Positions 1 through 64,000 of a stretch of DNA of 64,000 nucleotides are shown piece by piece. The notes beneath the pieces were generated by a model, which searched no databases, was not told the DNA's origin, and saw only the letters and a list, made by a program, of their open reading frames with translations. The position numbers and the translations under genes were made by a program. The DNA is from Candidatus Bathyarchaeota archaeon (GTDB lineage: Archaea > Thermoproteota > Bathyarchaeia > 40CM-2-53-6): NCBI GenBank assembly GCA_005888755.1, contig VBBQ01000033.1:1-64000 (forward strand), given 5' to 3'. Each line of letters begins with the position of its first letter. Positions within the stretch are counted from its first letter, which is position 1.

Positions 1-388
1 CCCGCAAGCCTCTCTTCTGGAAAAACCGCGCCAGCTTCACAGAGCTAGTTGTCTTCCCAGTACCCTGAATTCCTACGAGCATGAGCCTGCGGAACGCGCC
101 TGGTTGGACCTCGACTTTGGCCGGGTCTTGGCCGACAAACTTGGTCATTTCCTCGTAGAGGACTTTGACGACGTGTTCTCGCCGCGTGATTCCTGGGGGA
201 AGCTTTTCCTTCAGCGAGCGATCCTCGACAGCCTTGGAGAGCTGGAGGACGAGTTCGACGTTTACGTCTGCTTGCAGTAGTGTCCTCTGGAGATCTTTTA
301 CGAGCTCCTTAATCGCCTTCTCGTCCACGTTCGGCATCCGCAACATTTTGCGGACTGCGTCAGTGAGAGAACGGCCTACCGTTTCCAA
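1..388 (-). CDS. srp54: Signal recognition particle SRP54 GTPase, N-terminal part (runs off window edge)
   Basis: Reverse strand reads LETVGRSLTDAVRKMLRMPNVDEKAIKELVKDLQRTLLQADVNVELVLQLSKAVEDRSLKEKLPPGITRREHVVKVLYEEMTKFVG...RRLMLVGIQGTGKTTSSVKLARFFQKRGLR, with SRP54 N-domain and G1 motif GIQGTGKTT. Not in ORF track because it is open at the edge. TTG start at 388 is inferred. Confidence 0.9.
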   Translation of the reverse strand, partial: METVGRSLTDAVRKMLRMPNVDEKAIKELVKDLQRTLLQADVNVELVLQLSKAVEDRSLKEKLPPGITRREHVVKVLYEEMTKFVGQDPAKVEVQPGAFRRLMLVGIQGTGKTTSSVKLARFFQKRGLR

Positions 389-390
389 GA

Positions 391-1323
391 CTACTCTCTC
401 AACGTTCTCACGCGCTTCTTAACCTTCCCCAAAACAGCGGCCATGATCAATGGAAAGCAGACAGTTGCATCACCGTACACGTCGACGAATCTTCCTCCTT
501 TCCGGATTTTCCTCCAGCTAATCGATTCCGCCAATGGCGCGCCGCTCAATCCTCCCGGCTCCGGCCTGTCAGCGGTGATCTGAACTGCAGCATCGACACC
601 CTCCCTCAGAACACTGGCTAAGAGAGTGTGGTGCTTGGGCAATCCTCCGCCTAGAATGAGAACGCCGAGCTTTTTCGAGGTCATAGCCATTTCTATCATA
701 TCAGTCACATCGGCCATGGGGTTCAACTGCAGCAATTCGGTCTGAGAGAAACTCCAGAGGCTGAGACCCAAAATCGAGTCTAACAGACCGGGCGAAAAGA
801 CCTTGACATTCTTGCGTGCAGCTTTGTAGAGAATCGAATCTCTATCCCGCAATAGAAGTCCTATTTTTCTCAGAAGGTTTGAGACGGACACTCCGCGCCT
901 TTCGTCAGCTGGAATCTTTGCCAGCAGTCTTCTTACCGTCTTGTCTAGAATTTCGAATGATTTTTCTTTCACGAAGATATCTGCGATTCGACTATAGCCT
1001 CTCCTGATCAAGAGGCGATCATCAACTTGGAAGGTGCCCTGATAATGGTGCAAGCCCAGTGACTCGATCACATCATGCGTCAAGTTTGCACCCGTAGTCA
1101 CGATGGCATCAAGAAACCCACGGTCGATAAGATCCCCAATGAGGAGTCTAAACCCTGAGGGAACCATTGGTCCGGCGAGCGTCAGGAAATTCGTGAAATC
1201 AGTTTCTCGGAACATATCTTCGATAACGTCAGCTGCAGCACCTATTCTGCCCCCACCGAGGACACCGGTAGCGCCCATCTCTTCGACAAGGGCGTCGACG
1301 CTCATTCCCGGCCAAAGCCGCAA
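391..1323 (-). CDS. dhs: Deoxyhypusine synthase
   Basis: ORF 310aa; GGGLPKHH and SWRKI active-site-like motifs; next to aIF5A. Confidence 0.9.
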   Translation of the reverse strand: MRLWPGMSVDALVEEMGATGVLGGGRIGAAADVIEDMFRETDFTNFLTLAGPMVPSGFRLLIGDLIDRGFLDAIVTTGANLTHDVIESLGLHHYQGTFQVDDRLLIRRGYSRIADIFVKEKSFEILDKTVRRLLAKIPADERRGVSVSNLLRKIGLLLRDRDSILYKAARKNVKVFSPGLLDSILGLSLWSFSQTELLQLNPMADVTDMIEMAMTSKKLGVLILGGGLPKHHTLLASVLREGVDAAVQITADRPEPGGLSGAPLAESISWRKIRKGGRFVDVYGDATVCFPLIMAAVLGKVKKRVRTLRE

Positions 1324-1363
1324 GTGTCTAACTTTTGAGGGAACCTTGCTCGAAATGAGCAGC

Positions 1364-1759
1364 TCAGCCCTTTCGGCGGACGACCATGTTCCGTCCCATA
1401 ACGGCCCAGTACTCGACCTCGATTCCCGAAGCCATCTGTTTCTTCAGATCCTCATCATCAGGCATTGGCGTTTCGAATGTCTGATAATTCTCCATGTCCA
1501 TTACTTGGAGAAGATTGCCCGAGATGGAAAGAACCTGTCCCGTCCTCTTGTCGATGAGCGGGACCTCGGCCTTCCCATCAACCGGGCTGATGAGGTTCTT
1601 CTTCACACCCGTAAACGCGCTGATTGCGACAATCCTTGCTTTGGCGGAGCCATGCTTGCCGGGCTTGGACTTTTCGAACTCCACAATCTTGCAAGGTTCA
1701 CCATCAATAAGGACGTACTGCCCAATCTTCAAACTGCCAACTTCGACCGGCTTGCTCAT
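1364..1759 (-). CDS. eif5A: Translation initiation factor aIF5A
   Basis: MSKPVEVGSLKIGQYVLIDGEPCKIVEFEKSKPGKHGSAKARIVAISAFTGVKK with hypusination loop SKPGKHGSAK. Internal ATG at 1759 preferred over the 1873 start. Confidence 0.95.
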   Translation of the reverse strand: MSKPVEVGSLKIGQYVLIDGEPCKIVEFEKSKPGKHGSAKARIVAISAFTGVKKNLISPVDGKAEVPLIDKRTGQVLSISGNLLQVMDMENYQTFETPMPDDEDLKKQMASGIEVEYWAVMGRNMVVRRKG

Positions 1760-1884
1760 GAAACTGGGACCCGACGGCGAGCGAGTCCTAGGACTGCATC
1801 TAAAAGACTTCGCGTGAATGGAAGCATATTCATAGAGAATTCTTTTCAACTGGTCTATGTCAGCTCTCCACAATCTGAATCGCT

Positions 1885-2724
1885 ATGCCCAAGGCAGTAG
1901 GCATCCTGGCCAAGAAAGGCTCGAAAGAAATCTACACAGAGGCGAGGAGGATTCACGGAATTATCGAGCAACACGGCTTCAGATCGATCCCCGACGAAGA
2001 ACTAGGAAGAGATGCAAAGATTCCAGGAGGAAAACCGCTGAAGCAAATGGCGATCGATCTCATAGTGACGATTGGAGGAGACGGCACAGTCTTGAAAGCG
2101 GCCAAGGAGATGTTGAAACCAAAGACCCCGATCCTGGCGGTGAACATGGGCCGGAGGGGCTACCTCACCGAGGTGGAACCTTCCGAGTTTGAAGCAGCCT
2201 TCACGAAGTGGGAGAAGGGCGACTACGAGCTTGAGGAGCAATGGAAACTGTCAGTTCTTCATAAGAACCGGCTTGTGGGCGAAGCCCTCAACGAGGCGCT
2301 CCTTCTTCCAACCATACCTGCGAACATGCTCAACTTGAACCTAGCCCTTCGAGGTAAGCGGGTTTTTCAGGCCAGGGCAGACGGAATCATTGTTTCTACC
2401 CCGACAGGATCAACGGCCCACTCGTTCTCTGCAGGAGGGCCAGTTCTCGAAACCTCAATGGACAGCGTATCGTTGACACTCATCGCCCCTCTCCAACCCG
2501 TAAAGTCCATTGTGGTACCGATTAAGACCGGTGTGCAATTGCTCGTGGCACAACCGGGTCCTCGTGCTAACTTGGTGATGGACGGCCGTCTTGAACGGGA
2601 AATAGGGATCGGGCAGTCGCTATCGTTCAGGAAATCAGGCAACAGTACGTTTTTCGTCAGGTTTGGCGACTCATTCCTTCAGAGGAGTCTTAGAAGACTG
2701 TCCTCAGAAAGGGAAAACAGTTGA
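1885..2724 (+). CDS. nadK: NAD kinase
   Basis: GGDGTVLKA motif and DGIIVSTPTGSTAHSFSAGGP motif. Confidence 0.95.
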   Translation: MPKAVGILAKKGSKEIYTEARRIHGIIEQHGFRSIPDEELGRDAKIPGGKPLKQMAIDLIVTIGGDGTVLKAAKEMLKPKTPILAVNMGRRGYLTEVEPSEFEAAFTKWEKGDYELEEQWKLSVLHKNRLVGEALNEALLLPTIPANMLNLNLALRGKRVFQARADGIIVSTPTGSTAHSFSAGGPVLETSMDSVSLTLIAPLQPVKSIVVPIKTGVQLLVAQPGPRANLVMDGRLEREIGIGQSLSFRKSGNSTFFVRFGDSFLQRSLRRLSSERENS

Positions 2725-3248
2725 AGGTGCTCGTCCTAGATACCTCAGCATTCATTATGGGCTTCAACCCAACCCGGCCAGGAGAAGTGTATACGGTCCC
2801 CGCTGTAGAGGATGAGCTGTTGAGGGGAACGATGACACAGCTACGATTTCATGTAAACAAGGAGAAGGGCAAGGTCATACTCAGATTCCCATCTCCTCGA
2901 GCATTGGAATCAGTGGAAGCAGTCAGCACTCGAGCGGGTGAGAAAGGCCATGTCTCACAAGCGGATCGCGAGGTAGTCGCTCTCGCTCTGGACCTGAAAC
3001 AGGACGGACAAGACCCTGTGATAGTCAGCGATGACTATGCGGTCCAAAACATGGCGGAGCATCTTCATCTCAACTATGGATCACTTGCCAATTTTGGGAT
3101 CGCTCACAAGTTTGACTGGATCATGTACTGCCCCGCTTGCCATCGGAGGTCGAAGGGGCCAGAAAAGACATGTCGGATTTGCGGAACCGAGCTGAAAAGA
3201 AAGGTATTATCTCGATCCAAAATCTCTCGTGACCAAGCACTGAAGTGA
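2721..3248 (+). CDS. nob1: Nob1-like endonuclease (PIN domain plus zinc ribbon)
   Basis: PIN start VLDTSAFIMG; C-terminal CPACHRR...CRICG zinc ribbon; 4-nt overlap with nadK. Confidence 0.85.
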   Translation: MKVLVLDTSAFIMGFNPTRPGEVYTVPAVEDELLRGTMTQLRFHVNKEKGKVILRFPSPRALESVEAVSTRAGEKGHVSQADREVVALALDLKQDGQDPVIVSDDYAVQNMAEHLHLNYGSLANFGIAHKFDWIMYCPACHRRSKGPEKTCRICGTELKRKVLSRSKISRDQALK

Positions 3249-3254
3249 ATCGCC

Positions 3255-3689
3255 GTGGCAAAGCAGCATCCCAAAGATCACGGATCCGGCATGACGCGGG
3301 TCACCGGGATTGGAGGAGTATTCTTCAAAGCCAAAGACCCGGGAAAACTAATGTCATGGTATACAACCCATCTCGGAGTCAAACCCGAAAGCGAAGGGTC
3401 GAGCACGACGATGTTTCAATGGCGAGAGAAAGAAGACCTCAAACAACTCGGTTATACCGTGTGGTCAATTTTTCCCCACGACACGAAATACTTTGATCCG
3501 AGTGCGTCGCCTTTCATGATCAACTTCCGGGTCAAGGACCTCGACAGGCTACTGGATCAGCTCAAGCGGGAAGGCGTGAAAGTCGACGATAAGCGAGAGG
3601 AATACGAATACGGCAAATTCGGATGGATCATCGATCCCGAAGGCAACCGGATTGAACTCTGGGAACCAAAGGGCAAATCTCCTCCGTGA
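3255..3689 (+). CDS. VOC/glyoxalase family protein
   Basis: TGIGGVFFKAKDPGKLMSWYTTHLG...GWIIDPEGNRIELWEP pattern. Confidence 0.85.
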   Translation: MAKQHPKDHGSGMTRVTGIGGVFFKAKDPGKLMSWYTTHLGVKPESEGSSTTMFQWREKEDLKQLGYTVWSIFPHDTKYFDPSASPFMINFRVKDLDRLLDQLKREGVKVDDKREEYEYGKFGWIIDPEGNRIELWEPKGKSPP

Positions 3690-3751
3690 GTAATCCTGGG
3701 GTAGCATATCGTCAGGACATAACATAACACGTGAAGCATTTTCAGGTTCTG

Positions 3752-4942
3752 CTAAGTCTCTGTCGAACTGATTGATGGATTTGCTTGTTGACTTAGCTTG
3801 CCTCCATCGACTTTGAGGATTAGGGTCGCGTTCTCCGGTTCCCGTTCCTCTACCATTGCTTCACCTGGAGGCCCGTCAGGGCTGAACCTCAGCCCTCTCG
3901 CGGCCAGGTTCCTGGCCGCGTTCTCGTCCCTGTCTAGGATGGCTCCACAATGTGGACACCATAGTCTTCGGTGGATGCTCTCTAAGGTCTTGTACCCGCA
4001 TATTGAGCACTGTTTAGACGTGTTCCAGGCAGGAACGTAGATTACCTTCAATCCTTCCCATCGGGCCTTGTACTCTATCTGTCGCTGGAGCTCTCCATAG
4101 CTCCAGCTGTTCATCCTGGCCCGATAGTTTCTCGATTGTCCGTTGCCCCTCCGATAGAGCCTTCTCATCCCAGTCAGTTTCTCCATGACTATCCCATTCC
4201 GTTTTGTCTTCGCGTCGTCAACTATCTTCTTGGACACATTGTGGAGTAGTGGCTGAACGCGGTTCCGCTGCTTCTCTCCGTACTTGGAGAAGACTCGTGT
4301 CCTTATTCTGGTGTCGTTCCTCTTGAACTGACTTTTGACCATGCGGTAATTGGACTTGATCCTGGTCGCCTGTGATAGGTCAAATGTTTGAGCTGTCCGG
4401 TCTGTTGATGCGGTTGTCACATTGTCCAGATTGCGGTCTACACCGACGTATCCTTCCGGTTCAATCTCAGCTGTTTCTTTCGAATAGCTTAAGCTGACAG
4501 CGTTCGGAGTCAGCGAGACTGATCGAACATTAAGCCCGGAGAGTACTTGAAGCGTATGACCATTGAGCTTGAAATATACGTACCGTCGTGGTCTGACCGG
4601 CAGCCTGAGAAGGTCGCTCACTATCTTGAACCCGTAACAACTGGTTAGCATCAACCTCTTGGCGTATGGAAAACGTGTCAGAGCGTGCTTCTTCCTGGCC
4701 TTTCGATAGTTGTGAAGAATAGAGGCGGCTATGCTGATGGCCCCGAGTCTATAGTAACCCGGCATTTCACGGGAAAGATGTGGATAAGCCAGTGAGGAAA
4801 GGGTCATTCGAGAGGAAACGTCATGTTCGTTTCCAATCATGATGCACACATTGACCATCCGCCTGAACTCGTCCAGTAGCTGGATGAGTTCCCCCGAGGC
4901 CTGAAGCTTCTGTCTGACGGTCTTGATCGCTGGCGATTGCAA
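3752..4942 (-). mobile_element. tnpB: RNA-guided nuclease TnpB (IS200/IS605-IS1341 type), no TnpA nearby
   Basis: GVDRNLDNVTTAS (RuvC-I), MEKLTG (RuvC-II), CSICGYK...CPHCGAILDRDENAARNLA (zinc ribbon and RuvC-III). Confidence 0.92.
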
Positions 4943-5109
4943 CTCGACACTACTACACTGTCTGCTGCTGATAACTAATAGAGGCGCGAGAACATGACCT
5001 TATCACACGAGATAAACAAGTGATTCGGTCGCCAACAGGGTCGATCAAGGTGGGATCCTCTCGGAAGAATTAAATCCAGAACACAGCCCATCGCAAAGGT
5101 GAGCTAGCC

Positions 5110-5847
5110 TTGCTGAAGACGGAAACCAATCTTTACGACGACATGTCGAAGGGGCGTGTTGATCCTTCCAGGTGGAAGGTTCTCAGTTTTCCAATGGGCA
5201 ATGGCGAGAACTGGGTCTGGGAAGAACCAAAGGCTAGGATTTCATCTCGGAATGGCGGTCTAGCTCTAACCGTCGATCCCTTTACGCGGAAACATGACAA
5301 GATCCATATGTTCGACGATCCGAAGCAACTGTACGCCTCCACGAGAACCTTTCCAGTATCACTTGATCAAGTAACCGTTTTTGAGGCTGAGATGGGAGCC
5401 GAGACCTATCAGAGCAACGCCGAGGATCTACAGGACGCGTTTGCAGGGCTCATACTCATGGACTTTACGACTGGCATGATATTCGACTTCATCACGACTG
5501 GAAAAAAGATCGGAGCAATCTACGAGCGGCTCTTGATCCCTGGTGTCACAGATGAGAAGACAGCGTTCACCTATGTCATTGAGGCACCGTTTTCGGGGGT
5601 CCGTACGAGACCCGAAATGATGCACCACTACATGGTCAGAATAGACGCGCAGAAGAAACGCGCGGAATGGATTGTCGATGGAAAGACTTTCTTCAAGACT
5701 GAGAGCCTTCCGGTCGCTCCCAAGGACATCATGGTTGGCTGGGGACTATTCACCCTCAAGCCCGTTGACCCAGAAAGGGGAAGCACGTCAGTGCACGGAC
5801 AAGGCGCGACCGGGATCTGGAAGAATTTCAGATACTCAATCCCGTAG
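5110..5847 (+). CDS. Conserved hypothetical protein, possibly lectin/glucanase-like beta-sandwich
   Basis: 245aa ORF with coding-like composition; fold guess is weak. Confidence 0.65.
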   Translation: MLKTETNLYDDMSKGRVDPSRWKVLSFPMGNGENWVWEEPKARISSRNGGLALTVDPFTRKHDKIHMFDDPKQLYASTRTFPVSLDQVTVFEAEMGAETYQSNAEDLQDAFAGLILMDFTTGMIFDFITTGKKIGAIYERLLIPGVTDEKTAFTYVIEAPFSGVRTRPEMMHHYMVRIDAQKKRAEWIVDGKTFFKTESLPVAPKDIMVGWGLFTLKPVDPERGSTSVHGQGATGIWKNFRYSIP

Positions 5848-5879
5848 GTAGGCTTTCTCTTCCCCTGGCAGATCGACTC

Positions 5880-7223
5880 TTAAGCCATGATTTTCGGTGC
5901 ATCGTTCACCATATCGGTGACCAAGTCATAATTCCACGGTCCCTTGGACGCTGCTGATGTTTTTCTTCTAAGATCCAAGTAGCCTAGGGAACCGAGCTTC
6001 TGAACGAGCCAGGCAGCATACGCAGGTGACCCGGTGGCCCCTGGAGAATTGTAGTTGGTAATGTGGTATGACAGGGGACCCTTGATCTCGATGGCTTCCT
6101 TGATGAAGTTCCCGTTTCGATCTATGACTTGCGCACGGACCCCGGCGATCCCGGGTTTGATGAAATAGTCTCGTTTGAGTTCTGGAATGAACTCTTGCGC
6201 TCTTCTTGCCATCTCTGACTTGAAGATGGACGATTTCCATTCTTCCCCTGCTAGCGTAAGGAAATCCTTGTTGTACAGAAGAGCGATCTTGTTCATCATC
6301 GGAGGTTCTAGGATCTTCTCCAAGGCTTGAATCGGGTTTTTGAAAAAGCCCTTGTACGTGTACGGTCCTGCTACCGGAACGGCGTTTGGTCCTATCTCGC
6401 GACGCCCGTCAGCGCGGCATATCCAGTGTGGATCTAGAAACGGTAGCTCTGGGTGTTGTGCTACAGTGTAGATATTCCTCGAGGCTAGGTATGCCCATTG
6501 TTGTCCTACTTCCCAGTATTCTCCTCTGAAGTTGAGGTCGGCATATTCTCTCCCGATGCTGAGCATGTGTGCGATGCGCATCGAGTTTCCTCCCGCGCAG
6601 TTTAGGAGAAACCGGGTCCGTATTGTTTCCCGACTATTTTTGGGTCGGATCTCCAAGAAATCCTTGGCTACTTCGATCGACTTGACCTCGAAACCAAGAA
6701 TGAACCTGACGCCTTCTCGTTCGGCGTCGCTACGAAGCGAGCGAGTGAACGAAGGATAGTCAACTGAGGTATCCGTCTTCGACCATATTGCTCCGTGGGA
6801 CCTTACGTGGGGCTCAAGTTTTCGAACCTCCTCCGCAGTTAGAACTTCCAGCTCGTTCTCCTCCATTCCATTCTCCAAGCCCCAGTGATGATACTTCTCC
6901 ACCCGCTTCATGTCGTCGTCTCGGGTCGCCACTTCCAGGGTTGTCACGGGCGACCATGGGAGACCCCGTTCTCTCGCGTATGATTTCCACATTCCATACG
7001 CTGCCTGCGAGGATTTGGCGAAGATTCGGCGTTTGACAGGGTCTAGGTAGAAGGGGCGGTGGACGACTCCGGTATTCCTCTTGGAAGTATGAACTGCGAC
7101 TTGCTGTTCCTTCTCGATGACCCCTATTCGGCCCTGATACTGGTTCGCCAGCCAATAGGAGACGGAAGTCCCGAGGATCCCGCCGCCAATGATAGTCACG
7201 TCCCACGGTTCCAGCGACGCCAA
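5880..7223 (-). CDS. FAD-dependent oxidoreductase, L-2-hydroxyglutarate oxidase-like
   Basis: DVTIIGGGILGTSVSYWLA FAD-binding motif; VVHRPFYLDP and GIAGVRAQ segments resemble the LhgO/DAO family. Confidence 0.85.
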   Translation of the reverse strand: MASLEPWDVTIIGGGILGTSVSYWLANQYQGRIGVIEKEQQVAVHTSKRNTGVVHRPFYLDPVKRRIFAKSSQAAYGMWKSYARERGLPWSPVTTLEVATRDDDMKRVEKYHHWGLENGMEENELEVLTAEEVRKLEPHVRSHGAIWSKTDTSVDYPSFTRSLRSDAEREGVRFILGFEVKSIEVAKDFLEIRPKNSRETIRTRFLLNCAGGNSMRIAHMLSIGREYADLNFRGEYWEVGQQWAYLASRNIYTVAQHPELPFLDPHWICRADGRREIGPNAVPVAGPYTYKGFFKNPIQALEKILEPPMMNKIALLYNKDFLTLAGEEWKSSIFKSEMARRAQEFIPELKRDYFIKPGIAGVRAQVIDRNGNFIKEAIEIKGPLSYHITNYNSPGATGSPAYAAWLVQKLGSLGYLDLRRKTSAASKGPWNYDLVTDMVNDAPKIMA

Positions 7224-7297
7224 GAGGCCGCACCGAGTAAAGAGAGTTCGTTATGCTATATTCGGGTTATGCATTACTTTCTAAAAACAGACGAAGT

Positions 7298-8224
7298 TCA
7301 CGTTCTGGAGAGCTGCAGGTATTCAGCCTCTATCTTGCCACCGGACTTGAGGTAGAGCAGGGCCCCGGGAGCTAGACTGTCCAAGTAAGAGAATGTGTAA
7401 GCAATCATCTCTCTTTGGCGGAGATGCTTGGCAAACCTTGCTATCTCAGACATCAAAGCAGACCCGACTTTCTTTCCTCGATGTTCTGGAAGAACGAATG
7501 CTCCTCGGAACCATGCCACGCCCGGCTCATAATAGTCAGGAATGATCCCGACCAACCCTACATGCTCTTTGTTTGACCGAGCAAGAATCCACTTGGCCCC
7601 ACGGGACCTGTCTTGTTTGAATGATTCGGCGACAGCGGCAATGCCGCCCTCTTCCTCCGTCCGCCAGTCCCAGTAAGGGCTCAATGCTCGGGCGAATATG
7701 CTGCTGGCGCTGTCCATCGTCTCATCTGAGACCCCCTCCGTCTCAAGCCGAGAGTCTCCGGTATCAGGCACGTCATTTATTTGCCAGCTGATGCGAAAAT
7801 CTCGCCGCAGAGGCTTGAACCCGAATTTCCGGTAAGCCTCAACGTATGGCTGAACCGCCGGGGTGGTAGCTCTCAGGAATTCCGGTCCCTTCGATTCTAC
7901 GTACCCAATCACTTCAGCGAGAAGTCTCTCAGCGATTTGCGTTTGGGTGGTCGCGCGTCTAATGCTAAGATATCTTATCACGAACCACTTGTCTCGGGGA
8001 AGACTTGTCGCAGCGACCCATCCGATCGGTACTCCCTTCTCTTCGGCGACAAAGCATCCGTCCGCGTCGAATCGTCGTGAGGAGAGGGTCGCCTTTGTCC
8101 TTGGAATATCTGCAAAGACGCCGAAGGCATCCTTCAGAATGGCGAGTAAGACTGACTCTTCACCGCGTGAGAATGCTCTCACTGAAGCGCTTGACGATCT
8201 TTCGACCCGCAGCGTCTCTGCCAT
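7298..8224 (-). CDS. GNAT acetyltransferase, apparently two GNAT domains
   Basis: LPEHRGKKVGSALMSEIARFAK motif; N-terminal half also GNAT-like (CFVAEEKGVPIGWVAA). Confidence 0.8.
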   Translation of the reverse strand: MAETLRVERSSSASVRAFSRGEESVLLAILKDAFGVFADIPRTKATLSSRRFDADGCFVAEEKGVPIGWVAATSLPRDKWFVIRYLSIRRATTQTQIAERLLAEVIGYVESKGPEFLRATTPAVQPYVEAYRKFGFKPLRRDFRISWQINDVPDTGDSRLETEGVSDETMDSASSIFARALSPYWDWRTEEEGGIAAVAESFKQDRSRGAKWILARSNKEHVGLVGIIPDYYEPGVAWFRGAFVLPEHRGKKVGSALMSEIARFAKHLRQREMIAYTFSYLDSLAPGALLYLKSGGKIEAEYLQLSRT

Positions 8225-8226
8225 TT

Positions 8227-9039
8227 TCAGGGTTTTCCTTTCAGTCTAATGTTTCTGAGAATGGTCCAGTACGCGAGGGCGCCTAGTATCGCGAGTGGAA
8301 GGGAGGTGGCGAGAAGATTCGTTAGAACGCTGGTGTCCAGAGGGTTTCCGGCGAAGGCTGAGTTTCGAAGGACTCCCGCTGCTAGGCTGAGAGGATTGTA
8401 TTCGGCTATCGTGGCCACAGGGGCTGGAAGATATTGGGCTATTGTTTGCGCCGGATAGAATACGGTGCTGATTGTGACCATTGACACTTGGAGTGCTTGC
8501 GCGTAAACCCAGTAGATCTCTCCTCTTCGGGATACGCTGGCAAAGAAGGCTGCCAGACCCGCGATCCCTGTTGCGAGGACGAATAGGAAGGGGATGAGTG
8601 CGAGGGCGTACACTATTCCTTGAATGGGTATCGTGCTTGTTCCTAGGAACGAGAGTGCAAAATATGCTATGGCTAGGAGAGCGCCGGAGTATACTATTCC
8701 GCCGAGGCCTCCGGAGATGATGTATGCTCCAACGAGACCTCCTGTCCGGACTGGAAGTGTGAGGTAGTATTGTACCACGCCCTCTCGAAGCGCGAGCCAG
8801 ATTCGTCTTCCTGTGTCTGTGGCGGCAGAAAACAAGCCTACTACGACGATTCCGGGAACAAGGAACTGGAAATAGGAAAGACCTGCGAATTTGGTAGGGA
8901 TTAGCCTTCCGTACACAAGGCCCACGACTAACATGTCGGAAAGACTGAGGCTGATCAAAACCGCCATCAACCATTTTGTCCTGAAGAAATACGAGAAGTC
9001 GGTTCGAGCAATGCGAACGAGTCGCGAGAACTGACTCAA
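8227..9039 (-). CDS. ABC-2 type transporter permease
   Basis: Multi-TM ORF in an operon with overlapping starts/stops beside a second permease and an ATPase. Confidence 0.85.
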   Translation of the reverse strand: MSQFSRLVRIARTDFSYFFRTKWLMAVLISLSLSDMLVVGLVYGRLIPTKFAGLSYFQFLVPGIVVVGLFSAATDTGRRIWLALREGVVQYYLTLPVRTGGLVGAYIISGGLGGIVYSGALLAIAYFALSFLGTSTIPIQGIVYALALIPFLFVLATGIAGLAAFFASVSRRGEIYWVYAQALQVSMVTISTVFYPAQTIAQYLPAPVATIAEYNPLSLAAGVLRNSAFAGNPLDTSVLTNLLATSLPLAILGALAYWTILRNIRLKGKP

Positions 9040-9800
9040 GCCGCCTTCACGCCCTCGATAACCTTGTCAACTATTCTCGCGCTCAACGAGAGAGTTCCGA
9101 CCGCAACTCCGGTGACAACTGCTGCCGCTAAGATTGGGTTGAGCAGGAAGTTAGGGTCGAAGCCAAGGACCCATCTCGTCAGGTCAGCGCCGTAGGTCAA
9201 GGGACTGAAGACGGATATTGGGGAGTAGAAGCTGGGCATGAAGATTAGTGGGTAGAATACTGTGCTGAACCGGACGATCAGTGCAGATAGCCCGGCGAGG
9301 AACGCGCTATAGATGTCCACGGACTTGAATGCGATGAACGACATTGACACCATTATTCCCGTGATTCCTAGGCCGAGTAGAAACATCGATATCAACGCGA
9401 ATACCGCGCCTTGGATTGTTAGATCACCAACAAACCAGAGGACTCCGATGAGCGGCGGTAGGACCTTGATCATCGTATTCGCAACGCCGTAGATTGCTTG
9501 TGCTGCAAGGAAACCTCCACGAGAGACCGGTAGGGAGAGGAAGTACGGCAGTTCTCCCTCATGCGCGTGCTCGACGAAGTGTCGGCCTACATCAGCTCCA
9601 GAGTCGAACACCGTGATGACCATTAGTCCTACCCCATAGAAGAACAGATAGTTCGGTACTGTCGTAGAAACGAGCTTTGACATCAGGGACCCGTAGACGG
9701 CTATCTGTAATCCGAATAGTGCCCACGCGAGGATGAACCATGTTCTCTCCGATAAGAGAATCCTGACGTTGTATGCGGCCAGAGTCAGCACGCGGTTCAT
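9036..9800 (-). CDS. ABC-2 type transporter permease
   Basis: Multi-TM ORF, 4-nt overlaps with neighbours. Confidence 0.85.
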   Translation of the reverse strand: MNRVLTLAAYNVRILLSERTWFILAWALFGLQIAVYGSLMSKLVSTTVPNYLFFYGVGLMVITVFDSGADVGRHFVEHAHEGELPYFLSLPVSRGGFLAAQAIYGVANTMIKVLPPLIGVLWFVGDLTIQGAVFALISMFLLGLGITGIMVSMSFIAFKSVDIYSAFLAGLSALIVRFSTVFYPLIFMPSFYSPISVFSPLTYGADLTRWVLGFDPNFLLNPILAAAVVTGVAVGTLSLSARIVDKVIEGVKAA

Positions 9801-10741
9801 GGCTGACCCGCTAAGGCTTTGCCGGTGAAGTGAAGGAATACGTCATCGAGCGACGGCTCGGTAATCCTGATAGACGCGATTTTCGCTCCTGCGACATAGC
9901 TGGCCGAGGTCATCTTCGGAACCCAGTCCTCCGCTCTCGAAACCTTCGCCCGCAACTGGTTTCCTTCCGACGACAAAGACACGTCGCCGCCGAGTCCATT
10001 GAGGTCTTTGACCAATTTCCCTGAGACAGGGTCCTCGAAGTCGACCTCGACGATATCTCCGCCGGCGATTGCGTCTTTGAGCTTGGGAATAGTATCGCAC
10101 ACCACTCGTTGGCCCTGGTGGAGGATCGTGACCCGGTCGGCAAGGTACTCTGCCTCTCGCACCTCGTTCGTGGCTACTATGACCGTGGACCCTTGGTCTC
10201 GTAGCTCGCGGATCTTGTCCCAGATCTTCCTCTTACCACGCAGATCCACCTGGCTGGTAGGCTCGTCGAAAATCGCTAGTTTCGGTTGTTGAATTAGAAC
10301 CTTCGCCGTCTCGAGCCGTTTCGCCTGACCCCCTGACAAGTGCATGAACATCTTGTCACGTGACTCCCACAGTTCCAAGTCCTTCATCGTGCGCTCGATC
10401 AGATCTTGACGCTTTGCAGGGTCGATGTCGAACATTGACGCATGGAACTTCAGGATTGATGAGGGCTTGTGGCGCCAGAAGCCTCTCGCCTCCTGGAAGG
10501 CTATTCCCATGACCTCTCGAACCTTGGTCCCCTCTTCGACAACATCAATCCCGACCACTTTGGCGGTGCCGGATGACGGCTTCAGAATCGTGCATAGGAT
10601 CATCAGAAGTGTTGTCTTGCCGGATCCGTTGGGGCCTAGAATTACCATTATCTCGCCCTCGTTGACCGTGAAGTTCAAGCCACGGAGGGCGTCAGTTTTC
10701 CCGTACCTCTTCGAGAGGTTGAGCGTTTCCACTGCAAACAA
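9797..10741 (-). CDS. ABC transporter ATP-binding protein
   Basis: GPNGSGKTTL Walker A, LSGGQAKRLE signature, LAIFDEPTS Walker B. Confidence 0.95.
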   Translation of the reverse strand: MFAVETLNLSKRYGKTDALRGLNFTVNEGEIMVILGPNGSGKTTLLMILCTILKPSSGTAKVVGIDVVEEGTKVREVMGIAFQEARGFWRHKPSSILKFHASMFDIDPAKRQDLIERTMKDLELWESRDKMFMHLSGGQAKRLETAKVLIQQPKLAIFDEPTSQVDLRGKRKIWDKIRELRDQGSTVIVATNEVREAEYLADRVTILHQGQRVVCDTIPKLKDAIAGGDIVEVDFEDPVSGKLVKDLNGLGGDVSLSSEGNQLRAKVSRAEDWVPKMTSASYVAGAKIASIRITEPSLDDVFLHFTGKALAGQP

Positions 10742-10869
10742 GCTTGGGAAGCGTGCGCTCGGGTAAAGGGCGATAAAAATGTTGAACCGAGGCGAAAAAA
10801 TATCGAGGGTGGGTCGACCTTCGCGAATTACAGAAGAACGTTATCAATAGGCGGCTCAATGACCGCGAT

Positions 10870-11757
10870 ATGAAATTTGGAGTATGTGTCCCAAATTACG
10901 GCGAGTCCGCCTCAACCGAGGCGCTTCGTAACGTAGCTTTGGAGGCCGAACGTGCCGGATGTGACTCCCTTTGGACCACCGACCACATACTCATGCCTAA
11001 GAACAGCGGAACCCCCTATGAGAGAATCCTCGACAGCATAACGACACTCGCCTACCTTGCGGCTGTCACCGACAAGGTAAAGCTAGGAATCTCCTCTCTT
11101 ATCATCGCTATGCGAAACCCTGTTGTCGTCGCAAAACAACTTGCCACAATCGACAGCCTCAGCGACGGGAGACTCATGCTCGCCATTGGCGCCGGCTGGA
11201 ACGAGAAGGAATTCGCCCATTTGGCCTCAAACTTCCACAGCCGAGGGCGGAGGCTAGACGCGTCTATTCGACTGATTAGAGCGCTTTGGAGAGGAGAAAC
11301 GAGTTTCAAGAGCCGTGTTCTCGGTTTGGAATTCAACGATGCTGTCTTCGAGCCGCGTCCCATTCAGAATCATCTAGCGATTTGGATTGGTGGAACAAGT
11401 AAGGCTGCTATGAAACGCGCCGCAAGTCTCGGTGACGCGTGGCATCCGAACGTGCAACCTCTCGATCAATTCGCAGACCTTGTCGCGGGCTTCAGAGAAG
11501 GCTCTCCAGAAGCGAGAGCCAAAGAGATTTGCGTCCGAATGGGCATAAACCCACTGGCCAAGCAGTCAGAATACAAGTCACCGCAAGGAGAGAAAAGAAT
11601 AATGCTCGCCGGAAATACGGCTCAGAACAAACAGATACTATCACGTCTTGAAGAGCTAGGGGTTTCCTACATTGTTGCTGTGCCAAGTCCGGATGGAAAG
11701 GCAAGCGTACCAAACCAGGTGGACGCAATCAAGACGTTGTCGAAGCTTCTTGGCTAA
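10870..11757 (+). CDS. LLM-class flavin/F420-dependent oxidoreductase
   Basis: MKFGVCVPNYGE...AERAGCDSLWTTDHI...SDGRLMLAIGAGWNEKEF motifs. Confidence 0.92.
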   Translation: MKFGVCVPNYGESASTEALRNVALEAERAGCDSLWTTDHILMPKNSGTPYERILDSITTLAYLAAVTDKVKLGISSLIIAMRNPVVVAKQLATIDSLSDGRLMLAIGAGWNEKEFAHLASNFHSRGRRLDASIRLIRALWRGETSFKSRVLGLEFNDAVFEPRPIQNHLAIWIGGTSKAAMKRAASLGDAWHPNVQPLDQFADLVAGFREGSPEARAKEICVRMGINPLAKQSEYKSPQGEKRIMLAGNTAQNKQILSRLEELGVSYIVAVPSPDGKASVPNQVDAIKTLSKLLG

Positions 11758-11772
11758 TCAGCAAACGATCCA

Positions 11773-12300
11773 TTGGCATATCCAAAGTTCTTTAACCCTA
11801 ATCAAGTCCAAGCGATTTTCGTAAGAAGAATGCTCCCTACCGCCGGCGTAAACCGCGTGTTCGGTTTACTTGATCTCTTGAAAGCGTACAATGGAAAAGC
11901 GGACATCGCCACCCTGACCATCGACCTTCGCATCGACCTTGACGAGCTCCTCCCGATTATCGATACCGCAGAATATCTCGGCCTCGTCGCGGTCAAGGAG
12001 GGCGAGATCTCCCTGACAGAACTGGGCAACAAAGCCCACAGCAGTAAGATAGCCGAACGGAAAAAACTCGTCCACCAGCGCCTGGAAACCCTCGAGCCCT
12101 TCTCGGACATTGCAAGACTACTTAACGAGCAGGGGCAAGTCACACGCTTCACGCTTGCCCGTTTTGTCAGCGCTAAGTACGGTCCCACGCTTGACATTCC
12201 AGCATTGATTAGCATAATCATAAGCTGGGGAGTCTTCACAGGGCTATTCGGCTACGACGGCCAATCCGAACGTCTTCTTCCGAAAACCCACGTTCACTAG
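11773..12300 (+). CDS. Stand-alone AAA-associated C-terminal domain protein (ABC nitrate/taurine ATPase-associated)
   Basis: 175aa; resembles the domain usually fused to the C-terminus of NrtD/TauB-like ATPases; convergent with such an ATPase. Confidence 0.65.
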   Translation: MAYPKFFNPNQVQAIFVRRMLPTAGVNRVFGLLDLLKAYNGKADIATLTIDLRIDLDELLPIIDTAEYLGLVAVKEGEISLTELGNKAHSSKIAERKKLVHQRLETLEPFSDIARLLNEQGQVTRFTLARFVSAKYGPTLDIPALISIIISWGVFTGLFGYDGQSERLLPKTHVH

Positions 12301-13058
12301 CTAATCTTCGAGATTATCCGGTCCGCAAGATCGTACAGAACCGGGTCCCGAGGGCTCCTCGGTCGCTCAAGATCGATCTTGACATCATCAACTATCTTCG
12401 CTGGCCTCGCACTCAACACGACTACCCGATCAGCCATCTCGACAGCCTCTTGCACGTTGTGCGTGACCATGATCACCGAACCCGTTGGGTAGGCAGGGTC
12501 CCTCCAAATCTCCAAAACCTCGCGGCGAAGGTTTTCCGCAGTCAACGCGTCGAGGCTGGAGAACGGCTCATCCATCAACAAGACCTCAGGCTGGAGCGTG
12601 AGCGCACGGGCTATTCCGACTCGCTGCTTCATCCCTCCGGACAACTCCTTCGGATACGAAGACTCGAACCCTTCCAAGCCAACATCCTGGATGTACTTTT
12701 GCGCAATCTTCAGCTGTTCCTCCTTAGAAACCGGCGTTGAAGATATGGCCATCAGCACATTTCCAAGCACTGTTTTCCATGGTATGAGGGCAAATGTCTG
12801 GAAGATCACTCCGATCTTTGGGCTTGGACTGGTAATCGGTAGACCATGAAAGAGCACCTGTCCACTGGTCGGCGTGTCTAGTCCATCAATAATCCGGAGA
12901 AGGGTGCTCTTGCCGCATCCGGAAGGTCCAACAATGCAAAGGAACTCCTTGTAAACGTCGAAAGATAGATGATCCAGTACCGTCGTGCTCTTGCCTTCAC
13001 CGGGATAGATTTTTGCAATATTCTTGATCTGGAGAATAGGCTCAGAGGACTGGCTCAA
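12297..13058 (-). CDS. ABC transporter ATPase, nitrate/sulfonate/taurine type
   Basis: GPSGCGKSTLLRIIDGL, LSGGMKQRVGIARAL, LLMDEPFSSLDALT. Confidence 0.92.
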   Translation of the reverse strand: MSQSSEPILQIKNIAKIYPGEGKSTTVLDHLSFDVYKEFLCIVGPSGCGKSTLLRIIDGLDTPTSGQVLFHGLPITSPSPKIGVIFQTFALIPWKTVLGNVLMAISSTPVSKEEQLKIAQKYIQDVGLEGFESSYPKELSGGMKQRVGIARALTLQPEVLLMDEPFSSLDALTAENLRREVLEIWRDPAYPTGSVIMVTHNVQEAVEMADRVVVLSARPAKIVDDVKIDLERPRSPRDPVLYDLADRIISKIS

Positions 13059-13062
13059 CTCG

Positions 13063-14901
13063 CTATGCCTCGAACTTGTACCGGTCGGCCTTCCGTAGCA
13101 GACGCCTCCAGACCAGCCTGTTAATGATCAGGACCGTTGCCGTCATTACCAGAAGTGAGGCATAGATCTCAACCGTCGCTAAGGCAGGGTTTCTTGACGT
13201 GGCTTGAACTAGAAATGAGCCAAGCCCTGGAACATTCGCGTTCGGGCCAATATACTCGGAGACTATCAGAGCGTTCCAGCCTCCACCCCAGGCCTGTATG
13301 CTCCCAATGAGGATTGCGGGAAAGGAAGCGGGGATTAAGATCTCTTTGACAAAACGACGTCCTCGAATTCGATATGCTGCGGTCGCTTCCAATAGGTCAT
13401 TTGGGACACCATTCACGGCACCGACGATGTTGAACAGCAGATACCACTGCATACCTGTGAGAATCAAGAGCACCGATGCTACGTTGAGTGTGAATCCGAG
13501 ATAGGGAGAGTTCTTGAACGGATCGACAAGTAATATCACGACGAGAGGAAAGAGGGCGGTCGCGGGGATAGACTGTCCGATGTCAAAAATCGGCACGAGC
13601 AGCCGGGACAGTCTTTGACTTCTCGCTATCAATATGCCAGCACCCAAGGTCCAGGAGAGGGCAATAGCATATGCTATGACCAGCCTGGAAAGAGATAGAA
13701 TGGTAATCGCGACCAGTTCGAACCCTGTGACGTCAGTAGAGAGCAGAGAGATGCCACTCTCAATGGATTGGGATCGCGACATGATTGTGATGGCAAGGCC
13801 CAGAATCACGAGCCCGATGAATATCGCGTAGCTGAGGACTCTTCCCCATAATGGTATTCTAGTGATTCGCTCGGGAAACCTCAACCTCTCTGTTATGTGA
13901 CGCAATCGTCGCAGCCGAGTGAGTTCCAGAACTCTTGACGCATAGGAGCGTTCAGATTTGAAGAATGTGAGTACAGGTGAGACCAGGCGGTCCTCATATC
14001 TTCGAACTCCCGCAGCCACAGTACTCTGTCGTGTTGCAGTGGTCCTGGGTGCGGCTACGGTTTCGTACTTGTATTTCTCCGCTCGTGTGCCGAGGGGCTT
14101 CCAGATCAAACGGTCAATAGCGAGTATGATTCCCACGAGCACTAGAAGCCCAAAGAGTGCTAGAGCTAGGTTTGCTTGCAAGGCAGCCAGCGCGATATAC
14201 CTGCCTATTCCCGGAAGGTCCACCTGCGTGACGTTTGGTGGAGAGCCGAAGGAGAGATGCTCCTCGACCGGTATGAGGTACCATCCTCCACCCCAGGCAA
14301 GAATGCTGCTCCAGACTAGTTCCGGGAATACCGCGGGAAGAACTATTTGTCGGAGGTACCGGGTACCATGCATCCCGTACGCGTGGGCCGCTTCCTTGAT
14401 GTCCGCTGGGATCGCGTTGATTCCTGCTATGACTCCGAACGTAGGGGCCCAGGCCATCGCGGTAAAGATCAGTATGATCGAGGCGACTTCTTGGTTGAAG
14501 ACAGGGGGAGCAGGTCCTGTTCCCAGGATAACTAGGAACACAACAGGCACTACTCCAAGGACCGGCACTGACTGGAAAATGTCGAGTAGTGGCAAGAGCA
14601 CGTGGGAGGCACGATGGCTCATAGCCGTTGCGATTCCATATGCCAGAGCAAAAGCGAGAGCAAAAGCGTAAGCAATTGTCATCCGAGCAAGAGTTCGAAC
14701 AGCATACCCTGGAATACACAATGGATTCAGAGGATTGACGCCACAATCTAGGGTCAGCGAGCCTGTTAGGAATTCAGTTATCAGAAGGCCAACCGTTGCT
14801 ACTGCGATCCCCGCGAGGATTATTCCGGCAAAACGTGACATTGTCTTCCCAACCGAGGAGGAGACTACGCGTCTTCTAAGGCTCGGCCTGGGTACATGCA
14901 A
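13063..14901 (-). CDS. Fused double-domain ABC permease (two BPD_transp_1 halves)
   Basis: 612aa multi-TM; two EAA-like segments (AAHAYGMHGTRYLRQIVLPAVFPEL and ATAAYRIRGRRFVKEILIPASFPAI). Confidence 0.9.
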   Translation of the reverse strand: MHVPRPSLRRRVVSSSVGKTMSRFAGIILAGIAVATVGLLITEFLTGSLTLDCGVNPLNPLCIPGYAVRTLARMTIAYAFALAFALAYGIATAMSHRASHVLLPLLDIFQSVPVLGVVPVVFLVILGTGPAPPVFNQEVASIILIFTAMAWAPTFGVIAGINAIPADIKEAAHAYGMHGTRYLRQIVLPAVFPELVWSSILAWGGGWYLIPVEEHLSFGSPPNVTQVDLPGIGRYIALAALQANLALALFGLLVLVGIILAIDRLIWKPLGTRAEKYKYETVAAPRTTATRQSTVAAGVRRYEDRLVSPVLTFFKSERSYASRVLELTRLRRLRHITERLRFPERITRIPLWGRVLSYAIFIGLVILGLAITIMSRSQSIESGISLLSTDVTGFELVAITILSLSRLVIAYAIALSWTLGAGILIARSQRLSRLLVPIFDIGQSIPATALFPLVVILLVDPFKNSPYLGFTLNVASVLLILTGMQWYLLFNIVGAVNGVPNDLLEATAAYRIRGRRFVKEILIPASFPAILIGSIQAWGGGWNALIVSEYIGPNANVPGLGSFLVQATSRNPALATVEIYASLLVMTATVLIINRLVWRRLLRKADRYKFEA

Positions 14902-15429
14902 AATGAATTCAATCCAGTAGGTCAGAAATCTGGACGCTTCCGCCTAGTTATAAAAGAGGGCACTCTGCTCGTCGGTTGCTGTTGGTGGTAGCTTTGGTTA
15001 CCTCTAACGGTTATGTTCGAAGGATGACCTGTTACAAGTTGGGCGGTTCGTTGTATGAGCTTCTCGCGCTGGGATGAGGGGAGTGACTCCGACCAGGTGA
15101 GAGGCGTGAACCGGGATATCTGGTTGGTTGGCCACCGTAAAATCCCTGCCTTGCAATGGGCCAAGCTACCACGCTCCTGGCGTGAGCGGGCGGTTGAGGT
15201 TCGACCGTTCCCTGCCGAAAAGAGACAATATGTCTCTGAGGCGCAAGGGCTCTCATGTGAAGCAATGAAGGGGGAACCCGACGACGGTAATCCCCGGAGT
15301 CGATGAGAGCAAGTCAAGTCTTCAAACAAGCCGAGGACATGACGGAACCTAAAAGGGCAACCAGACTTCATGATCCAAACAGTGCCTCTCAGGTCTTGCG
15401 GAGGTCTGTTCAGGTCTAGGAAGCGGTTT

Positions 15430-15572
15430 TGGTGGGGCCGGTGGGATTTGAACCCACGACCTCTGGCCCCGATTTCTCGGGGTCGCCAGCGCCCCAGGGT
15501 CACCGTCCAAGATTGGACTCTGGTATCCTCTGGGCGGGGTCAATCCCCTTGACCAAGCTAGACGACGGCCCC
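15430..15572 (-). tRNA. Intron-containing tRNA, isotype not resolved; genomically encoded CCA
   Basis: 5' GGGGCCG pairs with 3' CGGCCCC-A-CCA; T-arm GUGGG-UUCAAAU-CCCAC; D-arm GUCUAGCUUGGUCAA. About 140 nt, so about 64 nt is intronic. Confidence 0.85.
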
Positions 15573-15656
15573 TGAACAGGGAACCGAAACCCCGGTGCTT
15601 TTCTGTGTTATGCTCGGCGCTAGTCAGACGCATGCTCCCGGGATAGATGGATGGTT

Positions 15657-16115
15657 CTATTGAGAAGCGGGGATGGTCATCTTCATGATCGTCTCTTCGA
15701 CTGGATAGCCTTCTTTTCTCCAGCCTTCCATCCCGTCAAGCATCTCTTTCACTTTGAAACCGAGGGCGGTCAGTTTCGCGGCCGCTTTGGTGGATGCATT
15801 GCAGAAGACGCCATCACAGTATGTCACCAGTACTTTGTCTGGGGGTAGTGAAGCGATTGTGGTTGAGTCAATTGTTCGATGTGGTATGTTGATGGCTCCC
15901 GGAATATGTCCTCGGGCGTACGTTTCAGGGCTTCGTGCATCGATCACAACGATCCCTGAAATCTTGTCTGTGATATCGTGGTAGACGTCTGACGGGTCGG
16001 TTTCGAACGATAACTTGGAGAGGAAGTGGTTGTGTGCTACTGCAGGGTCCGCTGGTGATGTTGCGAGAACGTTGGACGGGCCTTGGTTAAAGGCTTCGTT
16101 CTTGCGACTCGACAT
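15657..16115 (-). CDS. Rhodanese-like domain protein
   Basis: IVVIDARSPETYARGHIPGAINIPH and VTYCDGVFCNAST active-site loop. Confidence 0.9.
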   Translation of the reverse strand: MSSRKNEAFNQGPSNVLATSPADPAVAHNHFLSKLSFETDPSDVYHDITDKISGIVVIDARSPETYARGHIPGAINIPHRTIDSTTIASLPPDKVLVTYCDGVFCNASTKAAAKLTALGFKVKEMLDGMEGWRKEGYPVEETIMKMTIPASQ

Positions 16116-16147
16116 TTTTTAGGATCAGAATGGAATTGGGAAAGTTT

Positions 16148-16693
16148 CTATTTATTTGTTGTCTGAACCGCGACAGCTTGTTTAGGCTGGGGTTCAACGC
16201 GGTGTGGCCGGTGCATGCGATAAGTTGCGAGCGATCCCAAGCCACTGATAACCAACAGAGTTGCTATAGGAAAGACTGGGACGACAAGGAGCGTCGATAC
16301 TAGGCGGTCAACTGGTATGACTAGGGGTGCGGTGTAGACTTGGGAGAAGTGGAGGGGAATGCCTTGGAGACTTGCAGACCTGGCCGCTTGTTCAAGGCTT
16401 CTAGCGTACAGAAGGCCGAGGCCAACGGTTGCCAGTCCACCTAGAATGTTGATCGCCCCGCCCAACCGAGTGTACCTGGCCAACATCAAACCGCTGCCGA
16501 TCAAAACGACGAATGCAACGCCAAACTGGGCCAGCATCAAGTTGTCAGGCTGAATCGAAGCAAGATTGACCGTCGCAGGGAGATTGTAGCCGAACAACGC
16601 CCAACCTATTGCGAGAAGGCTGGAGAAAACACCTAGACCACCCGCCAACAATGATCTTGGATGTCCGACTCGCATCTGGCTTACCTTGGCCAT
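16148..16693 (-). CDS. Small membrane protein, unknown function
   Basis: About 4 hydrophobic segments, 181aa. Confidence 0.7.
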   Translation of the reverse strand: MAKVSQMRVGHPRSLLAGGLGVFSSLLAIGWALFGYNLPATVNLASIQPDNLMLAQFGVAFVVLIGSGLMLARYTRLGGAINILGGLATVGLGLLYARSLEQAARSASLQGIPLHFSQVYTAPLVIPVDRLVSTLLVVPVFPIATLLVISGLGSLATYRMHRPHRVEPQPKQAVAVQTTNK

Positions 16694-16741
16694 TTTCCAA
16701 TCGCCGCTTACAAAGCCTGTCTAGCGGATAAGTCTTCCACG

Positions 16742-18088
16742 CTATCCCGTGAAGGATTCCAGCATATTGCCGAGGCTCATTCCCTGCCGTCTTGCTTCTT
16801 TCAACAAAACCTTCTGAACACCACTGGAATATTGGACGGCCTTCTTGGGCCGATCTACAACACTATCCGGCAAGCTCAAGCGAGTGGCAAGTCTTCTCAG
16901 AATATATTTTCGCGTCACTTTTCCATCAGCGAGTTTGACTCGGAGAGACGCGGGCAGTTTCAGGGCGTACTCGACAAGCGGGAGGTAGGCGAAGGGGCAG
17001 CAGAGCTCGAGACCAGCCGCGACGGCTAGTTTGTCTCCGGGGTCAAAATCCTTGGCGGAAGCGGCTACTACGCTGTCGAACATTTCTTTCCCAAGATTGT
17101 TTATCCCCACTTGTAGAGCGATGTCTTCGAATTTCCCATAACCACCGAACAGTTCATCGCTGAGCTGACCCGCTGCGATATAGCTCAGGCCCATCTCGCG
17201 TGCTTTCTGACATGCAAAATAGATCGGAACCGAGATCCCGACAATCACTGGATCCGCGGTCTCGATGATCCCGACAACATCAGGTAATGAATCGAGGATC
17301 TCGGAACTTGACAGCTCTCGGACATTGGCTTGAATTCCGAAACTCTTTGCCGTTTTTTCCGCATGCTCTAGTTCTGGCTGACCTCTCAACCCCACGGAGA
17401 TCAGTTCTGGCGCTAGTCCCTCACTCCTCGCTACTTTAGCAACTAGTGCGCTGTCCAATCCTCCAGAGAATGCGATCCCAGAGCGTCGGGGTACAATCCT
17501 GCGGACGGCTTCTCTAAAGAGCTCATCCAGAGCGTAAGTCGCGTCCAACTCACTTATCGGTTCTTCTTTTCGTTGCTTGAGCGAGTAATTGTTGACTGTC
17601 TCGTAGCCTCGGACGGAGGCTCGAATTATCTTGCCAGGAGAAACCGGCCAGGGTTCGTGAATGCCAATTGCTTTGAGAGGAGATTTCAGACTGGCAAAGG
17701 CGACAATTCCGTCTTCTGCCTTTCCATAGTACAGGGGTTTCTGTCCGACGATATCCCTGCCCGCAATCAGATGGTCCTGGAGCGAGGTTAGAAAGGCAAA
17801 GGCTCCAGCTGTCTGTATGAGACGGCTGGGACCTGCGGGCGCAGGATTGCCGTGTCGTTGATCGTCGCCGAAGAAAACTCCGTCAAGAGCCAGTGGTATG
17901 GCTGAATTACCCAACGACTGAGCATCGGAGGAATCGCAGATTCCAATCGCGGTTTTTTCTCTGTCAGGAAGGCTTTGCACAAGGGTTCGAGATTTGAGTC
18001 CGCGGTCCTCCATTAAGGAGAGCATGGTCTTTGCCTTCGATTCGAGATCGTCCGCTTCCCGTCCTACGAGGCCGCAGATACCCGTCAT
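16742..18088 (-). CDS. Asparagine synthetase B-like protein
   Basis: SGGLDSALVAKVA PP-loop, GQLSDELFGGYGKF; N-terminus MTGICGLVG lacks Cys at position 2. Confidence 0.88.
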   Translation of the reverse strand: MTGICGLVGREADDLESKAKTMLSLMEDRGLKSRTLVQSLPDREKTAIGICDSSDAQSLGNSAIPLALDGVFFGDDQRHGNPAPAGPSRLIQTAGAFAFLTSLQDHLIAGRDIVGQKPLYYGKAEDGIVAFASLKSPLKAIGIHEPWPVSPGKIIRASVRGYETVNNYSLKQRKEEPISELDATYALDELFREAVRRIVPRRSGIAFSGGLDSALVAKVARSEGLAPELISVGLRGQPELEHAEKTAKSFGIQANVRELSSSEILDSLPDVVGIIETADPVIVGISVPIYFACQKAREMGLSYIAAGQLSDELFGGYGKFEDIALQVGINNLGKEMFDSVVAASAKDFDPGDKLAVAAGLELCCPFAYLPLVEYALKLPASLRVKLADGKVTRKYILRRLATRLSLPDSVVDRPKKAVQYSSGVQKVLLKEARRQGMSLGNMLESFTG

Positions 18089-18157
18089 TATTCTCCTACT
18101 TTCTCCAGAGTTGTTTAATATGATAGGCTAGTTGCTTCTCCTTCCGAGTCGGTAAGA

Positions 18158-19495
18158 TTGCCTATTCTTCCAATTGACACGGGCCGTTATGGCAGTCCCG
18201 AGATGAGGAGAATCTTCGAGGAAGAAAACAAACTCCAAAGATGGTTGGATGTTGAAGCGGCTGTCGCAGAAGCACAAGCCTTCGTCGGAGACATTCCGAA
18301 AGAGGCGGCGGAGGAAATCGGACGGAACGCCAACACGAAGATCGTGACTCTTGATCATGTCAAAGGGATCGAGAAGGAGATTCGTCACGATCTAATGGCG
18401 ATGGTAGTGGCGCTCTCAGAAGCTTCTACGGGTGAAGGCCGCAAGTACGTCCATTATGGGCTAACAAGCTACGATATTGAGGATACGGCGACAGCGCTCC
18501 AATTCAAGGAAGCTTTCTCGGTAATAGAGAAGAGACTTGACGGGCTGCAAGAGACCCTCGCTTCACGCGTACGTAAGCACCGCGCCCTGTTGATCGTAGG
18601 TCGGACTCACGGACGCCACGCCGGAGTCATCACCCTAGGCCTCAAGCTCGCAGTCTGGCTAGAAGAGATCCGGAGATATCAGCAGAGACTGAAGCAGGTT
18701 AAGGAACGGGTTCTGGTCGGAAAGGTTCTGGGAATCGTCGGAAACGGAGCCGGGCTCGGAGAGAATGCATTGAAGATTCAGGAGCGAGCGCTGAGCAAGT
18801 TGGGGCTCAAACCAGCCGGCCTCGTCACACAAGTTATCCAAAGAGATCTCCACGCCGAAACCGTTTGCTATCTCTCCCTACTAGGGTCAAGTCTCGACAA
18901 GTTCGCGACCGAAATTCGGAACTTGCAGAGAAGCGAGATCTCGGAGGTTATGGAGCCGTTCGCGCGAGACAAGCAGGTCGGAAGCTCGGCTCTACCCTCG
19001 AAGAGAAATCCGGAGCTTAGCGAAAGGGTCTCGAGCATGGCAAAACTGATGCGAGGCCTAGTCATTCCTGCGCTTGAGAACATTCCTTTATGGCACGAGC
19101 GGGACATTTCCAATTCTGCCAGTGAGCGTTTCGTCTTTCCAATGTCTTTCATTCTTGTCGATGAAATGCTCCGGCTTGTGACACGGGTCTTGGATGGGTT
19201 GGAGGTCTCGCCGGAGAACATGGAACGAAACTTGGAGCTATCACAAGGATCCCTGCTAGCCGAGAGAATCGTGAACCTTCTCGTTGAGATGGGAGTTCCA
19301 AGACAAGATGCTCACGAAAGAATAAGAAAACTATCGATCAAGAGTCTCGACAACAAGATTCCCTTTGGGCAGCTCCTCCTCGAAGATAAGTTCATCTCGA
19401 AAAGACTAAAACCCAAGGAAATCAAGGAAGCACTTGACTACCGCACATACCTCGGCGTTACCCGTGAACTAATCAACTTGGCTTTGAAGGAGTAG
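18158..19495 (+). CDS. purB: Adenylosuccinate lyase
   Basis: VGRTHGRHAGV and GSSALPSKRNPELSERV signature. Confidence 0.95.
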   Translation: MPILPIDTGRYGSPEMRRIFEEENKLQRWLDVEAAVAEAQAFVGDIPKEAAEEIGRNANTKIVTLDHVKGIEKEIRHDLMAMVVALSEASTGEGRKYVHYGLTSYDIEDTATALQFKEAFSVIEKRLDGLQETLASRVRKHRALLIVGRTHGRHAGVITLGLKLAVWLEEIRRYQQRLKQVKERVLVGKVLGIVGNGAGLGENALKIQERALSKLGLKPAGLVTQVIQRDLHAETVCYLSLLGSSLDKFATEIRNLQRSEISEVMEPFARDKQVGSSALPSKRNPELSERVSSMAKLMRGLVIPALENIPLWHERDISNSASERFVFPMSFILVDEMLRLVTRVLDGLEVSPENMERNLELSQGSLLAERIVNLLVEMGVPRQDAHERIRKLSIKSLDNKIPFGQLLLEDKFISKRLKPKEIKEALDYRTYLGVTRELINLALKE

Positions 19496-20356
19496 ACCCA
19501 TCATATCGGCATCATTGTCATAGCCTTCACAGCGTTGGGCTATTTCTCGTTGAAGCTCCGTCAACACTCGTACACCCGCCCTGCAATCCTGATCAAGAGG
19601 TTCTAGAGGATCGGTCTTGAGATTCGAAGAGACTCATGCAGTTAAGGAGAACGCGATGCGAGCATCAACGCAGCGAGCGAGAATTGGTCAGCTGTCACAG
19701 TCTCATCCTATTTTATCAATGACAACTCAAGGAGAAGAGGATCGCCAACACAATGACCAGATGCATGCAGGCTCAGAAAACTGCCGGGCTGGGTGCTGTG
19801 ACGCCGCTCGAGCCTAAGGTCAAAGTCGCCCCCCAAAGCGTTTTCTACGCCTTGCACACCTGTCGCGGGACTTGCGCATCGGGCTGCGGCGTATCTCAAA
19901 CCCGCGTCGCCGAAATAGTTTTCGGGATCGAAATTGTCGAGTGGGATCTTTGCTCCGTCTGTCTTTCTCGGACCGGTTTCCTCGAATACTTCAACTCCCT
20001 GCCTTCGGCGACCCCGCGAGAAGCGGAGGAAATCAAAATACTCCTAGGAATTTCGAATGAGACGCTTGAAAGGCAGAACCGATCTACCCCGCCCATGACC
20101 TAATTTCGAGAATTCAGATTGGTGAGCTACCCGTATAGTCCCCCTCCCTTCTGAAACCTAATGGCTTGCGAAATAGCCTACTTTCGGGTGTTATTTCTCG
20201 GCTGCTTCCAAGCCTCTCAGAGAGAATCACGAGCTGCTAGGAGGCGCATCAGTTCTTAGTTTTATCTGTGGGAAAAACCAGTGGTTAAACTTTTATTTCG
20301 CTTCAAACCGCGAGGACAACTGAAGGCGCTAGAATCTGAAGGAAGCATATCTGACC

Positions 20357-20527
20357 GTGGGAATGCTTCTACTCTTCACAGGATGCATGGGCGCAATCGC
20401 AGCCACGACCGCCATGGGCGCCGGAGCAGCCATTACTGGTGCGGCGCTCCAACAGCTTCTCGTCGCTGAAGTCATATCGACCATCATCGCCTTCGTCGGC
20501 GGCGCACTTGTAATGCGCAACCGTTAG
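20357..20527 (+). CDS. Small Gly/Ala-rich membrane protein (about 56 aa), below ORF-track cutoff
   Basis: Reads VGMLLLFTGCMGAIAATTAMGAGAAITGAALQQLLVAEVISTIIAFVGGALVMRNR*; stop overlaps RFC-L stop by 4 nt. GTG or ATG (20363) start. Confidence 0.55.
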   Translation: MGMLLLFTGCMGAIAATTAMGAGAAITGAALQQLLVAEVISTIIAFVGGALVMRNR

Positions 20528-21759
20528 GCGGCCAGATCATCTTCCAGCGAGAGAATCTCGTCTAGCGGTTCTTTCGCGTCGAGCCATTCTGCAATCTGAC
20601 GATATTTTTCCGGGTCGTGCTCATGGATGAACTGGATCATTGGTAGGTAGAGTTTCGTCCCTCTTCGACTGGAAGTGTGGGACTTGGACCCGATCATGGC
20701 TCCGACTCCCTTTCGAAGCTCTCTTGTTCCTCGGCTACGAGACATCGAGCTGATTCTTTGCGGGAACTTCATTGACGCCCAGCCTCCTGGGCTCGTCTCC
20801 TTTGCGACAGCAACGCCGGCAGTCATGAGATCGAGAGCATACGATAACAGATGCCACGACTGTGTCTTCCTGATCCGGGCAAAGTATAGATCCGCTTCTG
20901 CAAGTGCAGACATGGCCCTTTCCAGCTCGTGGCGATTCGGAATCTGGCTTGGAGTGTTTTCTAGAATCCATTGAAAGAGCATTTCATGGTCCAGGTCCGA
21001 CTTTTCCAGAGCACGTCGAGCTTGGGCAACAGTTCTGCTGTTGAAGATAATCCGTAGAACCTCGAAAATGGACTCTGTCCGGTCTCGGCTCGACAACAGA
21101 GCAGTATCCTCCAGTGTGAGACTTTTCTTGAGCTCGGTTAGAATCTGGAGGTCAGTTATCGCTGATCGCATATCGCCACGATCCCGCTCCATAATGGACC
21201 TGAGCGCTTCCTCGTCCGCATTCACGCCCTCCTTGGAGAGTATTCCCTTCATCAGCGGGATCCCTTCTCTCAGTCCGAGTCTTTTCAGCTCGATGAGGAG
21301 ACATGCGTCTCGTAGAGGTCTGATCTTTGGATCCCAGGGATCGTTTGCTGTCAGAACGATTGGAAACTGAGACTCTTTGATTACTCGGAGAATCGCGATG
21401 ATCGCGCCCGAGTCTGTTCTGAGATTGATACCATCCACTTCATCGAGAAGTATGAGTCTTCCCTTGCTGAACAGAGATGCCTGTGTTGATGCTAGTCCCG
21501 CGATTCTCGATAGAATTTCGCCGCTCCGCTTGTCAGAGGCGTTGATCTCTACGAGGTCCCAGTCTCTCTCCCGAGCAACCGCCTCGGGGATTGTTGTCTT
21601 TCCTACTCCAGCTGGGCCGTACAAGAGAACTGCTCCTTTGGAGGGTTTGCCCTCGGCCCAAGAGTCAAGCCATTGGCGGATCTTTTCTAGAGCCACCTTG
21701 TTGCCCGCGATCGCGCGAGTAGTCTGCGGTCTGTATCTAACGGTCCAGGGCTGCGACAT
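20524..21759 (-). CDS. rfcL: Replication factor C large subunit
   Basis: MSQPWTVRYRPQTTRAIAGN...LLYGPAGVGKTT...LILLDEVDGI; internal ATG at 21759 chosen. Confidence 0.93.
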   Translation of the reverse strand: MSQPWTVRYRPQTTRAIAGNKVALEKIRQWLDSWAEGKPSKGAVLLYGPAGVGKTTIPEAVARERDWDLVEINASDKRSGEILSRIAGLASTQASLFSKGRLILLDEVDGINLRTDSGAIIAILRVIKESQFPIVLTANDPWDPKIRPLRDACLLIELKRLGLREGIPLMKGILSKEGVNADEEALRSIMERDRGDMRSAITDLQILTELKKSLTLEDTALLSSRDRTESIFEVLRIIFNSRTVAQARRALEKSDLDHEMLFQWILENTPSQIPNRHELERAMSALAEADLYFARIRKTQSWHLLSYALDLMTAGVAVAKETSPGGWASMKFPQRISSMSRSRGTRELRKGVGAMIGSKSHTSSRRGTKLYLPMIQFIHEHDPEKYRQIAEWLDAKEPLDEILSLEDDLAA

Positions 21760-22735
21760 GTTCCTCTCGAACACTTTTATGAACTGATGACTGAGCAGCC
21801 AAATGGGCCAACAGGGCGCTGAGCTGGACTTCCTCATCTCCGCCCTGGACTAGCCGGAAGTCTGTGTCCCCGATAGCCTCGATCAGACTGATCCTCGTCT
21901 TCTCTGAAATGGCGAGGCGGAAGACTTCAGAGTGAATCTGTTTGACAATGTCGGAGCCGGATAGACCGTATTTTACGAGGAGGTTTCGAAGCTCGTCGCG
22001 TGCTTTGAGAAAGTCACCTTTCAAGGCATGATTCAACATCTCGTGCACATCCGTAGGTCTGGCTCTTCCAACTACTTGGTAGACTGTCTCCTCTGAGATT
22101 CCCTTGGACATGGAGGAAGCCGCTTGTAGGAGGTTGACCGCCTTTCGAAGGTCTCCCTCAGCCACTTCTACTATGGTTTTCAAACCCCCCTCTGTGGTTT
22201 TTACGTTCTCATTTTTCGCAATTCGGTGGAGGTATTCGACGACTTTCTCCTCGGGTAGGGGTGTGAACCGGAATAGGGCGCATCTTGACTGGATTGGCTC
22301 GATGATTCTCCCAGAATAGTTGCAGCAGAGGATGAAACGGCAAGTATTGGTGTAATTCTCCATTGTTCGGCGAAGTGCGCCCTGGGCATCCCCCGTCATA
22401 TTGTCAGCTTCGTCTAAAACAAGGATTTTGAAGGGAACACTGGTGAGCGACGCCATCCTGGCGAATTCTTTCACAGTGGTCCGGACCACGTCTATTCCCC
22501 GTTCATCACTCGCGTTCAATTCCTTGAATGCATCTTGGAATCGCTCACCGAAAAGATCATGAGCGAGACACAACCCGGCAGTCGTCTTACCGGTCCCGGG
22601 CGGACCTGCGAACAAGCAGTGGGGCATTGTGCCTCTCTTGACGAAATCTTTGAGCCGAGAGACTATCTCTTCTTGGTCCATTATCTCGTCGAGACTCTTT
22701 GGCCTGTACTTCTCAGTCCAGAGAGCGGCTTCCAA
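21737..22735 (-). CDS. rfcS: Replication factor C small subunit
   Basis: LWTEKYRPKSLDEI, FAGPPGTGKTTAGLCLA, LVLDEADNMT, SRC motif (CNYSGRIIEPIQSRC). Confidence 0.96.
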   Translation of the reverse strand: MEAALWTEKYRPKSLDEIMDQEEIVSRLKDFVKRGTMPHCLFAGPPGTGKTTAGLCLAHDLFGERFQDAFKELNASDERGIDVVRTTVKEFARMASLTSVPFKILVLDEADNMTGDAQGALRRTMENYTNTCRFILCCNYSGRIIEPIQSRCALFRFTPLPEEKVVEYLHRIAKNENVKTTEGGLKTIVEVAEGDLRKAVNLLQAASSMSKGISEETVYQVVGRARPTDVHEMLNHALKGDFLKARDELRNLLVKYGLSGSDIVKQIHSEVFRLAISEKTRISLIEAIGDTDFRLVQGGDEEVQLSALLAHLAAQSSVHKSVREEHVAALDR

Positions 22736-22886
22736 TCAGATCCAACCAAACAACTTGATGTTCTCAGCCATATAGAACTGTTTCATCCACCTCTCTGAGC
22801 AAATATCGTGTGATCAATTTGCTTTTCTGTTTAGAATGCCTTTATGGAGCCCACTTTCGTCGTGATGATTCCCCGGGGCGAGTAAT

Positions 22887-23450
22887 TTGGAGAAAGAACC
22901 ATCTATCGTAGAGATTGTAGACACAGAACTCGAAAACTCGCCTTCACGACTAACACTTCTCCGCGAATTCCCAGAAACCCGGATCGGCGATAGGACCCTA
23001 GGCCCATACCGAATGGGACAAGAGATCGAACTTTCACTGTGGATCGCCCAACACTTGGTCCAGATGGGGTACGCCCGCTTCAAAGAAGAAGAACAACTCA
23101 CTCTAAACACGCTCTCAACTACCCATTATAGGCAGACTCTGCCCGCCTCAAACCAGATCCCGGAGCTGCCTCGGTCATTCTATTTTCAACTCCGCAGGCT
23201 CATCAAAGACCTCAAGAACCTTGAAGTGAAAGACCGGACGAAGGCCCGGGAGCTAGACAAAGCACTTGCTTTGGGATGGGATATTGTCAACTTACGAGTG
23301 AAAAAGATCGCATCTCTAGGGGCTTCTGGGGGTCAAACTACTGAGGTCACGTCCAAACTTACGCTGGAGGAGAAGGCTCTCTTCGAGAAGGTGCGTCAGA
23401 ACGTTGAGTCGTGGAAGAAAGACATTCTTGGCAGTGAGACTACAAATTGA
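22887..23450 (+). CDS. GINS-like replication protein
   Basis: 187aa helical protein starting 4 nt before the MCM stop-start junction; position and GINS-like N-terminus support the call. Confidence 0.7.
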   Translation: MEKEPSIVEIVDTELENSPSRLTLLREFPETRIGDRTLGPYRMGQEIELSLWIAQHLVQMGYARFKEEEQLTLNTLSTTHYRQTLPASNQIPELPRSFYFQLRRLIKDLKNLEVKDRTKARELDKALALGWDIVNLRVKKIASLGASGGQTTEVTSKLTLEEKALFEKVRQNVESWKKDILGSETTN

Positions 23451-26400
23451 CTCTACTGGCCCCAACGGAAACAGGTCTCCCAGAGAACGTATTCCAGGAC
23501 TTCTTCCGCGCGTACCTAGCCGACCCGGTAGGATCCAAGTATAGGAAACGCCTCGCGGAGGTGGCAGTCAACAATGGTCGATCGCTCGTAATCGATTTCG
23601 ACGACCTAATCGCGTTCGACCCAGTGCTTGCACGAAATGTCGTGCAGCACCCGGATGACTTCTTTGTTCACGCTAGCTCCGCGGCGACCTCTCAGATGCG
23701 TGTTGAGGATCCTGAGTACGCTGAACAGGTGGGTCGTATCATTGTGCGATTTCGTCGTCTTCCGGAGAAGAGGGCTCTCAGAAAGATTGGCGCTGAGGAC
23801 CTGATGAAACTCGCACTAGTCGAGGGGATAGTTGTCCGAACCAGCCAAGTACGGCCTATGATCGTCAAGGCTGTTTTCCGCTGTCGGAAGTGTGGCGAAC
23901 TCTCTCGTCAGGATCAGGCAGGAGATTTGTTACGCGGGCCTGGCCCCATTTGTGCAAGTTGTAAGCAACAGAGCGGCTGGGACTTGATCGAAGACCAGTG
24001 TGTGTTCAAGAATACTCAGGAAGCTCGCGTCCAAGAACGCCCCGAGGATCTTCCTCCCGGAATGCTGCCTAGATATCTGGATGTCAGACTAGACGACGAC
24101 CTCGTCGACACTGCGCGTCCCGGCGACAGAGTGGCGTTGACTTCCGTGGTGAGAGCTGAGAAACAGTACGCTGGAGAGAAAGGAAAGCTCAGAACCTTCA
24201 ACCTGTATCTAGAGGCGAATTTTGTAGATGTTGTCGGGAAAGAGACTGAAATCGTTGAGATCACTCTTGAAGACGAGAAGAAGATCATCGAAGCCTCGAA
24301 ACACCCCTTCGTCCATCGAAACCTCATCATGAGTCTGGCCCCATCAATCTACGGCTACGATGAGATCAAAGAAGGAATACTCTATCTTCTATTCGCGGGA
24401 GTTGCAAAACGACTCCCTGATGGCGTCAACATTCGAGGTGACCTGAACTGCTTGATCGTGGGCGATCCCGGGTGTCTTATTGGAGACGAGCGAGTTGTTC
24501 TGGGTGATGGGACAGTCGCCAAGATTGAGGACCTCGGTGATCATCATCTTGAGAACCTGAATATTCCTGTCCTAACGGGCGGTGGGGGAGCGGAAAAAGA
24601 CATCGCGACTCGATTCCATATTTACCATAATCAGCCAACGATGGAGATTGTCACAGAATCCGGAAAGAGCATCAGAGGCACTTACAATCATCCTCTGCTT
24701 TCGGTCGAGATTGTCGAGCGAACGCAGATTCGACGCTGGAAGAGATTGGACGAGTTTAGGGTAGGGGACAGAGTCGCAGTTGTCACCGGATTCCCTTGCT
24801 ACATTACTGGGCTGGTCCACACTGGTTGGCATCCTCTACCTTACACGCTAGGTCCAAAGTTCCGCGGCCGCCTCCCGACGAAGGTGACTCCCGAACTTGG
24901 CTCATTCATGGGCTACGTCCTTGGAGACGGTTGGGTCGAGCGATACAGAGCTGGGTTTACGGTCGCCGATGGGGAGAAGGACGTCCTCAAGACGCTTTGC
25001 GCTATGTCAATCAGACTCTTTGGCATTACCCCCAAGGTTAGTTCCAGAAAAGGACCCAACCGCAATGTCCAGCTCTTTGAGGGGGTAATTCACAGCCAGG
25101 ACGTCGCGTACAATCTGGCCACCCTAAAAGAGAAGCGCATCCCAGATCTCATCCTGAAGTCGGGAGATAGTGTCGTCTCACCGTTCCTAAGATGGCTGTA
25201 CGAAGCAGACGGAACAGTCTTCTCAAGTAAGAGAGGATGCGGAGCCATCGGCCTCAAAGCGAAAAACATCGAGCTTTTGCGAGATGTCCAGATTCTTCTC
25301 TTACGATTCGGAATACACTCACGAATAATTTCAAATGCCCTTCTAATTAGAAGAGGTGAAAGCATTCTAAAATTTGCTGACAAGATTGGTTTCGCGTCGG
25401 TCAAGAAACAGACTCGTCTGGCTGACTTGAGAGCGCGAGCTGCGAGGCTGAAGCGGTTTGGAAGGCAACACAGTGAACGCATTGTAGCCGTGTATCATCG
25501 AGAGCCCGCCGATGTTTATGACATCGAAGTTCCCCAGAGCCACAAGTTCGTCGCGAACGGAATAGTCTCTCACAATACGGCCAAGAGCCAGTTGTTGCAG
25601 TACGTTTCAAGAATTGCCCCCAGAGGCCTCTATACCTCGGGAAGAGGGACAACCGCTGCAGGACTCACTGCAGCAGTCTTGCGCGAGAAAACGGGAGGAA
25701 TGGTGCTCGAAGCTGGTGCCTTAGTCCTTGCCGACAAAGGAGTCGCCTGCCTTCACCCGGATAGCGAGGTCTTTGTGGATGGGGTTCAGAGGAGAGTGGC
25801 TGATCTGTTCGACGAGGGACGTATTGAACGGGCGCTATCGGGCAGCAATCGGTTGGAATTGTCCCCTTTGCATCAGTCCGTTGCGAATCTCGATCTTGAC
25901 AGACTTGTTACGAGGCAGGCAACCGCGACTCTCGTCGCCCGCAGATGGTACAGTGGGCAGATTCTCCGGGTGCGCATGGAGTCTGGAATGGAACTTCGCC
26001 TGACGTCAGCTCATCCAGTTCTCGACGGGAAGACATTACAGTGGAAGCCGATAGGTGACTTCAGGCCGGGAGACAATATTGTCGCTCTCAAGAAGCTACC
26101 GTCCTCCCGGACTCGAGTCTTGCTTCTTGACATACTTCCAGACGACTGGATTGTCCAACCTCTCTCCAGCGAGAAAGTGGAACTTCGCCGTGTTCTAGAG
26201 GCAAAGCATACCTCCTTGCGAGCAATCAACAGCTACTACGGATTGAAAAGAGATGCGCTCAATGGCCGCGGGGCGCTAACGATTAGGCAATTCAAGGCAA
26301 TTCTGAAAGACACGGGAATGTACAACGCCTGGGCACAGCGACCGTTTGCTTTCGGAAGAAAGAAGCGCACAGAACGTCTAAAGATTGGCACACTGACAGC

Positions 26401-28201
26401 GGACCTTGCTTACATTCTGGGGTTTGCTTATGGAAAGGGATGCGTGCGATCTAGTGCCAAGCATTCGGCCTTGAGAATCACGCAATCATCAGTCCACGCC
26501 GATTATATCAGGCGACTTCAGAGGGCAATGCACCAAGTGTCACACCGCCCTTGGAATACGTATCTACTCCCCGCCAGGACGACAAAGTTTGCCAAGAGTT
26601 CTGAATGCCAAGTTCTTGTCCGACATTCTAACCTCGTCGTGCACTTGTTTGAATGGTTGACGCGTAACGGACTTCAAAACCTTCTTCGTCTCAATGATGC
26701 GGCACTCGCTGGATTCCTAGCTGGGGCTGTCGATGCTGACGGATGCTTCAGTATCAAGAAGAATCGGCAATACTCCATGGTTTCCTTTGATCTTCTTCTG
26801 TCTAACGATCTTGCATCAAACCGCCGCTTGCTCTGGGCCCTCCGGCGCTTCGACGTGTACGCACGCATCAAGAGTCTTCACGGCGTAATGAGCATACAGA
26901 TTACCTCCAGGCGCGATGTCAGGCGGTTGATGGACCGAATAAGTCTGTATTCAGGGAAAGCGAAAAACATTCCTCCTCAGCGAACCCGAATTTCAGCTCG
27001 ACACGAGGCAGTTCCCGCGTTGCCCCTTCGTGTAGCACTCTCGGGCCTGCGGCCGGTCCCAATCGAGCTACTCCGCTCCGGCGATTGGAGTACATTCCAT
27101 TCGTACCGCAACGGGAAGCGACAACCGTACAAGGCTCCTCTCCAGCGATTGATCCGCGGGCTTCACACCTGGTTGGACGCCTCCTCTCGAGAACGACTCC
27201 TCGCGCTTGCTGGGGACGATTATGCCCTCGATGCAATCCGAACGGTCAATTCGGAATTCTACACGGGCTACGTTTATGATCTTCGCGTTCCTCTAGGGGA
27301 ACACTTTGTCACTGAAGGCGTCCTCACTCACAACTGTATAGATGAACTGGACAAGATGAGGCCCGATGATAGAGTCGCGATCCATGAGGCTCTGGAACAG
27401 CAAACTGTCAGTGTTGCCAAAGGAGGAATTGTGGCCACTCTGAACGCTAGGGCGGCAGTTCTTGCGGCTGCGAACCCTTCCCTTGGAAGATATGAACCGC
27501 ATAGAAACATCAACGAAAACATCAACCTGCCCGTGACCATACTTTCGAGATTTGACTTGATATTTCTCGTTAAGGATCTACCGGACCCCGATAGCGATTC
27601 CGAAATGTCGTCTCACATTCTACAATTGCATAGGGCGAGACACGGTTCAGAAGAAGCGCCATTCCAACCGGACTTCCTACGGAAATACATCAGCTATGCG
27701 AAGAGGATAATCCCGGTGCTGACTCCGGACGCGGTCAAGGAGCTACAGGACTTTTATCTGAAAATGCGTGGGACAACAGGCCGAGAAGCAGCAGTAGCGA
27801 TTACCCCTCGTCAATTAGAGGCGTTGGTCAGACTATCCGAGGCAAGAGCTCGAGCATTCCTTCGCGATCAAGTGACAGTGGAGGATGCGAAAAGTGCTGT
27901 AAAAATCATGACCTACGCTTTGCTAGACGTAGGGGTGGACGTGAAAACAGGAAAGATCGATATCGATACGATAATGACAGGTAGGCCTGCGACGGTGCGG
28001 GACACGTTGGGTCGGGTAATCGACATCGTCCGGGAGCTTGAACGAGAAACCGGAGATGTAGATGAGAAAATCCTGATTGCCGCTATAGTGGACAAGAATA
28101 AGGTCACCGATGGAGAAGCTAGACGATTCGTCGGGCAGTTGATAAAAGAGGGAATGCTCTACTCCCCCAAGGAAGGAAGACTAAAGCGAACCTCAAGCTA
28201 G
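23447..28201 (+). CDS. mcm: MCM replicative helicase containing two inteins
   Basis: Exteins join as LNCLIVGDPG/TAKSQLLQYVSRIAPRG...LVLADKGVA/CIDELDKMRPDD...AANPSLGRYEP; single open frame of 1584aa. Confidence 0.97.
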   Translation: MTLLAPTETGLPENVFQDFFRAYLADPVGSKYRKRLAEVAVNNGRSLVIDFDDLIAFDPVLARNVVQHPDDFFVHASSAATSQMRVEDPEYAEQVGRIIVRFRRLPEKRALRKIGAEDLMKLALVEGIVVRTSQVRPMIVKAVFRCRKCGELSRQDQAGDLLRGPGPICASCKQQSGWDLIEDQCVFKNTQEARVQERPEDLPPGMLPRYLDVRLDDDLVDTARPGDRVALTSVVRAEKQYAGEKGKLRTFNLYLEANFVDVVGKETEIVEITLEDEKKIIEASKHPFVHRNLIMSLAPSIYGYDEIKEGILYLLFAGVAKRLPDGVNIRGDLNCLIVGDPGCLIGDERVVLGDGTVAKIEDLGDHHLENLNIPVLTGGGGAEKDIATRFHIYHNQPTMEIVTESGKSIRGTYNHPLLSVEIVERTQIRRWKRLDEFRVGDRVAVVTGFPCYITGLVHTGWHPLPYTLGPKFRGRLPTKVTPELGSFMGYVLGDGWVERYRAGFTVADGEKDVLKTLCAMSIRLFGITPKVSSRKGPNRNVQLFEGVIHSQDVAYNLATLKEKRIPDLILKSGDSVVSPFLRWLYEADGTVFSSKRGCGAIGLKAKNIELLRDVQILLLRFGIHSRIISNALLIRRGESILKFADKIGFASVKKQTRLADLRARAARLKRFGRQHSERIVAVYHREPADVYDIEVPQSHKFVANGIVSHNTAKSQLLQYVSRIAPRGLYTSGRGTTAAGLTAAVLREKTGGMVLEAGALVLADKGVACLHPDSEVFVDGVQRRVADLFDEGRIERALSGSNRLELSPLHQSVANLDLDRLVTRQATATLVARRWYSGQILRVRMESGMELRLTSAHPVLDGKTLQWKPIGDFRPGDNIVALKKLPSSRTRVLLLDILPDDWIVQPLSSEKVELRRVLEAKHTSLRAINSYYGLKRDALNGRGALTIRQFKAILKDTGMYNAWAQRPFAFGRKKRTERLKIGTLTADLAYILGFAYGKGCVRSSAKHSALRITQSSVHADYIRRLQRAMHQVSHRPWNTYLLPARTTKFAKSSECQVLVRHSNLVVHLFEWLTRNGLQNLLRLNDAALAGFLAGAVDADGCFSIKKNRQYSMVSFDLLLSNDLASNRRLLWALRRFDVYARIKSLHGVMSIQITSRRDVRRLMDRISLYSGKAKNIPPQRTRISARHEAVPALPLRVALSGLRPVPIELLRSGDWSTFHSYRNGKRQPYKAPLQRLIRGLHTWLDASSRERLLALAGDDYALDAIRTVNSEFYTGYVYDLRVPLGEHFVTEGVLTHNCIDELDKMRPDDRVAIHEALEQQTVSVAKGGIVATLNARAAVLAAANPSLGRYEPHRNINENINLPVTILSRFDLIFLVKDLPDPDSDSEMSSHILQLHRARHGSEEAPFQPDFLRKYISYAKRIIPVLTPDAVKELQDFYLKMRGTTGREAAVAITPRQLEALVRLSEARARAFLRDQVTVEDAKSAVKIMTYALLDVGVDVKTGKIDIDTIMTGRPATVRDTLGRVIDIVRELERETGDVDEKILIAAIVDKNKVTDGEARRFVGQLIKEGMLYSPKEGRLKRTSS
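24473..25576 (+). other. MCM intein 1 (368 aa), inserted in Walker A
   Basis: Begins CLIGDERVVLGDGT after GDPG, ends VVSHN-type block (ANGIVSHN) before TAKS. LAGLIDADG motifs GYVLGDG and LRWLYEADG. Confidence 0.95.
25748..27334 (+). other. MCM intein 2 (529 aa), inserted just before the Walker B core
   Basis: Begins CLHPDSEVFVDGVQR after ADKGVA, ends EGVLTHN before CIDELDKM. Confidence 0.95.
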
Positions 28202-28229
28202 AACCCATTCTTCGGAGCTTTCATTACAG

Positions 28230-31200
28230 GTGAAGATTAGCGAACTCTCTATCGACAAGCAAGTAATCGAGCTACTATCCAAAGAAGGCCTCGACGAGCT
28301 CTACCCGCCCCAGCAACACGCCATCGAGGCCGGGGTCTTGGACGGTAAGAACCTAGTTCTGGCGAGTCCAACGGCAAGTGGAAAGACTCTGGTAGCAGAA
28401 CTCTGTATTTTGCAACACGTCCTCGAACACCGAGGCAAAGCAATCTACCTTGCCCCACTACGTGCATTGGCTAGCGAGAAATTCAAGGAATTCCAAAGAT
28501 ACTCAGCAATCAAGAAACCCAACGGGGACCATGTCCGAGCTGGAATATCCACGGGTGACTATGACAGCTCAGACCCGTGGCTAGGAAGATACGACATCAT
28601 TCTTTGTACTAACGAGAAAGCCGACTCTCTCCTGAGGCACAAAGCGCCCTGGATGAGCGAACTAACCCTGGTCGTTGCAGACGAAGTTCATCTCCTGACA
28701 GAACAGGAAAGGGGTCCAACTCTCGAAGTGGTTCTGACTCGACTAACAGAGATCAACCCGAACATCCAGGTCTTGGCTCTCAGCGCAACGGTGAGGAATG
28801 CGGAAGAAGTGGGGTCCTGGCTGAAAGCCGGATCGGTGACGACCGACTGGCGACCCGTCCCGCTAAGAGAAGGAATCTATCACGATAATCAAGTACAGTT
28901 CCGAGATGGCGCAAGCCGAGTGATTCTTAGCGGAACCAAAACGCCGAGCCTCGACATCGCGCTCGACGTTTTGAGCACTGGCGGACAAGCACTGATTTTC
29001 ACTGAGACCCGGCGGTCCGCGGTCGAGATGGGGCGGAAGGCTTCGGTGGCGGTGAAAAGTCGCTTGTCGAAGCCCGAAGAGAGAGCGTTGACCAGTATTG
29101 CTGAGCGAATACTCTCAACGGGCGAGAAGACCCGGCTAAGTGAAGCCCTGGCAATGCAGGTCGCAGGAGGAGCCGGCTTCCACCATGCAGGATTAGCAGG
29201 AATTCATCGTGGAATAGTGGAAGACGCCTTTCGAGATGGCAGAATCAAAGTCTTGGCAGCGACCCCAACACTTTGCCTCCCTGCGGGAGAAGAGATTTTT
29301 GGAAATCCAGCCCCTATTGCAATAGAGAAGCTCTCCAGCCACGACAAAGTCTTGACTCATGGGAACGTATTTGAAAACGTCATCGCGCCAACCTCCCGAT
29401 GGTATGACGGGCCTCTCGTAAAGATCACACCCTGGTTCCAACTCCCCATGAGGATGACGCCAGAACACAATGTGCTCCGAGTGATTCGCGAAAGGCATTC
29501 GTTGCGCACTCGGGGCACGAATCGCCACTGGTGGACTTATTCTCAGCCCGAGTGGGTCGCGGCGAAGAACCTGAGTACGGGCGATCTAGTGTTGTTCCCG
29601 AGAATCAAGGAAGAACACGATCTTCAATGTATTGATCTGTCTGAGCAAGGCTCCTTATCAAACCAGTATGGCGTCGTAGGAAAACACTGGTCAAGACTGA
29701 AAATTGCCTCCTTAGAATTAACCCCTCAGACACTCGAAGTGTTGGGCCTGTTTCTCGCTAAAGGCTACACTGGAAGACAAGGGCAGGTTATGTTTGCTCT
29801 GAACACAAAAGAGACCGAGCTGACGTCAATAGTCACGAACTGGCTTATAACAATCGGGTTGAGGCCCAGCGTTATCTATAGCGAAAGACACAGACGTGTC
29901 ATCAGGGCTTGTTCTAAACAACTGGCAGAGACACTTCGAGCACTGTGTGGACGAGGAGCGGTTGAGAAGAGGATTCCGCATCAGCTTGTTTACCTCCCGA
30001 ACAACCAACTTGCCCACGTAGTTAGAGGAATGTGGCGCGGAGACGGTGATGTCACCGAATCCGGAGCAAGAACAGCAAGATACTCAACTGTGTCGAGAGG
30101 TCTGGCCAAACAACTGTTTGCGGTGCTCGTTAAACTCGGGTACATGGCAACGATCAAGATCAGCAAGAGGGCTGGGATTACATCGAAACAAGGTCTGGCA
30201 ATTACTCACAAACGCGATCTCTACACGGTTTCGGTTTCCGGGAAACAACTCACCCGGTTCATATTAGACATCTTGAGAGTCAAATCTAACAAGTTTGTTG
30301 GGAATCGTGAATTCAATAGAGGATATCTTGATTCCGATTATTACTATATGCCGATTAGAACCGTCGAGCAGGAACCCTACCAAGGCACAGTTCACAATCT
30401 GGAGGTCAACGGCCACAACAGCTACGTTGGCTCGTTCGTAGTCCACAATTCCGCAGGCGTGAACCTACCAGCTAGGGCTGTAGTCATCAGCAGCTACGAA
30501 CGCTACGAAGCAGGCTATGGCAGATACCCGATAAGTGTGCTAGAGTACAAGCAATTCTGCCTGCCTCCGGATGTGCCGGTGATCCTGGAAGACGGGTCTC
30601 CAATTCCAATTGGCCGGATTGTGAAGGACCGAATTGGCGAACGCGTGTTGTCCATGTCTAATCCTCACGGGGTCGTAAGCAAGCCCATTGCTGGATACTT
30701 CGAACGAGAAGCGGCTGAACTCGTTGAAGTCAGCACTGCTATCGGAAGAACATTAAGTGCAACACCGGAACACCCAGTCTTATCGAGACGGGAGGACGGT
30801 TCTCCTGCATGGATCCCGATCAAATCTATCAGGATAGGTGACCACTTAGCATACGCCCGAGAGGTTCCAACCTCGGAGTCTCACGTCTACTGGGTAGATT
30901 TGATCGGGATCCATGCAGGAGAACCGTCCCAAGAAATCTATTCCCCTAAAATACAAAGATGTCGCCCAACATCTCGGGGTTAGCCTCAGGACCTTCAAGG
31001 GTTACGTATCTGCCAGACGAAACCCGCCGTTGTCCAGAGTTCTGTCCCTGGGCAGGCTTTTAGGTCTCGGCAAGACGGAACTTGCATCGCAAATTCGCCT
31101 CGTTAAGTCCAAGTGGGGGAAACCGATACGGATCCCTGAAACTATCAATGAAGATTTCATGTGGCTAGTTGGGATCATAGCATCGGACGGGCACATCAAG

Positions 31201-33054
31201 AAATCCCAAACCATCAGAGGGACCTACTACCACATTCGTGTTTTCAACAAGAACCGCGAAATTATCGAAAAAGCTGAATCTGTCCTCCAAAGACTAGGCT
31301 GCCATCCGCAAGTCACTAGCAGACTGGATCAGCAACTCATTGTGGAAGTTGGCTCGAACGTATTGGGTCCAATAATCTCTCAGTTCGGGATCCCATTCAG
31401 GAGGAAATCCTTGGATGTTTTCGTCCCTGACTTTCTGTTACGATTCCCAAAACCCTTGATAGGCGCTTTCCTTGCAGGTGTCTTCGATGGCGATGGATCC
31501 TACTCGGAAACCAAGTATCCAAGAGGAATAAACACTAAGGTTAGAGCCATCGTTATCGCGACTGGAAGCCGTAGGTTCGCTTGGGGCCTTCACGATCTCT
31601 TGCTCAGACTCGGAATCCTGAGCACAGTCGTCAAGAGTGATCACGTTCAAGAGGTTATGCTGAATAATAGACTGGCTATTTTCCCGAACCCAGTCTACAG
31701 GGTCACGTTTCGAAAGATAGCCGATATTCGAAGGTTTAGGGACTTGGCGCCATCCGTAAAGAAGATCCCCAAGATTGATTATAGTCAGTACCACAATTCG
31801 CACGCGTATCGAACAGAAGAAAATAGACAACCCTATTCCTGGGTGAAAGTGAAAGGCACGGTCAGGAAGAAACTTCGCAGCCCAATAAAGGTCTACAATC
31901 TTTCCGTGAGCGAAACTGAAACGTACTTGGCGTCAAACTTCATCGTGCACAATTGCGGGCGAGCTGGAAGGCCGAAGTACGACAAGTTCGGCGAAGCTTT
32001 GCTAATCGCGCGTAATCCTGACGAGGCGGAGTGGTTGATGGAGAATTACGTTCTTGCCCAGCCTGAGAAACTCTGGTCCAAACTTGCGGCGGAGCGAGTT
32101 CTTCGCCCACATGTACTATCTACTGTTGCTGCCGGGTATGCTCATTCAGAGGAGGGGTTGTATAACTTCTTCGGAAAAACATTCTACGCCCATCAATATG
32201 GGCCTCGGCTGATCAGGATCAAGATCGGCGATATCTTGCAATTTCTTGTCAAACAGAAGATGGTTACGATGGAGGGAAAGGACCTGGAGGCGTCCAAGTT
32301 CGGCAAACGGGTTTCGGAGTTGTACATCGACCCGATGTCTGCTGTCATTCTCAGGGATGGACTCAACAGTCGGGCGAAGAGTATGACCGACTTGAGTTTG
32401 TTGCATCTCATATGCAAGACTCCCGACCTTGCTCCCCGTCCCCGTCCAAGGGGAAGCGAAATAGACAAACTGATTGTGACAGCTGAGTTGCACCGAAACG
32501 AATTCGTCGGCGATGTTCCGGACCAATTTGTTGATCCACTGGAATACGAAAATTTCTTGAGCGAGCTCAAGGCCTCTCAAGTACTACTTGACTGGATAGA
32601 CGAACAGACCGAAGACCAAATCTTGGAAACCAGGAAGGTCGAACCAGGCGATCTGCTCAGGCTTGTACAGGGGTCCGAGTGGTTGATTCTTGCTACTCAG
32701 GAACTGGGACGTCTGTTTGGGCACAAGGACCTTCTGGCGCCCTTGGAGATGCTCAAGGTGAGGCTCGCAAAGGGCGTTCGTCCGGAACTGGTTAAACTGA
32801 CATCGCTTGAAGGCGTCGGACGAGTCAGAGCCCGCATGCTCTTCGACGCTGGATTGAAAACGATCGAAGATATCAAGGAAAGGAGCCTCGAACAATTGAC
32901 GAGCATTCGGACCATTGGTCCATCGCTTGCGAAGAAGATCAAGGTACAAGCCGGGGGACTCATCAAGGCAGATGAATGGGAAAAGGCGAAGAATGCAAAA
33001 CCGTCGGAAGTAGAACAGCAAGCAATCCTAACCGAATACGAAGACTCCGAATAG
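28230..33054 (+). CDS. hel308: Hel308-type Superfamily 2 DNA helicase with two inteins; reading frame changes inside intein 2
   Basis: LASPTASGKTLVAEL (Walker A), VADEVHLL; exteins join as AATPTL/SAGVNLPARAVVISSYERY...VLEYKQF/CGRAGRPKYDKFGEALLIARN; C-terminal HhH domain. ORFs 28230..30983 and 30913..33054 are its two parts. Confidence 0.93.
29274..30449 (+). other. Hel308 intein 1 (392 aa)
   Basis: CLPAGEEIFGNPAPIAIEKL...NGHNSYVGSFVVHN followed by extein S. Confidence 0.94.
30558..31953 (+). other. Hel308 intein 2, frame-disrupted (1396 nt, not a multiple of 3)
   Basis: CLPPDVPVILEDGSPIPIGRI...WIPIKSIRIGDHLAYA in frame 1; HTH-like segment, LVGIIASDGHI, GAFLAGVFDGDG and SNFIVHN in the other frame; next extein residue C of CGRAGRP. 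Confidence 0.9.
30794..30929. repeat. Perfect 35-bp inverted repeat (30794-30828 and 30895-30929) with 66-bp spacer
   Basis: ggacggttctcctgcatggatcccgatcaaatcta versus tagatttgatcgggatccatgcaggagaaccgtcc. Confidence 0.97.
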
Positions 33055-33131
33055 CGAGTTTGAGCCCCACTATTCCTAGGCTTATAATGCGGGGCTAATC
33101 TATGCTCCCAGAAGCCTAGGAAAGTTCGCAG

Positions 33132-34217
33132 ATGGGGAAGATCAAAGTAGCACTCGCAGGCGTCGGGAATTGCGCCAGTGCACTGATACAAGGAATTCAA
33201 TACTACCGGAAAAACCCGCCCAAAGAAGACAACCTCACAACGGGACTAATGCATCCCAAGTTCGGGGACTACAAAGTAGAAGACATCACATTCGTAGCCG
33301 CGTTCGAGGTCAACCACAATAAAATCGGAAACGACCTTAGCAAGGCCATATTCACCGATCCAAACTGCGCCCCGAAGATAAGCGATGTCCCCGACATGGA
33401 CGTCACCGTCAAAGCGGGTCCGATCCTGGACGGCGTCGCGCCTCACATGAGGGAGCCATTTCACGTTTACAATAAAAACAGAACGAAACCCGTTGACGTT
33501 GCAGCTGAGCTGAAAGATTCTGGAGCAGAAATCCTCGTCAATTACCTTCCGGTCGGAAGCGAAAAAGGCGCCAGATTCTATGCACAACAAGCGTTGGACG
33601 CCGGCTGTGGTTTCGTAAATTGTATCCCCGAGTTCATCGCGTCAAACGATGGATGGGCGAAAAAATTCGAAGACAGAAAGCTCCCGATTGCGGGGGACGA
33701 TATCAAAAGCCAGGTCGGAGCGACAATTGTCCACAGGGCCCTCGTGGACCTCTTTCTGAAACGGGGCGTCAGAGTGGACGAAAGCTACCAGCTCAATCTT
33801 GGTGGTGATACTGATTTCCTCAACATGACGGTGGAAGAGAGGCTTCATTCAAAACGTATAAGCAAAACAACAGCGGTTGCAAGTCTCATCCCATATGACG
33901 TTCCGACGAGAATAGGTCCGTCGGATTATGTTCCTTCTCTCAGGAACAAGAAGATCTGCTACATCTACATTAAAGGAAGAAAGTGGGGAAACATTCCACT
34001 CCAGATAGATCTCAAACTTTCAGTGGAAGACTCGCCAAATAGCGCCGGAGTTGTTTCAGATGTAATTCGCGCTGTCAAACTAGGCTTGGACCGTGGTATT
34101 GGAGGTGCACTCACGAGCATTTCCTCGTACTGTTTCAAGTATCCGCCGGTCAAGATCCCTGACGGTCTGGCTTCTCAATGGGTTGAAGACTACATTCAGG
34201 GAAAGAGAGAGCGCTAA
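33132..34217 (+). CDS. ino1: Myo-inositol-1-phosphate synthase
   Basis: KVALAGVGNCASALIQGIQYY...PDMDVTVKAGPILDGVAPHM...LPIAGDDIKSQVGATIVHRAL. Confidence 0.93.
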   Translation: MGKIKVALAGVGNCASALIQGIQYYRKNPPKEDNLTTGLMHPKFGDYKVEDITFVAAFEVNHNKIGNDLSKAIFTDPNCAPKISDVPDMDVTVKAGPILDGVAPHMREPFHVYNKNRTKPVDVAAELKDSGAEILVNYLPVGSEKGARFYAQQALDAGCGFVNCIPEFIASNDGWAKKFEDRKLPIAGDDIKSQVGATIVHRALVDLFLKRGVRVDESYQLNLGGDTDFLNMTVEERLHSKRISKTTAVASLIPYDVPTRIGPSDYVPSLRNKKICYIYIKGRKWGNIPLQIDLKLSVEDSPNSAGVVSDVIRAVKLGLDRGIGGALTSISSYCFKYPPVKIPDGLASQWVEDYIQGKRER

Positions 34218-35350
34218 GCCGAGACTTTCCCAGTTTTCCGTACCGCGGGAGCCTGTAGGGATTCTCCCCAATTGTGGTTCAACCGGCCTCTGCTCTTCCA
34301 TTCCTCATAATGTTCCATTACCCCTGTGAACAATAATGGAAGCCCGATCGTGGCGTCAACGTGCACGGTGCATTGTTCAGCCTTCGGGTCAAGCTTTCCC
34401 CATGACTGGCTTTCTGGGAGCTCGCAACCAGACAAGCCGCCGAACTTAGCATCATCTGTTGTTACCTGGATCGCGTAACTGTGCGGGGGAACCGGCATTC
34501 CCGCGATCTCTGCCATGGGCACCACCTGTTGGATGTAGTTCTTCGGAGTCCCTCCGCCGATGAAGATCACGCCAGATTTCTGCCAACGCCTCTTGAGGCT
34601 CATGATCTCAAGATTGTCCAGCATCGGATCATAAACCATAGGCGGCCGTCCCTGGTAGAGTTGCTCATTTCTATACACTGTCAACGCCATTCCAATCGAG
34701 CTATCGGCGAGTGCCGGGCAGAAGATGGGAAGGCGTTCCCTCGCGGCGGTTGCAAGAATGCCGTATTCGTCGTTGATTCGCTGTCCCATAAGCTGGAAAA
34801 ACTCCCTGCTGGAGTAGCCTCGAGGTTCAAGGCTCTCCGAGAACTTCTCCACGAACTCGTCGGCCTTCGTGAACATCACATCGTCTGCATAAGTGTCGTA
34901 GACTCTGTCAATCCTCATGCCTCTCAGGGTCGGATCGTCGATGTGATGCTGAGCCATGTAATGGCGGCCCCCAAGAGACTCGTAGAGGTCGTGACTCAGG
35001 TTAGCGCCCGTTGAAACGAGAACGTCGATTGCGTGGAAAGCGATCAGGTCTCGGAGGAGTCGCCTCATTCCGCCCGCAATCATAGCGCCTGAGAGGCCGA
35101 AGAGAATTAGAGGGCGATCCGGATCGCTCAGCATGTGAAGCCAGATCTTGTAGCACTTGCCAAGCATTCTGCTCTGGAAAGACGTCGTGTTGAATGCCTC
35201 CAAAGCTTCGCTCACAGTGTGAACCTTTGCCACGTCAAAATGCTGCACAGGATGCTTGAACGCATCGCCTCGTGGCGAGAATTGAATACGAGAGGACGAA
35301 GCCGACGCGGAAATTTTTTCGTGAGAGTTAGAATTCTTGTTAGACTTCAT
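34214..35350 (-). CDS. Deoxyhypusine synthase-like paralog
   Basis: GANLSHDLYESLG, FIGGGTPKNYIQQ, GCELPESQSWGKLDP; family clear, function uncertain. Confidence 0.85.
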   Translation of the reverse strand: MKSNKNSNSHEKISASASSSRIQFSPRGDAFKHPVQHFDVAKVHTVSEALEAFNTTSFQSRMLGKCYKIWLHMLSDPDRPLILFGLSGAMIAGGMRRLLRDLIAFHAIDVLVSTGANLSHDLYESLGGRHYMAQHHIDDPTLRGMRIDRVYDTYADDVMFTKADEFVEKFSESLEPRGYSSREFFQLMGQRINDEYGILATAARERLPIFCPALADSSIGMALTVYRNEQLYQGRPPMVYDPMLDNLEIMSLKRRWQKSGVIFIGGGTPKNYIQQVVPMAEIAGMPVPPHSYAIQVTTDDAKFGGLSGCELPESQSWGKLDPKAEQCTVHVDATIGLPLLFTGVMEHYEEWKSRGRLNHNWGESLQAPAVRKTGKVSA

Positions 35351-35522
35351 TTTATTCTTCTAACTTGACCGTTCTACAGGCTTTCCGTTTCTATTAAAAT
35401 GTTCCACAACTCGCGATACGAGTCACTTGGACGATTGAAAATTTTTCGAGGTTCTTGTCAGAAGGCCGCGGCGGGATTTGATCGAAAAACTAGTCGTTTG
35501 AAATTCCCATGGCGATCGACGT

Positions 35523-36756
35523 CTAATATCGACGTCTGTGTCGTTGGAATCTCGGCGGAGGACGACGAGCGGGACGCCTTCCACGACCTCGCTGGTGTCT
35601 CTCTCCGCCTCTCCTCGGACCGTAGGGACGAGGTGGGAGGAACAGTGTCGGGTATGATCTTCGGGTGGGAGAAGTGAGTCTGATCATCTCTTGAATGTTT
35701 GAGGAAGTTGTTCGTCTTATTCTCTCAAAGATGGAATCATCGCTTCGGCTTACGAGGGAGACCGCGATTCCGGCGCTTCCAGCTCGTGCGGTTCTGCCGA
35801 TTCTGTGGAAGTATGTGAGGGGTTCTTCCGGTAAGTCGAAATTGATCACGTGGCTTACGTTCGTAATGTCGAGGCCTCTTGCCGCCACGTCCGTAGCGAC
35901 CAGGACGGCGATCTTTCCGTCGCGAAAAGCCTGCATTGCTCTATCCCTTTGACCCTGGGAAAGATCTCCGTGAATCGCTAACGCATTGTAGCCCTCGACT
36001 CTCAGGGCTTGGGCAAGCCGACCGGCTCTGATCTTGGTCGAGCAGAATATGAGTCCTCTGGTTATCTTCTCGGCTTCTAAAAGGGAGCAGAGAGCTGGGA
36101 ATTTTTCATTCTCTTCAGCCCACGCATATTTTTGGGAGACGGATTCAACAGCAATCTCGTCGCTATCGACGAATATTCTCAGTGGATTCTTCATGTAGTG
36201 ATGGGCGAGTCTGATAATCTCGTCAGGCATTGTCGCTGAGAACAGGGTTGTTTGACGGGGCCCCGGGACTCTTTCGAGTATCTGTCTCACGTCATCGATG
36301 AACCCCATGTCCAACATTCTGTCCGCTTCGTCTAGCACCACAAATCGGACCCTGTCGAGGTCGACTGTTCTTCTCTCTAGATGGTCAAGAAGTCTGCCCG
36401 GAGTGGCGACGATAACTTTCGTGGTCGGCCTTTCTAGTTTGTTCAGCTGAACTCCTATGCTCTGACCACCGTAGACTGGGACCGTTCTTATTGGCATGTG
36501 GCGAGCGAGGCGCGCGAGTTGGGACTAGGACGAGAGCTTGCAGCCCACGAGCATGATTATCAATCCTCTGAAGTATCGGGAGGGCATACGCAAGGGTCTT
36601 TCCGGACCCAGTGTGAGCCTGTCCAATGATGTCTCTTCCTTGAAGAATAGGGGCGATAGCTTCGGCTTGAATTGGGAACATTTCTTCGAAGCCCATATCC
36701 TTGATTCCCTGAAGAAGCCGGGGTTGGAAACCTAGGGCTTCGAATTGTTGAGCCAA
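35523..36756 (-). pseudogene. DEAD-box RNA helicase interrupted by a frameshift in motif Ia (PTRELA)
   Basis: ORF 36385..36756 (AHTGSGKTLAYALPIL...LVLVPTR) continues in another frame as ORF 35523..36497 (VIVATPGRLLDHL, VLDEADRML, HRIGRTAR). Confidence 0.85.
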
Positions 36757-36847
36757 CTATTGTTCTAACAGTAAGTCTGGCCGCCCCATAAAGACCTTCC
36801 AGTCCCGAGAATCCGTATCAGGAAGAAGCGGAAGAACGCCCTCTTAC

Positions 36848-37027
36848 CTAGGGTCTTTTGGTTCTTTTCCAGAGGCTAGAAGCGTCATCGGCGAGGCCCT
36901 CATGGCGATGCTCCCAAGCCTGATGTTTTGGCATATGATCTTCGCAGAAAGTCTTGCCGCAATACTCACATTTCTTGTTCTGTTGCGTTACACGTCCGCA
37001 TTCGTCACATTTTTCCAAATCAAACAA
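36848..37027 (-). CDS. Small AN1-like zinc-finger protein (59 aa), below ORF-track cutoff
   Basis: Reads MFDLEKCDECGRVTQQNKKCEYCGKTFCEDHMPKHQAWEHRHEGLADDASSLWKRTKRP* from TTG. Confidence 0.7.
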   Translation of the reverse strand: MFDLEKCDECGRVTQQNKKCEYCGKTFCEDHMPKHQAWEHRHEGLADDASSLWKRTKRP

Positions 37028-37380
37028 CTTCGAACGGAGACAATATTGATGATAATCGCGGGAGGTTTAAGCTTGAGCCTGGACCGGGCTTCCTGCAAGA
37101 GTTTCGCACGATCGTTGGCGAGGTTGAGTTTGAATACTCTCACGCGTCCGTAGTCTCTTTCCTCTACGATTCCTGCCTGTGATAGGTCGTCTAGATGCCT
37201 TTCGGCAGCGCTGTAGCTTTGATCGGTTCTCTTCGCTATCTCTGTTAAGTGCAGTTGCTCGACTTTGGAGAGGAGGGTGAGTATTCGTATTCTGCCGCTG
37301 CTCGAAAGGATCTTGTCTAGGGGTGGACTTTTTTCTCCGACCATGGCTAGGCTCGGATTGAGAGGGTTGATTCGAGCCAT
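36988..37380 (-). CDS. Winged-helix (ArsR-like) regulator
   Basis: ILSSSGRIRILTLLSKVEQLHLTEIAKRTDQSYSAAERHLDDLSQAGIVEERDYGRVRVFKL. Confidence 0.8.
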   Translation of the reverse strand: MARINPLNPSLAMVGEKSPPLDKILSSSGRIRILTLLSKVEQLHLTEIAKRTDQSYSAAERHLDDLSQAGIVEERDYGRVRVFKLNLANDRAKLLQEARSRLKLKPPAIIINIVSVRSCLIWKNVTNADV

Positions 37381-38573
37381 CTACGGATGGCGGAGGCGGG
37401 GGCCGAGGATATTCCAAGCAGGGTTGTCTTCCCTCTGAAGCCGGTCGTGGATAGCTGGGTAGAGAGAATGCCTGTAGCGTTCAGGTTCTGAACGTACTTC
37501 CAGACTTGAGTATGGGCTCGGTATGTTTCTTTGTGCTCTTCGCAAGCCATACGGTACGCTATCTCCACATCGCCCATGGTGGCGTATGTTGCATTGTTTC
37601 TCTCCAAGACCCGTGCTAGTGCTAGGAGTATTAGTTTCTCGTGGAGATTGAGGTGCTGAGAATATTCGGTGCGGAGAACAGGGTACACGCTGTTCGCGGC
37701 GGCCCTGATATGATCAGGCTTCACCTCTCTCGCACCTTCCGTGTCCGCATATTTTCCACCTCTCCAAAGTAGCTCGATGGCGTAGCGAGCATCGCCTCCA
37801 AGCGTGGCCATGTCAGCTACAAAGTTCAGGACTTCTTCAGGAACAGTTGCCTCTTTGAAAGCGAGCTCTGCCCTTTCTCTCAGAATATTTTCCAGCTGTG
37901 GAGTAGTGTAGTGGTCTAGTCGGATGACATTTCGCTGGAGAGTGCTCTGAGTGCTTCTATCTAGATCTTCAAGGTTCTTGAGATCCCGAAGGATGATTAT
38001 GAGGGATAGCCTCACCGGCCGGCCAGGACGCTCCTCTTGGATGCGTGTAAGGTTGTAGAGGCTCGTGGAGCCTTCTGCTTTGATGAGCGAGTCCGCCTCA
38101 TCGAGGGTGAGGATAATGTGGAGTTTCTTGTCCTCCAGTTGGTCTAACAGGATGTGTAGTAACTCCTCGCTCGAGAAGCCTCTTTGGGGGAACTGGGGCG
38201 TGAAGGTCTGGAGGACCCGTTTGAGGATCATGAAGAGACTGCCCCGATACTCGCGGCAGTTGACGTGGATGTAGGCGAGGTTGAGCTTCAGGGTCTTGGC
38301 GGTGCGTTGCATGTCAGTGCCGAACCGTTGCGTCAGAACAGTCTTACCGGTTCCAATGTCACCGGTGATGAGAACCTTGGGGCTAGTTGTTCCGGGTTTG
38401 TCTATGACTGACCGGAAGAGTTCTGCGAGGAATCGTAGCTGGTTTTCTCGGTGGGGTAGGCGGGTTGGGAGCCATTCGAGGCTGAGGGGTCCTTCGTCTT
38501 TGAATATGGTGGGTTTGGAGAGGGCCTCGCGTACTATCTCGGAGGGGGCGGATAGGCTGGTTTTCTCGATCAA
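37347..38573 (-). CDS. cdc6: Orc1/Cdc6 replication initiator
   Basis: LITGDIGTGKTVLTQRFG, LTLDEADSLI, C-terminal winged helix. Confidence 0.9.
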   Translation of the reverse strand: MIEKTSLSAPSEIVREALSKPTIFKDEGPLSLEWLPTRLPHRENQLRFLAELFRSVIDKPGTTSPKVLITGDIGTGKTVLTQRFGTDMQRTAKTLKLNLAYIHVNCREYRGSLFMILKRVLQTFTPQFPQRGFSSEELLHILLDQLEDKKLHIILTLDEADSLIKAEGSTSLYNLTRIQEERPGRPVRLSLIIILRDLKNLEDLDRSTQSTLQRNVIRLDHYTTPQLENILRERAELAFKEATVPEEVLNFVADMATLGGDARYAIELLWRGGKYADTEGAREVKPDHIRAAANSVYPVLRTEYSQHLNLHEKLILLALARVLERNNATYATMGDVEIAYRMACEEHKETYRAHTQVWKYVQNLNATGILSTQLSTTGFRGKTTLLGISSAPASAIRRWLESTLSIRA

Positions 38574-39101
38574 GACGAATACTTACACCTGAAAGCTCTC
38601 AAACTATACTGATGAACGTATAAAATGAGCAGAGGTGGATAAAAGTAATCAGATTAATGGCCCCAAAGATCCAGGGGAGCGGTTTCGATGATTCGGGAGG
38701 TACGGGTTCTGGGGTCTCATTTCAAGTTCTTCCCAATATTCGGTTACTGGGAAGGGCTGTAGCTATTGTTGCTAGATTGGAATCAACAATGCTGGAATCA
38801 GGTTGCAGACCTGACGTCTAGATGGGAAAGCTGGATAGAAATTGGGCCTTCGCACAACGGCGCCAGTATCGTTCACAGTCCTCGGGTATTCGCGATCGAT
38901 AACCAACGCAATTTCGGCCAACAAGGAGCGATATTCGTCACTGTGACCACGATTGTTACAGGGTAGAACTTTGTCCATTGCGATCAATGAGTTGTCTTTC
39001 GCTTTTGCGAACTAAGGGCTCGACGCAGTCGAGGGATTGTGGTCATCGGCAATTTTCAAATACAGTGCAGTTCCGGGTGCTGACGGGATTCATGAGTTCT
39101 C

Positions 39102-39575
39102 ATGTGCAAGCTATCGGATTTTGATTCACTCTCTATGGGGCCTTTGCATCGTTCCTACATTCAAACCGAGTTGAAGATGTGGCACGAAGCCTACCTCCCG
39201 GTGGGGAAGACGGTCTTGGACGTCGGAGCTGGGTGTGGGGAAACGGCGTTCTTCTACTTGAATCACGGTGCTGATCATGTGATCTGCCTCGAGTCTGACC
39301 CCGAAGCTGTGGTCCATCTGAGAAAGAATTTCGGGGGCGACTCAAGGGTCACAATTCTTCCCTTTCATGTAGACTCGATCAAGATAGACGTAGAAGGGAG
39401 CGAAGATGGTATGGTCTTCGAAACCCATTTTCCAGTGAGGTTCAGATCGGTTAGACGATTAGGTCCAGACGTAAGATTGTGGAGGCTGGAAAAGAAATGG
39501 TTTTCTGTTCACAATCTCAGAATCGGAATTGCTCACAAGATAAGAATCACTATCCTGGATAGGTTGGGACTGTAG
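39102..39575 (+). CDS. SAM-dependent methyltransferase (FkbM-like), possibly internally deleted
   Basis: TVLDVGAGCGETAFFYLNHGA motif I; VDSIKIDVEGSE follows unusually soon. Confidence 0.65.
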   Translation: MCKLSDFDSLSMGPLHRSYIQTELKMWHEAYLPVGKTVLDVGAGCGETAFFYLNHGADHVICLESDPEAVVHLRKNFGGDSRVTILPFHVDSIKIDVEGSEDGMVFETHFPVRFRSVRRLGPDVRLWRLEKKWFSVHNLRIGIAHKIRITILDRLGL

Positions 39576-39760
39576 GGCCTCGCTCGTGAGAAGGCTTAGT
39601 CTCTTCGATCTCAATTCTTGCATCAACTTCCTTCAAGAGGTGGGACTACCATTGCGAGGGTTGTCATATGCAAAGATCTTTCGGAGATAAGCTGAACTAT
39701 GGACCTCTCCGAGAATAGCCTATCATTGTTGCCTCGTGAGGGGGATTCCAGTCGAGGGTT

Positions 39761-40805
39761 TTGATCGTACATCCTCTCATGTCAGCGATGGGTGGTGGGG
39801 AAAGGCTATGCTGCGAAACCATGAGAGCGCTGATCAACCGGGGGGACGAGGTAGCGCTCTTCTCTGGAGACTTCGTGGTTGATCGTCTTGAGAAGTTCTT
39901 TGGATATGAGGGCCTCTTCAAGCGCATATCCCTCCAAACCTACCCAGCCGATCCCCGCGACAGATTCGGCACATACAAGCATCTTCTTCACCATGTGAAG
40001 GCGCAGAGGAAGCTCGTTTCTGCTGACTCCGATTTTGACCTTGTCTTTTCCACGCAGGATGCTGGTTACATTCCAGACATTTCAAGACCTGTTTTCCAAT
40101 GGGGATACTTTCCGAATGTTTTTCCGAGAGGACTCTACGGGTGGCCTTTGCGAGTGCACTATTCGCGGAAAATCATGCGGATCGGCCTTGTTCTTGCCAT
40201 AAGTGAGTATTCCAAAGCGCACTTTGATCAACATGATTCAGCCGGGTCGCTCGAAGGATAACGTAGTCGTCACGGCCGCAAGAGGCGTACCTGAGAAGAA
40301 CCTTGAGCTGTTTTGGGAGATTGCTAGACGATGTCCAAATCATGAGTTTGTTCTCCTCTTGACCCTGGATCCGCGCTTCTTGGAATATGCTCGAATCCTT
40401 GAGAGTGCCGCCCCAATGAATGGTCGCGTGATTGTCAATCCTAACAAGCAGATGTATCAAGAGACTCTGGCCAAGTCTAGGATTTACCTTCACCTCATGC
40501 ATGGTGAACACTTCGGGATAACGATTGTAGAGTCAATGTCTGCGGGCTGTGTTCCGGTGGTTCACGATAGTGGCGGGCCCAAGGAGATAGTGGGTAGTCT
40601 CGGCCTTCTTTGGCGACAGGTAGACGAAATTCCGAAACTTCTCTCACTCGCCGATGCTTCCTACGAAGCTATGTCCAAACTTTCTATTGAACGCGCGAGA
40701 GCCTTCAGCAGAGAAAAATTCGATGAATCCTTTGGCGAAGTGCTCGAAAGAACAGTCTCAAGATTTCCATCGCACGGCCCAGGTAAAGAAGAGGGATCAA
40801 GCTAG
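39761..40805 (+). pseudogene. GT4-family glycosyltransferase broken between its two halves
   Basis: ORF 39761..40261 (MGGGERLCCETMRALINRGDEVALFSG) and ORF 40203..40805 (GVPEKNLELFWEIA...HGEHFGITIVESMSAGCVPVVHDSGGPKEIV). Confidence 0.8.
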
Positions 40806-41521
40806 GTCCCTTGCGAAAGTGATCTGAGGGGCCGCTTCATGCCGAGTCTTGTTCTGACTTTGATGGTCGTTCGAAGCCGTTTGATCAAGGATCGGTTTGC
40901 GATTTCGCTTGGGGTCTCTCGCAAGGCCTTCACGTTGAGAGTCACATAGCTCTGAATACCCGGACACTGACACAGGTAGTTGACCTCGTTTCCAGCTTCT
41001 GGAAAGGGTTCTGGAACGCCATACCCTCGTTGTTCCCAAACCCACCTCGGGTAAAGGGTGAACCCACCGCAGCCGCGAACACTTTCCCAGCCTTCGGGCA
41101 GTCCTTCATGTTTCGGATAGTAGTCGTATTTCCTGTCTTTCATTTCCGGGGTGGCCCATGTGTCCCAGTACCTTACCTTCAAAGGGACCCGCGAGTAATC
41201 CGGGAACCAGTTTGTCGCTCCGAGAATACACTCCGCCTCGTAGTCGGAGTACTCCTTGACTAAGTGCCGTATCTCGTTCATGCTGGTTAGATAGTAACTG
41301 TCGATGCTTAGGAAGTGTTCAGCGTCTGGGTTCAGTTCCAGAGCTCGTCTATGGGCCATATTCCGACGCACGGCCAAGTATTGTATTCTTTCTCTGGTCT
41401 TCACGGGAGGATAGTGTGGAAAGTCCTTGAATCCTTCAGTAAGGCAGTAGAACGGAATCTCTGGAATACTCCAATCTTCTTGCTTTCCGCTGATACAAAC
41501 TGCAACGATGCTCCGTTTCAT
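40802..41521 (-). CDS. Glycosyltransferase-like protein
   Basis: 239aa with RNMAHRRALELNPDAEHFLSIDSYYLTS segment resembling a GT-A nucleotide-binding region. Confidence 0.6.
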   Translation of the reverse strand: MKRSIVAVCISGKQEDWSIPEIPFYCLTEGFKDFPHYPPVKTRERIQYLAVRRNMAHRRALELNPDAEHFLSIDSYYLTSMNEIRHLVKEYSDYEAECILGATNWFPDYSRVPLKVRYWDTWATPEMKDRKYDYYPKHEGLPEGWESVRGCGGFTLYPRWVWEQRGYGVPEPFPEAGNEVNYLCQCPGIQSYVTLNVKALRETPSEIANRSLIKRLRTTIKVRTRLGMKRPLRSLSQGT

Positions 41522-41672
41522 CTGTGCCGTCTCACCGAAAGCTGTGATATCATTGGTTGCTCAGAGAGATTTCATTGTCATTTCAACGCCATTCCGATTC
41601 AGGCAAAGCTGTCCCGGGGTTTGACCATGGGGTAGCATCGAATTGTTTTCGTTCTAGGACTTAAACTCCGAA

Positions 41673-42971
41673 TTACTTTCGGCTATCTTGTGGGTCCTTG
41701 GTATTTTGAGTCACTATTCTGAATTTTGGTAACGGGACGATGAACTTGCCTCCAGAGCGCAGATAATCACTCTCCTGTCTTCTGATCTCATCTAGGAAGT
41801 GATGTGGGAGAACGAGAAAATAGTCAGGCTTATCCTTTCGTGCCTCCTCTTTCGAGACAATTGGGATTCCGGTTCCTGGTGTCTTTCGTCCCCACTTCTC
41901 GGGGTTCGCGTCCGTCGCCTTCTCGATCAGATAGTGATCAAGTTTGCAATACTGCAGAATGGTGTTCCCTCGTGTCGAGGCACCATAAACATAGATCCTC
42001 TTGCCATCGTCGACTTCCTTTGCGATGAATCTCTTCAATTGTAGACTTACTGTTCGGACATTCTTGGCAAATTGCGTGTAAATCGAAGGCCGCCTCGAAA
42101 ACAGCCTCTCTTCATAAGCTTTCAATCTCAGGAGTCTTTCATTCAGCGGAAACGTGCCCTTATGGGAAACGTACGCGCGGAAACTACCCCCGTTTACGTC
42201 ATTTGTCTCTACGTCAAAGATCTCGAGATCTTGCCCCGTCAATAGTAGGTCGAGCGTCTCGAGAGAATAGTAGGTAAGGTGCTCATGTCCGATGTTATCG
42301 AATCCGTTTTGCTCCAGCATCGTAGGTAGATAGTTTTGTTGAATAACCCAAACCCCGTGAGGGTCAAGAATTCTTGAGGCATCGATCACAAAACTTGTAG
42401 GATCGTCGAGGTCGTAGAACATGGCAATGCTGGTTACAATCTTCGCCTTTGAATCAGGGAACTTCTCTCTGAATAAGGCGAATCTGAAGTAGTCATTGAA
42501 AACGTAGTCTGTTCCCTTGCTCGCATCTTCGACGAGGTTCTTCGCGGGTTCAAATCCAACTCTACGTAAACCCGGTGGCTTGTAAGCGCGGAGAAGGGTA
42601 CCGTCGTTACATCCAACATCTACTACTATGTCACCTTTTGCGGGGTTCGCGATCTTGCAGGCTTTTTCGACTATGTCCTCCAGCGCTTTCCTCATTGTGG
42701 AGCTAATTCCTGAACGATACCAGTAATGACGATAGAGTGAATCTCGTGGAAATGTGTGCTTTAACTGAACTAGGCTGCAGTCGACGCATCGGACCAGTTC
42801 GAGGGGCGATCGAGGGCTGTCTCCTTTGGCGGTCATGAAATCAGAGACGTGTTGGTTACCTAACGAAACCAAACGTATGAATTTTTCCGAATGGCATAAC
42901 CTGCATTTTGTTATCGGGACAGCGATGAGGCCCAAGGGTTCTCCTGTCTCTTTGTTAGAGGAAGCCCGCAA
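41673..42971 (-). CDS. SAM methyltransferase with N-terminal zinc-binding and C-terminal C-methyltransferase-type domains
   Basis: CRLCHSEKF...CVDCSLVQL, VVDVGCNDGTLLRAY, VYGASTRGNTILQYC. Confidence 0.9.
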   Translation of the reverse strand: MRASSNKETGEPLGLIAVPITKCRLCHSEKFIRLVSLGNQHVSDFMTAKGDSPRSPLELVRCVDCSLVQLKHTFPRDSLYRHYWYRSGISSTMRKALEDIVEKACKIANPAKGDIVVDVGCNDGTLLRAYKPPGLRRVGFEPAKNLVEDASKGTDYVFNDYFRFALFREKFPDSKAKIVTSIAMFYDLDDPTSFVIDASRILDPHGVWVIQQNYLPTMLEQNGFDNIGHEHLTYYSLETLDLLLTGQDLEIFDVETNDVNGGSFRAYVSHKGTFPLNERLLRLKAYEERLFSRRPSIYTQFAKNVRTVSLQLKRFIAKEVDDGKRIYVYGASTRGNTILQYCKLDHYLIEKATDANPEKWGRKTPGTGIPIVSKEEARKDKPDYFLVLPHHFLDEIRRQESDYLRSGGKFIVPLPKFRIVTQNTKDPQDSRK

Positions 42972-43169
42972 TAGAATACCTTACACTTCAAATGTCGTCT
43001 ATAAACTACTGGATAGAAGCGAGGAATTTCGGAATCCACTTTTTGGAACCTAGCGCATGTCAATGAAACTTCGGATTGAGAGAAGCGCATTCCTCTACTG
43101 AGGAGTCCGAGGGATGAGGGTCTTCGCTAGAAGATTATTATCTTCTTTGGGACAGAGGCTGTAGTCAAC

Positions 43170-43517
43170 ATGCCAACCATAGAAGAGCTCGCATCAAAGA
43201 AATCCATTGAGCGCAAGGGCGTACCACCGATGACTAAGCGGGAGGCTGGACAGCTTGTGGGAGTTCTCACCGGGTGGAGTCTGATGGACGGTTCGATCGA
43301 GAAAGAGTTTCATTTCAAATCCTATCTAGACGGCTTGGATTTTGCCTATTCCGTGGGGAAGATTGCCGAAGAACAAGATCATCATCCCGACATTCTGATC
43401 AGATGGAGACGTGTGAAGCTGACCCTATCTACTCACTCTGTAAAAGGTTTGAGCGAAAATGACTTCATCGTGGCTGCGAAAGCCGAGCTCAAGCATCGTG
43501 AATCTGGCTTTGATTGA
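43170..43517 (+). CDS. 4a-hydroxytetrahydrobiopterin dehydratase-like (PCD/DCoH)
   Basis: F.FKSYLDGLDFAYSVGKIAEEQDHHPDILIRWRRVKLTLSTHSVKGLSENDF. Confidence 0.93.
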   Translation: MPTIEELASKKSIERKGVPPMTKREAGQLVGVLTGWSLMDGSIEKEFHFKSYLDGLDFAYSVGKIAEEQDHHPDILIRWRRVKLTLSTHSVKGLSENDFIVAAKAELKHRESGFD

Positions 43518-43544
43518 GTCTAGGCTCGCTCGATTATGGCTCGA

Positions 43545-44948
43545 TTAGGTTACAGACTGCTCTTGATCAACCTTGCCTCTGAAGACGCCCTTTCGCCACA
43601 CCACCGCCGCAACCCCTACTACTCCAGTTAGGGCGACCGCGGTCGTTGTCAAAGCAGGTCCTTGTGCGCTCAGCCAGGTTGGTTTCACTTCAAACGTTGT
43701 CAGTGCCGATGTATCTTGGACATTTGCTACGTGAGCTTTTGCTACGACAGCGTATGTTCCTATGGGTCCGGCTGTGGGAATTGCGTACGCCGACTTGAAC
43801 ACGCCACCGCCGATGAAGGTACTGGTAAGGGTGACGTTAGATCCGTCAGGTCTCGTTAGAGTTAGTTGTAATCGAAGCGTCGTAGAGTTGAGAGGTGTCC
43901 CGCTGAGGGTCGCCAGCGTGTATACTGTGGCTGTGTCTCCTGGAAAGTAGAGCGTCCCAACATCTACGTTGATCGCTAACGTATCGATTCGTGTAACGGT
44001 GAAATTTGCGACGGCTGATATTCCGTTGATCGGGTCAGTTGCCTTGACTAGGTGTGGTCCTGGTTGAGCATCCGGAACGTTAAAGGTGAATGTGAAAGTT
44101 CCATTTGTGAGGCTTGCAATACCGAGGAATACATCGTCGAAAGTCACTTCGACCTGAAACGAGGGAATCCCAAACCCTTGCACCGACACCTTTGTTCCAA
44201 TCGGCCCGGTTCTTGGGTTAATTTGGATTGAGGGAATTACAAAGAATCCACCGAATGCAACTCCCGCCGGATTCCCAGCGTAATTGCTTGGGCAACACCC
44301 CCCGAAGGGCCCATTCTCTGCCCGAATTGTTAAGATATTCGAACCGGCCTTCAGGAAAGGTGTAAGGTTGAAAGTGGTCAAGGAGGCTTGAGCCTGTATG
44401 GCGGTTGAATAATCTGAGACGCTTCCTATGCTTCCTATGACGTGCCCGTTGACATGAACCTCTGCAAAATCATCAGCCGCAATTGAAATCAGACCGATAG
44501 GCTTGGTCCCATTTAGTTGGAAGGTCCTGGAGAAGAAGAACTGGTTGAACTCGGCAGGAGTCGTCGATCCATTGATGTTGGGGGCCCATATCCAATGGGC
44601 GTCAGGAATCGAGGACAGGTCAGCGATCCAGCCACCGGTACTATGTCCATAGATCGTAGCCCCCGCGGGGCAAGATGCAGGAACAGAGGGGGTCAGACAG
44701 ACAAACTGAGCAAAACCAAGGGACGTCGCCGACCCTAGAGCCGGGTCGGCATTGTAAGCCTGCCAGCCTGTATCCGAGACAAATGTGACTGGTCCAGTCG
44801 TCCCAGAGGAACTTGCATGAGGAATCAAAGATGGTAAAACTAGAGTAACCAAGAAGAGTGCAACTAGTATCGAGATACTCTCGAATTTTCTCGTTGCTCC
44901 CGCCGGCCTACCGTTCGCTACTCTTGCGTAGATTAAAATCTTCCGCAA
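43545..44948 (-). CDS. Secreted, C-terminally membrane-anchored Ig-like surface protein
   Basis: Signal peptide SISILVALFLVTLVLPSLIPHASS; beta-rich domains; C-terminal TM followed by WRKGVFRGK. Confidence 0.8.
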   Translation of the reverse strand: MRKILIYARVANGRPAGATRKFESISILVALFLVTLVLPSLIPHASSSGTTGPVTFVSDTGWQAYNADPALGSATSLGFAQFVCLTPSVPASCPAGATIYGHSTGGWIADLSSIPDAHWIWAPNINGSTTPAEFNQFFFSRTFQLNGTKPIGLISIAADDFAEVHVNGHVIGSIGSVSDYSTAIQAQASLTTFNLTPFLKAGSNILTIRAENGPFGGCCPSNYAGNPAGVAFGGFFVIPSIQINPRTGPIGTKVSVQGFGIPSFQVEVTFDDVFLGIASLTNGTFTFTFNVPDAQPGPHLVKATDPINGISAVANFTVTRIDTLAINVDVGTLYFPGDTATVYTLATLSGTPLNSTTLRLQLTLTRPDGSNVTLTSTFIGGGVFKSAYAIPTAGPIGTYAVVAKAHVANVQDTSALTTFEVKPTWLSAQGPALTTTAVALTGVVGVAAVVWRKGVFRGKVDQEQSVT

Positions 44949-45109
44949 ATTGACTAGGAAGTTTCATCGTAACTACGCCTCGTAAGGCAGATTCTAAGTG
45001 CCAAGAACCAGATGAAATCGGTCGAGTTCACTAGACGTCCCTCTGAAATCGACCTTGCGCTCCTCGTAGACTTCAGAATCGGATGTTCTTGGGTCCGATC
45101 TTCCTTTGT

Positions 45110-45325
45110 TTATCTTCGGGCCTTTAGAACCTCTTCGACTGCCTTGAGTCTGTTCTCGACCGCAGTTAGACGGTCAAGTATTTCCTTGAGAATTCTAATA
45201 CTTTCGTCGTTTCTAGAAATGTACTGGCTCGAAGGTCTCAGGGGTGACGGAATCGGTTCAATCGGCGTAGGATGAAGCGGGTCAAACGGTCGCCTAGGTT
45301 CCATTTGTGCTCTATCATACCACAC
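45110..45325 (-). CDS. Small coiled-coil protein
   Basis: NDESIRILKEILDRLTAVENRLKAVEEVLKARR heptad pattern. Confidence 0.45.
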   Translation of the reverse strand: MWYDRAQMEPRRPFDPLHPTPIEPIPSPLRPSSQYISRNDESIRILKEILDRLTAVENRLKAVEEVLKARR

Positions 45326-45415
45326 ACTTGGTTTTGACTATTTCTAGATGCTTCTGTACCCTCAATCGGCCGTAATCTGAAAGAATTATAGGAGGAGATT
45401 CGGACGGTTGATCCC

Positions 45416-45880
45416 ATGAACTTTGAACGTATGATCTTCAGAAGCTGGTTCTATCTGAGAGTCGGCTATGGCATTTACATAGCTTTCCTTATTGGCTTTG
45501 TGAGCAACATCATCGTAATCTACAAACTGGCGATAGCCGACACGTCGTTGGTGTCGGTCTTTCCACACTTGACAGAATTTGCCATTCTTGCTGTCCTGAT
45601 CGCTTCTCCGCTTAGCGTCATAATCGGTCTATACCATATGCGCCGGACCGCAGCGTTCGCTGCCGACGCTACGGTTTCAATGGAGGCTAATCCCTACGTA
45701 TACAAGATCATTCCAGGAAAGGAGCGAGAGGTAACCATTCCTCTCTCAATAATGACAGCACGGGTTCTGCTGAAGCTGGCCGGGGACAAGTTAACGCCTG
45801 AAGAGAAACAAGAGCTCGAAGAGGTTCTCGCGAAGGCTGACAAGTTGCTCCTCGGCCATTCTGTAGGATTGAAGAAATAG
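45416..45880 (+). CDS. Membrane protein with two TM segments and cytoplasmic helical tail, unknown function
   Basis: Two hydrophobic segments then soluble KLTPEEKQELEEVLAKADKLL tail. Confidence 0.7.
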   Translation: MNFERMIFRSWFYLRVGYGIYIAFLIGFVSNIIVIYKLAIADTSLVSVFPHLTEFAILAVLIASPLSVIIGLYHMRRTAAFAADATVSMEANPYVYKIIPGKEREVTIPLSIMTARVLLKLAGDKLTPEEKQELEEVLAKADKLLLGHSVGLKK

Positions 45881-45955
45881 ACACTCTCATCCTAGAGACG
45901 CAAGATCCAGAGCTGACCCAGGCCCGCCCTAGGCCTTGAGCGCTTCTGTCTGGAT

Positions 45956-46408
45956 CTAGCCGAAGTATTTGCGGACCATCTTGACCCCGACATCGCTCGC
46001 GGCCCATTTTTCGCCATTGAACTTGACCGCTCCCAGCCTCTCAAGATTGGCCAGATGCTCTCCAAGCTTCTCGGCGGGGAATCCTTTCTCCTTGTGTCCC
46101 GGGTAGACGTCACCTAGGGCTTTCGCGACCTCTTTTGCGCTCTTAGGGGTCTCGCAGATCCTGACGATCTGTATGTTCACTTCGGTCGTGGTGAGGATCC
46201 GGAATATTTCTTCTTCTGAGAGGCGGGGTTTTGTGAGGCTGAAGCTGACCGCTCCTGAGGCTTGCGATGGACCGGTCTTCGGCCCGTGTCTCCTTCGGCG
46301 GATGATTCTGTAACCGATCGCTCCCCAGGTCGCGGCGAGGATTGACCAGAGGAAGGTCGGGTTCGCCAGAAGGCCGATGATGTCTTCGAATTGTAAGGTC
46401 ATTATCAT
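45956..46408 (-). CDS. Membrane-anchored winged-helix protein
   Basis: N-terminal TM (FLWSILAATWGAIGY), then SEEEIFRILTTTEVNIQIVRICETPKSAKEVAKAL...LANLERLGAVKF. Confidence 0.75.
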   Translation of the reverse strand: MIMTLQFEDIIGLLANPTFLWSILAATWGAIGYRIIRRRRHGPKTGPSQASGAVSFSLTKPRLSEEEIFRILTTTEVNIQIVRICETPKSAKEVAKALGDVYPGHKEKGFPAEKLGEHLANLERLGAVKFNGEKWAASDVGVKMVRKYFG

Positions 46409-46413
46409 TTTTC

Positions 46414-47124
46414 TTATCGCACCCTGTGTAGTGCTGCCATCTCTATTCCCGCTGGGCCTACGCGATACGCGTAGACTTTCATGTCCCCTAGTGCTCCTGG
46501 CATTTTCAATACTCGCATTTTCCTCGCATAATCTTCACTCCCGAACGGTTCCGTTGACAAGTCAACAACACCATCACTCAAGTGCTGAACAGTATTCTCA
46601 ATATGCTCAGTGTGAATCCCCTTCGAAGCCAGCAATAATGCCAGCCCTCCAGTGGATCTAACGTGATTTTGTAAGATTTTCAAAGTCTGCTCTACGGCCG
46701 GAAAAGGTGCCGAACGGATAATATCGCTCAAGCTATCAATCACTATTGTGGTTGTTCCTAGAGGTGTGATGACACGTGGAAACTCTTTGGCAAGAAGGTT
46801 GGCGGGGCCGATGTCCCACGATACCTCGCCAGAGATCTTCTCCTTCTTCATGCTGAAGCTGTCGATGAACCACATCTTTCTCTTCTCAAAATAGCTGTCA
46901 AGGCTCCAGCCGAACACGGCCATCTCCCCCACAACATCCTCCCACGACCGTCCAGTTGTGAAGTAGACCGCTGGCCTCCCTTCTTTGAGGCCCTGGTAGA
47001 GTATCTGTTCGGCACAAGTAGTCATTCCGGTATCCGCCTCCCCCAGAAACGTGATTATGCTGCCTGAGGGCAGGCCGCCGATCGACTCGTCAAACGCTCC
47101 AATTCCGCTTCTAATATTCGCCAT
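46414..47124 (-). CDS. KaiC/RecA-like ATPase homolog with degenerate Walker A
   Basis: GIGAFDESIGGLPSGSIITFLGEADTGMTTCAEQILYQGL; TTIVIDSLSDI Walker B-like. Confidence 0.85.
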   Translation of the reverse strand: MANIRSGIGAFDESIGGLPSGSIITFLGEADTGMTTCAEQILYQGLKEGRPAVYFTTGRSWEDVVGEMAVFGWSLDSYFEKRKMWFIDSFSMKKEKISGEVSWDIGPANLLAKEFPRVITPLGTTTIVIDSLSDIIRSAPFPAVEQTLKILQNHVRSTGGLALLLASKGIHTEHIENTVQHLSDGVVDLSTEPFGSEDYARKMRVLKMPGALGDMKVYAYRVGPAGIEMAALHRVR

Positions 47125-47297
47125 TTTTTCTCTACACCTGTTGCTTTCGGTCCTGTCTGTTCGGGTACTGGTCCTGGTACCCTTGCTGGTATCCTGCTTC
47201 GTCGGGGGTTGTTTGTTCCACTTGAACCCCTTGTTCCACTACCTCTGCCTCTTGGGATACTGGGATGTTACCTCTCGCGACTTCTTCGGTGCCCGTG

Positions 47298-48098
47298 TTA
47301 CCGCCGGCTTCGGCGCTTTCTCCCGCTGCTGCTGTGGAGGCGCCTGCCGTGGCTTACACTTCGAACACCGACTGGGCCTTTGATGACGATGCCGTCGGGT
47401 CCGATGGCGAAGGCGTAGTCGTTCAGGCTGTGGCTTGTTCCACGCATCTTCCGGACGAACAGCTTTCGTATCGGCGAGCTCTGGCGGACGAGCGACAAGA
47501 CCATGACTCCGGTTGCTAGGAATTCTTCGATACCGTATCGGCTGATTAATCCTGAGCCTTCAACGATTTCCGTGGTCATCAGTGTCGTGCATCCGACATC
47601 TTTCAGGAGGAGTCCGACTTCAAGGAATATTTCTCGTAGGGTGTTGAGGTCGGTTACTCGGAAGCCGAATCCTGGTAGCGAGTCGACGACGAGTCTTGTT
47701 GCTCCGAGCTGTTCGACGAGTATCTTGACCTCAGAGAGTTTTGACCGTAGGTTGTAGAGGATTGATTGCAAGCTTTCCTGTTCAGTGACTTCTGATTCGA
47801 CGCGCTGGTAGACCGCGTCCACCATGCCGATTTTCTTTTCTTGTTCTAGTTTCTTGAAGTCCCAGCCGAAGCGCAGCATGTTCGCTTTGAACTCGGAGGG
47901 TGGTTCTTCGGTGCTGACGTAGACTCCTGGTTCGCCGAACTTTGTGGCTCCTTTGTAGAGGTATTGTCCGCAGCATATTGTCTTCCCGCAGCCCGCTCCC
48001 CCAGCTAGGAGGACTCGGGCGCCTTTGGGGAAGCCGCCTTCGAGAACGTGGTCAAGGCCTGGGATCCCAGTATGGACCCTTTCGATCGCGGTTTCCAT
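47298..48098 (-). CDS. KaiC-like ATPase (intact Walker A); C-terminal tail probably continues out of frame to 47132
   Basis: METAIERVHTGIPGLDHVLEGGFPKGARVLLAGGAGCGKTICCGQYLYKGA; RLVVDSLPGF. Confidence 0.88.
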   Translation of the reverse strand: METAIERVHTGIPGLDHVLEGGFPKGARVLLAGGAGCGKTICCGQYLYKGATKFGEPGVYVSTEEPPSEFKANMLRFGWDFKKLEQEKKIGMVDAVYQRVESEVTEQESLQSILYNLRSKLSEVKILVEQLGATRLVVDSLPGFGFRVTDLNTLREIFLEVGLLLKDVGCTTLMTTEIVEGSGLISRYGIEEFLATGVMVLSLVRQSSPIRKLFVRKMRGTSHSLNDYAFAIGPDGIVIKGPVGVRSVSHGRRLHSSSGRKRRSRR

Positions 48099-48759
48099 AA
48101 TGGACCAAAGGCTAGGGCGGCTGGAAGCTTCCATAAGGCTACAGTAACCCTGTGGCCAATCCACAAGTTACACCACCGATCGTTTCACAAACAGACCCTT
48201 TCAAGATGGCCGGGGTTTGATCGGCAACCATTGCTGCCTATCACAAAGGGCTTTGGACCGAAGGGGCTCCCAGCGCAGAATAGCGCCCATTCGAAGCCCC
48301 ACGCATGAAGCTCCCGACCTCCCTGGCTTGCTTCCAAAAATAGGCATTCTTTTCTTGTAACTATTTTTTTCTGGCAACTATCTTTTCTTGCTAACTATTA
48401 TGCGACCCCCCTGGTGGTCGATTTTCCAGCGCCCCGCCCTTCGTGAAAACGCTCGGAATCCACGTTCACCGGTTGCTACCTGGAGGTTCTTCCTTCGTGA
48501 AATCAGCCACCGCCACCTATTATCCCGTCACACAGCGGGCACCGTCAACGGCAAGAGAACGCGAGTCCGCGGCTCTCCGAAACAAGAACCTTGAGGCCCA
48601 AGTCTGTTAGCCAGCTTTGAACTACGACAATCATCACAACAATCCTAATGATTTCCTGGCCCCTTTCTTCCCCCCGGAAACGAGTATTCTTCCTCTCGGT
48701 TCCCCAAAGGGTTTTTAGCTTGAGGACTGGGGCTCCTCGAAGCTTCAGGCGAAAAAGCG

Positions 48760-49227
48760 GTGCCAGAACGAGGATACTCAGTTACGGGCTTGGACCCAGA
48801 TCGTACTGTGAAGTGTTCTGGCCGCCAACTCCGCATATCGCCGAAAGCATCGGTAGAGCTCTGTCGAACGATCAGGGGAATGAAGCTCCCTGACGCGAAA
48901 AGGCTTCTCGAACGCGTTATCGAATTGAAACAGGCAGTCGCCTACCGCCGGTTTCACAAAGAAGTCCCGCACAGGCGACAGCTTAACGAGCACTTCTATG
49001 CGGGCCGTTTCCCACAAAAAGCCGCGGGCAGACTCTTCAAGCTTCTAGAGGAACTAGAAGCAAGCGCTGAGTATCGGAATCTGGACCCGGAACGGCTGAA
49101 AATAATTCATGCGGCCGCGCAGCGCGGGACAAAGGTTCCTAAGAGAAACCCGCGAGCCTTCGGCAGATCCGATCTTTTGCAGGGAACCATGACGCATATC
49201 GAACTCGTCGGCTACGAGCTGGAATGA
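48760..49227 (+). CDS. rpl22: 50S ribosomal protein L22
   Basis: Archaeal L22 pattern, first gene of ribosomal operon. Confidence 0.93.
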   Translation: MPERGYSVTGLDPDRTVKCSGRQLRISPKASVELCRTIRGMKLPDAKRLLERVIELKQAVAYRRFHKEVPHRRQLNEHFYAGRFPQKAAGRLFKLLEELEASAEYRNLDPERLKIIHAAAQRGTKVPKRNPRAFGRSDLLQGTMTHIELVGYELE

Positions 49228-49230
49228 TCA

Positions 49231-49983
49231 TTGTCGGTCACCAAGTATTTTGTCAAAGATGTTTCTCGACGTCTTGAGATAGACGAGCACCTCGCGCTAG
49301 AGCTAAAACGCGCCGGCTACAGCCACGTCGAGCTGACAAAGAGTCCGGTCGGGACGAGAGTCGTGATCTACGCCGCGAAACCTGGAATGGTTATCGGCCG
49401 AAGAGGCCAGAGCATTCGAGATCTCACAAAGGTTCTGGAGGAGAAATTCCACATCGAAAACCCGCAACTCTCCGTTGCCAATATTGAAGTCCCTGAGCAG
49501 GACCCCAAGGTTGTCGCATCCCAGGTCGCCTCAGCTCTCCAGCGGGGAGTGCACTTCCGACGCGCAGCATACTGGGCCATTCAAAGAGTGATGGAATCAC
49601 AAGCCCTCGGCGTCGAGATCACCATCCGCGGAAAACTCACAACAGAACGATCACGTTTTGAGAAGTTCAAAGCCGGCTACCTGCCGAGAGTCGGAGACCC
49701 CGTGCTGAAGAGCGTAAAGACCGCAGTCGCGGATGTCCAATTGAAGCAGGGCCTTTTCGGAATCAACGTTCGCATTCTGCCACCACAAGTCGACTACATT
49801 GACAAGCCCATCATGCTAACGCCGCCTGCAGAAACCACGCCCAAACCAGCCGCTCAGGCGAAGGAAGCGGAACCAATTGCCATGCCCGTGGTAGAAGTCG
49901 AGGTAGAGACTACGGCCGGGGATGTTGCGGTTGTCGTAGAGGACAAGGAGGAAGAGGAAACTGGCGATTCTGAGAAAGCGTGA
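49231..49983 (+). CDS. rps3: 30S ribosomal protein S3 with acidic C-terminal extension
   Basis: KH motif VVIYAAKPGMVIGRRGQSIRDLTKVLEEKF. Confidence 0.96.
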   Translation: MSVTKYFVKDVSRRLEIDEHLALELKRAGYSHVELTKSPVGTRVVIYAAKPGMVIGRRGQSIRDLTKVLEEKFHIENPQLSVANIEVPEQDPKVVASQVASALQRGVHFRRAAYWAIQRVMESQALGVEITIRGKLTTERSRFEKFKAGYLPRVGDPVLKSVKTAVADVQLKQGLFGINVRILPPQVDYIDKPIMLTPPAETTPKPAAQAKEAEPIAMPVVEVEVETTAGDVAVVVEDKEEEETGDSEKA

Positions 49984-49993
49984 GCTCAACCAG

Positions 49994-50179
49994 ATGCTCC
50001 CCGAGGAGCGACGGAAGAAGGTAACAGAACTGCGCGCCGAACTAACCAATATTCGAACATCAGTAAAGTCAGGCGGAACCGTAGACAACCCGGCTCGAAT
50101 ACGCGAGCTCCGCAAGACAATCGCCCGTCTGCTGACACTTGAGAACTCGCCCACGAAACCGTCACCGGAGGTTGCGTAG
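49994..50179 (+). CDS. rpl29: 50S ribosomal protein L29 (start uncertain)
   Basis: LPEERRKKVTELRAELTNIRT...NPARIRELRKTIARLLT. Confidence 0.92.
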   Translation: MLPEERRKKVTELRAELTNIRTSVKSGGTVDNPARIRELRKTIARLLTLENSPTKPSPEVA

Positions 50180-50183
50180 AATC

Positions 50184-50459
50184 ATGATAACTTCACAGAA
50201 TATCACCGCTCACGAATGGATCGGGCTCAAAGTCGAGATAGCAAAATCCACAGACCCAACCCTGCAAGGACTGGAAGGAATAGTCCGCGACGAGACAATG
50301 AACACGTTCACCATAGAAGCAAAGGGAAAACTTCGACAAGTCCAGAAACAGAAAACAATCTTCTCAGCCAAGCTTCCAGCAGAGAACGTCGAGGTCGACG
50401 GCTCTCTCTTGAGGTTCCGGCCCGAGGATAGAGTGAAGAAGGGAACGCGGAAATGGTAG
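50184..50459 (+). CDS. rnp1: RNase P protein component 1 (Rpp29)
   Basis: HEWIGLKVEIAKSTDPTLQGLEGIVRDETMNTFTIE; internal ATG start. Confidence 0.92.
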   Translation: MITSQNITAHEWIGLKVEIAKSTDPTLQGLEGIVRDETMNTFTIEAKGKLRQVQKQKTIFSAKLPAENVEVDGSLLRFRPEDRVKKGTRKW

Positions 50460-50788
50460 TCCGAAACACCGGGCTGAACGTCAAAGCCCCAAAAACAGGA
50501 TGCAACGACCCCCTCTGCCCATTCCACGGACACCTCTCAGTTAGAGGAAGAGTCTTCGAAGGAACAGTCGCAGGCTCCCGATCCCCCAAGACCGTCTCGG
50601 TAGAACGAGCATACCTACACTACTACACGAAATACAGCAGATACGAGAGGCGCAGAAGCAAAACCCTCGCCCACAACCCACCATGCATTTCAGCAGCAGA
50701 AGGCGACAAGGTCACAATCGCAGAATGCAGACCTCTAAGCAAAGAAGTCACCTTTGTCGTCGTTGAAAAGACCGGAGGCGTAGCCTAG
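50453..50788 (+). CDS. rps17: 30S ribosomal protein S17
   Basis: [23 protein letters not shown]...[19 protein letters not shown]. Confidence 0.95.
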
Positions 50789-51225
50789 TGCCCGCACCCA
50801 AGACCCGAGCAGTCAGCGCTCGAGGAATGATCGAGTACCGGCCCAAGGTCGCGCGCGGTCTACCCGTCGGGTCCCGGATGACTTGTGCTGACAACACTGG
50901 TGCTAAGGAATTGAAGCTCATAAACGTCCGCGGCTACCACGGCAGACTCCGACGTGTTCCAGCAGCCTGCGTGGGAGACATGGTAATGATCACAGTAATG
51001 AAAGGCTCACCAACACTCAGAAAACAGGTCTTTCCCGCTGTCGTCGTACGACAAGCAAGAGCAATTCGTCGACCCGATGGCACCCGTCTCAGTTTCGAAG
51101 ACAACGCAGCGGTCATCATGACTCCCGAGGGCGAGCTCAAAGGCACAGAGATCCGTGGACCGGTGGCGAAGGAGGCTGCTGAGAGATGGCCGAGAGTCGC
51201 GAACCTAGCGAGCACGGTGATCTAG
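50788..51225 (+). CDS. rpl14: 50S ribosomal protein L14
   Basis: [41 protein letters not shown]. Confidence 0.96.
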
Positions 51226-51226
51226 A

Positions 51227-51598
51227 ATGGTTACCTCCAAGCCGTCTAAACAGAGGAAGATGTTCTTCAACGCCCCAGCACATAAACGACGCCGAATGCT
51301 CGCCGCTCGACTATCTGATGATCTCACGAAGAACCACAAAGTCCGACGGCTCCCGGTAAGGACTGGCGACAGTGTCCGCGTCATGAGAGGAGACTTCGCG
51401 GGACTAGAGGGAAAAGTCCAGAGGGTAGACTATTCCAACGGTAGAATCTTCGTAGAGGGAATGTCACGAGAGAAATCTGCCGGCGTGGCATCCCAGCTTC
51501 CTGTACACGTCACGAAAGTCCGGATAACCAACCTCAATCTCTCAGACAAGTGGCGCAGCGGACTATTAGCCGAGCGAGGAAAACCCCGAGAGGAATAA
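51227..51598 (+). CDS. rpl24: 50S ribosomal protein L24
   Basis: VRTGDSVRVMRGDFAGLEGKVQRVDYSNGRIFVEG. Confidence 0.95.
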   Translation: MVTSKPSKQRKMFFNAPAHKRRRMLAARLSDDLTKNHKVRRLPVRTGDSVRVMRGDFAGLEGKVQRVDYSNGRIFVEGMSREKSAGVASQLPVHVTKVRITNLNLSDKWRSGLLAERGKPREE

Positions 51599-51601
51599 GA
51601 C

Positions 51602-52345
51602 ATGGCGAGAAAGTTCGGTCCCAGACAGCTCAAACGAGAACCCTCACCGGGGTTCTGGCCAATCCACCGGAAAGAACACACCTGGGCACCTAGGACACAC
51701 CCCGGGCCGCACGCACGCGAAAAAAGCCTACCACTCATGGTAATCGTCCGCGAATCACTCGGGCTCGCAAACATCGCAAAAGAGGCGATCAGAATCATAA
51801 GCCAGGGAAAAGTCAAGGTCGACGGGGTCGTCCGACGTGACCGCCGATTCCCCGTCGGACTGATGGATATAGTCCAGATCGAAGGCATACCACAAGTCTA
51901 TCGGGCCTTACCAAAGCCGAACAGAGGACTCGTTCTCTCACCAGCCCTGGACAAGGAAGCTGCCTACAAGATCTGCAAGATAGTCGGAAAACAGAACGTG
52001 CCAGGTGGAAAGTTACAGTACAGCCTCCATGACGGAAGAACCTTGCTCACGACGGCAAAGGACACGAGGCCTGGTAACGAGGAACTCGCAGTGGGAGGCG
52101 CGATCCAGCTGAGCTTTCCAGTACAGAAAATTGTCAAGTACGTTCCATTCCAGGTCGGAGCCCTCGGACTCGTCATCGACGGAAGAAACCAAGGATACTA
52201 CGGAAAGATCACAGCCATCACTCCAGGAACCTACGCGCGCCGGAAAATCGTGAGAATCGAGACCGGAGCAGAAGGCTTCGAAACCCCTGCCGACTATGTA
52301 ATACCAATCGGAACCGAATCGCCGCTCGTAACGCTGGAGAAGTGA
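51602..52345 (+). CDS. rps4e: 30S ribosomal protein S4e
   Basis: REAINIL-like segment, S4-type and KOW-like regions. Confidence 0.95.
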   Translation: MARKFGPRQLKREPSPGFWPIHRKEHTWAPRTHPGPHAREKSLPLMVIVRESLGLANIAKEAIRIISQGKVKVDGVVRRDRRFPVGLMDIVQIEGIPQVYRALPKPNRGLVLSPALDKEAAYKICKIVGKQNVPGGKLQYSLHDGRTLLTTAKDTRPGNEELAVGGAIQLSFPVQKIVKYVPFQVGALGLVIDGRNQGYYGKITAITPGTYARRKIVRIETGAEGFETPADYVIPIGTESPLVTLEK

Positions 52346-52887
52346 TCGATATGCAAGCAGCTGAGACTCCAACCAAAACAAATCAGATGTTGAACATCAG
52401 GATCGGAAAAGTCACTATCAACATCGCCACGGGAAAATCGGGCGAGCCACTGGAGAAGGCTAAGAAGGTGCTGACTCAGCTTACCAACAAGACCCCGACT
52501 ACCAAGCTTGCAAAGAAAGCGATCAAAGACTGGGGAATCCGAAAGGGCGAACCTATAGCGACAGTTGTAACGCTCCGGCGCGAAGAAGCAGGCAAATTCC
52601 TCACCCGGGCTCTGGATGCAGTCTCGAACAAAGTCAACGATTCATGCTTCGACGACTATGGGAATTTCTCGTTTGGAATCAAAGAACACATCGAAATACC
52701 TGGGACTAGATACGTTCCGGAGCTGGGCATCTTCGGCGCCACCGTCCACGTCACTCTAGAGCGCCCGGGATACCGGTTGAGAGCTCGTTCAATACGTCCA
52801 GCGAAGATCGGGAAAGATCACTATGTTTCGAAAAAGGATGCTATTCAGTTCATCCAGGAAAACTTCAGAACGCAGGTAGGAACCTGA
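52342..52887 (+). CDS. rpl5: 50S ribosomal protein L5
   Basis: MLNIRIGKVTINIATGKSGEPLEKAKKVLTQLTNKTP. Confidence 0.95.
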   Translation: MIDMQAAETPTKTNQMLNIRIGKVTINIATGKSGEPLEKAKKVLTQLTNKTPTTKLAKKAIKDWGIRKGEPIATVVTLRREEAGKFLTRALDAVSNKVNDSCFDDYGNFSFGIKEHIEIPGTRYVPELGIFGATVHVTLERPGYRLRARSIRPAKIGKDHYVSKKDAIQFIQENFRTQVGT

Positions 52888-52893
52888 TAACAG

Positions 52894-53058
52894 ATGGCGA
52901 AGATAAAGCCGAAAAAAATCCGAAAGTACGGCAAAGGTGCGAGACCGTGCAAACGCTGCGGTCAGTATGGACCCATAGTCAGAAAGTACGGGCTGAACTT
53001 CTGCCGACAGTGCTTCAGAGAAGTCGCAGTCGGCCTCGGATTCAAAAAGTACATGTGA
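52894..53058 (+). CDS. rps14: 30S ribosomal protein S14 (54 aa), below ORF-track cutoff
   Basis: [54 protein letters not shown]. Confidence 0.96.
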
Positions 53059-53065
53059 TCAGACA

Positions 53066-53449
53066 ATGGAACCAATCTCAAACATGTTCTCAGCCATCCT
53101 CAACAACGAGCGGAGACACAAACACGACTGCATCGTCTACCCCGCCTCAAAACTCATGGGACAAGTACTACGAGTGATGCAAAAATACGGCTACGTAGGC
53201 GAATTCGAATTCGTAGACGACGGCCGCGGCGGAAAGTTCAAAATCCAACTCCTAGGCAGAGTAAACAACTGCGGCAGCGTCAGGCCCAGATTCTCCTCCA
53301 CCGTGACAGAATACGAAAAGTGGGGGAAACGATACCTCCCGTCCCGAGATGTTGGAATCCTAATCGTAACCACACCAAAAGGCGTTGTAGCTCACAAGGA
53401 AGCGAGAGACATGGCATCCGGAGGCCTACTGTTGGGTTACGTCTACTAG
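53066..53449 (+). CDS. rps8: 30S ribosomal protein S8
   Basis: MFSAILNNERRHKHDCIVYPASKLMGQVLRVMQKYGYVGEFEFVDD. Confidence 0.95.
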   Translation: MEPISNMFSAILNNERRHKHDCIVYPASKLMGQVLRVMQKYGYVGEFEFVDDGRGGKFKIQLLGRVNNCGSVRPRFSSTVTEYEKWGKRYLPSRDVGILIVTTPKGVVAHKEARDMASGGLLLGYVY

Positions 53450-54037
53450 GTGGCCAGTATGACGCGTTTCGAAACTCTCCAACGCACGATTCAAGTTCCC
53501 GACGGCGTCACCGTTCAAGTCGAAGGGAAAACTGTGAAGGTCAAAGGCCCCCTCGGAACACTCCACGAGGACTTGTCCCACCTGCCGGTTACCTTCACCC
53601 TGAGCGGTGGAGAGGTCCAAGTCTCAGTCACCTGGCCTCGTAAACGAGAGATCGGAATGCTAGGCACGGCCGCCGCCCATATCCGGAACATGATCAGAGG
53701 CGTAACCAAAGGCTACAGGTACAATCTCAGAACCGTGTACGCTCACTTCCCAGTCACCGTAAAGGTCGACGAAAAAGCAAGAGCACTCAAGGTCGAAAAC
53801 TTCACTGGCGAAAAGACACCGAGATCTGCGCAGATACTTGACGGCGTAAAAGTCGCAGTCAAAGGCGACGATATCACCGTTGAAGGGATAGATATCAAAG
53901 CTGTAAGCCAGACCGCGGCCAACATACAGAACTCGACAAAGATCAAGAAGAAAGATCTCCGAGTCTTCCTAGACGGTATTTACATCGACACGAAGACCAG
54001 TCTCGAGACGCCTGCCGGGCCGGTGAAAGTGAAGTAG
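53450..54037 (+). CDS. rpl6: 50S ribosomal protein L6
   Basis: VQVEGKTVKVKGPLGTL...HIRNMIRGVTKGYRYNLRTVYAHFPV. Confidence 0.95.
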   Translation: MASMTRFETLQRTIQVPDGVTVQVEGKTVKVKGPLGTLHEDLSHLPVTFTLSGGEVQVSVTWPRKREIGMLGTAAAHIRNMIRGVTKGYRYNLRTVYAHFPVTVKVDEKARALKVENFTGEKTPRSAQILDGVKVAVKGDDITVEGIDIKAVSQTAANIQNSTKIKKKDLRVFLDGIYIDTKTSLETPAGPVKVK

Positions 54038-54039
54038 AA

Positions 54040-54561
54040 ATGGCGAACAATAGCAAGCCCGCGTTCAACCGGCAAGAAAGCTGGCGCTACAAGCGTGTAA
54101 AGCCAGCATGGAGGCGAGCCCGCGGCGTCACAAGCAAGATCAGAAAGGAAGAATCCGGCTGGCCCGCGAAAGTCAAGGTAGGATACGGAACGGCTGCGGC
54201 AACGAGGGGGCTACATCCACGAGGACTACAGGAACGTCTCATTCATCGACTGGCAGAACTTGAAGGACTGGATCCGAAGATCCACATCATCAGAATCTCC
54301 GCTCGGGTCGGAGAACGGAAAAGACTAGCCTTGCTTGACCAGATACGCCATCGAAACTTCCACATCGCCAATCCAGGCAAGGAAGAAGGGAAACCGGTGA
54401 CAACCGAAGAGCCAGTCACGGGAGAGGCTTCCAGTTCAAAGGAAACCCAAACTCAATCCAAGCCAATCGAGATAGAGGAAGAAACAGAGGAGAGCGCTGA
54501 ACCCGAAACGATGGAGGAGTCAGCGAAAGACGAAACTAACGAGGAGGAAGAAGAGAAGTGA
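54040..54561 (+). CDS. rpl32e: 50S ribosomal protein L32e with long acidic C-terminal tail
   Basis: FNRQESWRYKRVKPAWRRARGVTSKIRKEESGWPAKVKVGYGT; tail EIEEETEESAEPETMEESAKDETNEEEEEK. Confidence 0.93.
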   Translation: MANNSKPAFNRQESWRYKRVKPAWRRARGVTSKIRKEESGWPAKVKVGYGTAAATRGLHPRGLQERLIHRLAELEGLDPKIHIIRISARVGERKRLALLDQIRHRNFHIANPGKEEGKPVTTEEPVTGEASSSKETQTQSKPIEIEEETEESAEPETMEESAKDETNEEEEEK

Positions 54562-54986
54562 GCCTGAAGAGCCAACGACGGCTCGCAGCCAGTCTTCTGG
54601 GCTCCGGCCAGAGCAGAATCTGGATAGACCCCGAGGAAACCATTAGGGTCGAGTCTGCAATTACGCGTCAAGAGGTCAAGTCTCTAATCGATAGCGGCAG
54701 GATCCGATTACTTCAGAAGAGGGGTGTTAGCAGAGGCCGCCACCGATTGAAATCCGGCCGACGAAAGAAAGCTGGAAGCCGAAAAGGCGGGCAGAATCCC
54801 GGCAAGGAAGCCTGGGTCCTGAAGATTAGAGCGATCCGACGACATCTCCGGTTCTTGAGGGACAAGAGACAGTTGGCCCCTGCCAGCTACAAGCTTCTGT
54901 TGGGTATGTCGAAGGGAGGGGCGTTCCGAAGCCGCTCGCACGTCGATGAGTATGTAAAGGCCCACCAGCTGCTGAGGAAGCGTTAG
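54558..54986 (+). CDS. rpl19e: 50S ribosomal protein L19e
   Basis: QRRLAASLLGSGQSRIWIDPEE...GRHRLKSGRRKKAGSRKG. Confidence 0.95.
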   Translation: MSLKSQRRLAASLLGSGQSRIWIDPEETIRVESAITRQEVKSLIDSGRIRLLQKRGVSRGRHRLKSGRRKKAGSRKGGQNPGKEAWVLKIRAIRRHLRFLRDKRQLAPASYKLLLGMSKGGAFRSRSHVDEYVKAHQLLRKR

Positions 54987-54989
54987 ACG

Positions 54990-55589
54990 ATGGCTGACGG
55001 TCCACGATACTCAGTTCCCTTCAGGCGCAGACGAGAAGGCAGAACGGACTACAAGCTTCGTCGAGCCCTTGTGCGGTCGGGGAAACCGAGAGCGGTTGTC
55101 CGGGTGACTAACAAGTATGTTTACGTCCAGATTACGGATGCCGAGCTTCGCGGGGATATCGTGCGGGTTGCGGCATCATCTAAGGAGCTCGCGAAGATGG
55201 GATGGAAGGGAGCAACGGGAAATATTCCATCAGCCTACCTAACCGGGGCGCTGGCCGCGCGTCGCGCTCTGGCGAAGGGAATCAAGGAGGCCATTCTAGA
55301 CATCGGCTTGAAATCCTCGACCAAGGGCTCCAAGTTGTTCGCCGTCTTGAAAGGTCTCTCGGACGCCGGGCTCGAGGTTCCACACTCCGACGGTCCAATC
55401 CCTGCCAAGGACCGGATTGGCGGAGCCCATATTTCCGAGTATGCAAAGAAGCTCTCCGGCGAAACGGACGTGTACCGGAAAACGTTCAGCGGATACTTGA
55501 AACGGGGTCTGAAACCAGAAGAACTCTCCAAACACTTCGAACAGGTCAGAGAACAGATTCAATCAGCACCTATTGAGGCGAAAGCATGA
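54990..55589 (+). CDS. rpl18: 50S ribosomal protein L18
   Basis: YSVPFRRRREGRTDYKLRRALVRSGKPRAVVRVTNKYVYVQI. Confidence 0.95.
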   Translation: MADGPRYSVPFRRRREGRTDYKLRRALVRSGKPRAVVRVTNKYVYVQITDAELRGDIVRVAASSKELAKMGWKGATGNIPSAYLTGALAARRALAKGIKEAILDIGLKSSTKGSKLFAVLKGLSDAGLEVPHSDGPIPAKDRIGGAHISEYAKKLSGETDVYRKTFSGYLKRGLKPEELSKHFEQVREQIQSAPIEAKA

Positions 55590-56242
55590 GCCAGAGACCC
55601 TACCAGGGGGGCGGCGGGAGGCCTGGTCAAGAGGTAGGGTGGGTTCCAAAGACCAAGCTTGGAAAGCTCGTCCAAGCAGGCGAAATCGTTTCAATGGAAG
55701 AAATATTCACACAGGGCATGAGGATCAAAGAGCCAGAGATCGTTGACACGCTCTTACCGAATATCCAGCAGGAGGTCTTGGGAATTGGATTCGTCCAGAA
55801 ACAGACTGACGCTGGTGAGAGGTCAAGATTCCGAGCCATAGTCGCAGTCGGAAACGGCGATGGCTACATTGGTGTTGGCGAGGGAAAGGCACGGCAGGTT
55901 CGTACGGCTATTGACAAGGGGACGATACAAGCCAAGCTCAATGTGGTCCCGGTTCGTAGAGGATGTGGAAGCTGGGAATGCCGCTGTGGCAGACAACACA
56001 CTGTGCCATTCAGCGTTGTTGGGAAATGTGGTAGCGTGAGAGTGCACGTTCTTCCAAGCCCGAGAGGACTTGGACTTGTCGCTGGGGAGATACCGAAGCA
56101 GGTTTTGAGGCTGGCTGGAGTTAAGGACTGTTGGACGCGAACCTACGGGTCCACGTCGACACTCACCTCTTCAGCCCTCGCAGTGTTCGATGCTTTAGTT
56201 CAGACATACAACGTGGTTACCCAACAGGACTGGGTGGCGTAG
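55586..56242 (+). CDS. rps5: 30S ribosomal protein S5
   Basis: FRAIVAVGNGDGYIGVGEGKARQVRTAIDKG. Confidence 0.96.
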   Translation: MSQRPYQGGGGRPGQEVGWVPKTKLGKLVQAGEIVSMEEIFTQGMRIKEPEIVDTLLPNIQQEVLGIGFVQKQTDAGERSRFRAIVAVGNGDGYIGVGEGKARQVRTAIDKGTIQAKLNVVPVRRGCGSWECRCGRQHTVPFSVVGKCGSVRVHVLPSPRGLGLVAGEIPKQVLRLAGVKDCWTRTYGSTSTLTSSALAVFDALVQTYNVVTQQDWVA

Positions 56243-56245
56243 GAT

Positions 56246-56740
56246 TTGGCGGAATCTGCTGAGCAGCCTGTTATCCTCGCGGTACGGATCCGCGGAACCG
56301 CGACCGATAACCCCGACATTAGGAAAACGATGGAGATTTTGAAGATGGAGAGTACCTTCCGTGCAAGGCTCCTTGAAAATAGCCCGTCGACCCTAGGCAT
56401 GTTGCGAGCTGCGAAGAACCTGGTTGCGTGGGGGCAGGTCAACCCGGATGTTATGGAGGCGCTGTTGCGGAAGAGAGGGGAACGAGACGGAAACAAGAAA
56501 CTGGACGAGGAGTTCGCTAAGGTGTTCTTTAAGAAAGAGAACATTGCCGATCTCGCAAAGTCGATTGTCGCCGGAGAAATCGGCGTCAAAGATCTATGGC
56601 TTGCAGGCGTGAAACCAAGATTCAGACTTCACCCCCCCAGAGGCGGATTCAAACGAAGCACAAGGCGAGCGGCGACCGATGGTGGAGAGCTTGGCTATAG
56701 AGGCGAGGACATCAATCGTCTCGTCAAGCGAATGATCTAA
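56246..56740 (+). CDS. rpl30: 50S ribosomal protein L30
   Basis: VILAVRIRGTATDNPDIRKTMEILKM...FRLHPPRGGFKRSTRR. Confidence 0.94.
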   Translation: MAESAEQPVILAVRIRGTATDNPDIRKTMEILKMESTFRARLLENSPSTLGMLRAAKNLVAWGQVNPDVMEALLRKRGERDGNKKLDEEFAKVFFKKENIADLAKSIVAGEIGVKDLWLAGVKPRFRLHPPRGGFKRSTRRAATDGGELGYRGEDINRLVKRMI

Positions 56741-56802
56741 TCGACTTTCCCCGGTTGCGCAAACTCCAATATAGTTCCCGGAATATTCTCGGTCGGTCTG
56801 CT

Positions 56803-57339
56803 ATGGCTCACAGCAGAGACTCAACCAGAAAGAAGCGTACCCGCAGGTCGGGATGGTGGTTCGACATTTTCGAGGAGATGGACCGCATGGACCGCTTGAT
56901 GGACGAGATGATGAGGAAGGCGATAGAAATGCCAAAGGCGAGTGAAGGACCACAACCTTTCGTCTACGGGTTCTCCATGTCCGTTGGGGAAGACGGTAAA
57001 CCTGTAATTCGAGAGTTCGGAAATGTGGAGCCAACCTCTCGGGGGCCATTGCTGAAAGAAGAACGGGAACCGCTCGTGGATGTTCTGCAAGAGGGTAATG
57101 AAGTTGTTGTTGTGACCGAATTGCCAGGGGTGGAGAAGGAGCACATCAAGCTCGAATCCACCGACAGGGCACTGAAGATGGCAGTAGAATCAGCGAAGCG
57201 ACGTTATTTCAAAGAGCTCGAACTGCCGCACCTGGTCGATCCGCGAACCGCAAAAGCCACGTATAAGAACGGGGTTCTCGAAGTCCGATTTACCAAGAGC
57301 GACGAAAAACGACCTACAAGAGCTATTCAAGTTGAATAA
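56803..57339 (+). CDS. hsp20: Small heat shock protein (Hsp20/alpha-crystallin)
   Basis: PLVDVLQEGNEVVVVTELPGVEKEHIKLE...YKNGVLEVRFTK. Confidence 0.9.
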   Translation: MAHSRDSTRKKRTRRSGWWFDIFEEMDRMDRLMDEMMRKAIEMPKASEGPQPFVYGFSMSVGEDGKPVIREFGNVEPTSRGPLLKEEREPLVDVLQEGNEVVVVTELPGVEKEHIKLESTDRALKMAVESAKRRYFKELELPHLVDPRTAKATYKNGVLEVRFTKSDEKRPTRAIQVE

Positions 57340-57479
57340 GCAACCTGCAATCACAGCCCTTGACCGCCTCTCATGTTGTGCAATCCAGCTGGAACTTGAG
57401 AAAGAGAATAATCGACTCGAGATTCTTCCGTCAACCATAAAATCCTAGCCATAACTCCTCGATTCTCGGCAGATGATTC

Positions 57480-58976
57480 GTGGTAGAGCCCTGGGTTGTT
57501 ATTGCGGCCATCTCGCTGGCTTTCAGCATTCCAGTTCTACTGTCATCCTACTACACAATGATCCTATTTGTCAGCTCGCTTCGATATCCAAAATTCCTAG
57601 GAAATCTCAGCCCTTCCACTGACTTCCCTTTAGTCTCAGTTCTGATCGCTTCCTACAACGAGAAGTTCGTGATCGGGCGAACCCTTGATGCAATCAAGAG
57701 TCTGGATTACCCCGAGGGAAAGCTTCAGGTCGTTGTCGCTGACGACTCCACGGATGATACCCGAGGGGTAATAGACAAGAAAGTGGAAGAACTGAATTCT
57801 TCGGGCCTAGTCGCTCTCATATCTAGACGAAACAACAGGGAGGGGTTCAAGAGCGGTGCACTGAACCACGCTGCTCCTCTGTTGAGAGGTGACTACGTCC
57901 TGCTTCTTGATGCGGATTCGACAGTCACACCCGCATCATTATCGCGAGGACTGGCAGCTTTTCGGCTGGATCCCAGAGTAGCGTTCGTTTCCTTCCGGGT
58001 CGGCCACTACAACCGCGAACAAAACCTGATCACAAGATTGTTCGCACTATCCCAAGACCAAGGAGACACGATAACAAAGATGGGATCGTACACCCTGGAC
58101 GCTCCGTACTCATTTCAAGGAGGCTTCACGCTGATGTCGTTAGCCGTTCTCAGAGAAGTCGGGTATTGGACGAACGACTCAATAGTGGACGACGCGGACC
58201 TCTCATGCAAAATATACTCAGCAGGATGGCGAGGCGTCTACCTAAGCGATGTCAAGGTCTTCGGCGAAGATCCCTCGAGCCTTGAGGTATGGAAAAAACA
58301 AGCTGCGAGAGTGTCGCAGGGCTGGACCAAGTGCGCTCGCTCAAACTGGCGAAAAATCCTTGGATCTCACAAACTCTCTCCCTGGAAGAGGGTCGCTTTG
58401 TTACTCTTCCTATTGGGACCTTTCTCAGCACTCAGCTGGATCGTGGTCACCTTTGTTTCCGCCATTGGACTCATCCTTGGGTTCAGTGCACCTTCAAACT
58501 CGATATTCACTAGCCCGGCTTACGTAACCATAGTGACATTGCCCTTGGTCTCCTACTTCCTTTCAGGGGCTTACGCGCTCTATGTGCAGAAGATAATGAC
58601 CGTGAAAAACCTGCTTCTTCTCCCTCTTATTTCCTACACCGGTTTATGCATGACCACTGCGATTTGCATCGGTTTCTTGGAGGGAATCAGAGGAAGACCG
58701 GGGTTCTTTTTCCGAACACCAAAGAGCGGGATCGAGGGTAGCGAGAGAACTAGGCAGTACTTCCGTGATGTCCGGGATGACAGAATTGCCGTTGCGGAAG
58801 CAGTCTTTGCCATCCTCGCTATCAGCATTGGTCTGATTGTCTTGATTTCCGGGGTTTGGTTCCTCTCTCTAACACTAGTTGGATTCGGCATTATGACGTT
58901 GAAATCAATGAACCTTTCCAGAAGTCTTGGGTTGAGGCTTAGAGAAAAGAGGCAGTTGGGCTTATCCCACGGATAA
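57480..58976 (+). CDS. GT2 family glycosyltransferase with C-terminal TM helices
   Basis: VSVLIASYNEKFVIGRTLDAI, VVADDSTDDT, LLLDADSTVTP. Confidence 0.93.
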   Translation: MVEPWVVIAAISLAFSIPVLLSSYYTMILFVSSLRYPKFLGNLSPSTDFPLVSVLIASYNEKFVIGRTLDAIKSLDYPEGKLQVVVADDSTDDTRGVIDKKVEELNSSGLVALISRRNNREGFKSGALNHAAPLLRGDYVLLLDADSTVTPASLSRGLAAFRLDPRVAFVSFRVGHYNREQNLITRLFALSQDQGDTITKMGSYTLDAPYSFQGGFTLMSLAVLREVGYWTNDSIVDDADLSCKIYSAGWRGVYLSDVKVFGEDPSSLEVWKKQAARVSQGWTKCARSNWRKILGSHKLSPWKRVALLLFLLGPFSALSWIVVTFVSAIGLILGFSAPSNSIFTSPAYVTIVTLPLVSYFLSGAYALYVQKIMTVKNLLLLPLISYTGLCMTTAICIGFLEGIRGRPGFFFRTPKSGIEGSERTRQYFRDVRDDRIAVAEAVFAILAISIGLIVLISGVWFLSLTLVGFGIMTLKSMNLSRSLGLRLREKRQLGLSHG

Positions 58977-59029
58977 TTCGTTGTGCTGACGACTGGAAAT
59001 TAAATAGCCCGACGCACGTCGGGACCACT

Positions 59030-59521
59030 ATGCTTCCGGGTGTGAAGATTCAGGATTTGAAGAAGAACGTAGACGAAAGAGGGTTTTTCGCGGAAATTAT
59101 GCGTCAAGATTGGAAGGATCTGCTTGGAGACGACACGGTTGTCCAAGCCAATCTCTCCTACAGCTTCCCCGGAATAATACGCGCATGGCACCGGCATAAC
59201 CAGGGCCAAATTGACTATTTCGTCGTCGTTAGTGGGTCTATGAAGATCTGCGCATTTGACGACACGCAGGGCTCCCCAACACGGGGCCAATTGGACGAAA
59301 TTGTTGCTAGTGCGGAGAAACTCCAAGTTGTTAGGATACCTGGCCACTATTGGCACGGGACAAAAACTATCGGAGATAAACCGTCGCTCACAGCCTATTT
59401 CGTAAATCGGCTATATGATTTGAAGGACCCTGATGAAGACCGCAGGCCCTGGAATGATCCCTCTGTAAGCGACGGGAGAACCTCAAAGCCGTACGATTGG
59501 AACAAACCGCCCCACAAATAG
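59030..59521 (+). CDS. dTDP-4-dehydrorhamnose 3,5-epimerase-like (RmlC family)
   Basis: DERGFFAEIMRQDW...NLSYSFPGIIRAWHRHNQGQIDYFVVVSGSMKICAFD. Confidence 0.88.
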   Translation: MLPGVKIQDLKKNVDERGFFAEIMRQDWKDLLGDDTVVQANLSYSFPGIIRAWHRHNQGQIDYFVVVSGSMKICAFDDTQGSPTRGQLDEIVASAEKLQVVRIPGHYWHGTKTIGDKPSLTAYFVNRLYDLKDPDEDRRPWNDPSVSDGRTSKPYDWNKPPHK

Positions 59522-59528
59522 TTTGAGG

Positions 59529-60452
59529 TCAAGCAACGTCCTCACCAACTTCTTGGGTCTTCATGATTCGGATCCCCTCCTCCGCCGTCATGAATCGCAT
59601 TCCAAGCGTCTTCTCGGCTCTGTCCACACTTAGGCAGCTGTTCTTCGGTCTCTCAGCTACCTGCTTGAAATCGCTTGACGAGACCGGCTCCACGAGGCCA
59701 GGGGAGTAACCAAAGACATCGGCGATCTTCAAGGCGAACTCGTACCTGCTGACGCATGAACGGCCTGCAGTGTGAAAGACTCCATTCTCTGGACATTCTA
59801 CTAGACGTACGAGTGCGTCGGCCAAATTGTCAGCAAGGGTTGGCGAGCTATACTGGTCACGAACCGCTGTTATCGTTTCGCCCTTTCTGAGTTTGACCAG
59901 AACAAACATGGCGAAGTTTATCGTCTTGCCTGAACTTGAGGGAATCCCAGTCGATTCGAGTTTGTTCCATCCATAGATGACGCTGGGCCGGGCCACGGCG
60001 TAGCTTGGTGTCTGGGCTACAATTTTCTCAGCTTCCAATTTGGTCCATGCATAATAGTGGAGCGGATTTGGAGCATCGAACTCATTGTAATGACCTTTTT
60101 TTCCGTCAAACACATAATCTGTGGATAAATGAACTAGGCGACAACTTGTTTCTGATGCGGCATCGGCTAGGTTTGCTGCTCCTTCAACATTTACCCTGTT
60201 TGCCTCTTGATGGTGTGATTCGCAGTAGTCAACGTTATGGAGGGCTGCTGTGTTGATTATTGCTGTCGGCTTGAGGGCTGCGACAAACTTGTGGGTCGCA
60301 TCTGCGTCCGCTATGTCCAATTTTTGAGACTGAGGAAGTAGAGATGTCCTGGCGTTATGCGTGCCGACGGTTTTGTAGCCCTTCTCTTGAGCGGTGACAC
60401 AAACCTTTGAGCCGACTAGCCCTGTTGCTCCAATTACAAGTAGCGTACGCAT
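59529..60452 (-). CDS. rmlD: dTDP-4-dehydrorhamnose reductase-like
   Basis: LLVIGATGLVGSKV, NTAALHNVDYCE, LSTDYVFDGKKGHYNE; internal ATG chosen. Confidence 0.88.
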   Translation of the reverse strand: MRTLLVIGATGLVGSKVCVTAQEKGYKTVGTHNARTSLLPQSQKLDIADADATHKFVAALKPTAIINTAALHNVDYCESHHQEANRVNVEGAANLADAASETSCRLVHLSTDYVFDGKKGHYNEFDAPNPLHYYAWTKLEAEKIVAQTPSYAVARPSVIYGWNKLESTGIPSSSGKTINFAMFVLVKLRKGETITAVRDQYSSPTLADNLADALVRLVECPENGVFHTAGRSCVSRYEFALKIADVFGYSPGLVEPVSSSDFKQVAERPKNSCLSVDRAEKTLGMRFMTAEEGIRIMKTQEVGEDVA

Positions 60453-60528
60453 CTCATTCCCTCGAGCCTGTACCGTAGCCTTTTCAACCTTGGGAGGCTT
60501 CCGAACCGGGGAAGGAACGGAGCAAGGA

Positions 60529-61530
60529 ATGGTCGTCTTAGTCACGGGCGGATGTGGGTACATAGGCTCGAAACTGATACGCGACATGGCAGTTCATCCG
60601 AAGTTCTCTGGTACCACGATCCGCGTGATTGACAATATGATGAGGGAGAGATACGTCACGCTAATGGATCTCCCAACCAAGAGCGATTTCGAGTTCCTCG
60701 AAGGAGACATTCGAAAGGATGAGGACATGAGAAACGCGTTCCGTGATGTCGATATGGTTGTGGACTTGGCTGGGATTACGAACGCGCCCATTTCCTTTGA
60801 GCGCAAAGAACTTACCTTCGATGTTAATGTCAATGGCGGCCGAAAGGTCATAGAATATGCCGTAAAGTCCGACGTCGAGAAGTTCGTCTACTCCTCTACC
60901 GCTAGCGTCTATGGTCCTACGAAAGGGATCGTTGACGAGACTTATCATTGTAAGCCGGTAAGCCCTTACGGAGAGTCGAAACTCCAGGCGGAAGTGTTCT
61001 GTCTAGAAATCTCCAAACAGAGCGGGCTCGACGTCACTGTCCTCAGACTAGGAACGGTGCATGGATATTCGATAGGAATGCGATTCGACACTGTGGTCGA
61101 TAGGTTCGCGTACCTCGCGTGCGCGGGGATGCCCCTTACCGTCTGGGAATCGGCTAGGATGGAGAAGAGGCCTTACCTCCATGTTGCGGATGCCACCGAC
61201 GCCCTGATCTTTGCCCTTGGTCGATCCGACATAAAGGCACAGACCTACAACGTCATCGGGGAGAACGCTTCCATGAACAGAATAATCGATGTCATTAAGA
61301 AAGAAGTCCCCAACGTTCAAGTCACGGTTACTCCATCCCCGAGCCTCAACCAATTATCCTATGAGTTAGACGGCTCGAAGATCGAAAGACTGGGATTTCG
61401 CCCCCGCAAGAGTCTAGAGGACGGAGTAAGGGAAATTGTAGAGAAGTTCCATGCACTGTTGGGAAGCCGCGCGAGGCATGCTAGGCGCATACTTCCACGG
61501 ACCGTTCTCGCTGAATTATCAGAATCTTAG
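60529..61530 (+). CDS. NAD-dependent epimerase/dehydratase
   Basis: VVLVTGGCGYIGSKLIRDM, YSSTASVYG, PVSPYGESK; internal ATG chosen. Confidence 0.92.
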   Translation: MVVLVTGGCGYIGSKLIRDMAVHPKFSGTTIRVIDNMMRERYVTLMDLPTKSDFEFLEGDIRKDEDMRNAFRDVDMVVDLAGITNAPISFERKELTFDVNVNGGRKVIEYAVKSDVEKFVYSSTASVYGPTKGIVDETYHCKPVSPYGESKLQAEVFCLEISKQSGLDVTVLRLGTVHGYSIGMRFDTVVDRFAYLACAGMPLTVWESARMEKRPYLHVADATDALIFALGRSDIKAQTYNVIGENASMNRIIDVIKKEVPNVQVTVTPSPSLNQLSYELDGSKIERLGFRPRKSLEDGVREIVEKFHALLGSRARHARRILPRTVLAELSES

Positions 61531-62603
61531 AGGCTGACGTACGTGCTTTCTCCTACGACGAACCTTCTACCACTGGGACGTTGCGTGCCGTTCGACCTGA
61601 TCTGTGAATTCCGCCCGATAATGCTGTCGACTACTCTGTCGTGACAATCAATGATTGAACCATCTAGGACAATGCTATTTTCGATCTCGGTTCCAAGTAT
61701 CTTCACATAACTCCCTATTGACGTGTAGGGGCCTACGTAAGCACCTGGTCCAATTTCCGAGTTGTCACCAATCACTGCGGGACCTCTGATGGTGGCGCCC
61801 TTATGCACATGAGTTCCCTCGCCAATCTCAACACTGCCGGAGACCGAGACTCCCTCGTCAAGTTTCCCCCGCATAGAGGATTTCAGATCCCGTAGCACTA
61901 GCTGATTCGCTTCCAGAATATCTTCAGGTCGGCCTGTGTCCTTCCACCAACCTGAGACTTCGTGGAACGTTATTAGCCCCCCCCGCTGAAGGAGACCCTG
62001 GATGGCTTCGGTAATCTCGAGTTCGTTTCTCCCGCTGGGCCTAAGCGTCTCTATCACTGGAAAAACAGATGGTTGAAAGAAATAGACGCCTGCTAAGGCG
62101 TAGTCGCTGACGAATTGTTTTGGCTTCTCCACGAGCTTAGTGATCTTGCCATCTTCTATCTTTACGACGCCGAAACGGCCGGGGTCCTTCACACGGGCCA
62201 GAACGACCATCGCATCCGGCTTAGAGGCGATGAATTCTTCAGCCAACTTAGGAATACTCTCCTTCAGCAGGTTGTCGCCTAGGTAAACAATGAAAGGTTC
62301 GTTTTCCAGAAAATCCTTCGAGATCAGAACTGCATGAGCTATGCCCTTTGGATCAGGTTGGTCTATGTATGTGATCTTGACATGGAATTTCGAGCCATCT
62401 CCTAATGCATCTTTGATGCCCTCATGCAGTGGTCCGAGGACGATTCCGATATCCGTGATTCCGGTGGCCCTCAGATGGTCGAACCCGTACATCAACATGG
62501 GCTTGTTCGCAATCGGCAGCATGTGCTTGTTCCCCGTGTAGGTAAGGGGCCGAAGCCTCGTTCCATGTCCGCCCGCGAGGAGCAGGCCCTTAAGACGAGA
62601 CAA
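61527..62603 (-). CDS. rmlA: Glucose-1-phosphate thymidylyltransferase-like
   Basis: KGLLLAGGHGTRLRPLTYTGNKHMLPIANKPM; C-terminal left-handed beta-helix repeats. Confidence 0.94.
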   Translation of the reverse strand: MSRLKGLLLAGGHGTRLRPLTYTGNKHMLPIANKPMLMYGFDHLRATGITDIGIVLGPLHEGIKDALGDGSKFHVKITYIDQPDPKGIAHAVLISKDFLENEPFIVYLGDNLLKESIPKLAEEFIASKPDAMVVLARVKDPGRFGVVKIEDGKITKLVEKPKQFVSDYALAGVYFFQPSVFPVIETLRPSGRNELEITEAIQGLLQRGGLITFHEVSGWWKDTGRPEDILEANQLVLRDLKSSMRGKLDEGVSVSGSVEIGEGTHVHKGATIRGPAVIGDNSEIGPGAYVGPYTSIGSYVKILGTEIENSIVLDGSIIDCHDRVVDSIIGRNSQIRSNGTQRPSGRRFVVGESTYVSL

Positions 62604-62671
62604 GTCTCGGATCTACCGGCCTAGCAGAAAATCGCACTTTTCGAATAAATGTGTTAGGCTTAGTCCTAACT

Positions 62672-63850
62672 TTATCCGGTAGCCCGATTGCCACCCGGGG
62701 TAGATGGTGGACCGAAAAGTCTGAATGGAATGCGTTGATTCCACGCGAGGAAGGCGTATACGGCACCAAGGGACAAGAGGGGTAATACGAGGCCCAGAAT
62801 AAGATAGTTGGCTGAGGGTTGTCCGGAAGGAAAATCATTGATGAGAACGGTTACTGCTGAGAACTGAGCTCGTCCACCGAAACGTCCTCCTGAGTTGAAG
62901 TCTCCGAAGATTAGTTTCGAAATTTTTCCCCCTAATATCGCTCGAGATGTATTGTCAATTTGCAATGTTCTTCGGCCTTGAGAATATTGCTCGGTGAAAT
63001 TGTGCCAGTTGTTGTCAGCTTGAGAGAACTGGATGCTACTGTTATTGATTTGATCGGAGTAGCTGAAATAGGTCGTTGTCTGATTGCGGAGTACCAGGAG
63101 AATTCCATCAGTCATGTTCGCGAGGACCATACTGTTTCTTCCAGATAGGAAGCTCTCGAAACGAAAAAGGAAATTTATCGTCCAAGATTCTGATTGGTGA
63201 AAACCATCAATCAGGCCAGCCCATCCTCTGAAAATGTACCCCGTCGAGTTTGCTGCGTCAGAGATATCGATATTGCCCTGAGCAGCGTTGATAGAATAAT
63301 TACCGCCTCCCTGAAACACCCACTGGTAATCGATGCGAGTTGAGTGAAAATTATCTTTGAATTGAAAACTCGACTCTTCAACCACTGGGTAGCGATGGTC
63401 CTCGAAGCTGCTGGACGTTAGTACGGCACTCCACGATATGATGACTAGTGCGCACAGGAGGATCGTGAGGACTAGTTTTCCCTTGGGGAGTTTGTTGGAC
63501 GTTACTGTGTTCGTCGATTCAACGGGGGAAGTTTGGGGTGGTGGGATGGTTGTTTTCACGCGGGCTACCCTGAGAAAATAGTAGGCATTCAGAATGACAC
63601 TTGCGACCAGCCCGCTCGTGACCAGGATGAGAGGGTCAATTGTTGAGAATGGAAATTCTCGGAATACGACAATCTGCTGGTGGAGAAGATGGTATGACCA
63701 ATAGTAAATCCCAGTTGCCCCACTCACTCCGTTGTATGATCCTTGGAACACCAGTGCAACGGCAAACGTTATTCCAGCGGACAATGATATGCCGTACAAC
63801 TTGCGGTTCTCGGCAATGAAAATGGTGAAGAATGGAACTCCCCATAGCAT
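62672..63850 (-). CDS. Multi-pass membrane protein with large extracellular domain (start may lie further upstream)
   Basis: TM segments flanking a beta-rich region (SSFQFKDNFHSTRIDYQWVFQGGGNYSINAAQGNIDISD). Confidence 0.6.
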   Translation of the reverse strand: MLWGVPFFTIFIAENRKLYGISLSAGITFAVALVFQGSYNGVSGATGIYYWSYHLLHQQIVVFREFPFSTIDPLILVTSGLVASVILNAYYFLRVARVKTTIPPPQTSPVESTNTVTSNKLPKGKLVLTILLCALVIISWSAVLTSSSFEDHRYPVVEESSFQFKDNFHSTRIDYQWVFQGGGNYSINAAQGNIDISDAANSTGYIFRGWAGLIDGFHQSESWTINFLFRFESFLSGRNSMVLANMTDGILLVLRNQTTTYFSYSDQINNSSIQFSQADNNWHNFTEQYSQGRRTLQIDNTSRAILGGKISKLIFGDFNSGGRFGGRAQFSAVTVLINDFPSGQPSANYLILGLVLPLLSLGAVYAFLAWNQRIPFRLFGPPSTPGGNRATG

Positions 63851-64000
63851 ATAATTGAGGGACTGAGCAAAGATAGCGATGTTGACCCACAGAAATATCA
63901 GAACGAGTCTTGTGGTTAACTTGAGACTCTTTAGGTAAGTCCAAAGGAGAACCAGCGCAACAAGGGATATGCCGACGGGTCCAACTATCCCTGATAAGCC

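What the first reader, a model, noticed from the sequence alone, without database searches (positions are those of the whole stretch)
30794..30929. Perfect 35-bp inverted repeat exactly at the frame break of the second Hel308 intein
30794-30828 (ggacggttctcctgcatggatcccgatcaaatcta) is repeated perfectly in inverse at 30895-30929, 66 bp away. The left arm encodes a normal-looking Hint segment (DGSPAWIPIKSI). The right arm is where the reading frame changes: frame 28230..30983 holds the intein N-terminus and frame 30913..33054 holds the endonuclease and C-terminus. Intein length is 1396 nt, not a multiple of 3. Simple explanations are a template-switch mutation that copied the left arm in reverse, an assembly fold-back artifact, or a DNA/RNA hairpin element. 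If real, the intein cannot splice without frame correction, and Hel308 is essential or near-essential in some archaea.
Basis: partly seen in the sequence, partly recalled or inferred. Interest (0 to 1): 0.72.

Follow-up and report, generated by a model that had tools for sequence, protein, structure and literature searches.

The report
Likely assembly fold-back in Hel308 intein
A 35-base stretch inside a DNA-helicase gene of a soil archaeon is a reversed copy of its own neighbour that overwrote about 55 normal bases; it is most likely an error of sequencing and assembly, less likely a fresh copying mutation, and there is no sign that it has a function.

Summary
A perfect 35-nt inverted repeat (30794-30828 / 30895-30929, 66 nt apart) sits at the frame break of the second Hel308 intein of a soil Bathyarchaeota MAG. 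Same-genus relatives carry the intein in one open frame. They show that the left arm is native coding sequence. The right arm is an inverted copy of it that replaced a segment of about 55 nt (VDFLPQKITYVVGPIGFFN), net -20 nt, hence the frameshift. Relatives have no inverted repeat there. A 4-7 nt complementarity (TAGATTT) lies at the inner junction and about 1 nt at the outer one. Two readings fit: a fold-back (snap-back) library fragment built into a local misassembly, or a genuine short-range template-switch mutation. I favour the artefact, about 60:34. The same window holds a second frame-breaking lesion (DEAD-box helicase, -32 nt), next to a 135-nt exact patch of another species ending at the junction. 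The scaffolds contain short N gaps. Sister MAGs show similar lesions, one deleting a Walker A motif. The Hel308 exteins were under purifying selection. Against it: no other fold-back was found in 1.08 Mb or at 79 contig or gap ends. Nothing supports recoding, a hairpin element or a split intein. Reads would decide.

The parts
28230..33054 (+). Hel308 helicase gene with two inteins, reading frame broken in intein 2
   Evidence: frames; two best matches to NF040935 at 28230-29276 and 31954-32952
29274..30449 (+). intein 1 (1176 nt, in frame)
   Evidence: boundaries from motifs; 97% identical to G013 protein; Pfam LAGLIDADG_3
30558..31953 (+). intein 2 (1396 nt; homologue G003 is 1416 nt)
30794..30828 (+). 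left arm; native Hint coding sequence (DGSPAWIPIKSI)
   Evidence: conserved in G003, G017, G001, G006
30829..30894 (+). 66-nt spacer, native coding sequence
   Evidence: collinear with relatives
30895..30929 (+). right arm; inverted copy of the left arm that replaced about 55 nt of native sequence
   Evidence: relatives have no inverted similarity here
30895..30901 (+). TAGATTT, complementarity at the inner junction (4-7 nt would have pre-existed, judging from relatives' GTAGACCT, TTAGACTT, TTAGATTT)
30930..30938 (+). outer junction, where native sequence resumes (C AAGAAATC)
   Evidence: matches AAGAAATCT of G006
36379..36514 (-). comparison lesion: DEAD-box helicase, 32 nt missing at 36514; 36379-36513 is a 135-nt exact match to species G011 ending at the junction

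Best explanation
It is most likely an artefact of library preparation plus local assembly. Proposed steps: (1) a single-stranded end ...GGGTAGATTT in the library folded back on AAATCTA about 66 nt upstream and was filled in to the fragment's own end, giving a self-complementary fragment of 136 nt that runs exactly from 30794 to 30929; (2) the assembler used it as the last piece of a contig end in a poorly covered spot; (3) that end was joined to the next contig at 30930, dropping the native segment. In the organism the intein would then be intact, about 1416 nt, and Hel308 whole. Shown: the replacement of native sequence, its direction, the net -20 nt, and the presence of other local errors in this assembly. 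Inferred: the fold-back fragment and the join.
For: The same 64-kb window holds a second frame-breaking lesion in a housekeeping gene (DEAD-box helicase, -32 nt, intact in seven relatives). There a 135-nt exact match to another species ends precisely at the junction inside sequence that is otherwise about 80-96% alike, which looks like a read-length foreign patch. The MAG is scaffolded with short N gaps of 1-89 nt, one of which makes a third frame break. Sister MAGs carry similar frame-breaking deletions, including one that removes the P-loop GPAGVGKTT of an ATPase. Curators report that such local assembly errors are frequent, with IDBA-UD suspected above all, and counted 13 in one 1.13-Mb genome (PMC7111523). 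Fold-back library chimeras are described with pairing regions of about 6 nt and spacings mostly of 50-200 nt (PMC8458033); here they are 4-7 nt and 66 nt. Both outer ends of the repeat fall on one genomic position, and the outer junction has about 1 nt of homology, as expected of a simple join. The gene otherwise looks intact and under purifying selection: against G013 and G017 only 4 synonymous and 1 non-synonymous codon changes are unique to the window in the C-extein. The arms are 35/35 identical.
Against: No fold-back longer than background was seen at 79 contig or gap ends (longest 9 nt), and no other long perfect inverted repeat in about 1 Mb of this genome or 0.66 Mb of relatives, so fold-backs are not a habit of this assembly. 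The cited fold-back statistics come from FFPE libraries, not soil. No break of donor similarity is seen at the Hel308 site. The assembler, coverage and reads of this MAG are unknown to me.
Confidence: 0.6

Rival explanations
1. A genuine, recent short-range template-switch (quasipalindrome or snap-back) mutation in the sampled strain. The growing strand ending ...GTAGATTT annealed to AAATCTA upstream, copied 28 further nt back to 30794, then returned to the template about 48 nt ahead, destroying the Hel308 frame.
For: The layout is the 3-2-1-4 order of the four-point model, which yields a single inverted repeat (PMC7954356). Complementarity of 4-7 nt lies at the entry point, as in quasipalindrome mutagenesis. 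Both flanks are collinear with relatives. Fold-backs are otherwise absent from the assembly. Hel308 is dispensable in several archaea.
Against: It needs two switches and about 48 nt of deletion, leaves a single-copy repair gene broken in a consensus genome whose C-extein is otherwise conserved, and comes from a window with a demonstrated local assembly error.
Confidence: 0.34
2. A functional arrangement: the hairpin (predicted RNA fold -88 kcal/mol) or the frame overlap allows translational bypass or +1 frameshifting, or the two overlapping ORFs make a naturally split intein that splices in trans.
For: The hairpin is very stable (z = -10). Both splicing halves keep their motifs: Cys1, TPEH, HN followed by Cys. 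An ATG at 30913, inside the copied arm, could start the second ORF.
Against: No relative has the repeat or a split frame. There is no Rfam match. Bypass of the whole hairpin would delete conserved Hint sequence. The simplest reading needs only one accident.
Confidence: 0.04

Closest known systems
Fold-back (snap-back) artefact chimeric fragments of sequencing libraries (PMC8458033) combined with local assembly errors (PMC7111523)
   Same: inverted copy of nearby sequence; short complementarity at the inner junction; spacing of tens of nt; both outer ends on one genomic position; local errors shown elsewhere in the same window
   Different: published fold-back statistics are from FFPE samples; no other fold-back seen in this assembly; reads not available
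Short-range template-switch / quasipalindrome mutations (four-point model, PMC7954356; E. coli, PMC7202029)
   Same: single inverted repeat, 3-2-1-4 order, entry microhomology, flanks collinear with relatives
   Different: larger than the usual quasipalindrome correction (about 28 nt newly copied, about 48 nt lost), inactivates the gene, read support unknown
Hel308 inteins of the same soil Bathyarchaeota genus (G003, G017, G001, G006)
   Same: same insertion site before CGRAGRP, same Hint, HTH and LAGLIDADG layout
   Different: relatives have one open frame and no inverted repeat

Membership tests
Short-range template-switch mutation | derived segment is an inverted copy of a nearby native segment | tested here: met
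Short-range template-switch mutation | sequence on both sides remains collinear with relatives | tested here: met
Short-range template-switch mutation | microhomology at the switch points | tested here: inconclusive
   4-7 nt at the inner junction, about 1 nt at the outer; exact ancestor unknown
Short-range template-switch mutation | allele present in DNA of the organism (read support) | not testable with these tools
   no reads available
Library fold-back chimera in a local misassembly | inner junction with short complementarity, pair distance of tens to about 200 nt | tested here: met
   TAGATTT, 66 nt; compared with PMC8458033
Library fold-back chimera in a local misassembly | assembly has other local errors or gaps nearby | tested here: met
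Library fold-back chimera in a local misassembly | fold-back tails at other contig or gap ends (supporting, not obligatory for a single event) | tested here: not met
   79 ends, longest 9 nt, as background
Library fold-back chimera in a local misassembly | no read crosses both junctions | not testable with these tools
   no reads available
Intein (Hint with LAGLIDADG endonuclease) | N-terminal Cys, block B TxxH, C-terminal HN followed by Cys, LAGLIDADG domain | tested here: met
   but on two frames
Intein (Hint with LAGLIDADG endonuclease) | one continuous reading frame with the exteins | tested here: not met
Natural split intein | two separately translated genes conserved as such | tested here: not met
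   no relative has the split
Natural split intein | trans-splicing of the two products | not testable with these tools
   needs expression experiment

The most novel reading that the evidence does not exclude
The allele is real and a one-step template switch has just split a Hel308 intein into two overlapping genes; the second starts at an ATG (30913) supplied by the inverted copy, and the two halves splice in trans, so that this would be a newborn split intein.
Probability: 0.02. Interest if true: 0.7.

Novelty: not a real feature. Interest (0 to 1): 0.12.

Why it matters
If it is an artefact, it is a clean example of how one fold-back fragment can fake a broken gene in a metagenome-assembled genome, and a warning against calling Hel308 lost, recoded or split here. 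If the mutation is real, it is a fully readable template-switch event in an uncultured archaeon that disables a fork-repair helicase.

Tried and rejected
Programmed frameshift or bypass: the homologues need none and no conserved signal exists, and skipping the hairpin, although 136 nt would restore the frame, would delete conserved Hint residues. RNA element: no Rfam match. Repeat as ancestral: relatives' segments differ from an inverted copy at 18-23 of 35 positions (G001 was mis-anchored in that script and is judged). Second Hel308 copy: none. Intein homologues in viral contigs or in the named genome collection: none found. AlphaFold model of the G003 intein had low confidence (pLDDT 49, pTM 0.44), so I did not use it to place the break in the fold.

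Full report
What was checked. The inverted repeat is exactly as described: arms 30794-30828 and 30895-30929, 35 of 35 complementary, 66 nt apart, and unique in the 2.01-Mb genome. The frame change is also as described. Intein 2 runs from 30558 to 31953, 1396 nt, and intein 1 from 29274 to 30449, 1176 nt, in frame. The organism is a soil Bathyarchaeota; the nearest named records are MAGs BA_21 and BA_23. This MAG has one Hel308.

What normally occupies the right arm. Same-genus genomes carry the same intein at the same site in one open frame: G003 (L004/L041), G017 (L005/L040), G001 (L006/L050) and, in part, G006 (L007/L042). Aligned DNA shows that the left arm is ordinary, conserved coding sequence. 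At the right arm the relatives have about 55 nt encoding VDFLPQKITYVVGPIGFFN or a close variant, and none has an inverted repeat there. The window has 35 nt instead, net -20 nt, equal to the length difference 1416 - 1396. So an inverted copy of the left arm replaced native sequence; that much is shown. At the inner junction the native codons (GTA GAT/GAC TT.) already resemble TAGATTT, the reverse complement of the left arm's end; at the outer junction homology is about one base.

Is the gene otherwise healthy? Yes. The C-extein is 97.3% identical in DNA to G013 and 95.4% to G006; against G013 and the outgroup G017, 4 synonymous and 1 non-synonymous codon changes are unique to the window (against G013 and G006: 6 and 5); in the N-extein against G006 and G017 the numbers are 25 and 1. 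Downstream of the break 2.1 kb stay open. The lesion is therefore very young, or not in the organism at all. G013 lacks intein 2 while sharing intein 1 and the exteins at 97%, so intein 2 comes and goes in this genus.

Testing for artefact. I asked whether other conserved genes of this MAG are broken. In 140 kb of conserved coding sequence three frame breaks appeared: the Hel308 site, a DEAD-box helicase in the same window (-32 nt at 36514, intact in seven relatives), and a gene at L089:11909 where the assembly has a short run of N. A looser screen also showed a 14-nt deletion at L198:11586. At the DEAD-box site 36379-36513 is identical over 135 nt to another species, G011, while neighbouring stretches are about 80-96% alike, and the identical patch ends exactly at the deletion junction. 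A read-length foreign patch next to a frame-breaking join is the mark of a local assembly error; recombination is conceivable but would not explain the deletion. The scaffolds contain short N gaps. Sister MAGs have similar lesions, one of which deletes the P-loop of an ATPase. Published curation experience says such errors are frequent and may be most common with IDBA-UD (PMC7111523); I do not know which assembler made this MAG.

How the artefact would arise. A single-stranded end folds back through a few complementary bases and is filled in; published chimeras of this kind have pairing regions near 6 nt and spacings mostly of 50-200 nt (PMC8458033). The product is a self-complementary fragment whose two ends lie on the same genomic position. 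The stretch 30794-30929 is exactly such a fragment of 136 nt. Placed at a contig end and joined to the next contig, it gives the observed sequence without a second template switch. This step is inferred.

What speaks for a real mutation. The arrangement is also a textbook single-inverted-repeat template switch (four-point order 3-2-1-4; PMC7954356), and quasipalindrome template switching is known in bacteria and yeast. Fold-backs are otherwise absent: no tail longer than background at 79 contig or gap ends and no other long perfect inverted repeat in about 1 Mb of the genome. Hel308 is dispensable in many archaea, so a broken allele is not impossible. I give this 0.34.

Function. The RNA hairpin is stable (-88 kcal/mol), but its arms are too recent and too isolated for a selected element; no Rfam family matches. 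The catalytic motifs of both splicing halves are intact on the two frames, so a newborn split intein is thinkable, but nothing supports it beyond geometry. I give it 0.02.

Verdict. Reads across 30894/30895 and 30929/30930 decide.

Noticed in passing
window 35523-36756 (minus), junction at 36514: DEAD-box helicase lacks 32 nt (motif Ia region, PTRELAVQVAGEFER) present in seven relatives; a 135-nt exact match to species G011 ends at the junction. Probable local assembly error.
   Followed up: yes
L042 (G006:C69), just after AAGAAATCT, equivalent to window about 30939-30989: The sister intein 2 in G006 has an in-frame 51-nt deletion removing the start of the HTH segment, within about 10 nt of the outer end of the right arm.
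   Followed up: partly
window 30558-31953 versus flanks: Intein 2 is only about 74-78% identical (protein) to that of G006 although exteins and intein 1 are 96-98% identical, and G013 lacks it: recent independent gain or replacement by homing.
   Followed up: partly
window 23438-28201: The MCM helicase gene next to Hel308 also carries two inteins, both in frame.
   Followed up: no
L159 about 1850 (G015:C16): An ATPase gene in sister MAG G015 lacks 35 nt covering its Walker A motif (YGPAGVGKTTVA), which relatives keep; probable assembly error.
   Followed up: partly
L198 about 11586 (G000:C25): A 14-nt frame-breaking deletion relative to G013 in a conserved gene.
   Followed up: partly
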